Positions 1 through 64,000 of a stretch of DNA of 64,000 bases are shown here, in pieces (within the stretch, counting starts at the first letter, position 1; each line of letters opens with the position of its first letter). A program made the position numbers and the translations under genes. This DNA is from Flavobacterium sp. Its GTDB lineage: Bacteria > Bacteroidota > Bacteroidia > Flavobacteriales > Flavobacteriaceae. The DNA lies in assembly GCF_025352015.1 (NCBI RefSeq), contig NZ_JANXUG010000066.1:1-64000 (forward strand), read 5' to 3'. The notes below the pieces were generated by a model, which worked only from the letters and a program-made list of their open reading frames with translations, had not been told where the DNA came from and made no database searches.

Positions 1-65
1 GTGAAGACATCTTCGCACTTTGTTTCTTTTACGAGGAATTGACCTCCTCTTGTTTTGTCGCTCAT
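1..65 (-). CDS. acyl-CoA dehydrogenase family protein, N-terminal fragment (continues off left edge)
   Basis: Reverse strand from CAT at 63-65 reads MSDKTRGGQFLVKETKCEDVF, typical of an acyl-CoA dehydrogenase N-terminus; open to the window edge. Confidence 0.6.
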   Translation of the reverse strand, partial: MSDKTRGGQFLVKETKCEDVF

Positions 66-90
66 GACTTATTATTTTAAATTTTGAATT

Positions 91-513
91 TTAAATTATG
101 AATGAAGATATTTTGTTTTTCATTTCCTCATTAAAAGGTTCTGCTTTAATGTTATTTCGGTCTTCGGCAATGGCTACGTTTACTAATGTTACTTCACCTT
201 CCATGCAGGTTTTTCCTTGTTCGTCTTCAAAGAGGAAACCACAAGTTACAGATGCTACACCCAGCTTTATCACCCAAAGTTTTTTGGTTAAGGTTTCTCC
301 TAAGCGTACCGCTTTTTTGAATTGTACTTTCAAATCCACCGTTGGAATTCCGTTAGTCTCATGAATTTTTGAAAACGGACGCTTTAAAGCTTCTTCGAAC
401 CAATCTTCGACCAAGTCGTTTAGCATTTCTAAAAATCGCGGATAGAAAACAATCCCTGCAAAATCAACATGCTTGAAACGGATTTTTTCCTGTTTTGTGA
501 AAGTTTGGTTCAT
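91..513 (-). CDS. acyl-CoA thioesterase, 4-hydroxybenzoyl-CoA thioesterase (hotdog) family
   Basis: 140 aa; KIRFKHVDFAGIVFYPRFLEMLNDLVEDWF matches the 4HBT family N-terminal signature. Confidence 0.8.
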   Translation of the reverse strand: MNQTFTKQEKIRFKHVDFAGIVFYPRFLEMLNDLVEDWFEEALKRPFSKIHETNGIPTVDLKVQFKKAVRLGETLTKKLWVIKLGVASVTCGFLFEDEQGKTCMEGEVTLVNVAIAEDRNNIKAEPFNEEMKNKISSFII

Positions 514-590
514 ATTCTTTATGTTTTGCCACAGATTAAACTAATTAGCACAGATTTTTAAATTAATTACTTATCGTTGCAAATATGTTT

Positions 591-702
591 AGCCCGGATA
601 GTAGTGGAAATCCTTTTTATTGTTTTGAAAATAATCATCTCCACTGCGTTCTATGTCACCAAACAATAAAAAGATTGTAACGAATAGCGGGAAATAGCTC
701 CC
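591..702. other. structured intergenic element with a perfect 13-bp stem (candidate Flavo-1-like RNA/repeat)
   Basis: CTTTTTATTGTTT (613-625) pairs perfectly with AAACAATAAAAAG (661-673), flanked by AGCCCGGATAGTAGTGGAAATC and GATTGTAACGAATAGCGGGAAATAGCTCCC. Strand undetermined. Confidence 0.5.
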
Positions 703-712
703 GAAATAAATC

Positions 713-2293
713 CTAAAATTTCTCTACCGAAGCTTTCCTCCAAAAGTACAAAAAATCTAAAGGAACGGTGCCTTCATTTAGCAAACAACCATTATCTAAT
801 TCGGGATATATTTCGTAGAAAGTTTTGACTTGTGTTCTATCGATGCGGGTACTGACGACTGTTCTGTCAACGTCATCTGGGTGTTCAATTCCTGCCGATG
901 CCATCAAATCCATCGCACTTTTTACAGTTTCCTTTTGGAATCGGGCAACTCGAATACTTTTTTCTTCGGGAACCAAGCCTTTCATCAATCTTTCATCTTG
1001 TGTCGCAACTCCAGTCGGGCAAGTATTGGCGTGACATTCCAAAGCCTGGATGCAACCTAGGGCAAACATCATTCCGCGGGCAGAATTGCACAAATCGGCT
1101 CCTATAGAAAGGTTTTTGATAATATCGAAACCAGTAATGACTTTGCCACTGCATATAATTTTGATTTGATTTTTGATTCCGAAACCATTCAGAGCATCGT
1201 AAACAAACGCCAACGCTTCGCGCAATGGCATTCCCACATGATCTGAATATTCTTGTGGCGCCGCACCAGTTCCGCCTTCGCCGCCGTCAACAGTAATGAA
1301 ATCCATATATGTTTTGGTTTCCACCATCGCTTTGCAAATGGATAAAAACTCCGATTTATTTCCGATGCAGATTTTCATTCCGATGGGTTTTCCGCCGGAA
1401 CCTTTTCGCAGTAATTTAACAAAATCCATCAATTCCAATGGCGTTGTAAATACTGAGTGTGTTGGTGGCGAAACAATATCGTGACCTTTCGATACCAGTC
1501 GGATTGCCGCAATTTCGTCGGTTACTTTTTCTTTGGGTAAGATTCCGCCATGTCCAGGTTTGGCACCTTGCGAAAATTTTATTTCAATCATTTTTACGTT
1601 ATCCAAAGTGGCTCTTTCGACAAATTTATCATAAGAAAATTTACCATCATCAGTTCGGCAGCTGAAATATCCAGTTCCAATATTCCAAACGACATCGCCA
1701 CCTTGCAAATGATAGGGAGATAATCCGCCTTCGCCAGTGTTATGGTAAAAACCTCCTTGTTTTGCTCCGTTATTTAAAGCTAAAATGGCATTCTTACTTA
1801 ATGCACCAAAACTCATTGCGCTAATATTAAATAGACTCGCATCGTATGGTTTTTCACATTGGGAAGAGCCAATCTTAACGCGTGGATTTTCATTTACATT
1901 CGAAAATGAAATCGCTCTGATGCTGTGATTTATCCATTCGTAACCTTCGTTATAAACATCTAGTTGTGTTCCGAAAGGTTGTGAATCGATCGCTTTTTTA
2001 CTGCGTTCGTAAACTAAATTTCTTTGCAAACGATTGAATGGTTTTCCTTCTAGATCGGTTTCTACAAAATACTGACGCATTTCTGGACCGAGGGATTCCA
2101 ATAAATAGCGCATTCTTCCCAATAGCGGAAAATTTCTGCGTATGGTATGAATAGATTGGTACATATCATATAATCCCATTAGAATTAACGGAATGAATAG
2201 TAATAATAGGAAACTGAATTTCCAATTGATGTAAGTCAATATGCCAATTATGGTTAAAGATGTTATGGCAAAAAGGACGAATACTTTTCTCAT
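713..2293 (-). CDS. FMN-binding glutamate synthase family protein (GltB central/FMN-domain-like, membrane-anchored N-terminus)
   Basis: Contains PSQCEKPYDASLFNISAMSFGALS, GGEGGTGAAP and a C-x5-C-x4-C motif (CIQALECHANTC) like the glutamate synthase 3Fe-4S site; hydrophobic N-terminus. Confidence 0.85.
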   Translation of the reverse strand: MRKVFVLFAITSLTIIGILTYINWKFSFLLLLFIPLILMGLYDMYQSIHTIRRNFPLLGRMRYLLESLGPEMRQYFVETDLEGKPFNRLQRNLVYERSKKAIDSQPFGTQLDVYNEGYEWINHSIRAISFSNVNENPRVKIGSSQCEKPYDASLFNISAMSFGALSKNAILALNNGAKQGGFYHNTGEGGLSPYHLQGGDVVWNIGTGYFSCRTDDGKFSYDKFVERATLDNVKMIEIKFSQGAKPGHGGILPKEKVTDEIAAIRLVSKGHDIVSPPTHSVFTTPLELMDFVKLLRKGSGGKPIGMKICIGNKSEFLSICKAMVETKTYMDFITVDGGEGGTGAAPQEYSDHVGMPLREALAFVYDALNGFGIKNQIKIICSGKVITGFDIIKNLSIGADLCNSARGMMFALGCIQALECHANTCPTGVATQDERLMKGLVPEEKSIRVARFQKETVKSAMDLMASAGIEHPDDVDRTVVSTRIDRTQVKTFYEIYPELDNGCLLNEGTVPLDFLYFWRKASVEKF

Positions 2294-3876
2294 GATTTTA
2301 GTTTAAATCTTTGGATTTTTCCAGTTTCTGTTTTGGGTAATGTTTCGGTAAAATAAATTATTCTCGGATATTTATATGGAGCAGCTACTTCTTTGAACCA
2401 TTGTTGAATATGGTTTTTCATATTGTCGGTAGCTTTATGTTTTTCTTTGAGAACAATATGCGCACAAACCAACATTCCACGTTCTTCATCGGGCAAACCA
2501 ACTACAGCACACTCCAAAATATCTTCGTGTGATAAAAGTACGGATTCTACTTCAATTGAAGCGATATTATAACCCGAAGAAATTATCATGTCATCTCCAC
2601 GGGCTACAAACCAAAAATAACCATCTTTATCCTGACGAAAAATATCGCCGGTGATATTCCAGCCTTTTTCAACATATTCTTTTTGCTTCTCGATTCGGTT
2701 TAGGTATTTGCAACCAGTGATTCCTCGAACGACTAATCTTCCGGGTTCATTTGTTGGAACTTCATTTCCTTTCACATCAATAATTTTGGCTTCATAGCCA
2801 GTAATTGCAATTCCCGTCGCACCGGGTCTCATGTTTTCTTCGTTAGAGGAAATGAAAATATGGAGCATTTCGGTAGCACCAATTCCGTCGATGATTTTAA
2901 ATCCGGTTGCGTCGTACCAATCTTGCCACACTTTTAAAGGAAGTGTTTCTCCGGCTGAAACACATTTGCGTAAGCTGGAAATATCAAATTCATTTACTTT
3001 TGAAGTAATGATACGCCAGGCGGTTGGTGCCGTAAAACAAATAGTAATTTTATGTTCTTGAATCGCTTTTAGCAACATTTCAGGCGTTGGTTTTTCTATA
3101 AGGAAAGTGGACGCCCCGAAATACATCGGAAACAATACCAATCCGCCTAAACCAAAAGTGAAACCTAATGGTGGACTTCCCGTGAAAATATCTTTTTGCG
3201 TCGGCTGTAGTGAAAAAGATGGAAATGCTTCGCAAATGTTTAATATATCTTTGTGATAATGCGCTGTCATTTTTGGCAAACCTGTTGTTCCTGATGTAAA
3301 TCCGATTAAGGCAATGCTGTCTGATTTTGAATGATAATTGGTAAATTTTTTTGGTTTGGACTGCATCATTTTTTCGAGTTCATCGTAAAAAGAAGTTTGT
3401 TTCAGAAAATCAGATTTCACCAGATTCATTTCGTCCTGCAAAATTTCGGCACATAAGGCGTGTGAGATTTCGGCACAATCAATAATGGTGGTTAATTCTT
3501 TCGAGCGAAGTAGCGGCATTGTGGCAACAACAATTCCACCAGCTTTTAAAACGGCAAACCAACACGCCACCATCATAGGATTATTGGCAGAACGAATCAA
3601 TACCCGATTTCCCGACTGCAATCCTAAATCATCAACTAAAACGTGGGCAACTTGATTAGCCTTTTCATATAAATCATTATAGGTCCAGGTGGTTTCAAAT
3701 GTTCTGATACACGGATTACTGCCGCGATTTTCCCTGATGTGATTGTCCAATAATTTATCGACACAATTCAGCATTTCAGGACGATTAAACTGTGGTGAAT
3801 CCAAAAAAACATAGTCAGGCTGCAAGACCAAACTTGGTAAATTATCGTGAGCAAAATTGTCTGTGTAATGCCTCAT
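2290..3876 (-). CDS. aryl-CoA ligase, benzoate/2-aminobenzoate-CoA ligase family (AMP-forming)
   Basis: 528 aa; ALIGFTSGTTGLPKMTAHYHKD AMP-binding motif and C-terminal PKTETGKIQRFKL. Confidence 0.85.
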   Translation of the reverse strand: MRHYTDNFAHDNLPSLVLQPDYVFLDSPQFNRPEMLNCVDKLLDNHIRENRGSNPCIRTFETTWTYNDLYEKANQVAHVLVDDLGLQSGNRVLIRSANNPMMVACWFAVLKAGGIVVATMPLLRSKELTTIIDCAEISHALCAEILQDEMNLVKSDFLKQTSFYDELEKMMQSKPKKFTNYHSKSDSIALIGFTSGTTGLPKMTAHYHKDILNICEAFPSFSLQPTQKDIFTGSPPLGFTFGLGGLVLFPMYFGASTFLIEKPTPEMLLKAIQEHKITICFTAPTAWRIITSKVNEFDISSLRKCVSAGETLPLKVWQDWYDATGFKIIDGIGATEMLHIFISSNEENMRPGATGIAITGYEAKIIDVKGNEVPTNEPGRLVVRGITGCKYLNRIEKQKEYVEKGWNITGDIFRQDKDGYFWFVARGDDMIISSGYNIASIEVESVLLSHEDILECAVVGLPDEERGMLVCAHIVLKEKHKATDNMKNHIQQWFKEVAAPYKYPRIIYFTETLPKTETGKIQRFKLKS

Positions 3877-3885
3877 GATTTGAAA

Positions 3886-6174
3886 TTATTTTTTATTGCT
3901 CTTCGGTTTTAACGCTATTTTCATGTTTTCTACTTGTTTTCTTTCTGCAGCTTTAAGCGGATATAAATGTGAAATTCCCATTTTATACTGATTCGGAATA
4001 TCAGTAGTTTCAAACTGCTCGAAAGCTTGTGCATTTCTAACAAAATTAGCATCGATCAATAATGGTCTGCCTAATGCGACTAAATCTGCCTTTCCGTTTA
4101 GAATAATGGTGTTGATTTGATCAATATCTTGAATGTAACCAGCCGTGATTGTTGGAATATGAACGGTATTCCGAACGAAATCAGAAAACGGTGTTTGCCA
4201 CATTCTGCCGGTTTGTGGTTTTTGATTTGCAACTGTATTTCCTGTTGAAACGTTGATGATGTCTGCTCCAGCATTTTTCAAAGCTGTGGCAATAGTCAAA
4301 ACATCTTCTTCTGAAATTCCGTTTTCTGCCCAATCGGTTGCGGATATTCTAACCGACATTGGTTTCTCTTTTGGAAAAACATTTCTCATTTCGTTGAAAA
4401 CTCGTAAAGGAAATTTCAAACGGTTTTGGATGCTTCCCCCAAATTCGTCTTTTCGGATATTTGTTAAAGGCGATAGGAAAGAAGCTAATAAAAAGCCGTG
4501 ATGCGCTTGTAATTCTATCAGGTCGAATCCAGCTTCGTTCGCATTTATTGCAGCTTGTACAAATTGGTTTGTAACTATATCCATATCAGTGGGAGTCATT
4601 TCTTTTGGAGTAGAAAAATTGTTGTTAAATGCCAATGCCGATGCTGAAATTAATTCCCATGGATTTTGAAGTGCTTCACTTTCCCACGGTTTTTTTGTTG
4701 CTCCTTTTCGACCCGAATGACCAAGCTGAATCCCGATTTTTGTTTGCGTAGTTGCATGAATAAAATCAGTAATTGATTTCCATTTAACTAATTGTTCTTT
4801 AGCATATATTCCTGCACAACCTAAAGTGATACGACCTATTTCTGAAACAGCTGTCATCTCCACTATAATCAATCCGATACCGCCAGTTGCCCGGCTTCCG
4901 TAATGTATCAAATGCCAATCGTTGACCAATCCGTTTTTGGCCGAATATTGTCCCATTGATGACATTACGATTCGGTTTGAAAGCTCTAAATTTCTTAAAT
5001 TGAATTTATTAAATGCTGGTGGCATTTCCACTGCGCTCGATGTGCCAGAATTAAATTCAGATAAAACTTTATCAGTAAACGATTGATCTCTTAACCGCAA
5101 GTTTTCATAAGTTACTTTTTTTGAACGCGTCATGCATCCAAAAGCAAATTTATAAAACGGATGTTTAATGTATCTGTCCATATTTTCAAACCATTCAAGC
5201 GACACATTAGCAGCATGTTGAATCATTTCAACTGTATTTCTTCTTGATTTTTCGTAGTGTTCAAATGCTGCGTTTTTATCATTCGGAAAGGCAACAATGG
5301 CATCAGATAAGGCTATGGCACTTTCCATCGCCATTTTTGTTCCCGAACCAATAGAATAATGAGCTGTAGCTTTAGCATCTCCTAGTAAAACAATGTTGTT
5401 TACATGCCATTTTTCATTGGTTATATTTGGAAATTGCCGCCAATGTGATTTATTAGTAATTAATGAATGTCCTTCTAATTCTTCTTTAAAAATTTCCGCA
5501 ATTTTATTGATGGTATCTGTTTCATTGGTGACTTCGAAACCTGCTTTTAGCCAAGTTTCGTTCGAACATTCAAAAATCCAAGTGCTTCTACCTTTTTCGT
5601 ACTGATAGGAATGTGCTACAAAAGTTCCGAATTCGGTAATTCTAAAAAAATAGGTAAAATCATTTAGGGGTTTTGTAGAACCACACCATACAAAACGGTT
5701 TTTTTGAAGTTCAATTTTAGTTCCAAAATCATCTTGAAATTTATTTCTTATCGCACTTGAAATTCCGTCACAAGCCACAATAATGTCCGAATCTGAAAAT
5801 TGAGATAAGTCGTCAACATTATGTTCAAAATACATTTTTATTCCTTCTTCGACGCATCTTTGTTGTAACAATTGCAATAAAGTTTTTCTTGAACATCCAC
5901 AAAATCCGTTGCCAGAAATGTTTACTTTTTCACCATTGCATGCAATTACAATATCATCCCAGTAGGCAAATTTATCTCTAATTAATTCATACGATTGCAT
6001 ATCGCGTTTCAAGAATTCGCCCAATGTTTCATCAGAAAAAACCACTCCAAAACCAAAACTATCATCCGCTTTGTTGCGTTCATAGATGCTGATTTCACAA
6101 CTTGGAATTGCCTTCTTTGTCAGTATAGAAAAATATAATCCGCCTGGGCCGCCGCCTATTATAGTTATTTTCAT
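3886..6174 (-). CDS. bifunctional flavin monooxygenase / old yellow enzyme-like reductase (2-aminobenzoyl-CoA monooxygenase/reductase or salicylyl-CoA 5-hydroxylase type)
   Basis: N-terminal GGGPGGLYFSIL FAD-binding and GDAKATAHYSIGSG motifs, then C-terminal OYE TIM barrel (FNLRNLELSNRIVMSSMGQYSA). This two-domain fusion is diagnostic. Confidence 0.88.
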   Translation of the reverse strand: MKITIIGGGPGGLYFSILTKKAIPSCEISIYERNKADDSFGFGVVFSDETLGEFLKRDMQSYELIRDKFAYWDDIVIACNGEKVNISGNGFCGCSRKTLLQLLQQRCVEEGIKMYFEHNVDDLSQFSDSDIIVACDGISSAIRNKFQDDFGTKIELQKNRFVWCGSTKPLNDFTYFFRITEFGTFVAHSYQYEKGRSTWIFECSNETWLKAGFEVTNETDTINKIAEIFKEELEGHSLITNKSHWRQFPNITNEKWHVNNIVLLGDAKATAHYSIGSGTKMAMESAIALSDAIVAFPNDKNAAFEHYEKSRRNTVEMIQHAANVSLEWFENMDRYIKHPFYKFAFGCMTRSKKVTYENLRLRDQSFTDKVLSEFNSGTSSAVEMPPAFNKFNLRNLELSNRIVMSSMGQYSAKNGLVNDWHLIHYGSRATGGIGLIIVEMTAVSEIGRITLGCAGIYAKEQLVKWKSITDFIHATTQTKIGIQLGHSGRKGATKKPWESEALQNPWELISASALAFNNNFSTPKEMTPTDMDIVTNQFVQAAINANEAGFDLIELQAHHGFLLASFLSPLTNIRKDEFGGSIQNRLKFPLRVFNEMRNVFPKEKPMSVRISATDWAENGISEEDVLTIATALKNAGADIINVSTGNTVANQKPQTGRMWQTPFSDFVRNTVHIPTITAGYIQDIDQINTIILNGKADLVALGRPLLIDANFVRNAQAFEQFETTDIPNQYKMGISHLYPLKAAERKQVENMKIALKPKSNKK

Positions 6175-6231
6175 TTCGTCATTTAAAGGAACAAAGCAAT
6201 CTGTTCCTGATTATATTTTTTGTAGAGTTTG

Positions 6232-6837
6232 TTATCCTCTTTTGACAGAAAATAATTCTCCCATTTTTGCATAATTTGAACCTGCCAATCGGGAAATCGG
6301 TTTGTAATATTCTAAATTTATCTTATAATTATCAAATAATACTGAATCGTCAAAGTGCATCATAACTATGCGTCCAATAAGGATACATGCGCCTCCATTT
6401 TTATGATTTTCAAGAAAATAATGATGCACTAGCTTACATTCAAAATTAATTGGGCTTTCTTTCACGCGCATTGGTTTTATTTTCATTGAAGCAATGGGTG
6501 TAACACGAGCCAATTGAAACTCATCTACATCAGCATGAACAGACTGCGCTGTTATGTTCATTTGTTCGGTCAAAGATTCAGTGACCATATTAACCACAAA
6601 TTCTTTGTTTGCCAAAACATTATTGAGTGTATCTTTAGTGGTATTATTACCTATTCCGCTAGAAAACATGAGGTGCGGAGGGTCATCGCCAACAGCATTA
6701 AAATAGGAAAACGGAGCAAGGTTATTAATTCCGTTATCGTCAATAGTCGAAATCCAACCTATGGGTCTTGGAATCACAGATCCTGTTAAAAGTTTGTAAA
6801 TTGCGGTATGCTCTAATTCGTTTGGGTCAAATTGCAT
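6232..6837 (-). CDS. flavin reductase family protein (flavoredoxin-like)
   Basis: LLTGSVIPRPIGWISTIDDNGINNLAPFSYFNAVGDDPPHLMFSSG matches flavin reductase-like FMN-binding domain. Confidence 0.87.
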   Translation of the reverse strand: MQFDPNELEHTAIYKLLTGSVIPRPIGWISTIDDNGINNLAPFSYFNAVGDDPPHLMFSSGIGNNTTKDTLNNVLANKEFVVNMVTESLTEQMNITAQSVHADVDEFQLARVTPIASMKIKPMRVKESPINFECKLVHHYFLENHKNGGACILIGRIVMMHFDDSVLFDNYKINLEYYKPISRLAGSNYAKMGELFSVKRG

Positions 6838-7015
6838 AATGTTTATTGTTTACCACAAATTAAAGCAATTTTTTTATTTTTTTTCGTAATAATAATTTTT
6901 GACCACACGCTCACAACAATAACAACACTTTTCGATAAAAATAAATGATTATAATGATTTTAATTTAAGAATAATATAACACTTTATCAAATGTATTTTT
7001 TAAATTTACTTCGAT

Positions 7016-8128
7016 ATGAAAAGAAAGGATATTATTATAATTGGTGGCGGTTTAGCTGGTTTAACAGCGGCACTACACTTACTTCAACACGGATTTGAAG
7101 TAGTTATTTTCGAAAAAAATGCATTTCCAAAACATAAAGTTTGTGGCGAGTACATTTCAAATGAAGTGCTGTCTTATTTTAAATCATTGGAAATAGACGT
7201 TGCATCATTACATCCTAAACACATAAATAAACTTATATTTTCTTTGGTTTCGGGTAAAATAATTTCAGCAACTTTACCTTTGGGTGGTTTTGGCGTAAGT
7301 CGTTACGCTTTAGATAATTATTTATACAAAGAAGTTTTACGAAGAGGTGGAGTTGTATTGAAAGAAACGGTTATTGACGTATTTTATTCTGATAATATTT
7401 TTACTATCACCTCTCAAAATGCTGTTCATACTACAAAAGTAGTTTTGGGTGCATTTGGGAAGCGCTCCAATCTAGATGTTAAATTAAATCGTAAATTCAC
7501 ACAAAAACCATCCAATTGGTTGGGTGTAAAAGCACATTATAAAGTAGATTTTCCAGATGATATAGTAGGATTACATCATTTTGACGGGGGTTATTGTGGT
7601 GTGTCAAAGGTCGAAAATAATTTGGTTAACATTTGTTATTTAAGTAGTTATGAAACATTCAAGAAGTACAAAAATATTCAAGAATATCAACAGAAAGTAA
7701 TGGGTAAAAACCCACATTTAAAAGCTATTTTTGCAGAAGCTGTTATGGAATTTGACAAGCCGTTGACGGTAAGTCAGATTTCTTTTGAATCAAAAACTTC
7801 TATTGAAAACCATATGTTGATGATTGGAGATACTGCGGGATTAATTCATCCGTTGTGTGGTAATGGTATGGCGATGGCAATTCATAGTGCTAAATTAGCA
7901 GCTTTGGCTGTGATTCCTTTTATGGAAGGAAAATGGTTGCGAAACGAAATGGAACAACAATACTCAAGAAATTGGAACTTTAATTTCAGAAAGCGTTTAA
8001 AAATTGGGAGAATATTAAGTTACTTGTTGAAGCAAGAAATAATAGCTCCATTAGTGATGAAAATTGTTACAGTTTTCCCTTTTGTTTTGACAAGTATAAT
8101 AAAAAACACCCACGGAAAACCTATATGA
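7016..8128 (+). CDS. FAD-dependent oxidoreductase, geranylgeranyl reductase-like family (type III PKS operon)
   Basis: DIIIIGGGLAGLTAALHLLQHGFEVVIFEKN and LMIGDTAGLIHPLCGNGMAMA motifs. Confidence 0.85.
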   Translation: MKRKDIIIIGGGLAGLTAALHLLQHGFEVVIFEKNAFPKHKVCGEYISNEVLSYFKSLEIDVASLHPKHINKLIFSLVSGKIISATLPLGGFGVSRYALDNYLYKEVLRRGGVVLKETVIDVFYSDNIFTITSQNAVHTTKVVLGAFGKRSNLDVKLNRKFTQKPSNWLGVKAHYKVDFPDDIVGLHHFDGGYCGVSKVENNLVNICYLSSYETFKKYKNIQEYQQKVMGKNPHLKAIFAEAVMEFDKPLTVSQISFESKTSIENHMLMIGDTAGLIHPLCGNGMAMAIHSAKLAALAVIPFMEGKWLRNEMEQQYSRNWNFNFRKRLKIGRILSYLLKQEIIAPLVMKIVTVFPFVLTSIIKNTHGKPI

Positions 8129-8850
8129 TTTGGATTAATACACAACAAAGAACGCATCAATTTGAGATCATGGATGATTTTGCTTTAGAGGGCGAAGTAC
8201 TTCGAGAGGCTTTAGATAAAATTGCCAGAATTAATCAACTTCTAGGAGGTAACAAACTAACGTTACAAGGGGTCAAAAGTCTGATAAAGTGTGTTGCTAT
8301 TTCAAAAGAGTTAACCATTGTTGATGTAGGTTGTGGTAACGGCGATATGTTGAGAATCTTGGCGAATTATGGAAAAAAAAATAATCTAAATTTTCGTTTA
8401 ATAGGAGTTGATGCAAATAATTTCACCATTAATCATGCTCGTGATTTATCTGCAAATTATGCTACTATTACGTATCGAAATGAAGATATTTTTGAGCAAT
8501 CATTTCAAGAGTTACGTTATGATATTTTATTGTGTACGCTCACGTTGCATCATTTTAACAACGAACAAATAATAAAATTATTAAATATTTTTAAATTAAA
8601 TTCTAAGCTCGGAATAGTAATCAACGATTTGCAGCGAAGTCAAGTTTCCTATCGTTTGTTTCAAGCGTTATGTTTTGTTTTTAAATTAAACAAAATGTCG
8701 AAAGAAGATGGATTAGTTTCTATTTTACGAGGTTTCAAAAAAGATGAATTGGTTGCCTTTTCAAAACAACTTGGCTTCAAAAAATACACCATTTATTGGA
8801 AATGGGCTTTTCGTTATCAATATATTATCAAAACAAATTTGAGCAACTAA
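8125..8850 (+). CDS. class I SAM-dependent methyltransferase (type III PKS operon)
   Basis: TIVDVGCGNGDMLRILA SAM-binding motif; ATGA overlap with the upstream gene. Confidence 0.85.
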   Translation: MIWINTQQRTHQFEIMDDFALEGEVLREALDKIARINQLLGGNKLTLQGVKSLIKCVAISKELTIVDVGCGNGDMLRILANYGKKNNLNFRLIGVDANNFTINHARDLSANYATITYRNEDIFEQSFQELRYDILLCTLTLHHFNNEQIIKLLNIFKLNSKLGIVINDLQRSQVSYRLFQALCFVFKLNKMSKEDGLVSILRGFKKDELVAFSKQLGFKKYTIYWKWAFRYQYIIKTNLSN

Positions 8851-8853
8851 AAC

Positions 8854-9906
8854 ATGAGTGTAAAAATAATAGCTGTAGCCAAAGAGTTGCCAAAATATTC
8901 TCGAACAACTGCTGAAATACTTCCGTTTCTTGAGGCATGGCTTTTTGGTCAGGAAGAACGTTTTATTCGCAAAGTAAAAAAGATTTTTGAAGGCGCAATG
9001 GTCGATAAACGGTATTCAATTATGGATCCCGTAGAGGTTTTTACCAAAACATCTTTTGAAGAACGAAATTCTATTTATGTCCGCGAAGTAATTGCTTTGG
9101 GCCAAAAAGTGTTGACCAAAACGCTAAAAAAAGCCAACTGGAATCCCACCGATTTAGATTATATAATCACCGTTAGTTGTACAGGAATTATGATTCCGTC
9201 GCTTGATGCCTATTTGATAAATTCCTTAAAATTAAAGCAAGACATCGTTCGACTTCCCATTACCGAAATGGGATGCGCTGCTGGAATTTCTGGAATTATA
9301 TACGCAAAGAACTTTTTGCAAGCCAATCCAGGCAAACGAGCAGCAGTTATTGCGGTCGAAAGTCCAACGGCTACTTTTCAGCTTGACGATTATTCTATGC
9401 CAAACATTGTTAGTGCAGCTATTTTTGGTGATGGTGCTGCTTGTGTATTGCTTTCTTCCCATGAAGACGATCATGGAGCAAAAATTCTAGCCGATGAAAT
9501 GTATCACTTTTATGATTCTATTCACATGATGGGATTTCAATTGACTAATTCAGGTTTGCAAATGGTTTTGGATATTGAAGTTCCCGAAACTATAGCGTCC
9601 CATTTTCCTGATATTATTCATCCATTTTTATCAAAAAATAATTTAAAAATTGATGATATTCAACATTTGATATTTCATCCCGGAGGAAAAAAAATTGTGC
9701 AAACAGTTGAAGATTTGTTTTCTGATTTGGGTAAAAATATTAATGATACCAAAGAAGTACTACGTTTATATGGAAACATGTCGAGTGCCACCGTCTTATA
9801 TGTTTTAGAAAGAGTGATGGAAAGCCAACCCAAAAAAGGTGAAAAAGGATTATTATTAAGTTTTGGTCCAGGTTTTTCGGCTCAAAGAATTTTAATTGAA
9901 TTTTAA
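8854..9906 (+). CDS. type III polyketide synthase (chalcone/stilbene synthase family)
   Basis: Candidate Cys-His-Asn triad: MGCAAGISG, IFHPGGKK, YGNMSSATVLYVLE; FGDGAACVLL. Confidence 0.9.
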   Translation: MSVKIIAVAKELPKYSRTTAEILPFLEAWLFGQEERFIRKVKKIFEGAMVDKRYSIMDPVEVFTKTSFEERNSIYVREVIALGQKVLTKTLKKANWNPTDLDYIITVSCTGIMIPSLDAYLINSLKLKQDIVRLPITEMGCAAGISGIIYAKNFLQANPGKRAAVIAVESPTATFQLDDYSMPNIVSAAIFGDGAACVLLSSHEDDHGAKILADEMYHFYDSIHMMGFQLTNSGLQMVLDIEVPETIASHFPDIIHPFLSKNNLKIDDIQHLIFHPGGKKIVQTVEDLFSDLGKNINDTKEVLRLYGNMSSATVLYVLERVMESQPKKGEKGLLLSFGPGFSAQRILIEF

Positions 9907-10336
9907 AATGTACCACGATATTTTAACCAAATTGCCTTATGCAAAGCCATTTCTTTTTGTAGATAAATTGAGGCATTTAGACGAAAATGGTGTAAAAGGA
10001 AGTTTTACTTTTTCTTCCGATTCTGATTTTTATAAGGGTCATTTTAAAGATAATCCGGTAACTCCAGGCGTTATTTTGACTGAAACTATGGCGCAAATTG
10101 GCGTTGTTTGTTTGGGTATTTATTTACTGGGAAATAATTTTAATAGTAACACCAAAATAGCTTTAACTTCATCCGAAATTGAATACTTTAAACCAGTATT
10201 TCCTGGCGAAACAGTAACTGTTATTTCAGAAAAAATATATTTCAGATTTGGTAAATTAAAATGCAAAGTAAAAATGATAAATTCTAAAAGCGAAGAGGTG
10301 TGTTCTGGAACAATTGCTGGGATTGTCAAAATCTAA
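9896..10336 (+). CDS. 3-hydroxyacyl-ACP dehydratase FabZ-like hotdog protein
   Basis: YKGHFKDNPVTPGVILTETMAQIG matches the FabZ active-site motif. Confidence 0.85.
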   Translation: MNFKMYHDILTKLPYAKPFLFVDKLRHLDENGVKGSFTFSSDSDFYKGHFKDNPVTPGVILTETMAQIGVVCLGIYLLGNNFNSNTKIALTSSEIEYFKPVFPGETVTVISEKIYFRFGKLKCKVKMINSKSEEVCSGTIAGIVKI

Positions 10337-10363
10337 AATCGTTAATCTTAATTCGATAATCAA

Positions 10364-11632
10364 TTGAAAAGAGTAGTCATAACAGGACTTGGTGTTGTCG
10401 CTCCAAACGGAGTTGGACTAGCTGCATTTACCAATGCCATCAAAAATGGTGTTTCTGGAATAAAGCATGATGCTGAACTAGAAAGGCTGCATTTTTCTTG
10501 TCAAATTTCGGGAACTCCAGAGATTTCACAAGAATTAAAAGCACAGTATTTTTCCGAATTGGAATTGCGTAATTTTAATTCCACAGGTATTTTATATGGA
10601 GTAATTGCCGGAATGGATGCCTATAAAGATGCCGGATTACTTATAGAAAATAATGAAAACCCCGATTGGGATTCTGGGACAATATTTGGCACAGGAACTT
10701 CGGGTATTGAAAAATTTCGTGAAAGTATTTATAAAATTGATGATTTTCAAACCAGAAAACTGGGAAGCACCGCTGTAGCTCAAACTATGAATAGTGGTGT
10801 AAGTGCATATCTTGGTGGAAAATTAGGACTAGGAAATCAGGTCACGACCAATTCTTCTGCATGTACTACAGGAACCGAAAGCATTTTGATGGCGTATGAA
10901 AGAATAAAGCTTGGACAAGCATTTCGTATTATTGCAGGAAGTACGAGCGACAGCGGCCCCTATATTTGGGGCGGATTTGATGCAATGAAGGTTTGTACTT
11001 TTAAACATAATAATTCACCAGAAAAAGGTTCAAGACCAATGTCGGCAACAGCTTCTGGATTTGTGCCAGGAAGTGGAGCAGGAGCTTTATTACTCGAAGA
11101 TTTAGGAAGTGCTTTGGCACGTGGTGCACGAATTTATGCCGAAGTCTTGGGTGGAAATAGTAACTCTGGTGGACAACGCGGTTCAGGAACCATGACGGCT
11201 CCAAATGGCGTTGCGGTTCAAAAATGTATCATAGATGCGTTGCAAAATGCAGCAATTTCAGCGCGCGATATTGATGTCATTAACGGACATTTAACCGCCA
11301 CAAGTAAAGATAGTTTTGAAATACAAAATTGGAGTGAAGCTCTGCATCTAAAAGGGTTGGATTTTCCTTTTATCAATTCATTAAAATCAATGGTAGGACA
11401 TTGTTTATCAGCAGCGGGAAGTATAGAAAGTGTGGCTTCGGTATTACAAATTTATGAAGGATTTGTTTTTCCCAATAGTAATTGTGAAGATTTAAATCCC
11501 GATATTACAACTATTATTGACCCCTCTAGAATTCCCCAACAATTGATAAAAAAAGAGATTACTATCTTGGCCAAAGCAAGTTTTGGATTTGGGGATGTAA
11601 ATGGATGTGTAATTTTTAAAAAATACAAATAA
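10364..11632 (+). CDS. beta-ketoacyl-ACP synthase (KAS II-like)
   Basis: TTG start; KRVVITGLGVVAPNG, NSSACTTGTESI (Cys), GHLTATSKD (His), GHCLSAAGS (His). Confidence 0.87.
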   Translation: MKRVVITGLGVVAPNGVGLAAFTNAIKNGVSGIKHDAELERLHFSCQISGTPEISQELKAQYFSELELRNFNSTGILYGVIAGMDAYKDAGLLIENNENPDWDSGTIFGTGTSGIEKFRESIYKIDDFQTRKLGSTAVAQTMNSGVSAYLGGKLGLGNQVTTNSSACTTGTESILMAYERIKLGQAFRIIAGSTSDSGPYIWGGFDAMKVCTFKHNNSPEKGSRPMSATASGFVPGSGAGALLLEDLGSALARGARIYAEVLGGNSNSGGQRGSGTMTAPNGVAVQKCIIDALQNAAISARDIDVINGHLTATSKDSFEIQNWSEALHLKGLDFPFINSLKSMVGHCLSAAGSIESVASVLQIYEGFVFPNSNCEDLNPDITTIIDPSRIPQQLIKKEITILAKASFGFGDVNGCVIFKKYK

Positions 11633-11637
11633 AACTA

Positions 11638-11892
11638 ATGGATAAAGCAGCAACAATAGAAAAATTAAAAGGGATTATAAAACCTTTCGTAAAAAATCAA
11701 GAAGCATACGATGCATTAAATGAAAACACTGATTTTATTACTGATTTAAATATCAATTCTTCCAATTTAGTGGACATAGTTTTGGATGTTGAAGAGACAT
11801 TTAAAATTGATATCGATAATGAATCTATGGAGAAGATGCTTACGATTAAGGCGGCATTAGCCATAATTGAAACCAAATTAGCTCAAAAGTGA
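11638..11892 (+). CDS. acyl carrier protein (operon-specific)
   Basis: 84 aa, acidic; DLNINSSNLVDIVLDVEETFKIDI aligns with the ACP phosphopantetheine-site helix. Confidence 0.8.
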   Translation: MDKAATIEKLKGIIKPFVKNQEAYDALNENTDFITDLNINSSNLVDIVLDVEETFKIDIDNESMEKMLTIKAALAIIETKLAQK

Positions 11893-12392
11893 TTGGAAAC
11901 GACATTATAGATTTAACACTAGCGCAACAAGAAAGTAATTGGAAACGTACAGGTTTTGTAGAAAAAATATTTACACCATCAGAACAAGTACTTATTTCAA
12001 CTGCTAATAAACCTGAAATAATGGTTTGGTATTTATGGAGTTTGAAAGAAGCAGTGTATAAAATTTATAATCGTCAGACACTTATTCGAGCTTTTATGCC
12101 ATTAGAATTAGAATGTTTTGACATAACTATGAAGAATAAGAAGAACTACGGAAAAGTACGTTGCTTAAATACAATTTATTACACCCAAACTGCAATTACC
12201 ACAGAAAGTATTGACACCGTAGCGGTTCTCAATAGCAAAGACTTTGAAAGAATTAAAACTTTAGATAATACTGTTTCTGTTAAAAAAACTAATGGAATTC
12301 CGAATTATTATTGCTCTGATTCTTTGTCTTTTAAGCCATTTTCCAAAAGCCACCATGGGAGGTTTCAGCGCATCGTAGCTTTGATGGATTAA
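11889..12392 (+). CDS. 4'-phosphopantetheinyl transferase
   Basis: GTG start overlapping the ACP stop; GNDIIDL and WSLKEAVYKIY (WxxKEAxyK) motifs. Confidence 0.85.
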   Translation: MIGNDIIDLTLAQQESNWKRTGFVEKIFTPSEQVLISTANKPEIMVWYLWSLKEAVYKIYNRQTLIRAFMPLELECFDITMKNKKNYGKVRCLNTIYYTQTAITTESIDTVAVLNSKDFERIKTLDNTVSVKKTNGIPNYYCSDSLSFKPFSKSHHGRFQRIVALMD

Positions 12393-12518
12393 GATTAAAT
12401 ATTCTTTTCTGGTAATCCTTGAATTTTTTTCAAGCTTAAATTAGATGTCAATGTAATAATGTTATCATACTTTAATGATTATTGTTTATTTTTAACTCAA
12501 AAAAAAATAAATTACAAA

Positions 12519-14426
12519 ATGAGCTACTTCAAAATACTCAATTTAGAACACTATTTTAAAATGTATAAAAAATCGGTTCGTGAGCCTAGAAAGTTCTGGG
12601 ATAAGATTGCCGATGAAAACTTTACATGGTATCAAAAATGGGAAAAGGTTTTTGAAGTGAATTTTCAAGAAGCTAGTTTCAAATGGTTTGTCGATGCCAA
12701 AGTCAATATTACCAAAAATTGTATCGACAGGCATTTAGCGAGACGTGGCGATAAAACTGCTATTATTTTTGAACCTAACAATCCCCATGAAAAAACACTG
12801 CACATAACCTATAACGAGCTTTATGACAAGGTTGCGCGAATGGCAAATGTGCTTTGCGAGCAAGGTGTTCAAAAAGGAGACCGAGTTTGCATTTATTTAC
12901 CAATGATTCCCGAATTAGCTATTGCTACTTTGGCTTGCGCCCGAATTGGTGCAGTGCATTCGGTTGTGTTTGCAGGATTTTCTGCTTCGGCAGTAGCAGC
13001 TAGAATCAATGATTGTGAATGTAAAGTGATCATTACTTCTGATGGAGGTTTCCGAGGAAACAAAACAATTGATTTAAAAGAAATTATAGATGAAGCTGTC
13101 GAAAAAACACCTTGTGTAGAAAAAGTTTTGGTAGTGAAAAGAACTAATACTGAAGTTACTATGAAATCAGGTCGCGATATTTGGTTACAACCTTTATTGG
13201 ATGCTGCCCTTCCAAACAATGTTGCCGAAATCATGGATGCTGAAGATTCGTTATTCATATTATATACTTCGGGTTCAACAGGAAAACCTAAAGGAATGGT
13301 TCACACCACAGCAGGTTATATGGTTTACACGGCCTATACTTTTAAAAATGTCTTTGCCTATGAAGAAAATGATATTTTTTGGTGCACCGCCGATATAGGA
13401 TGGATTACCGGGCATTCTTATATTCTTTACGGTCCATTATTAAACGGTGCGACAACCGTAATTTTTGAAGGAGTACCTTCTTATCCTGATTACAGTCGAT
13501 TTTGGGAAGTAATAGAAAAGCACAAAATAACACAATTCTATACAGCACCAACTGCAATTCGTGCTTTGGCAAAAGAGAGTTTAGATTATGTACAGCGTTT
13601 TCCGATGAAGTCATTGAAAGTGATTGGCTCTGTTGGTGAACCTATAAACGAAGAAGCGTGGCATTGGTACAATGATCACGTTGGTGGAAAACGTTGCCCG
13701 CTCGTAGATACTTGGTGGCAAACAGAAACGGGAGGAATTATGATTTCCCCAATTCCGTTTGTAACCCCAACAAAACCATCGTATGCTTCATTGCCATTAC
13801 CCGGAATACAACCTGTTTTAATGGACGAACTGCGCAACGAAATAGAAGGTAATCAGGTTACAGGAAGTTTGTGTATTAAATTTCCTTGGCCAGCTATTGC
13901 GAGAACGATTTGGGGAGATCATCAACGGTATAAAGAAACTTATTTTACTGCTTTCCCGGGTAAATACTTCACAGGTGACGGGGCTTTGCGCGATGAAGTT
14001 GGTTATTATAGAATTACAGGTAGAATAGATGATGTTATCATCGTTTCAGGGCATAATTTGGGGACGGCACCTATTGAAGATTCCATAAATGAGCATCCGG
14101 CTGTTGCTGAAAGCGCTATTGTTGGTTTTCCACACGAAATAAAAGGAAATGCATTATATGGTTTTGTTATTTTAAAAGAAGTCGGAGAAACCAGAAACCA
14201 GGACAATTTAGCTAAAGAAATAAACCAATTAATTTCGGATCAAATTGGTCCAATTGCAAAGTTGGATAAAATTCAATTTGTTTCAAATTTGCCAAAAACC
14301 CGATCTGGAAAAATCATGCGCAGAATATTGAGGAAGATTGCCGAAGGAGACTTTAAAAATTTTGGAGACACATCCACTTTATTAAATCCAGAAATTGTAG
14401 CGGAGATAAGGGACGGTAAAGTATAA
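12519..14426 (+). CDS. acs: acetate--CoA ligase
   Basis: YTSGSTGKPKGMVHTT, TWWQTETGGIMISP, LPKTRSGKIMRRILRKIA. Internal ATG at 12519 is the more likely start than 12459. Confidence 0.92.
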   Translation: MSYFKILNLEHYFKMYKKSVREPRKFWDKIADENFTWYQKWEKVFEVNFQEASFKWFVDAKVNITKNCIDRHLARRGDKTAIIFEPNNPHEKTLHITYNELYDKVARMANVLCEQGVQKGDRVCIYLPMIPELAIATLACARIGAVHSVVFAGFSASAVAARINDCECKVIITSDGGFRGNKTIDLKEIIDEAVEKTPCVEKVLVVKRTNTEVTMKSGRDIWLQPLLDAALPNNVAEIMDAEDSLFILYTSGSTGKPKGMVHTTAGYMVYTAYTFKNVFAYEENDIFWCTADIGWITGHSYILYGPLLNGATTVIFEGVPSYPDYSRFWEVIEKHKITQFYTAPTAIRALAKESLDYVQRFPMKSLKVIGSVGEPINEEAWHWYNDHVGGKRCPLVDTWWQTETGGIMISPIPFVTPTKPSYASLPLPGIQPVLMDELRNEIEGNQVTGSLCIKFPWPAIARTIWGDHQRYKETYFTAFPGKYFTGDGALRDEVGYYRITGRIDDVIIVSGHNLGTAPIEDSINEHPAVAESAIVGFPHEIKGNALYGFVILKEVGETRNQDNLAKEINQLISDQIGPIAKLDKIQFVSNLPKTRSGKIMRRILRKIAEGDFKNFGDTSTLLNPEIVAEIRDGKV

Positions 14427-14496
14427 TATTTAAAAAGAGTTCCTCTAAAAGAAAAATTTCCGATTGATCCGTTTATAATAGCTCTATAAATGAAAT

Positions 14497-14907
14497 TTAT
14501 CGTAAACGATCGACTGATTTTACGAGATCTTCATCCTTTTTTATGGCTTTGTTGGCCAAGACTAAAAACAATATTGTAAAAATAGGCAAGAACATCCCGA
14601 TACCTTTTTCAGATACTGTTGCCGTTTGCTGGGATAAATTAAGGGTTCGATAAACAAATAATCCTAATAAAATTAAATTCAGTATCATATTTAATCTACC
14701 CATGACAAATTGTTGTTGTCTTTTTTTGTGAGATAAAATACTTAATAACGATAATGTTGTACTTAATCCAAAAAGAGAAACATAAACAATATCCATCATA
14801 AAATAAAACGATTTGCCAGAAGCATCTGTCCATAAAGGAAAAATGAATGGCAAAGCTCCGGTTATGATTATGCAAGCAAGTAAATAATAAGTTTGAACTC
14901 TAAACAT
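14497..14907 (-). CDS. DUF4293-like four-TM membrane protein
   Basis: Small hydrophobic protein divergent from rho, an arrangement expected for the DUF4293 family in Bacteroidetes. Confidence 0.65.
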   Translation of the reverse strand: MFRVQTYYLLACIIITGALPFIFPLWTDASGKSFYFMMDIVYVSLFGLSTTLSLLSILSHKKRQQQFVMGRLNMILNLILLGLFVYRTLNLSQQTATVSEKGIGMFLPIFTILFLVLANKAIKKDEDLVKSVDRLR

Positions 14908-15093
14908 CTTCTGAAAAATTGTTGAACAAAAATATAGTTTCTTTTTAAAAAAAATACTATTGTATGATAAAATATTATTTGTATTATTGCATTATAATTC
15001 CGTAAGCACTTCACTCTTCGGATTTTTTATCACAATTTTCCACTCACAATTTGTATTATTTTCCAAAAATAAATTTTAATCATAACAACATTT

Positions 15094-16797
15094 ATGTTTG
15101 ATATTTCTGCCCTGAAAGAAATGAAGCTTATCGAGCTTCAAGAAATTGCCAAGTTGGCAAAAACAATAAAAGTTACTGGAGTAAAAAAGGAGGTGCTTAT
15201 TGCACAAATTTTAGATCATCAGAATAATAAAACTGAAATAGTAAAACCAGAAATTCCAGAGAATAAAGCTTTTAATAACAAATCAAAAAGAGCACGCATC
15301 CTGCCAGATACAAAAAAAGCTACTGAAACCAACCAAAGTGATTTGTTTGGTGAAGAAGTTCAAATTTCTCCATCAGAGGAAGATAAACCAACATTTCAAA
15401 ATAAAAATCCAAAGTTTAAAAAACCACTTTTTGACAAAAAGAAAAACAATAATTTTGAAACATCTTCTCCAAAAAATCCAGATAACGAAGTTCAAATTTT
15501 AGAACAACAACCTACAGCAGAGGAGACAGAAGCTAATCCAAATTCTATTATTGATGCAAATCGTGAACCAAAACACAAACATCAAAATAATAATGGCAAT
15601 GGAAACAATGGTAACAACAATCCCAACTTTAAAGCTAAAAGACAAAATAATTTTCGTGATTCTGATTTTGAATTTGATGGAATTATAGAAAGTGAAGGCG
15701 TACTCGAGATGATTGAAGGTGTAAATGGCGGTTATGGTTTTCTTCGTTCATCAGATTATAACTACTTGGCTTCGCCAGATGATATTTATTTGTCGAACTC
15801 ACAAATCAGATTGTTTGGACTAAAAACTGGAGATACAGTAAAAGGAGTGGTTCGTCCACCTAAAGAAGGAGAAAAATTTTTTCCTTTGGTAAAAGTATTA
15901 AAAATAAATGGTCATGATCCGCAAGTTGTACGTGACCGGGTTTCGTTTGAACATTTGACACCCATCTTTCCACAAGAAAAATTCAATCTTGCAGATAAAC
16001 AATCGACTATTTCTACCCGAATCATCGATTTGTTTTCTCCAATTGGTAAAGGACAACGTGGAATGATTGTGGCGCAACCAAAAACAGGGAAAACAATGTT
16101 GCTAAAAGATATTGCTAACAGCATTGCTGCAAACCATCCTGAAGTTTATTTATTGGTTTTACTTATTGATGAACGACCAGAAGAAGTAACTGATATGCAA
16201 CGTAATGTACGCGGAGAAGTGATTGCATCTACCTTTGATGAACCAGCTGATCGTCACGTAAAAGTAGCCAATATTGTTTTGGAAAAAGCAAAACGTTTGG
16301 TAGAATGTGGTCACGATGTGGTTATTTTATTAGATTCGATTACGCGTTTGGCAAGAGCCTACAATACTGTTCAACCGGCATCAGGAAAAGTGCTGTCGGG
16401 TGGAGTAGATGCAAATGCGCTGCAAAAACCAAAACGTTTCTTTGGTGCAGCTCGAAATATAGAAAATGGTGGTTCGTTAAGTATCATCGCAACAGCACTG
16501 ACAGAAACAGGTTCTAAAATGGACGAAGTTATTTTCGAAGAATTTAAAGGAACGGGTAATATGGAATTACAATTAGACCGAAAAATTGCCAACAAACGTA
16601 TTTTTCCTGCTATCGATTTGACCTCTTCAAGTACGCGTCGCGACGATTTATTATTGGATGAAAAAACCATCAAGCGCATGTGGATTATGCGTAAATATCT
16701 CGCTGACATGAATCCGGTAGAGGCAATGGATTTCATAAATGAACGTTTCAAGAAAACCAGAAACAACGAAGAGTTTCTTATTTCGATGAATGACTAA
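15094..16797 (+). CDS. rho: transcription termination factor Rho with extended Asn/Lys-rich insertion
   Basis: [25 protein letters not shown] Walker [28 protein letters not shown]; low-complexity N-terminal region. Confidence 0.97.
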
Positions 16798-16802
16798 TAC
16801 AA

Positions 16803-16832
16803 AATCCTAACGTAACAGTTAGGATTTTTTTT
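16803..16832 (+). terminator. intrinsic terminator downstream of rho
   Basis: AATCCTAAC...GTTAGGATT stem followed by a T run. Confidence 0.8.
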
Positions 16833-16895
16833 GGCATGGGCTTTGGTATGCTTTCTTAAGATTTGCTTAATTCTTTAATCTTAAATTTCTTTCTT

Positions 16896-17466
16896 ATGAA
16901 AACTACGCGTTTGCTTCATGTTTTATCTTTAGTAGCCCTTATGATATTGTTAGCTCCGTTTTATGATTCGTGTGCAGATAAAAAAAATGGTTTTGTTAGG
17001 ACTTATGATGAATATGATTTTAATGGAAAACTGATTTAGAAAACTTTTTTTCAAAATGTATTTAATATTGTTGTAGATGAATTATCATTTAATGGATATG
17101 AAATAGCAAGTATATCATTTTATGCAAGTCAGGATATAACTTTTAAAGAGTTTGAAGAAGAATTTTCAAAAGGTTTTCAAGAGAAAGATTGGTACAAGAA
17201 TTTAGTTATTTTCATTTCCCTCCTTTTTGATTTTATTATTTTAATTTCTTTTACGATTTTCATTTTGTCTTTTACCAAAAGATTGAAACCTCTTAATAAG
17301 TTAGCTTTGGTGAACAGTATTATAATAGTAATCACCTTACTGTATATCATTTTTTTTGGAAAGTTATTTTGATTATTGGTCACAAATCAAATGGGGATAC
17401 TATGCTTTTATAACCACCAATCTAATCATTTTTTATTATTCCAAACCTAACAAAATCAAGACATAA
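16896..17466 (+). pseudogene. degraded membrane protein gene (in-frame TAG plus downstream frameshift)
   Basis: Frame from ATG 16896: MKTTRLLHVLSLVALMILLAPFYDSCADKKNGFVRTYDEYDFNGKLI*KTFFQNVFNIVVDELSFNGYEIASISFYASQDITFKEFEEEFSKGFQEKDWYKNLVIFISLLFDFIILISF... then a shift near the T8 run at about 17350 continues as SYFDYWSQIKWGYYAFITTNLIIFYYSKPNKIKT*. Confidence 0.65.
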
Positions 17467-17557
17467 CTTCGTACTTCACACATCGTATTTCGTATTTAAA
17501 ATGTCATGTTGTCAGCATAATTTTTTTTAAAACTGACATTTTATTCTCATTTGCCGC

Positions 17558-17573
17558 TTGGCATAGTAGTTGA
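17558..17573 (+). promoter_or_regulatory. candidate sigma54-type (-24/-12) promoter of dnaK
   Basis: TTGGCATA-GTAG-TTGA versus YTGGCACG-N4-TTGC; expected start about 45 nt before the dnaK ATG. Confidence 0.45.
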
Positions 17574-17631
17574 CTTGGGAGGTATAAGTTTTAAAAATAA
17601 ATTCATAAATAAAAATATAAATAAATTAGAA

Positions 17632-19521
17632 ATGGGAAAAATAATTGGAATTGATTTAGGTACAACAAACTCGTGCGTTTCTGTAATGGAAGGCGGAGAA
17701 CCAGTTGTTATTGCTAATTCAGAAGGAAAACGAACAACACCTTCTGTAATTGCGTTTGTAGAGGGTGGCGAAATTAAAGTAGGGGATCCTGCCAAAAGAC
17801 AGGCAGTAACAAACCCAACTAAAACAATTGCTTCTATTAAACGTTTTATGGGTAACAAATATTCTGAAAGTGCTAAAGAAGCATCTACTGTTGCTTACAA
17901 AGTAGTTAAAGGAGATAATGATACACCACGTGTGGATATTGACGGAAGATTATACACACCACAAGAATTGTCAGCGATGACACTTCAAAAAATGAAAAAA
18001 ACTGCGGAAGATTATTTAGGTCAAACCGTTACCGAAGCGGTTATTACCGTACCAGCATACTTTAACGATGCACAACGCCAAGCAACGAAAGAAGCTGGAG
18101 AAATTGCAGGATTAAAAGTGATGCGTATCATTAATGAGCCAACGGCTGCTGCATTAGCATATGGATTAGATAAAAAAGGAATCGATCAAAAAATAGCAGT
18201 TTATGATTTAGGTGGTGGAACTTTTGATATTTCTGTACTTGAATTGGGCGATGGAGTTTTTGAAGTATTATCCACAAACGGAGACACACATTTAGGCGGT
18301 GATGATTTTGATCAAGTTATCATTGATTGGATGGCTAACGAATTCAATACAGAAGAAGGTATTGATTTGCGAAAAGACCCAATGGCTTTACAACGTTTAA
18401 AAGAAGCTGCTGAAAAAGCAAAAATAGAATTATCTTCTTCCACTCAAACAGAAATTAACTTACCTTATGTTACTGCAACAGCCTCTGGACCTAAACACTT
18501 GGTTAAAACATTGACTCGTGCAAAATTTGAAAAATTAGCAGAAACATTGGTAAAACGTTCGATGGATCCCGTTGTAAAAGCATTAAAGGATGCAGGTTTA
18601 TCTACTTCGGATATTGACGAAATTATTTTAGTAGGCGGTTCCACTCGTATTCCTATAATTCAAGAACAAGTAGAAAAGTTCTTTGGAAAAAAACCATCAA
18701 AAGGAGTGAATCCTGATGAAGTAGTAGCTGTAGGAGCTGCCATTCAAGGTGGTGTATTATCGGGAGATGTAAAAGATGTATTGCTACTTGATGTTACACC
18801 TTTATCTTTAGGAATAGAAACAATGGGTAATGTTATGACCAAATTAATTGAGTCAAATACAACAATACCAACCAAAAAATCTCAAGTATTTTCAACTGCT
18901 GCTGATAACCAGCCGAGTGTTGAAATACATGTTATTCAAGGCGAAAGAACGATGGCGGCAGATAATAAGACGATTGGACGTTTTCATTTAGACGGTATTC
19001 CTCCTGCACCGCGAGGTGTTCCTCAAATTGAAGTAACTTTTGATATTGATGCCAATGGAATCATTAAAGTTTCAGCTACCGATAAAGGAACTGGAAAATC
19101 ACATGATATTCGGATAGAAGCTTCCTCGGGCTTAACACCTGAAGAAATTGAAAGAATGAAAAAAGATGCCGAAATGAATGCAGAATCTGATAAGCTGGCA
19201 AAAGAAAAAGTTGATAAATTGAATGAAGCTGACAGCATGATCTTTCAAACAGAAAGTCAACTGAAAGAAATTGGAGAAAAATTAACTGATGATCATAAAG
19301 TAGCTATCGAACTAGCATTGACCGAATTGAGAATGGCACATCAAAATCAAGATTTGGAAGCTATTCAAAAAGGTCTTGACAATGTAAATGCAGCTTGGAA
19401 AACAGCTACAGAAGCAATGTATGCTAAAGGCGAAACTGCTGGTCAAGCACAAGATGCACAGCCACAAGCTGATGCGCAAGGCGATAACACACAGGATGTT
19501 GAATTCGAGGAAGTTAAATAA
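17632..19521 (+). CDS. dnaK: molecular chaperone DnaK (Hsp70)
   Basis: [24 protein letters not shown]; full-length Hsp70. ATG at 17632 is the real start; the ORF track start 17551 is too early. Confidence 0.98.
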
Positions 19522-19558
19522 CTTTTAAGATAAAATAGATTAAATTTTGATATATCAA

Positions 19559-19590
19559 ACCGAATAAGCAATTATTCGGTTTTTTTTTGT
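19559..19590 (+). terminator. intrinsic terminator downstream of dnaK
   Basis: ACCGAATAA gcaa TTATTCGGT then T run. Confidence 0.8.
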
Positions 19591-20468
19591 TTCGTATTGA
19601 ACATTCTTTCAATAACAAACACATGAGGAAATGTTATTGCGGCTAAAAACGAGAAAAATATTGAATCAAATATTTTATATCCTTTTAGTAAAAAATACAA
19701 TACAAAAATCCCAATTATGGAAATTAACCAATAAGCAAAAGCCGATTTAATGTAGCATTTAAAATTAGGAAATGTAACTGTTCCATATAAGAATTTGATT
19801 TGATTAACTAAAGATGGTATACTGTGCCAAAAAATAAAATAAATTGTAAATGCCCATATTAAACTACCAACTTTAAAAATAATCGCAAATACTAATAGAT
19901 ACAATAATTCAATAACAAGATTTTTTTGAAATTCTTTTGAGAAATAACAACTATATAAACATAAAGCAATCAGGAGTAAGCCATCAACAATCAGTAATAA
20001 CGTAAAATTAACAAAAGCTAAATTGATATGAGTAATTTCATAAAGTATAGCAATTACTTCTTTTGTGTGGAATTGAAATAATAATAATAATATAAATAAA
20101 CCATAAATTGTATAAAATGAAGTAATCATTATTTTATTAAAGTAAATAATTTTATTCTCCCAATGTTGTTCTCCAAAGTGATAGCTGCTAACAACTATAA
20201 ATAATACCATCGCCAGCGAAGGAATTAAAATAAATAATACAGCAGCTACTAAAACGATTATTAAATATTTGAATAATATTTTCCAGTATGATTTAGACTC
20301 TTCACTATAAATCTTTTTGATTAAAAGTAAATCATTTGCTCCATGACATATACCGAAAGACAATATTAATATAAACCCTACAATAATTTGAATTTCATTT
20401 TTTATGAATGATATTAACCATAATCCCAGAAAGCTAAGTAGTATTGATAATTTAGCAATTTTAGTCAT
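19572..20468 (-). CDS. blh: Brp/Blh family beta-carotene 15,15'-dioxygenase (retinal-forming)
   Basis: Polytopic membrane protein with SFGICHGANDLLL, SSYHFGEQHW and FIFWHSIPSLVNQ His motifs; divergent neighbour of the rhodopsin gene. Confidence 0.88.
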   Translation of the reverse strand: MTKIAKLSILLSFLGLWLISFIKNEIQIIVGFILILSFGICHGANDLLLIKKIYSEESKSYWKILFKYLIIVLVAAVLFILIPSLAMVLFIVVSSYHFGEQHWENKIIYFNKIMITSFYTIYGLFILLLLFQFHTKEVIAILYEITHINLAFVNFTLLLIVDGLLLIALCLYSCYFSKEFQKNLVIELLYLLVFAIIFKVGSLIWAFTIYFIFWHSIPSLVNQIKFLYGTVTFPNFKCYIKSAFAYWLISIIGIFVLYFLLKGYKIFDSIFFSFLAAITFPHVFVIERMFNTKQKKTE

Positions 20469-20478
20469 AAATATTTTT

Positions 20479-20514
20479 TTTTGTTTAAAAATAAGTAAAA
20501 AAAAATAAACAAAA
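20479..20514. promoter_or_regulatory. dyad operator candidate 1: TTTTGTTTA-N18-TAAACAAAA (blh side)
   Basis: Perfect 9-bp inverted repeat (20479-20487 / 20506-20514) between blh and the rhodopsin gene. Confidence 0.6.
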
Positions 20515-20524
20515 TCTTTTTTTA

Positions 20525-20556
20525 TTGTTTAACTTTTTATAAATTTGATTAAACAA
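20525..20556. promoter_or_regulatory. dyad operator candidate 2: TTGTTTAA-N16-TTAAACAA bracketing the rhodopsin -7 box
   Basis: Perfect 8-bp inverted repeat; same 7-bp half-site and same N18 spacing as candidate 1. Confidence 0.62.
20540..20547 (+). promoter_or_regulatory. candidate -7 element TAAATTTG (TAnnTTTG) of the rhodopsin gene
   Basis: Matches the Bacteroidetes primary-sigma -7 consensus 31 bp before the ATG; -33 element weak (TTT at 20518-20520). Confidence 0.5.
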
Positions 20557-20577
20557 ATTAATCTAAATTATTAAATT

Positions 20578-21303
20578 ATGTTAAACACTATTTTATCTTC
20601 ATTTTTAATTGCAAAAATGCTCCCTACAGATTATGTAGGTTTTACTTTCTTTGTTGGCTGTATGGCTATGATGGCTGCTTCAGCCTTTTTCTTTTTATCA
20701 TTAAACCAGTTTGATAAAAAGTGGCGTACTTCTGTATTAGTTTCAGGTTTAATAACCTTTATTGCAGCGGTACACTATTTCTACATGAGAGATTACTGGA
20801 CTTCATTCCAAGAGTCTCCAACATTTTTCAGGTATGTGGACTGGATTTTAACAGTGCCGTTAATGTGTTTAGAATTTTATTTAATTCTAAAAGTTGCTGG
20901 TGCTAAACAAGGTTTACTTTGGAAAATGATTTTCTATTCTGTTATTATGTTAGTAACTGGTTATTTGGGTGAAGCTGTTTACCCACAAAGCGCCCAAACT
21001 TGGGGCTTTATTTCAGGTGTTGCTTACTTTGCCATTGCTTATGAAATTTGGTTAGGAAGTGCATCAAAATTAGCAAAAGATGCTGGAGGAAATGTTTTAG
21101 CTGCACACAAAATTTTGTGTTGGTTTGTATTAGTAGGTTGGGCAATTTATCCTTTAGGATACATGTTAGGCACCGATGGTTGGTACACAAGTATATTAGG
21201 TAAAGGAAATGTTGATGTTGCTTATAACATTGCTGATGCAATCAACAAAATTGGTTTTGGTTTGGTTATTTACACATTAGCTGTTAAATCTCAAAAAGAC
21301 TAA
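20578..21303 (+). CDS. proteorhodopsin, light-driven proton pump type (DTE motif)
   Basis: RYVDWILTVPLMCLEFYLIL gives D88/T92/E99 with Met96 at the tuning position; DAINKIGFGL carries the retinal Lys224; HYFYMRDYW His66. Confidence 0.96.
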   Translation: MLNTILSSFLIAKMLPTDYVGFTFFVGCMAMMAASAFFFLSLNQFDKKWRTSVLVSGLITFIAAVHYFYMRDYWTSFQESPTFFRYVDWILTVPLMCLEFYLILKVAGAKQGLLWKMIFYSVIMLVTGYLGEAVYPQSAQTWGFISGVAYFAIAYEIWLGSASKLAKDAGGNVLAAHKILCWFVLVGWAIYPLGYMLGTDGWYTSILGKGNVDVAYNIADAINKIGFGLVIYTLAVKSQKD

Positions 21304-21323
21304 TTAGTTTATTTTTATTAGAG

Positions 21324-21356
21324 ACCGTCATGTTTAATTATATGACGGTTTTTTTA
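21324..21356 (+). terminator. intrinsic terminator downstream of proteorhodopsin
   Basis: ACCGTCAT...ATGACGGT stem followed by T run. Confidence 0.8.
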
Positions 21357-21421
21357 TTTTACTTAACGGCAGCCAATAATTTTGTATATTACACACTTAT
21401 TAAAAAACTAATATAGCTGCT

Positions 21422-22000
21422 ATGAAAAAAATATTTTTATTTGTTTGTTTAAGCATAATTTCAGGCAACGCTTTCAGTCAAAAAAGCAAAGCTTTAGCAA
21501 AAAAAACTACATCAATTACTGCCTTTCCTAAAGTTGATAATTTGCAAGTTGAAGTTAAAAACGGAAATTTTCAAATATCTATAAGTGAAAAAGGAAAAAA
21601 TACTACTGCTTTTATAGTGAAAGTAGCTGATGCAACATTCGCACCCAAAGATTGCAAATTGAGATCATTTATGGCAGATGGTATAAAATTATATTTACTA
21701 ACGTGGACAGAAAACAATATGGTGAAATCTGGTCAAAAAACCGAAGATAAAACTTTAGTTTACAACACCATTTATGAATTAAGTTCTAAAAAGCAAGTAT
21801 ATTCCAACTGCCAAGTAACCAATCATATTTCCGAAAGAGTTTCACTGGGCGGGACAGCAGCCTCTGAAACGCAAGAAAAAATTAGAAGAGAAGGATTCGA
21901 ATTTGTATTAAATGCTGATGGATCCATAACACATAAAAGCAAAAACCAACAAACCATTTTTGTTTATGACAAAGACAAAATGGAGTTTAAAAAGAATTAA
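21422..22000 (+). CDS. secreted hypothetical protein
   Basis: 192 aa with signal peptide MKKIFLFVCLSIISGNAFSQ; no family recognised. Confidence 0.6.
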   Translation: MKKIFLFVCLSIISGNAFSQKSKALAKKTTSITAFPKVDNLQVEVKNGNFQISISEKGKNTTAFIVKVADATFAPKDCKLRSFMADGIKLYLLTWTENNMVKSGQKTEDKTLVYNTIYELSSKKQVYSNCQVTNHISERVSLGGTAASETQEKIRREGFEFVLNADGSITHKSKNQQTIFVYDKDKMEFKKN

Positions 22001-22031
22001 AAAAAATCTTTACTATGAAAATTATTTTTAT

Positions 22032-23087
22032 TTATTCCGAAACTTTTATTTCGAACATTTTATCCCAATTTTTACCCGTAACAAAAATGGTATTTGTCTT
22101 TTTGTTGTAAGCAATTCCGTTTAAAACATCTGCTTTGGGATTTTTTATGTTTGCTTTTAAAGCCGTCAAGTCCAGCACGGCTTCTACAGCACCAGACTGC
22201 GGATTTATAATCGCTATCGCATCTTTTTGCCAAATGTTTCCATATATTTTTCCGTTAATCCATTCCAATTCGTTAACGCTTTTAATCTTACTATCATTGG
22301 TATACACATTTATAAAATCAACCATTTTTTGCGTTTCAGGATTCATAGTCCAAATTTTTTCTGTTCCGTCTGATTGGTAGATATTTTTACCGTCGTTGGT
22401 CATTCCCCAACCTTCAATTTTTTTATCGAAAGGAAAAGTCTTAAGCTTTTTTAAAGTATTGGCATCATAAATAAAACCCGTGGCACTAGTCCAAGTCAAT
22501 TGATAAATTTTGTTGTTAATGACTGTTATTCCCTCCCCAAAATATTTTGGATCCAAGGCTACTTTCTTAAATACTTTCCCCGTTTTATAGTCAATTTTAG
22601 CAAAATAACCTTTGTAACCCGCTGGAGTTCCTGTGCTTTCCATCAAAGTATCTCTAAAAAATTCAAAACCTTCTGTAAAAGCATTTATGTCATGCGGATA
22701 GGTATTGAGGATAGTGTATTTTAATAATTTTGGAACGATACCCGAAGCCACCTCAACTCTAGTTTTAGTAGAAATAGTATCACCATCAAAATAAACCACA
22801 GCTTTCAGGTTTTGATAACCTAATTTCTTGCCACTCAAATCCAAAGTAAATTTACCATTGCCTTTTACAGAGGAAATTCTTTTATAATTTACAAAATAAG
22901 CAACACTATCAATGGTTTTATTTTTGGTATTCAAAAGATTCAAAACTACTTTATCAGTAGCTTGGTACATGGGTTTTAAAGCGTTTTCATCAAAACTAAA
23001 AAAAGATTCTTTTTCTTTTTGACTTTTGCTACAACCAGCAAGATTTAGGGCTAATAAAATGGTAATTAATGGATTATAAACTTTCAT
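22032..23087 (-). CDS. glutaminyl-peptide cyclotransferase (lipoprotein)
   Basis: NTYPHDINAFTEGFEFFRDTLMESTG and WGMTNDGKNIYQSDGTEKI are glutamine cyclotransferase signatures; N-terminal LNLAGCSKS lipobox. Confidence 0.88.
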   Translation of the reverse strand: MKVYNPLITILLALNLAGCSKSQKEKESFFSFDENALKPMYQATDKVVLNLLNTKNKTIDSVAYFVNYKRISSVKGNGKFTLDLSGKKLGYQNLKAVVYFDGDTISTKTRVEVASGIVPKLLKYTILNTYPHDINAFTEGFEFFRDTLMESTGTPAGYKGYFAKIDYKTGKVFKKVALDPKYFGEGITVINNKIYQLTWTSATGFIYDANTLKKLKTFPFDKKIEGWGMTNDGKNIYQSDGTEKIWTMNPETQKMVDFINVYTNDSKIKSVNELEWINGKIYGNIWQKDAIAIINPQSGAVEAVLDLTALKANIKNPKADVLNGIAYNKKTNTIFVTGKNWDKMFEIKVSE

Positions 23088-23139
23088 TTTTTGTAATTAA
23101 TTTTTCATTGACAAATATATTTATATTGCTCTTAAATTC

Positions 23140-23169
23140 TTGCAAAAAAATAAAAAGATTGTATATTTG
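23140..23169 (+). promoter_or_regulatory. Bacteroidetes-type primary promoter of SRP RNA (TTG-N19-TATATTTG)
   Basis: TTG at 23140-23142 and TATATTTG at 23162-23169, spacing 19. Confidence 0.75.
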
Positions 23170-23171
23170 CA

Positions 23172-23272
23172 GCGGCAAGTCCTACACGACCAGCTCCTGC
23201 AAAATCCTCCAGGATGGGAACATAGCAAAGGTATGTGGTTGAGCGGTGCGATGTAGGTCGCTTGCCTTTTTT
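23172..23272 (+). ncRNA. ffs: bacterial small signal recognition particle RNA (4.5S-like)
   Basis: GGCAAG...CTTGCC closing stem, internal CCTCCAGGATGGGAACATAGCAAAGGTATG conserved SRP loop, terminal T run. Confidence 0.85.
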
Positions 23273-23363
23273 TTATTCTGAACTTGTTTCAGAATTTTTA
23301 TTTATATTTTAAATTGTCTCCGAACTTGTTTCGGATTCTTTTTTTTAAACCAATTTCTTCTCC

Positions 23364-24362
23364 ATGAAATTACATTGGCAAATAGTACGATTTCAACTCA
23401 AGGAAACTTTTGCGATTGCTTATGGAAATTATACATTTAGAGAAGCACTAATCATAACTTTAGAAAAAAATGCTGCAAGCGGATATGGCGAATGTACATC
23501 AATAGATTATTATCACATCAATCTCGCCGATTTTAATCATATTTTAGAACAAATAAAATTTCAAATTGAAGCCTCAAATATTGTTCACCCTACCGATTTT
23601 TATAAGTTACTTCAACAATTAAAGCTGCCTAGCTTTCTTCGCTCTGCTCTAGATTGTGCTTATTGGGATTTGTTTGGAAAGCTCGAAAAAAAAAGTTTTT
23701 TGGAAATGAATAACATTGATTTTAAAAGCCTTCCTGATTCTTCAATAACTATTAGTATTGACACTGTTGAAAACCAAATTAAGAAAATAGAGCAATCTTC
23801 TTGGTCGAAATTTAAAGTAAAATGCAACCATTTTGATGAAAATGATATTGCCAAACTATTGCAGTTAGATAAAAGTTTGGCACTCGATTCAAACGGAAGT
23901 TTTACGCCAGAAAACTGTCTTTGGCTGGAAGATTATGAAGCAATTTCGAAATTTAATTATTTGGAACAGCCTATGAAAACAGGAATTGAAAATTATGCTA
24001 TACTTAATTCCAGTAAATTTGCCAATTGGATGGCTGATGAAGATTGTCAGGACATTTCAGTTTTAAATGATTTGCAACAACATTACAAAAGTATCAATAT
24101 CAAATTGGTTAAATGTGGTGGATTGACTCCAGCTTTGCAAATGATTACTGTTGCAAAAGAACTTGGATTTAAAATTATGATTGGCTGTATGACAGAATCT
24201 ACTATCGGCATTTCCGCCGGAGCGGTTTTAGCTCCATTTTGTGATTATGCTGATCTGGATGGTGCGAATTTGATCGCCAACGCTATTGCTCAAGGAAGCG
24301 AAATCAATAATGGTAAAATTTATTTGAGTGAAAATTACGGCCTGGGTATCAAAATAAACTAA
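23364..24362 (+). CDS. dipeptide epimerase / enolase superfamily (OSBS/AEE-like)
   Basis: FKVKCNHFDE, ALDSNGSFTPENC, WMADEDC, IKLVKCGGLTPALQM enolase-superfamily barrel motifs. Confidence 0.8.
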   Translation: MKLHWQIVRFQLKETFAIAYGNYTFREALIITLEKNAASGYGECTSIDYYHINLADFNHILEQIKFQIEASNIVHPTDFYKLLQQLKLPSFLRSALDCAYWDLFGKLEKKSFLEMNNIDFKSLPDSSITISIDTVENQIKKIEQSSWSKFKVKCNHFDENDIAKLLQLDKSLALDSNGSFTPENCLWLEDYEAISKFNYLEQPMKTGIENYAILNSSKFANWMADEDCQDISVLNDLQQHYKSINIKLVKCGGLTPALQMITVAKELGFKIMIGCMTESTIGISAGAVLAPFCDYADLDGANLIANAIAQGSEINNGKIYLSENYGLGIKIN

Positions 24363-24456
24363 TTATATTTAACAAAAAAAGACGAATAGATAATGGATAT
24401 TTCAGTTTGCAAAATATAGTCTCTCATCTCTCCGTCTCTCATCTCTTATCTAAAAA

Positions 24457-25260
24457 ATGAGCAAAGTAGTTTTAATCACAGGCGGTTCATCTGGTATTGG
24501 TAAAGCCATTGGGGAGTTTTTATTTCACAAAGGTTATACCGTTTACGGAACAAGTAGAAATCCGGAGAAGATTACCAATTCAGTATTTCCATTGATAGTT
24601 TTGGACGTGTGCAGTAGCGAAAGCATTCAGCAGGCGGTTGCCAATGTAATTTCGAGTTCAGGAAGAATTGACATCGTAATCAATAATGCGGGTGTCGGGA
24701 TTACAGGACCAATAGAAGAAACCGCAACAGCTGAAATGCGTAATAATTTTGAAACTAATTTCTTTGGACCTATTGAAGTGATTAAGGCAGTTTTGCCACA
24801 AATGCGCGAGCAGAAATCTGGTTTAATTATTAATATTACTTCTATTGCGGGTTATATGGGTTTGCCTTACAGAGGTATTTATTCGGCGTCAAAAGGTGCA
24901 CTCGAAATAGTTTCCGAAGCGATAAGCATTGAAGTAAAATCCTTTGGAATTAATATTGTAAATATTGCGCCAGGAGAATTTGCAACTGATATTGCTTCCC
25001 ATCGTTATCATGCGCCAATACTAGAAAATTCAGTTTATAAAACGCCTTATGAGAATACTCTTGGTATAATGAATTCTAATTTGCATCGTGGCGATAATCC
25101 CGAAGATTTGGCATTAGTAATTTATCAAATTATTAATGACAAAAATCCAAAATTGCATTATAAAGTAGGCGGTTTTATGCAAAAAATCTCCATTGTTTTG
25201 AAACGAATTTTGCCAGACCGAATCTACGAAAGTATGTTGATGAACCATTATAAATTGTAA
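24457..25260 (+). CDS. SDR family oxidoreductase
   Basis: VLITGGSSGIGKAIGEFL and YSASKGALEIVSEA (YxxxK). Confidence 0.9.
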   Translation: MSKVVLITGGSSGIGKAIGEFLFHKGYTVYGTSRNPEKITNSVFPLIVLDVCSSESIQQAVANVISSSGRIDIVINNAGVGITGPIEETATAEMRNNFETNFFGPIEVIKAVLPQMREQKSGLIINITSIAGYMGLPYRGIYSASKGALEIVSEAISIEVKSFGINIVNIAPGEFATDIASHRYHAPILENSVYKTPYENTLGIMNSNLHRGDNPEDLALVIYQIINDKNPKLHYKVGGFMQKISIVLKRILPDRIYESMLMNHYKL

Positions 25261-25298
25261 CTTTGCACTTCATTTTCTAAAACATAATTTACTATCAT

Positions 25299-25955
25299 AT
25301 GAAATTTTTTATTGACACAGCCAATTTAAACGAAATTAAAGAAGCACAAAGTCTTGGAGTTCTTGATGGCGTTACAACAAATCCGTCGTTGATGGCTAAA
25401 GAGGGAATTACAGGAAAAAATAATATTCTAAAACATTATGTTGACATTTGCACTATTGTAGATGGTGACGTAAGTGCCGAAGTTATTGCTATCGATTATA
25501 ATGACATGATTAAAGAAGGCGAAGAATTAGCCGATTTGCATGAACAAATTGTTGTAAAATTACCTATGACCAAAGATGGAATTAGAGCTTGTAAATATTT
25601 TTCAGATAAAGGAGTAAAAACCAATGTCACGTTAGTGTTTTCAGCTGGTCAAGCCTTGTTGGCTGCTAAAGCTGGTGCAACTTATGTTTCTCCATTCTTG
25701 GGAAGGTTAGATGATATTTCTACTGATGGTTTGGCTTTAATTCAAGAAATTCGAGATATATACGACAATTATGCTTTTGAAACACAAATATTAGCAGCCT
25801 CAATTCGTCATACAATGCATGTGGTTAACTGCGCTAAAATTGGTGCCGATGTTATGACTGGACCTTTATCTTCAATCATGGGATTGTTAAAACATCCGTT
25901 AACAGACATTGGATTAGCACAATTTTTAGCTGATTATGCTAAAGGGAATCAATAA
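25299..25955 (+). CDS. fsa: fructose-6-phosphate aldolase / transaldolase-like
   Basis: [39 protein letters not shown]/TalC subfamily length (218 aa). Confidence 0.92.
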
Positions 25956-25972
25956 TTTGACATATTTAATAT

Positions 25973-26005
25973 AAAAAAAGCGATTTTATTATAATCGCTT
26001 TTTTT
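25973..26005. terminator. bidirectional intrinsic terminator
   Basis: AAAAAAAGCGATT...AATCGCTTTTTTT between convergent genes. Confidence 0.8.
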
Positions 26006-26034
26006 ATTGAAATCTTAAAAAATGGTATAGCATA

Positions 26035-27447
26035 CTATTTTAAATTATCTTCAAAGTGGGAATCAAATATATTAGTAAATGCATTTTTGATTAAACCCTT
26101 GTTGTCAAGTATTATCGTCCTATGTATTTTATTAATCGCCCATTTATTTTTTATATCGTCAAAATCGGGGCAATGTAATTCAGTGGCAGCTTTAAATTGA
26201 TAATTGAATAATGCTTTTTGCCATTCTTCTTGATTGTCATTAAGATTTACTGCAACAAAATTATAATGAGGAAATTTCGATTTTAGAACTGTAACTTTCT
26301 TGTGAACAGCTTCTAAATGTGATTTTGCGCTCTCTGTCCAAAAGAAAAATACGGTATTTGGTCTAGCTACTGTAGTAGAAGAAACCTTTTTGCCATTTAC
26401 ATCCACAAGCATTACTTCAGGCAAGGAGTTGCCTACTTTTAGCATTTGTATGGCACTGCAAATAGTATTTATTTCGTTTTTCTTACTTTTATCGGTAGAT
26501 ATTTTTTTGTAACAGTCTAAAAATTTTTGATTATTGGCCATGTTCTGATCTTCGAGCAAATAAGTAAAAGCTATATTGTTCAGAATATTATCTTTTATTT
26601 TGGAATTTTTTATCAAGGTATCCGCAATTTTCATTTTGTTGATATTTGTTTTCAAAGCCAAATCGTTTTCAGTAAAATGATTGTGATAATTTATAGTTCC
26701 CATATTGTTGAGCATATTGGATAAATACATCACGTAAGGTGCATAATTGGAGAGTTCAGCGTTACTAAAATCAATAGTAGAGCGATAACTGTAATAGTTG
26801 GCGGGTAATTTTTCGATAATATCTTCTCCAGTTCTAATCTTATGAATTAAAGGATATAGTTCTTTTTTTGAATAATAACTAAAATCAACCGCAGCTTTGG
26901 CATATACATCAAATCCTTCACTCCATTTTATGGCTTCTTTATTGGTTTTATATAACGACTTTGTATTAGAATAAGTAGTATCTATATTTTTTGAAAAAGC
27001 TTCAAAATTATCATCAAAAACATCAAACATCTTGTTTTTATCTTTTTCATTTTTCAAATACAATTCCATCAAAAAGTTATTTTTTTCGCCACCACGACCA
27101 CAATAAACAACAGATTCATCAAAATCTTTTGAATTCACGCGAACCATAATACTATCATTCTTATCAAAATAGACGTATTGATATTCGGGTTCATGTTTGA
27201 AGGAATAAAGTCCGGGCGCAAGTGAATCAAACTGAATAAAAAAACGATTATTTTTATCGAGTTTAAGAGTGTCAATTACTTCATTGTCTTTGCAAAAAAG
27301 CACTAAAGTGTTATTGGGATTGATTACTTCACCACCAAAATAAGCCACATATTCACTACCTTTTGACTCGTTTTTGCACGAACAAAAGAGGACGATTATA
27401 GGAAATATAAAACTTAAAATTTTTACATAAGTATACTTGTACATCAT
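26035..27447 (-). CDS. TlpA-like thioredoxin-fold lipoprotein lacking a CxxC motif
   Basis: C-terminal thioredoxin-like region (TVFFFWTESAKSHLEAVHKKVTVLKSKFPHYNFVAVNLNDN); N-terminal IVLFCSCKNES lipobox. Confidence 0.7.
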   Translation of the reverse strand: MMYKYTYVKILSFIFPIIVLFCSCKNESKGSEYVAYFGGEVINPNNTLVLFCKDNEVIDTLKLDKNNRFFIQFDSLAPGLYSFKHEPEYQYVYFDKNDSIMVRVNSKDFDESVVYCGRGGEKNNFLMELYLKNEKDKNKMFDVFDDNFEAFSKNIDTTYSNTKSLYKTNKEAIKWSEGFDVYAKAAVDFSYYSKKELYPLIHKIRTGEDIIEKLPANYYSYRSTIDFSNAELSNYAPYVMYLSNMLNNMGTINYHNHFTENDLALKTNINKMKIADTLIKNSKIKDNILNNIAFTYLLEDQNMANNQKFLDCYKKISTDKSKKNEINTICSAIQMLKVGNSLPEVMLVDVNGKKVSSTTVARPNTVFFFWTESAKSHLEAVHKKVTVLKSKFPHYNFVAVNLNDNQEEWQKALFNYQFKAATELHCPDFDDIKNKWAINKIHRTIILDNKGLIKNAFTNIFDSHFEDNLK

Positions 27448-27661
27448 TTAGTATTGGTAAACAAAATTAGAGGGATACTTTGAATTTAACTGTTAAGCTA
27501 TCGTTAAAGTTAGAAGATGCGATATATACTCTTTTTTATTATTTATACCATCTTTTTGAATTGTAGATTCTATTTTTTTAAAGTAAAACTCGGCTATAAA
27601 AACTAGTATTCCAAGACGTATTACTGAACACTATTCATTACTTTTGCACCAAATTTAATAA

Positions 27662-29293
<1,632 letters not shown>

Positions 29294-29300
29294 TGTATAC

Positions 29301-29335
29301 AAAACTCCCGAGTTAATACTTGGGAGTTTTTTGTT
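29301..29335 (+). terminator. intrinsic terminator
   Basis: AAAACTCCC...GGGAGTTTT plus T run. Confidence 0.8.
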
Positions 29336-29373
29336 TTATTTCGTATTGGATGTAAAATTAATTGCTAAACGAA

Positions 29374-29398
29374 ATTATAATTTTCACAAAATTATAAT
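29374..29398. repeat. perfect inverted repeat ATTATAATTTT-CAC-AAAATTATAAT
   Basis: 11-bp arms, 3-nt loop, upstream of the fasciclin gene. Confidence 0.6.
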
Positions 29399-29598
29399 CA
29401 TTTACGTTACAATTTTCATAGTTGATTTATATGTTAACAAATGAGCTAGTTATAATACTACAGATGAGTTTTTTTATTCAATTTTTTAAAAAAAAAACTC
29501 AAATAACTATGTTAAATTTTTCTAAAAAAAGAAATTGAATAAAACCGTAAACAATTTGCTGGCGTAAATGGTTGTATAACTTTTAAAATAACAAAATT

Positions 29599-30165
29599 AT
29601 GAAAACTAGAAATTTTTTAACAACAGCTTTTTTTGCAGTAACACTTTTTGCAACAACAGCTATTTTTGCTCAAAAAGAAAAAACAGTAACGGTTGGCGGA
29701 GCACCAATGTATCCTTCAAAAAACATTATTGAAAACGCTGTAAACTCTAAAGACCATACCACATTGGTAGCTGCGGTTAAAGCTGCTGGATTGGTAGAAA
29801 CTTTAGAGGGAAAAGGACCATTCACTGTTTTTGCTCCAACGAACGAGGCATTTAACAAATTACCAAAAGGAACTGTAGAAACATTATTAAAACCAGAAAA
29901 CAAAAAAATGCTACAAAACATTCTTACTTATCATGTTGTAGCAGGTAAAATGAATTCTTCGGATATTGCTAAAGCTATCAAGGCTGGAAAAGGAAAAGCT
30001 TCTTTGAAAACAGTAAGTGGCGGAATTTTAATTGCATCGATGAAAGGCAAAAGTTTATATCTAACTGATGAAAATGGTAAAAGTGCCAAAGTTACAATTG
30101 CCAATGTAAACCAATCCAATGGTGTAATTCACGTTATAAATGCAGTAGTTACTCCAAAAGCATAA
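29599..30165 (+). CDS. secreted fasciclin domain-containing protein
   Basis: Signal peptide; KGPFTVFAPTNEAFNKLPKGTVETLL and NVNQSNGVIHVINAVVTPK FAS1 motifs. Confidence 0.93.
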   Translation: MKTRNFLTTAFFAVTLFATTAIFAQKEKTVTVGGAPMYPSKNIIENAVNSKDHTTLVAAVKAAGLVETLEGKGPFTVFAPTNEAFNKLPKGTVETLLKPENKKMLQNILTYHVVAGKMNSSDIAKAIKAGKGKASLKTVSGGILIASMKGKSLYLTDENGKSAKVTIANVNQSNGVIHVINAVVTPKA

Positions 30166-30205
30166 TTTTACACTTGTACTTCGAAAATATTTAGTGTAAA
30201 ATACT

Positions 30206-30240
30206 AAAGTCTCCCTTTATAGGTTTGGGGAGACTTTTTT
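30206..30240 (+). terminator. intrinsic terminator
   Basis: AAAGTCTCCC...GGGAGACTTTTTT. Confidence 0.8.
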
Positions 30241-30242
30241 GT

Positions 30243-32666
30243 TTATTGTCTTAAACTCGCGCCTACTTCGGTTTCTAAATTCTTTTGAAGTTTACTCATA
30301 ACTTTATCAATTTGCTCATCAGTCAATGTTTTAGTTGTGTCTTGCAATGTAAAACTCACCGCATAAGACTTCTTACCATCTGGAAGGTTTTTGCCTTCGT
30401 AAACATCAAATAAATTAATGTCTTTTAGCAACGACTTTTCTGTTTGGCGAGCAATGGTATAAATTGAATCAAAGGCAACAACTTTATCTACTAATAAAGC
30501 TAAATCTCTGCGAACTTCAGGATATTTAGGAATATCAGTAAACTTGATTTTATTGTTAATTAATTTTAAAATAATATTCCAATTAAAATCAGCGAACAAC
30601 ACTTCTTGTTTTATATCAAAGTGTTTTAAGATTGATTTTTTTACGGTACCTAATTCAACTAAAATATCTTTACCACAGCTTATCGCCATTCCTTCTGCAA
30701 ATACATCAGATTCGAGAGGCTTGTTCAGCAGTTTGCAAATGCCTAAACGCTCTAATACACCAATTACATACCCTTTAAACAGGAAGAAATCAGAAGGTTT
30801 TTGAGCAGTTGTCCAGCTTTCATCCATTCGGTTACCGGTTACAAATAAGGTTAAATGTTTTGATTCGTCATAGCCCGAAGGTAATTTGTGATAGGTTTTT
30901 CCGAATTCGAATAATTTCAAATCTCTATTTCGTCGGTTAATGTTATATGAAACTGCCTCCAATCCCGAAAAAAGTAAAGATTGACGCATAGCTGATAGAT
31001 CATTACTCAACGGATTTAACATTATTACGTTATAATCTTCGTTCAACGTTTCGGATAATTTCACATAATCTGGCGATGTCAATGAGTTGGCCATTATTTC
31101 ATGAAAACCAATAGAATTTAATTGTGTTGCGATAATATTTTGTACTTTATAATCTTCGGTTCGAGCCGAATTGGCAACTGTAGCATTGAGTTTTTTGGTA
31201 AAATTAATATTGTTGTACCCATATACCCGAAGAATTTCTTCCACAACATCTACTTCGCGCTGTACATCTACACGATATGAGGGAATAATTAATCCCAAAC
31301 CAGCATCAGAAACCGTATTTACTTTAATATCAAGCGAAGCCAATATTTTCTTGATGGTTTCTTTAGGTAATTCTTGCCCGATTAATTTTGCGGTTTTATC
31401 AAAATGTAAGAATACAGGAAAATCTTCAATCTTTTTTGGATAGATATCCACAATGTCTGAAGTAATTTCGCCACCAGCAACCTCTTTAATCAAAAGTGCG
31501 GCGCGTTTTAATGCAAATTCAGTAATAGATGAATCTATTCCTCTTTCAAAACGAAACGAAGCATCCGTATTCAAAGCATGTCTTTTGGCCGATTTCCTAA
31601 CACTTATCGGATTAAAATAGGCGCTTTCAAGAAAAATACAATTGGTAGTTTCTGTAACGCCTGAACTTTTTCCGCCAAAAACACCAGCAATACAAAGTGG
31701 TCCTTTTTCATCGCAAATCATTAAATCTTCTTCGCTCAAAGTTCTTTCCACATCGTCAAGCGTGGTGAATTTGGTTCCTGCCGCAACGGTTTTTACGATG
31801 ATTTTTCCATTGATTTTAGCAGCATCAAAGGCATGAAGTGGCTGGCCTAAATCGTGTAAAATATAATTGGTGACGTCTACTATATTATTTTTTGGCGAAA
31901 TCCCAATAGCTTTCAAGCGGTTTTGTAACCATGCTGGCGAAGGTTTTACTGTTAATCCAGAAAGGGTAACACCGCAATATCTGGGTGCTAATTTGCTGTC
32001 TTTAATATCAACATCAATTTTCAAGGTTCTTTTATCAATTCTAAAAGTACTTACTGACGGGGTGATAATCTCAATGTTGCTGTTTTTTTGCAATAAATTT
32101 GCGCGCAAGTCACGCGCCACACCATAATGTGACATGGCATCAGCACGATTTGGAGTTAAACCAATTTCAAAAACCTCGTCATTTTCTATATTGAAAACTT
32201 TGGCACACGCTGTCCCAGGTTTTAATTTATCGTCCAAAATCATAATACCTTCATGACTAGTTCCAAGCCCTAGTTCATCTTCAGCACAAATCATTCCGTG
32301 GCTTTCTTGTCCTCGAATTTTTCCTTTTTTGATTTCATATTCAACACCATCTTTATCAAACAATTTTGTTCCAATGGTAGCAACCGGTACTTTTTGTCCT
32401 GCAGCAACATTGTTAGCACCACATACTATATGAACGGGTGATGTTTCTCCAATATCAACCGTAGTGACTTTTAATCTATCAGCATCAGGATGTTTTTCAC
32501 AACTTAAAACATGACCGACCACAACGCCAACTAGACCGCCTCGCACCGATTGATAGTTGCTAACCGTTTCAACTTCTAAACCTAAATCGGTTAAAATGGC
32601 AGCAATATCCTCTGATTTTTTATCAATTTTAATAAATTGTTTTAACCAATTGTATGAAATCTTCAT
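30243..32666 (-). CDS. pheT: phenylalanine--tRNA ligase subunit beta
   Basis: MKISYNWLKQFIKIDKKSEDIAAILTDLGLEVE; VVGHVLSCEKHPDADRLKVTTVDIG. Start set at the internal Met (32664-32666). Confidence 0.96.
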   Translation of the reverse strand: MKISYNWLKQFIKIDKKSEDIAAILTDLGLEVETVSNYQSVRGGLVGVVVGHVLSCEKHPDADRLKVTTVDIGETSPVHIVCGANNVAAGQKVPVATIGTKLFDKDGVEYEIKKGKIRGQESHGMICAEDELGLGTSHEGIMILDDKLKPGTACAKVFNIENDEVFEIGLTPNRADAMSHYGVARDLRANLLQKNSNIEIITPSVSTFRIDKRTLKIDVDIKDSKLAPRYCGVTLSGLTVKPSPAWLQNRLKAIGISPKNNIVDVTNYILHDLGQPLHAFDAAKINGKIIVKTVAAGTKFTTLDDVERTLSEEDLMICDEKGPLCIAGVFGGKSSGVTETTNCIFLESAYFNPISVRKSAKRHALNTDASFRFERGIDSSITEFALKRAALLIKEVAGGEITSDIVDIYPKKIEDFPVFLHFDKTAKLIGQELPKETIKKILASLDIKVNTVSDAGLGLIIPSYRVDVQREVDVVEEILRVYGYNNINFTKKLNATVANSARTEDYKVQNIIATQLNSIGFHEIMANSLTSPDYVKLSETLNEDYNVIMLNPLSNDLSAMRQSLLFSGLEAVSYNINRRNRDLKLFEFGKTYHKLPSGYDESKHLTLFVTGNRMDESWTTAQKPSDFFLFKGYVIGVLERLGICKLLNKPLESDVFAEGMAISCGKDILVELGTVKKSILKHFDIKQEVLFADFNWNIILKLINNKIKFTDIPKYPEVRRDLALLVDKVVAFDSIYTIARQTEKSLLKDINLFDVYEGKNLPDGKKSYAVSFTLQDTTKTLTDEQIDKVMSKLQKNLETEVGASLRQ

Positions 32667-32925
32667 TTGAATGTATTTGATTTTACAAGCTGCAAAGATA
32701 ATTATCAATTGTGAATTATGAATTATGAATTATCATTTATTAGCTGTATCGAAAAGGATTTGACGGGTTTTCGCTCGTAAGGAACAGGATTAAATATAAA
32801 ATCAACCACAACTGCACTCGGTGCTTTATATTATTTAAATATTTTGCACATGTTTAAGCTTAATTGTATACTATATATAAAATTTTGTGATTTAAATTTG
32901 ATAATTCATAATTCACCATTCTTCA

Positions 32926-35058
32926 TTAACTAATATAATTCCAAATGTTTTTCTTTTTTGTTAATTCGAGGAAAACTGTTTTAAGGTTTTGATGTTCGGG
33001 CAAACTCATCGAAGCATCTTTTTTCAACAATTCAATCGCTTTATTTCTTGCTAACAATAAGATGTCTTTATCCCGAACTAAATCTGCAATTTGAAGTTGC
33101 AATACACCACTTTGTTGTTTTCCCATAAGATCTCCTGGACCACGAAGTTTCAAATCTACTTCGGCAATTTCGAAACCATCGTTGGTTTTACACATCGTTT
33201 CTAATCTAATTTTGCTATCGTTTGATAATTTAAAAGAAGTCATCAAAATACAATAACTCTGTTCGGCACCGCGACCCACACGACCGCGCAACTGATGCAG
33301 CTGTGACAAACCAAAACGTTCGGCACTTTCTATAAGCATTACACTTGCGTTTGGAATATTTACGCCTACTTCAATAACTGTTGTGGCGACCATAATATTG
33401 GTTTTTCCTGCGACAAAGCGTTTCATTTCGGCATCTTTTTCGGCAGGTTTCATTTTGCCATGAACCATTGAAATGCTGTATTTAGGCAGCGGAAAATCTC
33501 TTGAAATACTTTCATAACCATCCATTAAATCTTTGTAATCCATCGTTTCACTTTCTTGAATCAACGGATATACAATATAAATTTGACGACCTTTTTCGAT
33601 TTCATCTTTTATAAATTTCCAAACTTTCAATCGGTTGCTGTCGAACCTATGCACGGTTTGAATAGGTTTTCGTCCAGGGGGTAATTCGTCAATCACTGAA
33701 ATATCTAAATCACCATACAAACTCATCGCCAAAGTTCTAGGAATAGGAGTGGCGGTCATGACTAAAATGTGTGGCGGGATTGCCCCACCAACTTCGTTTG
33801 ATGGGCTTCCTTTTTTCCAAAGTTTAGAACGCTGTTCTACTCCAAAACGATGTTGTTCGTCAATAATTGCCAAACCTAAATTGAGAAATTGAACCTTATC
33901 TTCAAGCAAAGCGTGTGTGCCAATAAGTATATGCAGATTTCCGTTTTCTAATGTTTCGTGGATTATTTTTCGCTCGGCAGTTTTAGTGGAACCCGTTAGT
34001 ATTTTGATGGTAATGTTGAGGTCTTTTGCCAGTTCGGTCAATCCGTTGTAGTGCTGATTTGCTAAAATTTCTGTTGGTGCCATCAAGCAACTTTGAAAGC
34101 CATTATCTAATGCAATAAGCATTGCCATTAGCGCCACAATGGTTTTTCCAGAACCTACATCACCTTGTAATAATCGATTCATTTGGGCATTGGTTCCCAT
34201 ATCGTTTCTGATTTCTTTGAGCACTTTTTTCTGGGCATTGGTCAACTCAAAAGGTAAATGATTATTATAGAAATCATTAAAATTAGTACCAATAATGGTA
34301 AACGGATGTCCCTTTATTTTGTGCTTGCGCACCAAGTTTTTGGTTATTAATTGCAATTGGATGAAGAACAATTCTTCAAACTTTAATCTAAACTGGGCTT
34401 TTATTAAAAGCTCCGCACTTTTTGGAAAATGAATGTTGAAAAGTGCCGCATTTTTTGAAATTAATTTTAATTCCTCTATTAAATACTGTGGTAAAGTTTC
34501 AGTAAAATTGGCTTGCGTTTCCTGAAAAAGTTGCTGCATCATTTTATTGATGGCTCTGTTAGAAATACCTCGATTAGTCAAGGTTTCTGTAGAGGGATAA
34601 ACGGGTTGCATGGCGGAACGCAAGCTTTGTTCATGTTCTGCTAACAACTCCATTTCGGGATGCGCCATGTTGTATTGATTGCCATAAGAAGTAACTTTTC
34701 CGAAAATCACATAAGTTACATTGAGTTTTAAACTCTCGCGAATCCATTTGTGACCTTGAAACCACACTAATTCGATTTGCCCAGTTTCATCTACAAAAGT
34801 GGCAACCAAACGCTTTTTGGCTTTGCCAAATTCTACCGTTTTAACGTTGATAATTTTACCAACTATTTGAACCTCGGTAACATTGTTTTGTAGTTCATTA
34901 ATCTTGTAATATCTAGTTCTATCAATGTAACGATTAGGATAAAAATGGAGTAAATCCTCATATTTGTGAATGCCTATTTCTTTGCGCAACAATTCTCCGC
35001 GCTGGGGACCAACGCCTTTAAGGTATTCGATAGGAGTTTGGAGAAGTGAGTTTGACAT
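32926..35058 (-). CDS. recG: ATP-dependent DNA helicase RecG
   Basis: LLQGDVGSGKTIVALMAMLIA, IIDEQHRFGVEQR, MTATPIPRTLAMSLYGDLD, QLRGRVGRG. Confidence 0.97.
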   Translation of the reverse strand: MSNSLLQTPIEYLKGVGPQRGELLRKEIGIHKYEDLLHFYPNRYIDRTRYYKINELQNNVTEVQIVGKIINVKTVEFGKAKKRLVATFVDETGQIELVWFQGHKWIRESLKLNVTYVIFGKVTSYGNQYNMAHPEMELLAEHEQSLRSAMQPVYPSTETLTNRGISNRAINKMMQQLFQETQANFTETLPQYLIEELKLISKNAALFNIHFPKSAELLIKAQFRLKFEELFFIQLQLITKNLVRKHKIKGHPFTIIGTNFNDFYNNHLPFELTNAQKKVLKEIRNDMGTNAQMNRLLQGDVGSGKTIVALMAMLIALDNGFQSCLMAPTEILANQHYNGLTELAKDLNITIKILTGSTKTAERKIIHETLENGNLHILIGTHALLEDKVQFLNLGLAIIDEQHRFGVEQRSKLWKKGSPSNEVGGAIPPHILVMTATPIPRTLAMSLYGDLDISVIDELPPGRKPIQTVHRFDSNRLKVWKFIKDEIEKGRQIYIVYPLIQESETMDYKDLMDGYESISRDFPLPKYSISMVHGKMKPAEKDAEMKRFVAGKTNIMVATTVIEVGVNIPNASVMLIESAERFGLSQLHQLRGRVGRGAEQSYCILMTSFKLSNDSKIRLETMCKTNDGFEIAEVDLKLRGPGDLMGKQQSGVLQLQIADLVRDKDILLLARNKAIELLKKDASMSLPEHQNLKTVFLELTKKKNIWNYIS

Positions 35059-35233
35059 TTTTATTTTTTAAGAAAAATTATACAGATAATAGAATATAAA
35101 AACCTATATTTCATCTATTTTCTTTGTTCTATTCTCTTTATTCTTTCTTAAAGCGAAGATAGTTTTTTAATTTGAAAATTTGAAAATGACACAATTTGAA
35201 AATGATTATATTCGTATTAAATAATCAATCACA

Positions 35234-37303
35234 ATGCGACTACTATTTTTACTCTTATTTACCGTTATTACTTTTGCTCAACAAACCTCAAAAGTTGATT
35301 TTAAAACGGCTTACGGAAGCATTTCTATTAATCCAACTGAAAAAAAAGTTTTTGGTTCGGTTCGGTATGAATTTGAAGTAAAAGAAATCATTGATACGAT
35401 AAAAATTGATGCTCAAAAAATGACTTTTTCGGATGTTAAAATCAATAATCAGCCAGTCAAATTTAAAAACAATCAGAAGGAATTATTACTTTTTGAAGGC
35501 TTTAAAAAAGGCATAAACTGGGTGAGTTTTAGTTATAGTGCTTTTCCAAAACAAACGATGTATTTTAATGGAGGAGAAACTGAAAATCAACAAATTTGGA
35601 CACAAGGTCAAGGCAAATATACCAGTCATTGGTTTCCGAGTTTTGATGATGTCAATGAAAAAGTAATTTTCAATCTTCAGATAATTTGCCCAAATGACTT
35701 TGTGGTGATTTCAAACGGAGTTTTAAAAAATGTGAAACCTTTAGACAAAAATTTTAAAACTTGTGTCTACCAAATGAAACAGCCAATGAGTTCCTACTTA
35801 CTCGCTGTGGCAATTGGCGATTTCAGAAACAAAGTAGTGGCTTCCAAATCGGGAATACCGTTGCAGTTTTTTATTCAACCGCAAGACACCGCCAAGTTTG
35901 AACCAACTTACAGATATTCCAAAGAAATTTTTGATTATTTAGAAAAAGAAATAGGATACAAGTATCCTTGGCAAATTTATAAACAAATTCCAATTAAGGA
36001 CTTTCTTTATGGAGGGATGGAAAATACGAGTTGCACGCTGTTTGCGCAAGACTATGTAGTTGATGACATTGGTTTTAATGATAGAAATTATGTAAATGTC
36101 AATGCGCACGAGTTGGCTCACCAATGGTTTGGCGATTTGGTAACCGCAAAATCTGGGAAACATCATTGGCTTCAGGAAGGTTTTGCTACTTATTATGCTT
36201 TACTTGCAGAACGAAAGTTATTTGGTGATGATTATTTTTATCTTCAGATGTATCGCAATTCATTACAACTTCGAAATGCTTCCAAGACGGACACAATTTC
36301 CGTATTGAATGAAAAGGCGAGTTCCTTATCGTTCTATCAAAAAGGAGCTTGGGCATTACATGTAATTCGAGAAACTATTGGAGCGAAAGTTTTTCAAAAA
36401 GCGGTTAAAAACTATTTAAAAAAACACCAATATCAAAATATTGAAACTGATGATTTTTTGGATGAAATTAAAAAAGCAGCATCAACATTTGATACCAAAA
36501 ATTTTAAGAAAACTTGGTTAGAGGGCTATCAGTTTCCAACAGACGAAGTCAATAGTTCGTTGCTGAAAAATCAGTTTATACAAACGCTTTTTGAAGTGCA
36601 ACAAATGCGTAAAAAACTATTTGCAGAAAACAAACAAAAGTTCAAAGAGTTGCTGCAATCCAACGTTTTTTATCCTGTAAAGACCGATATTTTATACCAA
36701 CTCAAAGACATTTCGTTTCAAGATAAAAAGGAATTATTGACGTTGGCTTTACAAACAAATGACGTCAAAGTACGTCAGTCTGTAGCTGAATTTACTGAGA
36801 ATATTCCGTTAGAATTTAAAGCTAGTTACGAAACCTTATTGGATGATAAATCATACGAAACTAAAGAAATTGCATTTATGAATTTGTGGAAAAATTTTCC
36901 CGAAAGCCGCAGTTTTTATTTGAAGAAAGCCGAAAACTGGATAGGCAACAATGATAAAAGTTTACGGATATTATTTTTGACTTTTTCTGTAGAAAATGAT
37001 AGTCCAAAAAAATCAAAATATTATAAAGAATTAGTCGATTATACATCATCAAAATATGAAACTACCGTGCGTCAAAACGCAATTATAAATGCTTTAACCA
37101 TTAATCCTAGCGATGAAACGGTATTAAAAAATTTGGTTGATGCTACGACGCATTTCAAATGGCAATTCAGCAAGTTTGGACGCGATAAAATCAGGGAATT
37201 ATTGCGTCAAGATAATTTTAGAAAGTTATTTCAATCATTGATTCCACAACTCAATGAAAATGAAAAAATACAGTTACAAAGATTATTAGACGAAAAAAAA
37301 TGA
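35234..37303 (+). CDS. M1 family metallopeptidase (aminopeptidase)
   Basis: GGMENTSCTLF and NVNAHELAHQWFGDLVT (HExxH), signal peptide. Confidence 0.93.
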   Translation: MRLLFLLLFTVITFAQQTSKVDFKTAYGSISINPTEKKVFGSVRYEFEVKEIIDTIKIDAQKMTFSDVKINNQPVKFKNNQKELLLFEGFKKGINWVSFSYSAFPKQTMYFNGGETENQQIWTQGQGKYTSHWFPSFDDVNEKVIFNLQIICPNDFVVISNGVLKNVKPLDKNFKTCVYQMKQPMSSYLLAVAIGDFRNKVVASKSGIPLQFFIQPQDTAKFEPTYRYSKEIFDYLEKEIGYKYPWQIYKQIPIKDFLYGGMENTSCTLFAQDYVVDDIGFNDRNYVNVNAHELAHQWFGDLVTAKSGKHHWLQEGFATYYALLAERKLFGDDYFYLQMYRNSLQLRNASKTDTISVLNEKASSLSFYQKGAWALHVIRETIGAKVFQKAVKNYLKKHQYQNIETDDFLDEIKKAASTFDTKNFKKTWLEGYQFPTDEVNSSLLKNQFIQTLFEVQQMRKKLFAENKQKFKELLQSNVFYPVKTDILYQLKDISFQDKKELLTLALQTNDVKVRQSVAEFTENIPLEFKASYETLLDDKSYETKEIAFMNLWKNFPESRSFYLKKAENWIGNNDKSLRILFLTFSVENDSPKKSKYYKELVDYTSSKYETTVRQNAIINALTINPSDETVLKNLVDATTHFKWQFSKFGRDKIRELLRQDNFRKLFQSLIPQLNENEKIQLQRLLDEKK

Positions 37304-38202
37304 GAGCATTAGTAATTTCTGGCGGAGGTAGTAAAGGAGCATTTGCGGGAGGTGTTGCGCAGTATTTGCTTCAAGAAAAATTACATAAATACGACATTCT
37401 AATAGGTAGTTCAACGGGAAGTTTGCTAATTCCTCATTTGGCTTTGGGGAATGTCAAAAAGATTTATAGTATTTACACGAGCGTTGATATGAATAATATT
37501 TTTGACATCAACCCGTTTGTGGTCAAAAAAAGAGAAGAAGGTGATGTGGTTTCTATCAACCATTTCAATGTTTTATTGCAGTTTTTAAAACGAAAGCGAA
37601 CCTTTGGCGAAAGCAATAAATTAAGGAATTATATCAAAGACAATTTCATTGTTGAAGAGTTTAATCAACTTAAATCTTCAGGTTGTAATATTATAGTTAC
37701 GGTTACTAATCTTTCCAAAAACGAAGTAGAATATAAAGCAATTGCCGATTGTGACTACGATGAATTTTGTGATTGGATATGGATTTCGTGTAATTATATT
37801 CCGTTTATGAGTTTGGCAACCAAAAACAATTGCGAATATGGCGATGGAGGATTTTCGAGCTTGGTTCCCATTCGAGAAGCAATAAATCTTGGAGCCACAG
37901 AAGTAGATGTAGTTATTTTAGAAACTGAAATGCAAAGTGTGCCAAAAAAAATAGGAAAAAATCCATTCTCTTTGATGATTGATTTATTTCAAACTTTGTT
38001 AAATCAAGTCGAAAAACATGATATAACAATTGGTAAACTAGCAGCCAAGACTAAAGATGTGAAACTCAATCTGTATTATACTCCCACACAACTGACCAAC
38101 AATGCATTGATTTTTAACAAAGAAAAAATGAAACTTTGGTGGCAGCAAGGATACGATTATGCTAAAAATAAAAGCGAATTGATGAGTGACAATTTGCAAT
38201 AA
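37300..38202 (+). CDS. patatin-like phospholipase family protein
   Basis: SGGGSKGAFAGGV, GSSTG (GxSxG), DGGF; ATGA overlap with the upstream gene. Confidence 0.9.
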   Translation: MRALVISGGGSKGAFAGGVAQYLLQEKLHKYDILIGSSTGSLLIPHLALGNVKKIYSIYTSVDMNNIFDINPFVVKKREEGDVVSINHFNVLLQFLKRKRTFGESNKLRNYIKDNFIVEEFNQLKSSGCNIIVTVTNLSKNEVEYKAIADCDYDEFCDWIWISCNYIPFMSLATKNNCEYGDGGFSSLVPIREAINLGATEVDVVILETEMQSVPKKIGKNPFSLMIDLFQTLLNQVEKHDITIGKLAAKTKDVKLNLYYTPTQLTNNALIFNKEKMKLWWQQGYDYAKNKSELMSDNLQ

Positions 38203-38322
38203 TCAGTAAGTTTTCAAAATTAAAATATAGATTGTTTTCATGCCAACTTATTATTAAAAATATAAAGCTTCAGCCATCTTGATACATTTATTTTAATCTT
38301 AATTATGTATTTTTTTTGAATC

Positions 38323-39141
38323 ATGAAAAAATTTGAACTTTCAGCTTTTGTAGAAGTCCAGGGAATTGGTGCTACATCAGGATTGGTATATTTAAACAAT
38401 TTGCTGTACATTGTTTCAGACAACAGCACGTTTCTTTATCAATACACCATCAGTGATAACAGACTTTTTAAGATAAAACTTTTTGAAAACAGTCAAGAAA
38501 GTATTGTCAAAAAAGACAAAGCTGATTTTGAAGTACTCACGTTTTTTGACAATAAACTTTATCTTTTTGGTTCAGGATCTACTAAAAACAGAAATAGGAG
38601 CGTGATTTATTCTATTGAAAACAAATCGATAAAAGAAAAAGATTTAACCAAAATTTATAAAAAACTTACCGATAAAATTTCAATTGATGACTGTGAATTG
38701 AATATTGAAGGCGTCATTATTACTCCCGAAATTACTTATTTTTTTCAACGCGGTAATAGCATTAATGCACCAAACGGTGTGTTTTGTTACGAACGAGAAA
38801 ATCAAAGCGTTACGTTTAATTTGATTACACTTCCAAAAGTTAACGAAATAGAAGCTACGTTTACAGATGCAATTTTGATAGAAGAAACTATTTATTTTTT
38901 GGCTGCAGCCGAAAATACTAATTCAGCTTATGATGACGGCGAAATTATGGGAAGTTTTATTGGAACTATAAATTTGACTACTTTGAAACTTATTGATTGC
39001 ATTCAAATTAGTGCTAAAAATAAATTTGAAGGACTAACGTTGTATAAAAAAACAGCAACCGAAATAGAATTACTCTTCTGTGAAGATAATGATCAAGAGG
39101 AATTGGCATCTACAATTTATCTTTTGAAAATATTGCTATGA
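38323..39141 (+). CDS. conserved hypothetical protein (DUF6929-like beta-propeller)
   Basis: 272 aa, repeated beta-strand pattern; weak family recognition. Confidence 0.55.
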   Translation: MKKFELSAFVEVQGIGATSGLVYLNNLLYIVSDNSTFLYQYTISDNRLFKIKLFENSQESIVKKDKADFEVLTFFDNKLYLFGSGSTKNRNRSVIYSIENKSIKEKDLTKIYKKLTDKISIDDCELNIEGVIITPEITYFFQRGNSINAPNGVFCYERENQSVTFNLITLPKVNEIEATFTDAILIEETIYFLAAAENTNSAYDDGEIMGSFIGTINLTTLKLIDCIQISAKNKFEGLTLYKKTATEIELLFCEDNDQEELASTIYLLKILL

Positions 39142-39150
39142 AACTAATCA

Positions 39151-40785
39151 CTATTTTTCAATTTCCCGTAAATGCTCCATTTTCTTGTGTGACAAAAATC
39201 CTTTGATGTCTTCAAAATGTTCTTTTACTCGTTTTTGTCCAAATTCGAAAACTTTGGTTGCCAATCCGTCTAGGAAATCTCTATCGTGGGAAACTAATAT
39301 CAACGTTCCATCAAAATCGCGCAGTGCATCCTTGATGATGTCTTTGGTTTTCATGTCTAAATGATTCGATGGCTCATCAAGAATTAAAAGATTTACAGGT
39401 TCCAATAATAATTTTACCATCGCTAGACGTGTTTTTTCGCCACCCGAAAGCACTTTTACTTTTTTGGTCACATCATCACCATGAAACATAAATGCTCCTA
39501 AAATATTCTTGATTTGCGTTCTCACTTCACCAACTGCAATGTTATCAATGGTTTCAAAAATAGTAGCATTTTCGTCTAATAATGATGCTTGATTTTGAGC
39601 AAAATAGCCTATTTGAGAGTTATGACCAACCTCTACACTGCCGCTATTAATTTCTATTTCTTTCATGATGGCTTTGATCATAGTTGATTTTCCTTCACCA
39701 TTTTTACCCACGAAAGCTACTTTTTGTCCGCGTTCAATGACCATATTGGCATCTTTAAAAATCAAATTTTCGCCATACGATTTTGTTAAATCCTTTACGA
39801 TGACTGGATATTGTCCGGAACGAATGGCTGGTGGAAATTTCAACTTTAGTGCTGAATTGTCAATTTCATCAATTTCAACAGGAATAATTTTTTCGAGCAT
39901 CTTTACACGTGATTGTACGGATAAGGTTTTAGAAAAAGTTCCTTTAAAACGATCGATAAATTCTTGATTTTCGGCAATCATTTTTTGCTGCTCGTCATAG
40001 GCTTTTTGCTGGTGGATTCTTCTGTCTTTTCGAAGTTCGAGATAATGCGAATACTTGGCTTTATAATCATAAATTCTTCCCATTGTCACTTCAATAGTTC
40101 TGTTTGTAATGTTATCTACAAATGCTCTATCGTGGGAAATTACCACTACGGCTTTCGCCGAATTTATCAAAAAATCTTCCAACCATTGAATACTTTCAAT
40201 ATCCATGTGGTTTGTTGGCTCATCCAGTAAAATCAAATCTGGTTTTTGCAATAAGATTTTTGAGAGTTCAATTCGCATTCTCCAACCTCCAGAAAACTCC
40301 GAAGTTTTACGAGTAAAATCTTCTCTTTCAAATCCTAAACCCGTTAATATTTTTTCAACTTCGGCTTCATAATTTATTTCTTCGATGGCATAAAACTTCT
40401 CGCTTAAGTCTGAAACACGTTCGATAAGTTTCATATATGCATCACTTTCATAATCTGTTCTTACGGTAAGTTGCTCATTAATAGCATCAATTTCGGCTTT
40501 CATTTTAAATATTTCACCAAACGCTTTGGATGCTTCTTCCATTACCGTCGCATCGTCTTTTGTAAATAAATGTTGCGGCAAATAAGCAATGACAGCGTCT
40601 TTTGGAGCAGAAACATTGCCAGTTGAAGGTTTAGTTTCTCCGGCAATTATTTTTAGCAGCGTTGATTTTCCGGCACCATTTTTACCCATTAAGGCAATTT
40701 TGTCATTTTCATTGATAGCAAAAGAAACGTCACTAAAAAGTGTTGTTCCGCCAAATTGCACCGAGACGTCGTTAATTGTAATCAT
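39151..40785 (-). CDS. ABC-F family ATP-binding protein
   Basis: GKNGAGKSTLLKIIAG, FSGGWRMRIELSKILLQKPDLILLDEPTNHMD; second domain LSGGEKTRLAM. Confidence 0.92.
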   Translation of the reverse strand: MITINDVSVQFGGTTLFSDVSFAINENDKIALMGKNGAGKSTLLKIIAGETKPSTGNVSAPKDAVIAYLPQHLFTKDDATVMEEASKAFGEIFKMKAEIDAINEQLTVRTDYESDAYMKLIERVSDLSEKFYAIEEINYEAEVEKILTGLGFEREDFTRKTSEFSGGWRMRIELSKILLQKPDLILLDEPTNHMDIESIQWLEDFLINSAKAVVVISHDRAFVDNITNRTIEVTMGRIYDYKAKYSHYLELRKDRRIHQQKAYDEQQKMIAENQEFIDRFKGTFSKTLSVQSRVKMLEKIIPVEIDEIDNSALKLKFPPAIRSGQYPVIVKDLTKSYGENLIFKDANMVIERGQKVAFVGKNGEGKSTMIKAIMKEIEINSGSVEVGHNSQIGYFAQNQASLLDENATIFETIDNIAVGEVRTQIKNILGAFMFHGDDVTKKVKVLSGGEKTRLAMVKLLLEPVNLLILDEPSNHLDMKTKDIIKDALRDFDGTLILVSHDRDFLDGLATKVFEFGQKRVKEHFEDIKGFLSHKKMEHLREIEK

Positions 40786-40894
40786 TTTAAACTGTTGGAT
40801 TGTTGGACAATAAAATCATCCTGTTTTAAAAAATGCAAATTAATTTAAAAAATGAGGCAACCTAGCTTTTAACTGGTCTTATGAAAAAATATTT

Positions 40895-41248
40895 TCAATA
40901 AGGCGTAAACTGATCTTCGGCATTTTGTTCGGGAACAATATAAATTCTGTGCCAATCGTCTCCTTCCATAAGTTCCCAAGAATGACCTTCGCCTTGAATG
41001 TCTTTGGCGACAAGTAGTATTCCAGGTTCTAAAATAAATTGTTTTCCATTAGAGGTGGTAAACTTCAGTTTTCCTTTTAAAGTAACTACGTATTGCTCTC
41101 GCGGTGCGGTATGCTGGTGTTTTTGGTATTCTTCGATTTTAGTTTGAATAATAAAACAGTCACTTTTTATAGTCACATGTTCGGGTAAAAATCCTTCTTC
41201 AAAGTAGGAATTTCCCATGGTATCATTTTGAATTCTAAAAGCACGCAT
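40895..41248 (-). CDS. cupin-domain protein
   Basis: QHTAPREQYVVTLKGKLKFTTSNGKQFILEPGILLVA cupin pattern. Confidence 0.75.
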   Translation of the reverse strand: MRAFRIQNDTMGNSYFEEGFLPEHVTIKSDCFIIQTKIEEYQKHQHTAPREQYVVTLKGKLKFTTSNGKQFILEPGILLVAKDIQGEGHSWELMEGDDWHRIYIVPEQNAEDQFTPY

Positions 41249-41263
41249 TTCTTTAATTTATAA

Positions 41264-41479
41264 TTAAATACTTAATCGAAATTCCTCAATTATGGGATTG
41301 GCTTTGCCATAATCAATTTCTTGAATGAACAGTTCAACTGCTTTTGCATTTTGAATACTAGGCAAAACATTCGCCTGATTGTTATCTCTAATGACCACTT
41401 TTATAGTAGCCTCTTCTAGTTTCTCCTTTAAACCAACTGCCAGGATTTCATCGCCCGAAAATATTTTTATTAAGCCCAT
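41264..41479 (-). CDS. DUF2007-like putative signal-transducing protein
   Basis: 71 aa; IKIFSGDEILAVGLKEKLEEATIKVVIRDNNQA. Confidence 0.65.
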   Translation of the reverse strand: MGLIKIFSGDEILAVGLKEKLEEATIKVVIRDNNQANVLPSIQNAKAVELFIQEIDYGKANPIIEEFRLSI

Positions 41480-41524
41480 TGTTTAATTAAGAATTAAAAT
41501 TTACGAATTGTTATTTATTGAAGA

Positions 41525-42139
41525 CTACTCTTCTATTTCAAAGAAGAGTGGTTCAATCATTATCTTATCTGCAAGTGTTTCTACTCTTTCGGTTATTTGT
41601 GTGCAAAAAAACAAGCGTTGTGTTTTTTCGATACTGTTTGACAAACGCATCACAACGGCATCCATTCGGTTTCTAAAAAGTATATCAGCATCGTCTACGA
41701 TTAGCATTTTGATTGTATTGCTGTTAAATCCTGCCGAGGTAAACATGGCGTTGATTTTGTTGGGTGTTCCAATTAAAATATCCAGTCCTAAAGACACAAT
41801 ATTTTTATCATAATCGATGTCACCTTTGTCATGAACACCAAGAATACTCAAATCGTGATAGGTTCCATATTTCAAAAAAAGTTCTTCCATTTCTAAAACT
41901 TTTTCTTTGGTTTCTACGATAATTAAAGCTCTGGTACTTTCCTCCATTGTTTTTTCTAACCGCTGTATAACGTTCAAAACTATGGTAGTTGATTTTCCTG
42001 TTTTGGCAGATGACTGAATTACAGCATCAGCACCGCTTTTGATGGTCGAAAAAGTAAGCTGCTGGATTTCATTTGCTACCGTCAAACCGTTTTCTATTAA
42101 TGCTTGTTGGAGGTTTGGGTTTATTTTTTTTAGATTCAT
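41525..42139 (-). CDS. single-domain DEAD/DEAH-box helicase-like protein (degenerate)
   Basis: SSAKTGKSTTIVLNVI Walker A-like and LIVDDADILF (DDAD) motif II; 204 aa, second RecA domain absent. Confidence 0.75.
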   Translation of the reverse strand: MNLKKINPNLQQALIENGLTVANEIQQLTFSTIKSGADAVIQSSAKTGKSTTIVLNVIQRLEKTMEESTRALIIVETKEKVLEMEELFLKYGTYHDLSILGVHDKGDIDYDKNIVSLGLDILIGTPNKINAMFTSAGFNSNTIKMLIVDDADILFRNRMDAVVMRLSNSIEKTQRLFFCTQITERVETLADKIMIEPLFFEIEE

Positions 42140-42185
42140 TTTTTTAGTTGTCAGTTAAATCCCTAGAATAGATACTAGTTAACTT

Positions 42186-43349
42186 TTATTTAGAGGCAAA
42201 AAGTTTAACATCCGTTTCTGAAATTTCGCTTCCGCCAAGGATTATCAAACGTTCAATCACATTTCTTAACTCACGGATATTTCCAGTCCAATCATATTCT
42301 TGCAATAATGTAATGGCTTGTTTTGAAAATTTTTTTTGGACATTCCCTTGCTCTTCGGCAATCTTCTGTGCAAAATGTGCTGTCAATAAGGGAATATCTT
42401 TACGTCTATCATTTAAAGAAGGCACTTTGATTAAAATTACTGCCAATCGATGGTATAAATCTTCACGAAAACGACCCTCGGCAATTTCTTTTTTCAAATC
42501 TTTATTGGTTGCTGCAATCACTCTCACATTGATTTTGATGTCTTTGTCTGCACCTACTCTTTGAATCATATTTTCTTGCAACGCACGCAAAACTTTAGCT
42601 TGCGCAGATAAACTCATATCGCCAATTTCGTCCAAAAATATGGTTCCGCCATCGGCTGCTTCAAATTTTCCTGCTCTGTCTTTTATGGCTGATGTAAACG
42701 CGCCTTTCACGTGCCCAAACAATTCACTTTCGATTAATTCTGTTGGAATGGCAGCGCAATTAACTTCTATCATTGGTGCATTGGCACGTTCGCTTTTTTC
42801 GTGTAATTGATGCGCTACCAATTCTTTTCCCGTTCCGTTTGAGCCGGTAATCAAAACTCTTGCATCAGTCAAAGCTACTTTTTCAATCATCATTTTGATT
42901 TGATTGACCCCTTCACTTTTGCCTATGATTTCATAGTTTTCGGAAACTTTTTTCTTTAGAATTTTGTTTTCAAGCACTAATTGTTTTTTGTCTAAAGCAT
43001 TGCGAACAGTATTTAATAACCTATTCAAATCGGGTGGTTTTGAGATATAATCAAATGCGCCTAAACGCATAGTGTTTACTGCAGTTTCCAAGTCTCCATG
43101 ACCAGAAATCATTACAATCGGTATTTCAGGTTTAATTTTTTTAACGGCTTCAAGTAGTTCTTCGCCGTTCATTTTAGGCATTTTGATGTCGCAAAGCACT
43201 AGGTCGTACTCTTCGTTTTTTATTTTTTCAAAACCAAGCTTTCCGTCTTCGGCTTCGTCAACTATATAGGTGTCGTTTTCTTCAGAAAGTATTTTTGTAA
43301 GTACCCTGCGGATTGCAGCTTCGTCTTCGATGATTAAAATTTTGGGCAT
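42186..43349 (-). CDS. sigma-54-dependent response regulator (NtrC family)
   Basis: Receiver (LVLCDIKMPKMNGEELL), AAA+ with ESELFGHVKGAFTSA (GAFTGA-like) and DGGTIFLDEIGDM. Confidence 0.92.
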   Translation of the reverse strand: MPKILIIEDEAAIRRVLTKILSEENDTYIVDEAEDGKLGFEKIKNEEYDLVLCDIKMPKMNGEELLEAVKKIKPEIPIVMISGHGDLETAVNTMRLGAFDYISKPPDLNRLLNTVRNALDKKQLVLENKILKKKVSENYEIIGKSEGVNQIKMMIEKVALTDARVLITGSNGTGKELVAHQLHEKSERANAPMIEVNCAAIPTELIESELFGHVKGAFTSAIKDRAGKFEAADGGTIFLDEIGDMSLSAQAKVLRALQENMIQRVGADKDIKINVRVIAATNKDLKKEIAEGRFREDLYHRLAVILIKVPSLNDRRKDIPLLTAHFAQKIAEEQGNVQKKFSKQAITLLQEYDWTGNIRELRNVIERLIILGGSEISETDVKLFASK

Positions 43350-43511
43350 TTTATTTTATGGTGAATTGTAAATGATGAATTCTGAATCATTGTTGTATAA
43401 AACAACTGTTTTTATTGATTTGACAAAAGTAGCATAATTTCACATTAAGAGCTTTACTTTTGTTGCATCAAAAATAGATTTAATACTTTTACAACGTTAA
43501 AATTAGCGACT

Positions 43512-44330
43512 ATGTCTACTGCCAAAAAAGATTATAAAAGAATAACCACAAAGTCATTATTTGACATGAAAGCCAATGGCGAAAAAATTTCTATGCTCAC
43601 TGCTTATGATTTCACAATGGCAAAAATTGTTGATTCTGCTGGAGTTGATGTGATTTTGGTTGGCGATTCTGCTAGTAATGTTATGGCTGGTCATGAAACT
43701 ACGTTGCCTATTACACTTGACCAAATGATTTATCATGCATCTGGCGTAGTTCGAGCCATTGAACGTGCTTTGGTTGTCGTTGATTTGCCTTTTGGAAGTT
43801 ATCAGTCAGATCCCAAAGAAGCATTGCGATCTGCTATCAGAATCATGAAAGAAAGCGGCGGGCATGCTGTAAAACTAGAGGGTGGAAGCGAAATTAAGGA
43901 AAGCATCAAACGTATTTTGAATGCAGGAATTCCAGTGATGGGGCATTTGGGTTTGACACCACAATCTATCTATAAATTCGGAACTTATTCTGTTAGAGCC
44001 AAGGAAGAAGAAGAAGCAGAACAATTAATCGAAGATGCAAAATTGCTAGAAAAATTGGGTTGTTTTGCTTTGGTTTTGGAAAAAATTCCTGCATCATTGG
44101 CATCGAAAGTAGCCAAAACTATTTCTATTCCTGTTATTGGTATTGGAGCTGGTGGTGGTGTTGACGGACAAGTATTGGTCATTCACGATATGCTTGGTAT
44201 GAATAATGAATTTAGTCCACGATTTTTAAGACGTTATTTAAATTTGTACGAACAAATGACTACTGCAATAGGGAATTATGTTGCAGATGTGAAATCGAGT
44301 GATTTTCCTAATATACATGAGCAATATTAA
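43512..44330 (+). CDS. panB: 3-methyl-2-oxobutanoate hydroxymethyltransferase
   Basis: [40 protein letters not shown]. Confidence 0.96.
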
Positions 44331-44351
44331 TTCAGATTTGAAAATTTGAAA

Positions 44352-45041
44352 ATGAAAGAAGTCTCAAATAAAGACAACCTCCACGTCCTTCATGAAGACA
44401 ATCACATTATTGTTGTAAATAAACGAGTTGGCGACCTTGTTCAAGGCGATAAAACGGGAGACAAACCTTTGTCAGAAGTGGTAAAAGTATATCTCAAAGA
44501 AAAATACAACAAACCTGGAGAAGTTTTTCTTGGTGTGGTTCACAGATTGGATAGACCCACAACCGGAATTGTAGTTTTTGCCAAAACCACAAAGGCCTTA
44601 ACTCGTTTGAATGAAATGTTTAGTAAGAGAGAAACGCAAAAAACTTATTGGGCTGTTGTAAAAAACAAGCCCGAAAACGACACCAGTACATTAATTCATT
44701 ATTTAAAAAGAAACGAAAAAAACAATACTTCCAAAGCGCATCTTAAAGAAATTCCAGAAAGTAAAAAAGCTAGTTTAGAGTATAAAATCATTAAAAAACT
44801 AGACAATTATTTTGTGCTCGAAATCAATCTTCTCACAGGAAGACATCATCAAATTAGAGCACAAATGGCAGCCATTGGATGTCCTATAAAAGGAGATTTG
44901 AAATATGGTTTTGAACGCAGTAATCTAGATGGTGGTATTCATTTGCATGCCCGCAAACTGGTTTTTATACATCCTGTTTCTAAAGAGGCACTCGAAATTA
45001 TTGCTCCAACGCCAAAAGATGCTATTTGGAAATCTATTTAG
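44352..45041 (+). CDS. RluA family pseudouridine synthase
   Basis: GVVHRLDRPTTGIVVFAKTTKAL and LLTGRHHQIRAQMA. Confidence 0.93.
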   Translation: MKEVSNKDNLHVLHEDNHIIVVNKRVGDLVQGDKTGDKPLSEVVKVYLKEKYNKPGEVFLGVVHRLDRPTTGIVVFAKTTKALTRLNEMFSKRETQKTYWAVVKNKPENDTSTLIHYLKRNEKNNTSKAHLKEIPESKKASLEYKIIKKLDNYFVLEINLLTGRHHQIRAQMAAIGCPIKGDLKYGFERSNLDGGIHLHARKLVFIHPVSKEALEIIAPTPKDAIWKSI

Positions 45042-45094
45042 TATTAAAAGCGTATTTTTACTTATATTATTTAACCCAATTAAAAATATCTGCA

Positions 45095-46447
45095 ATGAAA
45101 AAAGTAATTTTAACCGTTGTTTTACTGTTTGGTTTTGGTGCTTTTGCACAAGACCATTTTTCTGGAATAAGCACTTCCAATAGGGTTGGAATTTTAAACG
45201 GAGCTCTTAATCCAGCCGAGTTTTCCAACCTGTCCAAAAAATTTGAAATCAATTTTTATGGTGTTTGTTTTGATGTTTCCAATAATAAAATTGGTTTCAA
45301 AGATTTAACGTCCCACTCTAATCTTGAAACTTTAATTTTTAAAGGAAATGAGCCTGTAAATATGCGTTTTGATGGTGCAATTGTTGGTCCTAGTTTCGCA
45401 ATGAGATGGATGAAATGGGGATTTGGAATTACCACTAAAGCCAATGTTAAATTTGATGTTGTAAATGTAGACACTGCTATTGGAAATGCGATTACAAATT
45501 CGGGAAGTATTCAAGCACTTGTTCCTGTTTTTTTAAATCAGTCTGGAAATCAAAGATTAAACGGGACTTCTTATGGAGAAGTAGGTTTATCTGCGGCACG
45601 AACACTTTTTGATAATGACAAACACACCATTAGCGCAGGAATAACTTTCAAATTTTTGTTTCCAGGCTCTTATTCAAACGTTGGTTTAAGTAATCTAAAA
45701 GGAACTATTACTAAAGATCCTACAGGAGCTTATTTGACTACTGATCAAGCTGCTAATTTGAATATTGCTTATTCTGGTAATTTGGCCGATAGCTTTAAGA
45801 ATTTTAATGATTACACTAAATCTATTTTTGGTGGTCTAAATGGTGTCGCTACCGATATTGGTGCTACTTACCAATGGAAAGATGGTAAAACAAAATATAA
45901 AATTAAAGCTGGATTTGCCATCAGAAACATGGGAAGCATGACTTTTAAAAATAATAATAATTATAACACTAATTATACATTAAACATACAACCAACCTTG
46001 CAAAATCCGAAAGGATTAGATTTAAGTTTGTTCGCTAATGTAAATAATTTAAGTGATGTAGAGCAAATTTTATTAAGCAAAGGCTATTTAACCAAAAACC
46101 CCGAGAAAAAGGAATTTAAAGTAAATATGCCGACATTAATGACGTTATATGCTGACTTCAAAATTGTTCCAAAAGTGTATGTTACAGGATATTTACAACA
46201 AAAATTAAAAAAAGATGACAGCGATGACCAAGTCACAGTTCGTAATATTTTTTCAGTTACACCCAGAGTTAATCTTGGTTTTTTTGAAGCGTATATTCCA
46301 GTTTCAACAGATGATATATCGGGAACAAACGTAGGTTTAGGTTTTAGACTAGCTGGTTTTTATCTTGGATCAAATTCTATCATAACCTCTTTAGCAGATG
46401 GTAAACAAGCCAATTTTTATACCGGTTATCGCCTTGCATTTTTATAA
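45095..46447 (+). CDS. DUF5723-like secreted protein (predicted outer-membrane-associated)
   Basis: Signal peptide MKKVILTVVLLFGFGAFAQ; beta-rich; C-terminal aromatic GYRLAFL. Internal Met at 45095 preferred. Confidence 0.6.
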   Translation: MKKVILTVVLLFGFGAFAQDHFSGISTSNRVGILNGALNPAEFSNLSKKFEINFYGVCFDVSNNKIGFKDLTSHSNLETLIFKGNEPVNMRFDGAIVGPSFAMRWMKWGFGITTKANVKFDVVNVDTAIGNAITNSGSIQALVPVFLNQSGNQRLNGTSYGEVGLSAARTLFDNDKHTISAGITFKFLFPGSYSNVGLSNLKGTITKDPTGAYLTTDQAANLNIAYSGNLADSFKNFNDYTKSIFGGLNGVATDIGATYQWKDGKTKYKIKAGFAIRNMGSMTFKNNNNYNTNYTLNIQPTLQNPKGLDLSLFANVNNLSDVEQILLSKGYLTKNPEKKEFKVNMPTLMTLYADFKIVPKVYVTGYLQQKLKKDDSDDQVTVRNIFSVTPRVNLGFFEAYIPVSTDDISGTNVGLGFRLAGFYLGSNSIITSLADGKQANFYTGYRLAFL

Positions 46448-46507
46448 ATAATAAAGTTGAATTATAAATGTTTAAATCGTAACTTGCTGAACCAATTCTG
46501 TTAAGTT

Positions 46508-47839
46508 ATGAATTTTAAAATCGATATAAATTATCGAAAAATAACGCTAAAAAAATTATTGAATTGTCTTCAACTACATGAACATGAAATAATAAAGGCA
46601 TTGTATGACGATTTTAAAAAACCTGCTTTTGAGGCAGTAGCTACAGAAACTAGTTACATCATTGCGGAACTTAACTATACAATAAAAAACATTCATAAAT
46701 GGGCAAAACCTTCAATGGTTTTGCCTTCTTTTATAAATTTTCCTTCTACCGATTATATTTATAAAGAACCCTACGGTAAAATATTAATTATTGCACCTTG
46801 GAATTATCCGTATCAGCTGGCGTTGTGCCCATTAATTGCGGCAGTTGCTGCCGGAAATCAAGTGGTTGTAAAACCTTCGGAATTAACGCCAAATACGTCA
46901 AGAATCATTGCCAAAATCATTAATGAAACTTTTGAAAAAAACCATGTAGATTGTGTAGAAGGCAATGCAAATGTCGCTAAAGAACTACTAGCACAACGCT
47001 GGGATTATATTTTTTTCACAGGAAGCGTAGCCGTTGGTAAACTCGTTGCGAAAGCAGCCGCAGAAAATTTAACACCAGTAACGCTCGAATTAGGTGGAAA
47101 AAATCCTTGCATCATTGATGAAACTGCGAATTTAAAACTTGCTGCAAAAAGAATTGTTTGGGGAAAATTTCTCAACGCCGGTCAAACGTGTATTGCACCA
47201 GATTATTTATTGGTTTCAGAAAATGTAAAACATGTTTTTATTGAATTATTACAAACAGAAATTACCAATGCTTATGGTATAAATCCAGAAACCTCACCTG
47301 ATTTCCCCAGAATCATAAACGAAAAAAACTATAATAGATTACTTGAAATGCTCAAGGACGAAACCATAATTGTTGGTGGAAATGTCAATAGCACTGATTA
47401 TTACATTGCGCCGACACTACTTGATGAACCTCATTTGAATAGTTTAGTCATGGCAACTGAAATTTTTGGACCTATTCTTCCGATACTTTCCTTTAAAAAT
47501 GAAGCTAATCTAGAAAATGTTATCCGCAACTATGAAAAGCCATTATCACTTTTTATTTTTTCCGAAAACAAGTCTTTTGCAAAAAAAATAATTCAGAACT
47601 ATTCTTTTGGCGGCGGCTGTATCAATGATACCGTAATTCATTTTGCCAACCACCGATTACCTTTTGGAGGAGTTGGTCACAGTGGTATTGGCGCTTATCA
47701 TGGTAAATTAAGTTTTGATACTTTTAGTCATCGCAAAGCCATCGTTAAAAAAGCAAATTGGCTCGACATTTCATTACGATATGCACCTTATCAGGGAAAA
47801 ATGAAAAATTTGAAGCGTATTCTAAAATATCTAAACTAA
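46508..47839 (+). CDS. aldehyde dehydrogenase family protein
   Basis: APWNYPYQLALCPL, FFTGSVAVGK, ELGGKNPCIID, NAGQTCIAPDYLL (catalytic Cys). Confidence 0.93.
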   Translation: MNFKIDINYRKITLKKLLNCLQLHEHEIIKALYDDFKKPAFEAVATETSYIIAELNYTIKNIHKWAKPSMVLPSFINFPSTDYIYKEPYGKILIIAPWNYPYQLALCPLIAAVAAGNQVVVKPSELTPNTSRIIAKIINETFEKNHVDCVEGNANVAKELLAQRWDYIFFTGSVAVGKLVAKAAAENLTPVTLELGGKNPCIIDETANLKLAAKRIVWGKFLNAGQTCIAPDYLLVSENVKHVFIELLQTEITNAYGINPETSPDFPRIINEKNYNRLLEMLKDETIIVGGNVNSTDYYIAPTLLDEPHLNSLVMATEIFGPILPILSFKNEANLENVIRNYEKPLSLFIFSENKSFAKKIIQNYSFGGGCINDTVIHFANHRLPFGGVGHSGIGAYHGKLSFDTFSHRKAIVKKANWLDISLRYAPYQGKMKNLKRILKYLN

Positions 47840-47888
47840 ATTTACAGATTAGTATCTCAAATAAAATAACCTAATAAACCCAATTAGT

Positions 47889-50800
47889 TTGAGCGATTTT
47901 TTTACTTTTTCTAATACGAACAATGTAATTATTGTAGCTATTTTGTTGTTGTTGCTCTACGCAGCTTATTTTGCAACTAAAAATTCTTTTCAAAAAAAAT
48001 TAAATCTTACCAACCAATCTGAATTTGAGCCCAAAGAGCAACAATATACATTATATCTGCTTTTTTTTGGGATTTCAATTCCTATGATAGAAATAATATT
48101 GCAGATTTTTTATGTACGCGCAAACAGTCTATTGGTAATTAATTTTTTGGTTGGAATTACGCTTATAATTCTTTTCATTCTTTGTACCAAAACCATTTTT
48201 TTTGCCAAGCATATTAGCTCTATTTTTATGTTTTGCTACTTTGGTTATTTCGCATTTATAATTTACCATGTTTTTTTTAAGCAATTCGAATTAATCTCTT
48301 ATGTTGATTTGATAATTCTGTTTTTCTTATCTTATTTTATTTTAAAAAATATAATACATTATTGGTTATTTGTAATTACGGTTTTACTTCTATTGATTGG
48401 CTCTATTGGTTTTAAATTGATACCACAACAAGAGACCATTATTCTTATTTGCGCATTTATCTTAACGGTAACTATTCATATGGCGCGGCACATAGCAATA
48501 ATAGAAACCAAAAATAAATTTGATTTCACAAACATTATTATAAACAATGGGAATTCATTGATTATGACTGCAAACCGAAAAGGTGAAATATCATTCTGCA
48601 GCGAGTCTATTAAAGAAATTTTAGGATATACTGTTAACGAAGTTTTAGGAAATGGATTTTGGAAACTAACCGAAGATGAAGAATTTATCGGCGAAGCTTA
48701 TCATAATAATTATATTGATGAACGATTGTATATCAGAAAACTAAAATGTAAAAATGGTGAATATAAATATATTCAGTGGAAAGACAAAAAATATTCCGAA
48801 GACATCATTATTGGCATTGGTCAAGATATTACGGGCAAAGTTACTATTGAAAATCAATATAGAAGTTTAGTCGAATCGGCAACCGATTTGATTTATGAAA
48901 TAGATTTAGCATCGTTGATAACTTACGCAAACCAGTTTACAGAAAATACGCTTGGTTACGCTAGAGAAGAGTTTATAGGTGAAATTTTTTTCAATTTCAT
49001 ACGAGAAGATTATGTAAATTATGTTGTTGATTTTTATAAAAAAATTCCAAAATCAAAGGAGTACAACGACTTGGTTTTTCCAATTCTGAAAAAAAATAAA
49101 GAAGTCATTTGGGTTTCTCAAAAAGTAACTTTAAAGAAAAATGATAATGGCGATATAATAGGTTTTTCCGCTATTGCTCGGGATATAACACTTATTAAAA
49201 GTCTAGAATTAGAACATTATAACCGTAGCAAAAAAGTTAGAATACACAACCAAACCTTAAAGATATTAACTTCTCAAAGCTATTCAAACAAAGAATCTTT
49301 CAATACCATATTGAAAAATATTTTAAAAATAGCTAGTGTAAATTGTGCGATTGATAGAGTAAGTTATTGGGAATCTCTGAAAGAAGGTATTCGTTGTGAA
49401 AGTCTTTACTATTTACATAGTGATCGCTATGAAAAAAACTTTTTTTTAGATAAAGATAGTCACCCCATTTATTTTAAAAATATTCAAATGGGAACCCAAA
49501 TTGTAGTTTCCAATGTATATGATAATCCTATAACGGTAGAACTTTGTTTTGAATATTTTCCTAAAAATAATATAAAATCTATACTACATACTCCAATACT
49601 TATCAACGGAGAAATTATCGGAATTTTATGCTTTGAAAAAACAGAAACTTCAACAGAATGGGACAATGAAGATATCAATTTTTCACGATCTATTGCAGAT
49701 CTTATAGCCATAGCCATTGAATCACAATTACTATTGGAATCTGACAAAAAACTCACTTATAAAAGTGAAATTTTGACTGTAATAAATAAAAACACTCAAA
49801 AATTCTTGATGTCTAAAAATACAGATGAAATATTTCACGGCATTCTCGGCACTATCGGTAATGTTATAAGAGTTGACCGATTGTCGTTTTTTGAGAATAG
49901 TCCCGAAACAAAATCCTTAAATCAAAGATACCGATGGTCAGCTGAAACTAAATCCTTGACAGATTTAAATCCATTAATTATGGAAGTTTCATACAATCAA
50001 ATTCCAGATGTGGTAGAAAGTTTACTTCAAAATAAACCGTACTATGCAATTATTAGAAAGTTAAAAAATGAGTCTACCAAAGCGTTTTTTGAAAAGGTAA
50101 ATACAAAATCAATTTTACTTTTACCTGTTTTCGTTAAAAAAAACCTATACGGCATCATAGCATTTGTGATAACTCAATATGAACGTGAATGGACTACAGA
50201 TGAAATTAGTACACTTCAAACGTTGGCTAATAACATATCTTATTCTATAGAACGAAATCTGAACGAGTCCATTATCAAAGAAAGCGAAGAAAAATTCAGA
50301 CTTTTAGCCAGCAATATTCCAGGAACTGTGCATCTTTCTACTTATGATGACAAATGGTCAAAAATATATTTGAACGATGAAATAGAAACACTCACGGGCT
50401 ATCCGAAAGAAGATTTTCTTCAAAATAAAATATATTTTATTGATTTGGTGCATCCAGATGATATCAAAATTGTAAAAAATAAAGCGGATGATTTTTTTAA
50501 AGGAAAGCAAAAAATTCATTTAATATATAGAATTATCAACAAAGCAGGTCATTATATATGGGTTGAAGAATTTGGAGAACCAATTTTTAAAGACAATAAA
50601 ATAGAATATATTGTAGGCATTTTGATAGATATCACCCAAAGAATGGAAGCTGAGGAAGCCATAAAAGCAAAAAATTATGCTGAAGCTGCTAACAAAGCAA
50701 AATCAGAGTTTTTAGCCAATATGAGTCACGAAATTAGAACGCCTCTAAATGGTATTATTGGGTTTACAGAACTTTTAATGAATACAAATTTGGAAAATAT

Positions 50801-51839
50801 TCAATTAAAATACATGGACACCATCAATCAATCAGCCAATTCGTTGATGGAAGTTATCAATAACATTCTTGATTTTTCAAAAATTGAATCAGGAAAATTA
50901 GAACTAAACATAGAAGAAATTAGCCTCCACGAAATTACAGTTCAAGTGATTGATTTGATAAAATATGAATCGGATTTAAAAAAATTAGAAATTAAATTAG
51001 CGATTGATACTAAAGTTCCAAAATATATTTGGGTTGACTACATTCGGTTGAAACAAGTATTGATAAATCTGTTAAGTAATGCTGTGAAATTTACCGAAAA
51101 AGGAGAGATTAATTTAAACGTTTCTGTTTTTAAAATTATTGATACAGATAAAATTCAGTTAAAATTTTCTGTAAAAGATACTGGCATCGGTATAAACAAG
51201 AAAAACCAAGTACGAATATTTGAAGCGTTTTCACAAGAAGATAATTCGACAACCAAAAAATATGGAGGAACAGGTTTAGGACTTAGTATTTCAAATCAAT
51301 TATTAAGTTTGATGGATAGCCAATTAAAGCTTACAAGTGGTTTAGGAAAAGGAAGCGAGTTTAGTTTTGTATTAGAAGTAGCCTATTCTGACCAACAAAC
51401 ATTTGAAAATAACAGATTAGCTACTAAAATAGCCCCAGTATTATCTAACATTATTACTCAAAAAGAAAAAATAATTTACATTGTTGAGGATAATAAAATA
51501 AACATGTTATTGGCAAAAACTTTGATACTACAAATTATTCCAAATGCCGTAGTTTATGAATTTGAAAACGGAAAAGAGGTTTTAGAAAAAACACATACAC
51601 TTTTGCCCGATTTAATTTTGATGGATATTCAAATGCCAATTATGAATGGCTATGACTCGACCACAGAAATTAGAAAAATACCGCACCTCGAAAAAATTCC
51701 TATAATTGCGCTTACGGCAGGAACTATTGTTGGCGAAAAAGAAAAGTGCATCAAATTTGGCATGAATGACTACATTTCAAAACCAATAGATAAGTGTGTA
51801 ATGCTAAAAATTATAAATAAATGGATAGCAGTTAATTAA
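47889..51839 (+). CDS. hybrid sensor histidine kinase, multi-TM + PAS/GAF + HisKA/HATPase + receiver
   Basis: TTG start; hydrophobic N-terminus, several PAS/GAF segments, [20 protein letters not shown]-box, [11 protein letters not shown]-box, [13 protein letters not shown] receiver. Confidence 0.9.
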
Positions 51840-52013
51840 AATTTATTACTGCTTTTAAATGTAATTCAAAAAAATAGCCACCAGAGCCAAACTTCAACTA
51901 AACAGAGCAAATCTGGCTACGAACAGAACATATCAGCAAAAAATGTATTGGTTTAAAAAAGGATAAAGCGCAGGCGCCATTTAACAAGGTTACACTTTTT
52001 TAGCGTTGATAGA

Positions 52014-53549
52014 TTAACCTAACCAGCCTTCTCGATCCAAACTTCTATATTGAATAGCTTCCGCAATATGATTAGAAACCACGATTTCTGCAGCTTCTAA
52101 ATCGGCAATGGTTCTCGCAACTTTCAAGATTCGGTCAAAAGCTCTTGCGGAAAGATTCAAACGTTCCATTGCAGTTTTTAGAAGTTGCAACGATGTTTCA
52201 TCCAGCGCACAATATTCTCTGATTTGCTTGGAACTCATTTGTGCATTGTAATGAATGGTATCAAAACCTGCAAATCGAATCGTTTGAATTTCTCTGGCAG
52301 CGGTTACTCGTTTTCTAATCTCAACGCTGCTTTCGCCTTTTCTAGTTTCTGTCAATTTATCAAAAGGAACTGGTGTTACTTCTATATGAATGTCGATGCG
52401 GTCTAATAAAGGTCCCGAAATTTTACCCAAATACCGTTGCATTTCGTGTGGTGAAGACGATTGCGGTGCATCTGGATCATTAAAATAGCCACTTGGACTT
52501 GGGTTCATACTTGCTACCAACATGAAAGAGGATGGATAGGTAATCGTAAATTTTGCTCGCGAAATAGTAACTTCTCTATCTTCCAAAGGTTGGCGCATCA
52601 CTTCCAGAACTTCTCTTTTAAATTCGGGCAATTCGTCCAAAAATAAAACGCCGTTATGCGCTAACGAAATTTCGCCAGGTTGCGGATAACTTCCACCACC
52701 AACTAATGAAACCGAACTTGCGGTGTGATGCGGACTTCTAAAAGGCCGCTGGTTCATCAATCCGCTGTCTTTCACTTTTCCTGCAACGCTATGAATCTTT
52801 GTAGTCTCTAATGCTTCATGTAAGGTCATTGGCGGTAAAATACTGGGCAAACGCTTCGCAAGCATTGTCTTCCCAGAACCTGGTGGGCCAATTAAAATAA
52901 TGTTATGTCCGCCAGCAGCGGCAATTTCCATGCATCTTTTAATGCTTTCTTGTCCTTTGACATCCGAAAAATCAAATTCTGGAAAATCCAGCGTTTTATA
53001 AAACTCTTCTCTAGTATCGATGAGCGTGGGTTGAATAGTGCTTTTTCCTTCAAAAAAATCAATAACTTGAGTGACGTTTTCAATTCCATATACATCTAAT
53101 CCTGCAACTATTGCGGCTTCTTTAACGTTCTGAATCGGAAGAAAAAAACCTTTGAAACCTTCTTCTTTTGCTTTGATAGCAATAGACAAGGCTCCTTTTA
53201 TGGGTTGCAAACCTCCATCCAATGACAATTCGCCCATTATTAAATAGTCACCAACTTCATCAGCTTTTATTTGTGCCGATGCCGCAAGAATTCCAATAGC
53301 CAAAGTCAAATCGTAAGCCGAACCTTCTTTGCGTAAATCGGCTGGAGCCATATTTATAGTGATTTTTTTCCCAGGAAGTTGGTATCCATTATTTTTTAAA
53401 GCAGCCGCAATTCGGTAACTACTTTCTTTAATGGCATTATCGGGTAAACCCACGAGATGGTAGCCAACACCCTTATCAATATTTACCTCGACGGTTATAG
53501 TAGTGGCCTCGACTCCAAAGACTGCACTTCCAAAAACTTTTACTAACAT
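52014..53549 (-). CDS. YifB family Mg chelatase-like AAA ATPase (ComM)
   Basis: MLVKVFGSAVFGVEATTITVEVNIDKGVGYHLVGLPDNAIKES; GPPGSGKTMLAKRLPSILPP. Confidence 0.95.
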   Translation of the reverse strand: MLVKVFGSAVFGVEATTITVEVNIDKGVGYHLVGLPDNAIKESSYRIAAALKNNGYQLPGKKITINMAPADLRKEGSAYDLTLAIGILAASAQIKADEVGDYLIMGELSLDGGLQPIKGALSIAIKAKEEGFKGFFLPIQNVKEAAIVAGLDVYGIENVTQVIDFFEGKSTIQPTLIDTREEFYKTLDFPEFDFSDVKGQESIKRCMEIAAAGGHNIILIGPPGSGKTMLAKRLPSILPPMTLHEALETTKIHSVAGKVKDSGLMNQRPFRSPHHTASSVSLVGGGSYPQPGEISLAHNGVLFLDELPEFKREVLEVMRQPLEDREVTISRAKFTITYPSSFMLVASMNPSPSGYFNDPDAPQSSSPHEMQRYLGKISGPLLDRIDIHIEVTPVPFDKLTETRKGESSVEIRKRVTAAREIQTIRFAGFDTIHYNAQMSSKQIREYCALDETSLQLLKTAMERLNLSARAFDRILKVARTIADLEAAEIVVSNHIAEAIQYRSLDREGWLG

Positions 53550-53758
53550 TGAAAAAAATTAAAGATTTGACTCAAAAATAAGTATTATTCTATAATAGTA
53601 ACTTACAACTTTATAGAAATAGTAAGATTTTAATTAAATTGGATATTAATTTCTGCAAGACATGATAACAATTTAACCGTATCGCTAATTCTTTCGATTT
53701 TTAGAAAGCGTAATAGATAAAATATTTCCATAAATTTACAATTATAAAAAGGTACATT

Positions 53759-54634
53759 ATGAAAAAAATACATCCAGAAGATTTTAGAATTGTTAATGCT
53801 ATAACGTTATCAAAAATCCCAACTGCGAGCACCATTGAAGCCGATGATGATGAAAAAAAAGAAGAATTACTAAAAATTCAGCAAAAGTTAAGCAAACGTC
53901 AAGACAAGATGTATGCTCACAACCGACATGCGGTTTTGATTTGTTTGCAAGGCATGGATACTAGTGGAAAGGATGGCATCATTAGGGAAGTTTTTAAAGA
54001 ATTTAATACGCGAGGTGTGGTAGTTCATAGTTTTAAAACTCCTAATTCATCAGAGCTGGAACACGATTATTTGTGGCGTCATTACATCGCTTTGCCCGAA
54101 AAAGGAAAGTTTGGAGTTTTCAACAGAACTTATTACGAAAATGTATTGGTAACTAGGGTACATCCAGAATATCTTTTGTTTGAGAATTTGCCTGGTATAG
54201 AAAAAGTAGAGGATATTACGCCAAAATTTTGGACAGACCGCATGGAACAAATTAATAACTTCGAAAAACATCTATCCCAAAACGGGACGCTTGTATTGAA
54301 ATTTTACCTTCATATTAGTAAAGAGGAACAACGCAAACGATTGTTAAAACGATTGGAAAATCCTGATGATAATTGGAAATTTTCTACAGGTGATTTGAAA
54401 GAACGAGAACACTGGGAGGAATATATTCACTATTATGAAGAGGCTATTAATAACACTTCAAAAGAACATGCGCCTTGGTTTGTGATTCCTGCTGATGATA
54501 AACAAATGGCACGATGTATTGTTGCCAAAATTATTTGGGAAGAAATGCAAAAACTTACAGATATTGCCCAGCCTGAACTAGACCCAAAAGTAAAAGATAA
54601 TATTGATGTGTATAAAGAGGAATTGAGTAAATAA
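53759..54634 (+). CDS. PPK2 family polyphosphate kinase / nucleotide phosphotransferase
   Basis: LICLQGMDTSGKDGIIREVFKEFNTRGVVVHSFKTPNSSELEHDYLWRHY. Confidence 0.92.
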   Translation: MKKIHPEDFRIVNAITLSKIPTASTIEADDDEKKEELLKIQQKLSKRQDKMYAHNRHAVLICLQGMDTSGKDGIIREVFKEFNTRGVVVHSFKTPNSSELEHDYLWRHYIALPEKGKFGVFNRTYYENVLVTRVHPEYLLFENLPGIEKVEDITPKFWTDRMEQINNFEKHLSQNGTLVLKFYLHISKEEQRKRLLKRLENPDDNWKFSTGDLKEREHWEEYIHYYEEAINNTSKEHAPWFVIPADDKQMARCIVAKIIWEEMQKLTDIAQPELDPKVKDNIDVYKEELSK

Positions 54635-54669
54635 AAAAAAGCGTTCATATTACCGAACGCATTTTTTTT
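54633..54669. terminator. intrinsic terminator between convergent genes
   Basis: AAAAAAAAGCGTTC atattacc GAACGCATTTTTTTT. Confidence 0.75.
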
Positions 54670-54684
54670 ATAAGAAGTTAAACA

Positions 54685-56898
54685 TTATTCTTTTATCACT
54701 TTTATACATTGTATAATGTCATCAGCGGAAACTTTTAAAATATAAGTTCCTTTAACAAGGTTTGAAAGGTCTATTTGTTTTTGGTCAGCATTTACAGCTT
54801 TAAATGTTACTTGTTGACCCAATAAATTGTAAACCGCAACATTAGAAATTGTTTTGTCATAACTAATTGATATTATATCTTTTACGGGGTTAGGTGATAC
54901 GCTGAATTTTGAAGAATTGAAACTAGTGTTTCCTAAACCAAGTGTAATAGAAATATCATCTACAAAAAGAAAAAACTGGTTAGCAATAGAATATGCATTA
55001 AAACCAAAATAATAATCGCCCGAAGTTGCTGGAATAAAGTTTACTGTATTTTGTGTTTGCGTATTTCCTGTAATATTTGGATGATCTGCTAATATGGTTG
55101 TCATTGCTGCCGCATTGGCTGCAGTACCATAGCTTACTTTTAAATTTTCTCTAAAGGTTAAACTATTATTGCCATATTTATAAGAAATAGTATAATTAAT
55201 TCCCGCACTAAGTGTTACGGCATTTGTATAAAACCATGTATTGGCTGCGTTGGTTTGAGAATAATTATATTGTAGCGTTTTAGAATTAAAACCTGTACTA
55301 GCACTAGGATTATTTACTGTTATCCAATTATTGCCAGTTCCAACGTTTTGAACTGTGGTGCAAATTGGCATTTGAGGAACAAGAGCGGATTCGAAATCTT
55401 GTGTATAAGGCACTGTAGAAACAGTACAAAGTGTGTTGAAATTACTAGATAAACTCCATTCGCTCGAATTGGTTATACTACAAACCGCTCTTACCCAAAA
55501 ATAATAGGTTGTTGATGAGTTTAAACCAGTAAGAATTACAGTTGTGTTGCCAGAAACCACAGATCCCGTAGGAGTTGTAGCTGCAGATGGAACAACATTA
55601 GAAGTTGAAACATAATATTGATAACCGTTTGCAGGTGCTGAAATTGATGCAGTCCATGAAATAGTTGCTCCTGTCAAAGTAATATTTGAGACACTTAAAT
55701 TGGTTGGTTCAACACAACTTGGTAAAACTTCCCAAACGACATCATCTATCAAAATGCTAGTTTCAGGTGTCCCCGAATGTCTAAACGCCAATACTTGACT
55801 ACTTCCAGGTGCAGTTCCTGGTAATAAAGTGAAAGCATCATAGGTAGAATTAGAACTAGTGGTAAACGATTGCATGTTTACAAACGAAGACGCTTCGGCA
55901 GGATTAGGTAGATAACCTACTTCAAAAACACCACCAGCTGTCAAGTTTCCTTTAGCTTTAAAACGTAATCTGTGAGTACCATCTCCAGCATTAGAAACAG
56001 GTCTAATAGCAACAATTGCCTTTCCTCTAATAACAGAGGTAGTAGTATTGGTACCGAATAAATAAATTAAATTTGGAGCTGATGTCGCAGATGCATCTGC
56101 TTGTATTCGAGTTGCTCCACCATTACCAACTCTTTTCCAACAATCTGGAAATGTTAATGCGGCATCAAAGTTTTCAGTAAAATCGGTTACAGGGGTGCAC
56201 ATGGTTGAAAAATCTCGTAAAGAACTCCAACATGATTTACTTGTGCTACTGCAGGCAGAACGCACCCAAACTTTATAGCTTGTATTTATAGACAAACCAT
56301 TAATAGTAACTGTTGTTATTCCAGCTCCAACAGAACCTGTTGGGGTTGTAGTATTATTTGGAGCAATGCTTGAACTAATATAATATTCATAACCATTTGC
56401 TGGATTGCTGTTGGATGCAGTCCAAGATATGTTTACAGAATTTGTGGTAAGGTTTGAAAACATTAAATCAGTAGGAGGATTACAACTTACTGCATTGTTA
56501 CAAATTACTCCTCTAATTCTGTTAATTTGATCTTCGCCACAGAGACCATCATTTAAGTTAGTATAAAATTTAACATCTCCTGAAAAGGTTGCATACCAAG
56601 TTACACTACCAATTCCGTATGCTAAAACAAAATTACTTTCAGTAGTGTTTAAGGTACTAATAGTTATGAGGTCTGAAGTAGTAGAACTTGTAAAAGTATA
56701 GGTTATTCCAGCTGTGACAGTGACTGTTGAGTATTCTCCCGCATAACCATCGGTTACAATTTGATTTATTGTAGTTCCGTCACAAGTTGCAGGTGTATAA
56801 GAAACATTGAATGGATATTGAGTAGTAGAGGTAATACATTGTGCTGAAATATAAGAACCGATTACTAATAGCAAAATGGTAAGCATAATTTTTTTCAT
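54685..56898 (-). CDS. secreted fibronectin type III / adhesin-like protein with T9SS C-terminal sorting domain
   Basis: Two FN3-like repeats (CxxPTxLxxSNxTxxxxxISWTAS) and C-terminal FSVSPNPVKDIISISY...GTYILKVSADD. Confidence 0.88.
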   Translation of the reverse strand: MKKIMLTILLLVIGSYISAQCITSTTQYPFNVSYTPATCDGTTINQIVTDGYAGEYSTVTVTAGITYTFTSSTTSDLITISTLNTTESNFVLAYGIGSVTWYATFSGDVKFYTNLNDGLCGEDQINRIRGVICNNAVSCNPPTDLMFSNLTTNSVNISWTASNSNPANGYEYYISSSIAPNNTTTPTGSVGAGITTVTINGLSINTSYKVWVRSACSSTSKSCWSSLRDFSTMCTPVTDFTENFDAALTFPDCWKRVGNGGATRIQADASATSAPNLIYLFGTNTTTSVIRGKAIVAIRPVSNAGDGTHRLRFKAKGNLTAGGVFEVGYLPNPAEASSFVNMQSFTTSSNSTYDAFTLLPGTAPGSSQVLAFRHSGTPETSILIDDVVWEVLPSCVEPTNLSVSNITLTGATISWTASISAPANGYQYYVSTSNVVPSAATTPTGSVVSGNTTVILTGLNSSTTYYFWVRAVCSITNSSEWSLSSNFNTLCTVSTVPYTQDFESALVPQMPICTTVQNVGTGNNWITVNNPSASTGFNSKTLQYNYSQTNAANTWFYTNAVTLSAGINYTISYKYGNNSLTFRENLKVSYGTAANAAAMTTILADHPNITGNTQTQNTVNFIPATSGDYYFGFNAYSIANQFFLFVDDISITLGLGNTSFNSSKFSVSPNPVKDIISISYDKTISNVAVYNLLGQQVTFKAVNADQKQIDLSNLVKGTYILKVSADDIIQCIKVIKE

Positions 56899-56930
56899 AA
56901 TATTTAATTTGTGTTTATGAGTATTTGTAT

Positions 56931-56956
56931 AGAAAAAAAGTCCCGTTTTGGGACTT
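56931..56956 (-). terminator. intrinsic terminator (minus strand) after 56974-57987
   Basis: On minus strand AAGTCCC aaaac GGGACTT followed by a T run. Confidence 0.7.
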
Positions 56957-56973
56957 ATGAATATTTTTTTAAA

Positions 56974-57987
56974 TTAATTCACTACTATTTTTTGAGTAAA
57001 ACGTTGATTAGTTGACGAAAGAATTTCAACTATATATACACCAATATTTTTGATTGGGTTAATAGCCACATCGTTAACCGTTTCTTGTAATGAGATGGTT
57101 TTACTTTCTACTTTTCGTCCTTGAATATCGTAGATAATTAAGCTAGCATTGTCTAAAGACACATTGGATTTGATATTTATAACACCATTATTTACTTGAT
57201 TGCAGGCTATGGTAAATGTATTTTTATTGAATTCATTATTGGAAAGATTTAAAGTTAAACCTGCCCAAGTTGAAGCAACACTTATTAATCCTGCAAAACC
57301 ATTAGGAATTGTTCCTGATGCTGCATTTTGTCTAAAGGCTAAACTTTTAATAGACCCTGCTTGATCCGTTCCGCTAGTAGTGCTTAGTGATGGTGTCATC
57401 GGCTCACCAGCTCCATAAGTAGGGTCTACATATACATTTAAAACATCATCATTTGTACCTGAAAATATAGAGTATTTAAAAATAATTAAATGATTTTGAT
57501 TATAATTGTAGGCGCCTGTAGCATATGTAGGCGTTACACTTGAACCTTTTATGGCTCCAACATTAAAAGTGCCGCCACCTGCAGCTCTTATATATAATCT
57601 AAATGAAGCAGCAAATGCTCCTGTTGAAACTCTAAAACAATCTTGAGGAGAACCAGAAGCACTAGATACATTGATAACAATCCCAACGTAAACATCTGAA
57701 CTTGTCACAGATGTAAATAATGTTCCGTTGCTATCAGAGTCATTTTTTAACTCTACAGATTTAGCTGAACTTCCATAACCAAAATAGCTAATAGGTGTTG
57801 TTGTAACTAAACTAGAACATAATATGCCACTACATGAACCAAGTCCAGCTGGACCTTGATTTGTCCATGTTCCTTGACCGCTTAATTGCATTCCTGCATT
57901 ATAACTTGCAAAAGTTTCTTGAAAGATATTTTGCGCATTAACGGCAAATGCCGTTATAGTTAAAACTGAAAGTAAAATTTTTTTCAT
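56974..57987 (-). CDS. secreted protein with T9SS-type C-terminal domain (paralogue of 58014-59075)
   Basis: Signal peptide; C-terminal SLDNASLIIYDIQGRKVESKTISLQE...GVYIVEILSS...QKIVVN. Confidence 0.82.
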   Translation of the reverse strand: MKKILLSVLTITAFAVNAQNIFQETFASYNAGMQLSGQGTWTNQGPAGLGSCSGILCSSLVTTTPISYFGYGSSAKSVELKNDSDSNGTLFTSVTSSDVYVGIVINVSSASGSPQDCFRVSTGAFAASFRLYIRAAGGGTFNVGAIKGSSVTPTYATGAYNYNQNHLIIFKYSIFSGTNDDVLNVYVDPTYGAGEPMTPSLSTTSGTDQAGSIKSLAFRQNAASGTIPNGFAGLISVASTWAGLTLNLSNNEFNKNTFTIACNQVNNGVINIKSNVSLDNASLIIYDIQGRKVESKTISLQETVNDVAINPIKNIGVYIVEILSSTNQRFTQKIVVN

Positions 57988-58013
57988 TGTAATTGTATTT
58001 ATGTTGTTCGTAT

Positions 58014-59075
58014 TTAGTTGGTGATTATTTTTTTAATGAATTTGCTGCCATCTTCAGTGATTAGTTCTACAACATACACTGATGCTTGATGAATAGGGTT
58101 AATAGTAATGTCGTTATTGTTTTCGCCTATACTTATTTTTTTGGTTTCGAGTAATTGCCCAGTAATGGAATAAATGTTTAAAGTGGAATTGGTAAGAGCC
58201 ATTTTTGAATTAATGGTGATAATTCCTTTGGATGCATTGTTTCCTAAAACGGTAAAACTGTTGCTATTAAATTGTTCAACCGATAGCGGAATAAAACCTA
58301 AATTAAACCAAGTACGAGCAGCACTTACTAATCCGGCAAAACCAGTAGGCAAAGCTCCAGCATTATTAAAACCAAATCTAAAGAAGATTCTATCTATATT
58401 TCCAGATTGATTTGTTCCAGTGTTGGTAGTAGCTGATGGAATTACAGGCTCGCCTGATGCATAATCTGGATTTATATAAAGATTCAGTATATCATTGTTT
58501 GTGCCCGATAAATGAGAATATTTTAAGATTACTAAATTGTCTTGATTGTAATTAAAAATACCGTTGGTGTAAACAGTTAAATTGGCAGAGCTTCCTTTTT
58601 TTATTCCAACTTTATATCCTGTTCCTGCATCCTGTACTAAAAGTCTGAAAGTAATTAAAGAAGTATCACTATTTGCAGCTCTAAAAAAATCGGATGCACT
58701 TCCTACAGTAGGGGCAGTGGCGATATTTAGTACCATCCCAACATATAAATCACCACCAATTATAACGGGTTGTAAAGGATGACCAGGATTATCTAAAAAA
58801 CCAGCAATTTCTAAACTTTTTGCTGAAGTGCCATAGTTAAGATACGAAATAGAATTACTCACCACATTACTACTAGAACAACTTCCTCCGCTGGTAACAG
58901 GATTACAAGCCCCAGCACCAAAACCCCCATTGGCAGCATCATTATTATGAGACCACAATCCTTGAGAATGTAATGACGAGCCTACAGTATAGGTAGCTAA
59001 ATTATCTTGAAAGATATTTTGTGCTGTTAAAAAACAACTTGTTAGTAAACAAGCTATAAGTAATTTTTTTTTCAT
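58014..59075 (-). CDS. secreted protein with T9SS-type C-terminal domain (paralogue of 56974-57987)
   Basis: Same layout and shared GEP..PS..T.(S/T)GT(N/D)Q(S/A)G(N/S)I and GFAGL(V/I)S motifs as its neighbour. Confidence 0.82.
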   Translation of the reverse strand: MKKKLLIACLLTSCFLTAQNIFQDNLATYTVGSSLHSQGLWSHNNDAANGGFGAGACNPVTSGGSCSSSNVVSNSISYLNYGTSAKSLEIAGFLDNPGHPLQPVIIGGDLYVGMVLNIATAPTVGSASDFFRAANSDTSLITFRLLVQDAGTGYKVGIKKGSSANLTVYTNGIFNYNQDNLVILKYSHLSGTNNDILNLYINPDYASGEPVIPSATTNTGTNQSGNIDRIFFRFGFNNAGALPTGFAGLVSAARTWFNLGFIPLSVEQFNSNSFTVLGNNASKGIITINSKMALTNSTLNIYSITGQLLETKKISIGENNNDITINPIHQASVYVVELITEDGSKFIKKIITN

Positions 59076-59183
59076 ACAAATTTATATTTGCGTAAAGATA
59101 AAAAAATATTTTACTATTTTAAGAATTGTTCACCCATAATTATGTTGCTCTAATAGCTTATTTTTGCATACAATTTTGTGTAA

Positions 59184-60563
59184 ATGAATGCTTCTCTGTA
59201 TACCAAAGAGTTCTCCTATAATTTAAAGTTGGCTTATCCTGTAATTATAGGAATGCTGGGTCATACTTTAATAGGAATTGTTGATAATATTATGGTGGGA
59301 AAATTAGGAAGTACAGAGATTGCAGCAGTATCGCTAGGTAATAGTTTGATTTTTATAGCCATGTCTCTTGGTATTGGATTTTCAACCGCCATAACTCCAA
59401 TAGTTGCCGAGGCGGATGCCGAAAATAATAGATTGAAAATTCGTTCTGCTTTTCATCACGGATTGTTTTTATGTGTTTTTCTAGGATTTACACTATTCGG
59501 GTTTGTGATTTTGGTAAAACCAATAATGGAACTACTGCACCAACCCAAAGAAGTAATTACATTAGCCAAACCTTATATAAATTGGGTTGCTTTTTCTCTA
59601 GTTCCGCTTATTATTTATCAGGGATACAAGCAGTTTGCCGATGGATTATCTATGACCAAAGTTTCGATGTATGCTATTGTTATGGCTAATATACTGCACG
59701 TCATTATTAATTATTGTTTAATTTATGGTGTTTGGATTTTTCCAAAAATGGGAATTCTTGGCGCAGGTTTAGGTACTGTGATTTCTCGTATTGCGATGGT
59801 GGTTTTTATGCATCTTATTTTGTCTCAAAAAGAAAGTTTAAAACAATACTTTCATGATTTTAGTTTTGAAGAAATCAAAAAACAAATGATAATAAAAATT
59901 ATCAATCTCGGGTTTCCTTCTGCCATGCAAATGCTGTTTGAAGTAGTTTTATTTACAGCAGGAATTTGGTTATGTGGCACCATAGGCAAAACCAGCCAAG
60001 CTGCTAACCAGATAGCTTTGAGCTTGGCATCAATGACTTTTATGGTTGCTATGGGTTTGAGCGTTGTATCTATGATTAGAGTAAGTCATCAAAAAGGTTT
60101 GAATGATTACAAGCAACTAGTATTTATAGCGCGCTCCATCTTTGTACTGGCTATACTTATTGAAATTCTATTTGCAATACTTTTTGTAGCATTGCACCAA
60201 ATATTACCTTATTTGTTCCTAAATATGGAAAATCAAGCTCAATTATTAGACAATAAAGAAGTAGTAATCATAGCGTCCAAATTGCTTTTGGTTGCGGCAG
60301 TTTTTCAAATATCTGACGGAATACAGGTGGTGGTTCTAGGAGCATTACGAGGTTTACAAGACGTAAAAATCCCCATGTATATTACTTTTTTTGCGTATTG
60401 GGTGGTTGGATTTCCTATTTCTTATTATTTAGGAATTTGTACAGCTTTAAAAGCAGTGGGGGTTTGGATTGGATTATTGGCTGGACTAACTGCAGCTGCA
60501 GTTTTTCTATTCATCCGATTTCATTATTTGACCAAAAAAATGATAATTAATAATAATTCATAA
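59184..60563 (+). CDS. MATE family efflux transporter
   Basis: 12-TM pattern; GIVDNIMVGKLGSTEIAAVSLGNSL. Confidence 0.93.
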   Translation: MNASLYTKEFSYNLKLAYPVIIGMLGHTLIGIVDNIMVGKLGSTEIAAVSLGNSLIFIAMSLGIGFSTAITPIVAEADAENNRLKIRSAFHHGLFLCVFLGFTLFGFVILVKPIMELLHQPKEVITLAKPYINWVAFSLVPLIIYQGYKQFADGLSMTKVSMYAIVMANILHVIINYCLIYGVWIFPKMGILGAGLGTVISRIAMVVFMHLILSQKESLKQYFHDFSFEEIKKQMIIKIINLGFPSAMQMLFEVVLFTAGIWLCGTIGKTSQAANQIALSLASMTFMVAMGLSVVSMIRVSHQKGLNDYKQLVFIARSIFVLAILIEILFAILFVALHQILPYLFLNMENQAQLLDNKEVVIIASKLLLVAAVFQISDGIQVVVLGALRGLQDVKIPMYITFFAYWVVGFPISYYLGICTALKAVGVWIGLLAGLTAAAVFLFIRFHYLTKKMIINNNS

Positions 60564-60601
60564 TTCATAATTCATAATTCATAATTCATAATTCATAATT
60601 C
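60553..60601. repeat. tandem heptamer repeat, 7 perfect copies of ATAATTC
   Basis: Direct reading; repeat begins inside the 3' end of the MATE gene. Confidence 0.95.
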
Positions 60602-60732
60602 ATTCCGTCCTTACACGCCAAATCTGATAAAACATAACTTTAAGTTTCAGCACTCATAAGTTTAAATTTAGAATTGTAACTTCTTTACCACAGTTGCGTA
60701 TAATCATCGTATAATTCAAAAACTTACAAAAA

Positions 60733-61638
60733 ATGATACTTTCACTTATAATTGGTATTATCCTAATTATTATCAGCGTTACGCTAAAAAATAATGTAAA
60801 TCCGGCTTCAAAATTTTCTTCCATTATTAGAATTTTTGGATTTGTCATAATTCTTATCGGACTTTTATCATCGGTTTTTAAACAAATAGATGCAGGTAAA
60901 GTTGGAGTAAAATCTTTGTACGGAAACGTGCAACCCGAAGTTTTAGAAAGTGGTTTACATGTTATTAATCCGCTTTTAGATATTACAATTTTTGATATTC
61001 AAACACAAAACTATACAATGTCTGCAATTCACGATGAAGGAGCAAAACAAGGTGATGATGCCATACGTGTTTTGTCTAATGATGGACTAGAAGTAGTAAT
61101 AGATTTAACGGTTCTGTACCGAGTTTTACCCTTCGAAGCTCCAAAAATTTTAAAGGGAATTGGTGTAGATTATACCGATAAAATTGTCCGTCCGGTTACA
61201 AGAACTCGTATTCGTGACAACGCCGTTTATTATGATGCCGTTGCGTTATATTCGACCAAAAGAAATGAATTTCAACAACGTATTTTCAAATCTATCGAGG
61301 ACGATTTTAAAAAAAGAGGTTTGGTTTTGGAGCAACTTTTAATCAGAAATATCAATCTTCCAAAGTCTGTAAAAGCATCTATAGAAAGTAAAATAAATGC
61401 CGAACAAGATGCTCAAAAAATGCAATTTGTATTGCAAAAAGAAAAACAAGAAGCTGAACGCAAAAGAGTAGAAGCACAAGGTATTGCAGATTATCAAAGA
61501 ATTATTTCCACTGGCTTAACCGATAAACAATTACAATACGAACAAATAAAAGCGCAAAAAGAAATTGCCACATCTGCCAATGCTAAAGTTATCTTCATGG
61601 GCAAAGGAAGTACGCCAGTAATTTTAAGTGATAAATAG
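60733..61638 (+). CDS. prohibitin family protein (SPFH domain)
   Basis: GLHVINPLLDITIFDIQTQNYTMSAIHDE; C-terminal coiled coil EKQEAERKRVEAQGIADYQRII. Confidence 0.92.
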   Translation: MILSLIIGIILIIISVTLKNNVNPASKFSSIIRIFGFVIILIGLLSSVFKQIDAGKVGVKSLYGNVQPEVLESGLHVINPLLDITIFDIQTQNYTMSAIHDEGAKQGDDAIRVLSNDGLEVVIDLTVLYRVLPFEAPKILKGIGVDYTDKIVRPVTRTRIRDNAVYYDAVALYSTKRNEFQQRIFKSIEDDFKKRGLVLEQLLIRNINLPKSVKASIESKINAEQDAQKMQFVLQKEKQEAERKRVEAQGIADYQRIISTGLTDKQLQYEQIKAQKEIATSANAKVIFMGKGSTPVILSDK

Positions 61639-61660
61639 TTTTTTTTAAAACTTTATTCGG

Positions 61661-61718
61661 TAATTTGGTTATTCGCTAATCTGTTTCCGAATAATCAAAT
61701 AATCACACAACCAAATTA
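61661..61718 (+). promoter_or_regulatory. nested inverted repeats in the 5' leader of 61727-61954
   Basis: TAATTTGGTT (61661-61670) / AACCAAATTA (61709-61718) and TATTCG (61670-61675) / CGAATA (61688-61693). Confidence 0.4.
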
Positions 61719-61726
61719 ACAATATA

Positions 61727-61954
61727 ATGCAACTACCAAAATTTGTCCTAGCTGACAACTCTGATTTTCCTGATGATATTTTTGTCATTCATCTTGACTT
61801 TCCACGCTTTATCATTAATTTAAAAGATGATGAAGTTGAATTTATAGAAGATTTAGAAGGAGAAGACGAAACTGAATTAGAGTCTGAAATGGAACATTTA
61901 ATATCGCTCGCCGGAGAATTCTACGATAAAGAAATGGAAGGTTACGAGGAATAA
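61727..61954 (+). CDS. small acidic conserved hypothetical protein
   Basis: 75 aa, highly acidic C-terminus (EDLEGEDETELESEMEH). Confidence 0.6.
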   Translation: MQLPKFVLADNSDFPDDIFVIHLDFPRFIINLKDDEVEFIEDLEGEDETELESEMEHLISLAGEFYDKEMEGYEE

Positions 61955-62134
61955 TCATCAACTGCTGCTTTATTTTACAAACAGTTTTTATATTGGTTCA
62001 ACCCAATTTTAAAGCTGTTTTTTTTGTTCAAAAGATTTACAAACAAAAGTTTATCAAATGTTAAAATAAGAATTATATTATTATTAACTTGCGTACACAT
62101 TTTTTTATCAAATTTTAATTACTAATCGAAAGTC

Positions 62135-62620
62135 ATGACAAGCAAAAAAAAGTGTACGTGTATAATCTTTTTGATGGTACTCTCCTGTTCAAGTATTACA
62201 GCACAGCAATCTACAAATGCTTCTGGAGGAAATGCTACGGGCAGTAATGGAACAGCAAGTTACTCCATTGGGCAGGTTATTTATACAACAAATACAGGTA
62301 CAAATGGTTCGGTAGCACAAGGTGTACAACAACCTTATGAAATTTCAACAGTTTTGAGTGTGCCAGATGCAAATTCAATACAATTGATAACTGTTTTTCC
62401 GAATCCAACCAACAATATTATGGTACTCAAAGTTGATGACCACGATAATAACAAACTCAATTACCAGCTTACTGATACCAATGGAAGATTAATAGAAAAT
62501 AAAAAAATACGTAACAATGAGACCACAATTGAAATGAATAAATATGCATCATCTATTTATTTTTTGCAGGTATTGGATGCTGAAAAGCTAATAAAAACAT
62601 TTAAAATAATTAAAAATTAA
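62135..62620 (+). CDS. secreted T9SS type A sorting domain-containing protein
   Basis: Signal peptide; SIGQVIYTTNTGTNGSVAQGVQQPYEI; C-terminal ITVFPNPTNNIMVLKV...SIYFLQVLDAEKLIKTFKIIK. Confidence 0.88.
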   Translation: MTSKKKCTCIIFLMVLSCSSITAQQSTNASGGNATGSNGTASYSIGQVIYTTNTGTNGSVAQGVQQPYEISTVLSVPDANSIQLITVFPNPTNNIMVLKVDDHDNNKLNYQLTDTNGRLIENKKIRNNETTIEMNKYASSIYFLQVLDAEKLIKTFKIIKN

Positions 62621-62624
62621 ACTT

Positions 62625-64000
62625 ATGAGAACAAAAACACTAGCTAATATTAAAATGGTTTTAGTTTTACTGATACTCTTTTTTCTTCAAATTACAAATG
62701 CTCAAGCTCCCCAAAAAATGAGTTATCAGGCTGTTGTCAGAAATTTGAGTAGTGCACTTATTGTTTCTAGTCCAGTCGGCATGCGCATTAGTATTTTGCA
62801 AAGTTCAGCTTCTGGTTCATCTGTTTATACCGAAACACAAACGAGTTCAACCAATGTAAACGGACTTGTAAGTTTAGAAATTGGAACAGGAACAGTGGTT
62901 TCTGGAAATTTTGCAACCATAAACTGGGCGACTGGACCTTACTTTATTAAAACAGAAACTGATCCAACAGGCGGAACATCATATACAATTACAGGAACTT
63001 CACAGTTAAGCAGCGTTCCTTACGCATTGTTTTCGGCAGGAAGTGCCAATGGGGAAACTCCAGGCACCGCTGTTGGTGATATGAAATATTGGAACGGAAC
63101 CGCTTGGACAATGATTCCTATTGGCACTCCAGGACAGTTTTTACAAATTAATAATAGCAACATTCCAACTTGGATAGGGGGATCTTTCCCAACGTTAACA
63201 ACAATTTCTAATCCTTCGCAAACTTATTTTGAGCCGAATCCAGCTGGTTTTTGGGGGAATGTTACAAACGTGGGAATTACAGGTTCAGGAGGTTCTGTAA
63301 TCAGTAGTTATGGTGTTTGTTGGAGCATAGCGGTAAACCCGACTCTTGGTGGAACTTATTCATTAATACCCGGATCCACTGGTTTAGGGAACTTTTACGC
63401 GCAGCTCACAAGTTTATTACCAAATACAACATATCATGTAAGAGCATTTGTGATTAATAGTACAGGAGTAACTTATGGTAACGATGTTATTTATACCACT
63501 TTTAATCCAACTTTACCGACTGTAACAACCACTCCCGTAACGGCAATTACAGGCGGAACAGCTAGTTCAGGTGGAACCATCAGCAATGATGGAGGTAGTG
63601 CCATTTCACAAAAAGGTATCTGTTGGAGTACTTCACCATCACCTACAATTGCTGATAATATAACTACAAACGGTGCAGGCAGTACCGCATACACAAGTAT
63701 TGCTTCAGGACTTTTAACAAGCACAGTTTACTATATTAGATCTTATGCAACCAGTATTGCCGGGACAGCCTACGGAAATCAAGTTAGTTTCACGACCACT
63801 TCAACCCTTTCCATTGGTAGCTTTTACCAAGGAGGTGTGATTGGTTATTTCTTGCAACCTGGCGACCCTGGCTATAGTTCTATAGTGCAACATGGGATTA
63901 TAATTTCACAGAATAATATAGGAACAGCTGACTTCGGGTGTTACAATGTAACTTACCCAAATCCATTTGGTAACGCAATTGGTGATGGAATAAACAATAC
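62625..64000 (+). CDS. large secreted repeat protein, N-terminal part (runs off right edge)
   Basis: ATG 62625 then an apparently open frame to window end: MRTKTLANIKMVLVLLILFFLQITNAQAPQKMSYQAVVRNLSS...; two tandem GxxxxxxGVCWS...NTTYHVRAFV-like repeats. Not in the ORF track because it has no stop in the window. Confidence 0.8.
   Translation, partial: MRTKTLANIKMVLVLLILFFLQITNAQAPQKMSYQAVVRNLSSALIVSSPVGMRISILQSSASGSSVYTETQTSSTNVNGLVSLEIGTGTVVSGNFATINWATGPYFIKTETDPTGGTSYTITGTSQLSSVPYALFSAGSANGETPGTAVGDMKYWNGTAWTMIPIGTPGQFLQINNSNIPTWIGGSFPTLTTISNPSQTYFEPNPAGFWGNVTNVGITGSGGSVISSYGVCWSIAVNPTLGGTYSLIPGSTGLGNFYAQLTSLLPNTTYHVRAFVINSTGVTYGNDVIYTTFNPTLPTVTTTPVTAITGGTASSGGTISNDGGSAISQKGICWSTSPSPTIADNITTNGAGSTAYTSIASGLLTSTVYYIRSYATSIAGTAYGNQVSFTTTSTLSIGSFYQGGVIGYFLQPGDPGYSSIVQHGIIISQNNIGTADFGCYNVTYPNPFGNAIGDGINN

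Follow-up and report, generated by a model that had tools for sequence, protein, structure and literature searches.

Paired dyads between blh and proteorhodopsin in a Flavobacterium are likely operators of a CarH-type regulator

Results

We analysed 64,000 nucleotides of a Flavobacterium sp. genome (contig NZ_JANXUG010000066.1, positions 1 to 64,000; hereafter the window), in which a proteorhodopsin gene and the retinal-forming gene blh diverge from a gap of 109 bp (20469-20577). The start codon of blh is an ATG at 20468 on the minus strand and that of the opsin an ATG at 20578 on the plus strand, and the blh product scores 179.5 bits against TIGR03753 (cut-off 95.25). The features of the locus are as follows.

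19572..20468, minus strand: blh, Brp/Blh-family beta-carotene 15,15'-dioxygenase (retinal formation), matching PF15461 and TIGR03753
20481..20512, no strand: dyad 1, TTGTTTA-N18-TAAACAA, proximal to blh and distal to the opsin; predicted CarH-type operator of blh
20490..20497, minus strand: degenerate -7-like box of blh, TACTTATT, at offset 15 in dyad 1, from the sequence and 33 distal dyads
20525..20556, no strand: dyad 2, TTGTTTA-N18-TAAACAA, proximal to the opsin; predicted CarH-type operator of the opsin promoter
20540..20547, plus strand: opsin -7 box TAAATTTG (consensus TANNTTTG), at offset 15 in dyad 2, from the sequence and a 67-sequence profile
20578..21303, plus strand: proteorhodopsin gene (PF01036, E=1.1e-40)

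The two dyads, 44 bp apart, have the same half-sites and the same N18 spacing with zero mismatches, exactly as a preliminary description of this DNA had reported. That description had also placed a box at the same internal offset in both, which is true here, the box of dyad 1 being read on the minus strand (20497-20490). In Bacteroidota sigma-A promoters a -33 TTG is expected 17-23 bp upstream of the -7 box. The opsin promoter carries the TANNTTTG -7 box of this class, found as TAnnTTTG in 67 opsin-proximal dyads; inspection of the sequence revealed no TTG 17-23 bp before 20540.

Conservation of the motif in orthologous blh-opsin gaps had been set beforehand as a test. Of 80 rhodopsin loci taken from named genomes, 76 extended far enough upstream to be scanned, and the dyad was present in 33 of these as an exact match, in 59 with at most one mismatch and in 67 with at most two, compared to 0, 0.17 and 2.55 in shuffled upstream regions. 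The test was thus passed. A pair of dyads 40-46 bp apart (mode 45) occurs at 33 of the 76 loci, every one of them beside a divergent blh. In the profile of the 67 opsin-proximal dyads TAnnTTTG is conserved at offset 15-22, and in the 33 distal dyads, read toward blh, T stands at offset 15 in 85%, A at offset 16 in 70% and A at offset 20 in 97%; the degenerate blh-facing box that the preliminary description had noted in a single sequence therefore holds across species. The pairing with divergent blh and the matching -7 positions support the earlier inference that one regulator serves both genes. The extended dyad reads TTGTTTAAC-N14-GTTAAACAA, and its arm spacing is fixed, with 36 of 43 TTGTTTAA/TTAAACAA pairs from 12 genomes at N16 (equivalent to N18). 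Dyad-like arms with N19 instead of N18 lie upstream of a divergent carH in G099 (L253) and of one opsin (L208). Separately, public MAG contigs whose titles name Bifidobacterium breve and Rhodobacteraceae (L165, L213) carry flavobacterial opsin loci and are probably mislabelled or contaminated bins.

Within the window, allowing up to two mismatches gave 3 matches against 2.96 expected from dinucleotide shuffles, and both exact matches fell in the blh-opsin gap. The whole genome (2.6 Mb in 116 contigs) contains 4 exact dyads, compared to 0 for a reversed control pattern, and when spacers from N5 to N30 were allowed, 4 of 8 exact arm pairs had N18. With up to one mismatch there was no excess (16 dyads, 16 controls), so single degenerate sites need context. 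One exact dyad is found on contig C60, 28 bp ahead of an SRPBCC-SDR-photolyase operon. Another, at C88:23671-23702 (L036 9672-9703), stops 6 bp short of the ATG of a gene for a multi-helix membrane protein of 295 aa that matches nothing in Pfam or NCBIfam; this gene is a candidate for a new member of the light response. Dyads with one mismatch precede folE (GTP cyclohydrolase I) and, at C75:56167, a TetR gene at C75:56268.

The genes that have a dyad in front of them in relatives include carH, crtI, opsin, blh, the SRPBCC-SDR-photolyase operon and folE, and the enrichment that had been predicted for opsin, blh, crt and photolyase genes was thus borne out. The crtI dyad sits 0-2 nt before the ATG in several genomes, and further dyads precede mevalonate-kinase-like genes in three genomes and a ketolase-like gene; few lack a gene start nearby. 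Regulon genes for which no family search was made were named by eye. Among the latter are fasciclin-domain-like secreted proteins, which stand behind a dyad in many genomes (L094, L105, L108, L115, L125, L130, L132 and L245), including in a clade with TTGTCTA arms that is described below. A TetR-family gene also stands behind a dyad (L111, L117, L137), in some genomes beside htpG, and may encode a secondary regulator. Because many dyad-bearing genomes have no opsin, we infer that a regulon for carotenoids and repair probably existed first and that the opsin joined it later.

The preliminary description was right that the window contains no regulator gene, and its guess of a MerR-type, CarH/LitR-like regulator is now better supported than any other candidate, by co-occurrence across genomes, by the autoregulatory position of the dyad and by covariation with the recognition helix. 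The genome encodes two MerR_1 proteins, one of which, at the edge of contig C65 (L041), combines MerR_1 with B12-binding_2. Its N-terminal MerR winged helix scores 55.8 bits against PF13411 (cut-off 21.6) and its C-terminal cobalamin module 39.6 bits against PF02607 (cut-off 23). The best PDB relatives are the CarH entries 3whp and 5c8d, the phmmer alignment to 5c8d spanning the cap and B12 domains. The AdoCbl-sensing motif W-x9-EH and the His-ligand motif ExHxxG are intact, with W143, E153, H154, E191, H193 and G196 invariant in 15 aligned proteins, and the genome also encodes an AdoCbl-forming adenosyltransferase. Against the CarH repressor equivalog NCBIfam NF052513 the protein reached 73.3 bits, short of the cut-off of 400; since this is far below the cut-off, we call the regulator CarH-type only and not a CarH equivalog. 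A crtI-like gene lies directly 3' of the regulator gene, a linkage shared by relatives. No clean dyad stands in front of crtI in this genome, and its carH starts at the contig edge, which cuts off the promoter and leaves any site there out of view. The edge itself (C65:1-140) looks chimeric: coding similarity begins at AACAACATT, with unrelated sequence before it.

In relatives the promoters of carH could be read. Of 29 fetched carH genes, 27 have a TTGTTTA-N18-TGAACAA dyad, with one mismatch at most, that overlaps the start codon (aTGAACAA) and whose left arm is in turn overlapped by TAnnTTTG. With a -7 box 20-odd bases before the ATG and an operator over the start codon, these genes (L047-L075) suggest a short or nearly leaderless mRNA.

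We surveyed co-occurrence across 101 family genomes. Among those with a close CarH, 67 of 70 have at least one dyad (167 dyads, compared to 17 for the reversed control). Without CarH, dyads occur in 4 of 21 genomes (5 dyads, 7 for the control); this count leaves out G080, which is 81% complete and has 7 dyads and no CarH that we could find. The association is significant even with G080 counted among the CarH-less genomes (Fisher 2e-11), although relatedness among the genomes was not corrected for. Some rhodopsin loci in genomes with CarH have no dyad (e.g. L019, L020).

The half-site also changes with the protein. In a CarH clade whose recognition helix reads R-K-W in place of R-I-W (Ile to Lys), TTGTCTA-N18-TAGACAA with at most one mismatch lies upstream of carH in 5 of 7 genes inspected, often in two copies. 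The exact form is found only in 2 of the 101 genomes, both from this clade, where it precedes fasciclin-like and 6-pyruvoyl-tetrahydropterin-synthase-like genes, among others. G025, with a CarH divergent overall yet retaining R-I-W, has kept four TTGTTTA dyads. The Ile-to-Lys and T-to-C covariation, read from sequences uncorrected for relatedness, may represent a single evolutionary event. All three arm variants (TAAACA, TGAACA and TAGACA) fit the TnnACA core of the Thermus CarH half-site (PMC8156234).

Discussion

Together our results make it most likely that the regulator of the dyads is the CarH-type MerR-cobalamin photoreceptor encoded beside crtI on C65, for which we have no binding data. 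By computation we established the sites, their spacing and pairing, their targets, their co-occurrence with CarH, the autoregulatory site, the helix covariation and the AdoCbl-binding motif. From these we infer, with good though incomplete confidence, that the dyads are CarH-type operators of blh and opsin within one regulon, bound and repressed in the dark by AdoCbl-CarH and released by light; the binding, the repression and the release by light or B12 are all inferred. In the dark, AdoCbl-loaded CarH would hold both arms (arm TTAAACAA, core TnnACA) and mask the -7 box along with the predicted start site, so that opsin and blh stay silent at the same time. When light breaks the Co-C bond, CarH would be released and RNA polymerase could transcribe both genes. 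CarH is predicted also to govern its own gene, crtI and other carotenoid genes, the photolyase operon and folE and, in relatives, mevalonate kinase and fasciclin genes. With such a shared regulator the pump, its chromophore supply and the repair of light damage would form one regulon.

Could the motif be no more than promoter boxes (TTG and TANNTTTG) joined by chance symmetry in AT-rich DNA? The region is indeed very AT-rich, and with one or two mismatches the motif is no commoner than the control in this genome and window. Exact dyads, by contrast, are about ten times as frequent as controls in genomes with CarH and show no such excess elsewhere, and their spacing is fixed, which leaves an artefact of this kind almost no credibility. 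The control counts, the fixed spacing and the 76 rhodopsin loci set against shuffles led us to reject chance and AT-richness; the dyad as a promoter element was rejected because the position of the -7 box relative to it differs between the carH and opsin promoters. Another regulator might own the dyads, for example the TetR-family protein encoded beside htpG, with CarH merely one of its targets. A dyad lies immediately upstream of the TetR gene in G097, G057 and G020, and in our genome one lies there with one mismatch. Against this, 15 genomes with a close CarH and without that TetR hold 28 dyads, with at least one in 14 of the 15, and the half-site change follows the CarH recognition helix. 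We therefore disfavour TetR as the owner and see only a slim chance of it, while noting that the reverse test is weak, as only two CarH-less genomes have the TetR gene, G060 with one dyad and G080 with its seven.

How a CarH-type protein would act on the dyads is a separate matter. It might bind as a light- or B12-dependent activator, or respond to B12 level or to a partner photoreceptor instead of direct photolysis. An activator could reach polymerase from roughly the position at which the left arm begins, the opsin promoter lacks a TTG at the expected -33 distance, and Pseudomonas class II LitR works with a LOV partner (PMC9758184). The dyads nevertheless cover the -7 box and probable start of the opsin promoter, and the -7 box and start codon of carH, so that a bound protein would block polymerase; moreover the W-x9-EH motif is intact and the characterised relatives are repressors (PMC8156234, PMC9758184). 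We regard this alternative as unlikely, if somewhat less so than ownership by TetR. A repressor is thus favoured over an activator, as an inference from dyad position and the known CarH mechanism, and blocking position combined with known CarH chemistry (PMC8156234) points to dark repression and light release.

If dark repression by CarH is correct, production of the pump would depend on light and cobalamin supply together. Cells starved of B12 would express the opsin even in darkness, a possible reason why reports conflict over whether its expression is induced or constitutive. Energy capture, the supply of chromophore and repair by photolyase would all be tied to one B12-dependent switch, and the use of light would be linked to how much of the vitamin the water offers. 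For the Flavobacteriaceae in general, we think it probable, with less assurance than for the operators of this locus, that proteorhodopsin and the synthesis of retinal are under the direct control of a B12-based photoreceptor acting at an inverted N18 operator.

Comparison with known systems

The control of flavobacterial proteorhodopsin is presented as unresolved in the portion of a Dokdonia study available to us (PMC3587595); it now has a candidate regulator that can be named, a precisely defined putative operator and a list of predicted targets. As in our genome, blh adjoins the opsin in Dokdonia, and that portion considers opsin regulation, reports that no consensus promoter for RpoD was found ahead of the opsin genes, states that their regulation needs further work and proposes no operator or regulator. 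Our search of open-licence papers found no description of the dyad operator or of CarH control of proteorhodopsin, and the inverted N18 geometry proposed here for CarH on DNA is not described in the literature we examined; an earlier description elsewhere is possible.

Class II LitR proteins of Pseudomonas (PplR1 and PmlR2) are the regulators of light-induced photolyase, short-chain dehydrogenase, folE and cryptochrome-like genes and recognise paired half-sites, T(G/A)TACA-N12-TGTA(C/T)A (PMC9758184). They share with the flavobacterial system paired half-sites and photolyase, SDR and folE as targets, but differ from it in spacer and half-site, in the LOV partner of PmlR2 and in having no described rhodopsin targets (PMC9758184).

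CarH of Thermus thermophilus and Myxococcus xanthus are B12 photoreceptor-repressors of carotenogenesis, and the Thermus operator consists of three or four tandem 11-bp direct repeats, nAnnTnnACAn (PMC8156234). The arrangement found here does not meet a Thermus-type operator test, as the arms are inverted, the N18 is fixed and there are no conserved inner repeats; the arms stand 25 bp centre to centre rather than in tandem 11-bp repeats. Unlike in Thermus and Myxococcus, the regulator falls below the NCBIfam equivalog cut-off for CarH, opsin and blh belong to the predicted regulon and the putative operator lies over the regulator's own start codon. Common to these systems are a MerR domain joined to a cobalamin module with W-x9-EH and ExHxxG, crt genes as targets, an operator placed over the target promoter and the TnnACA core of its arms.
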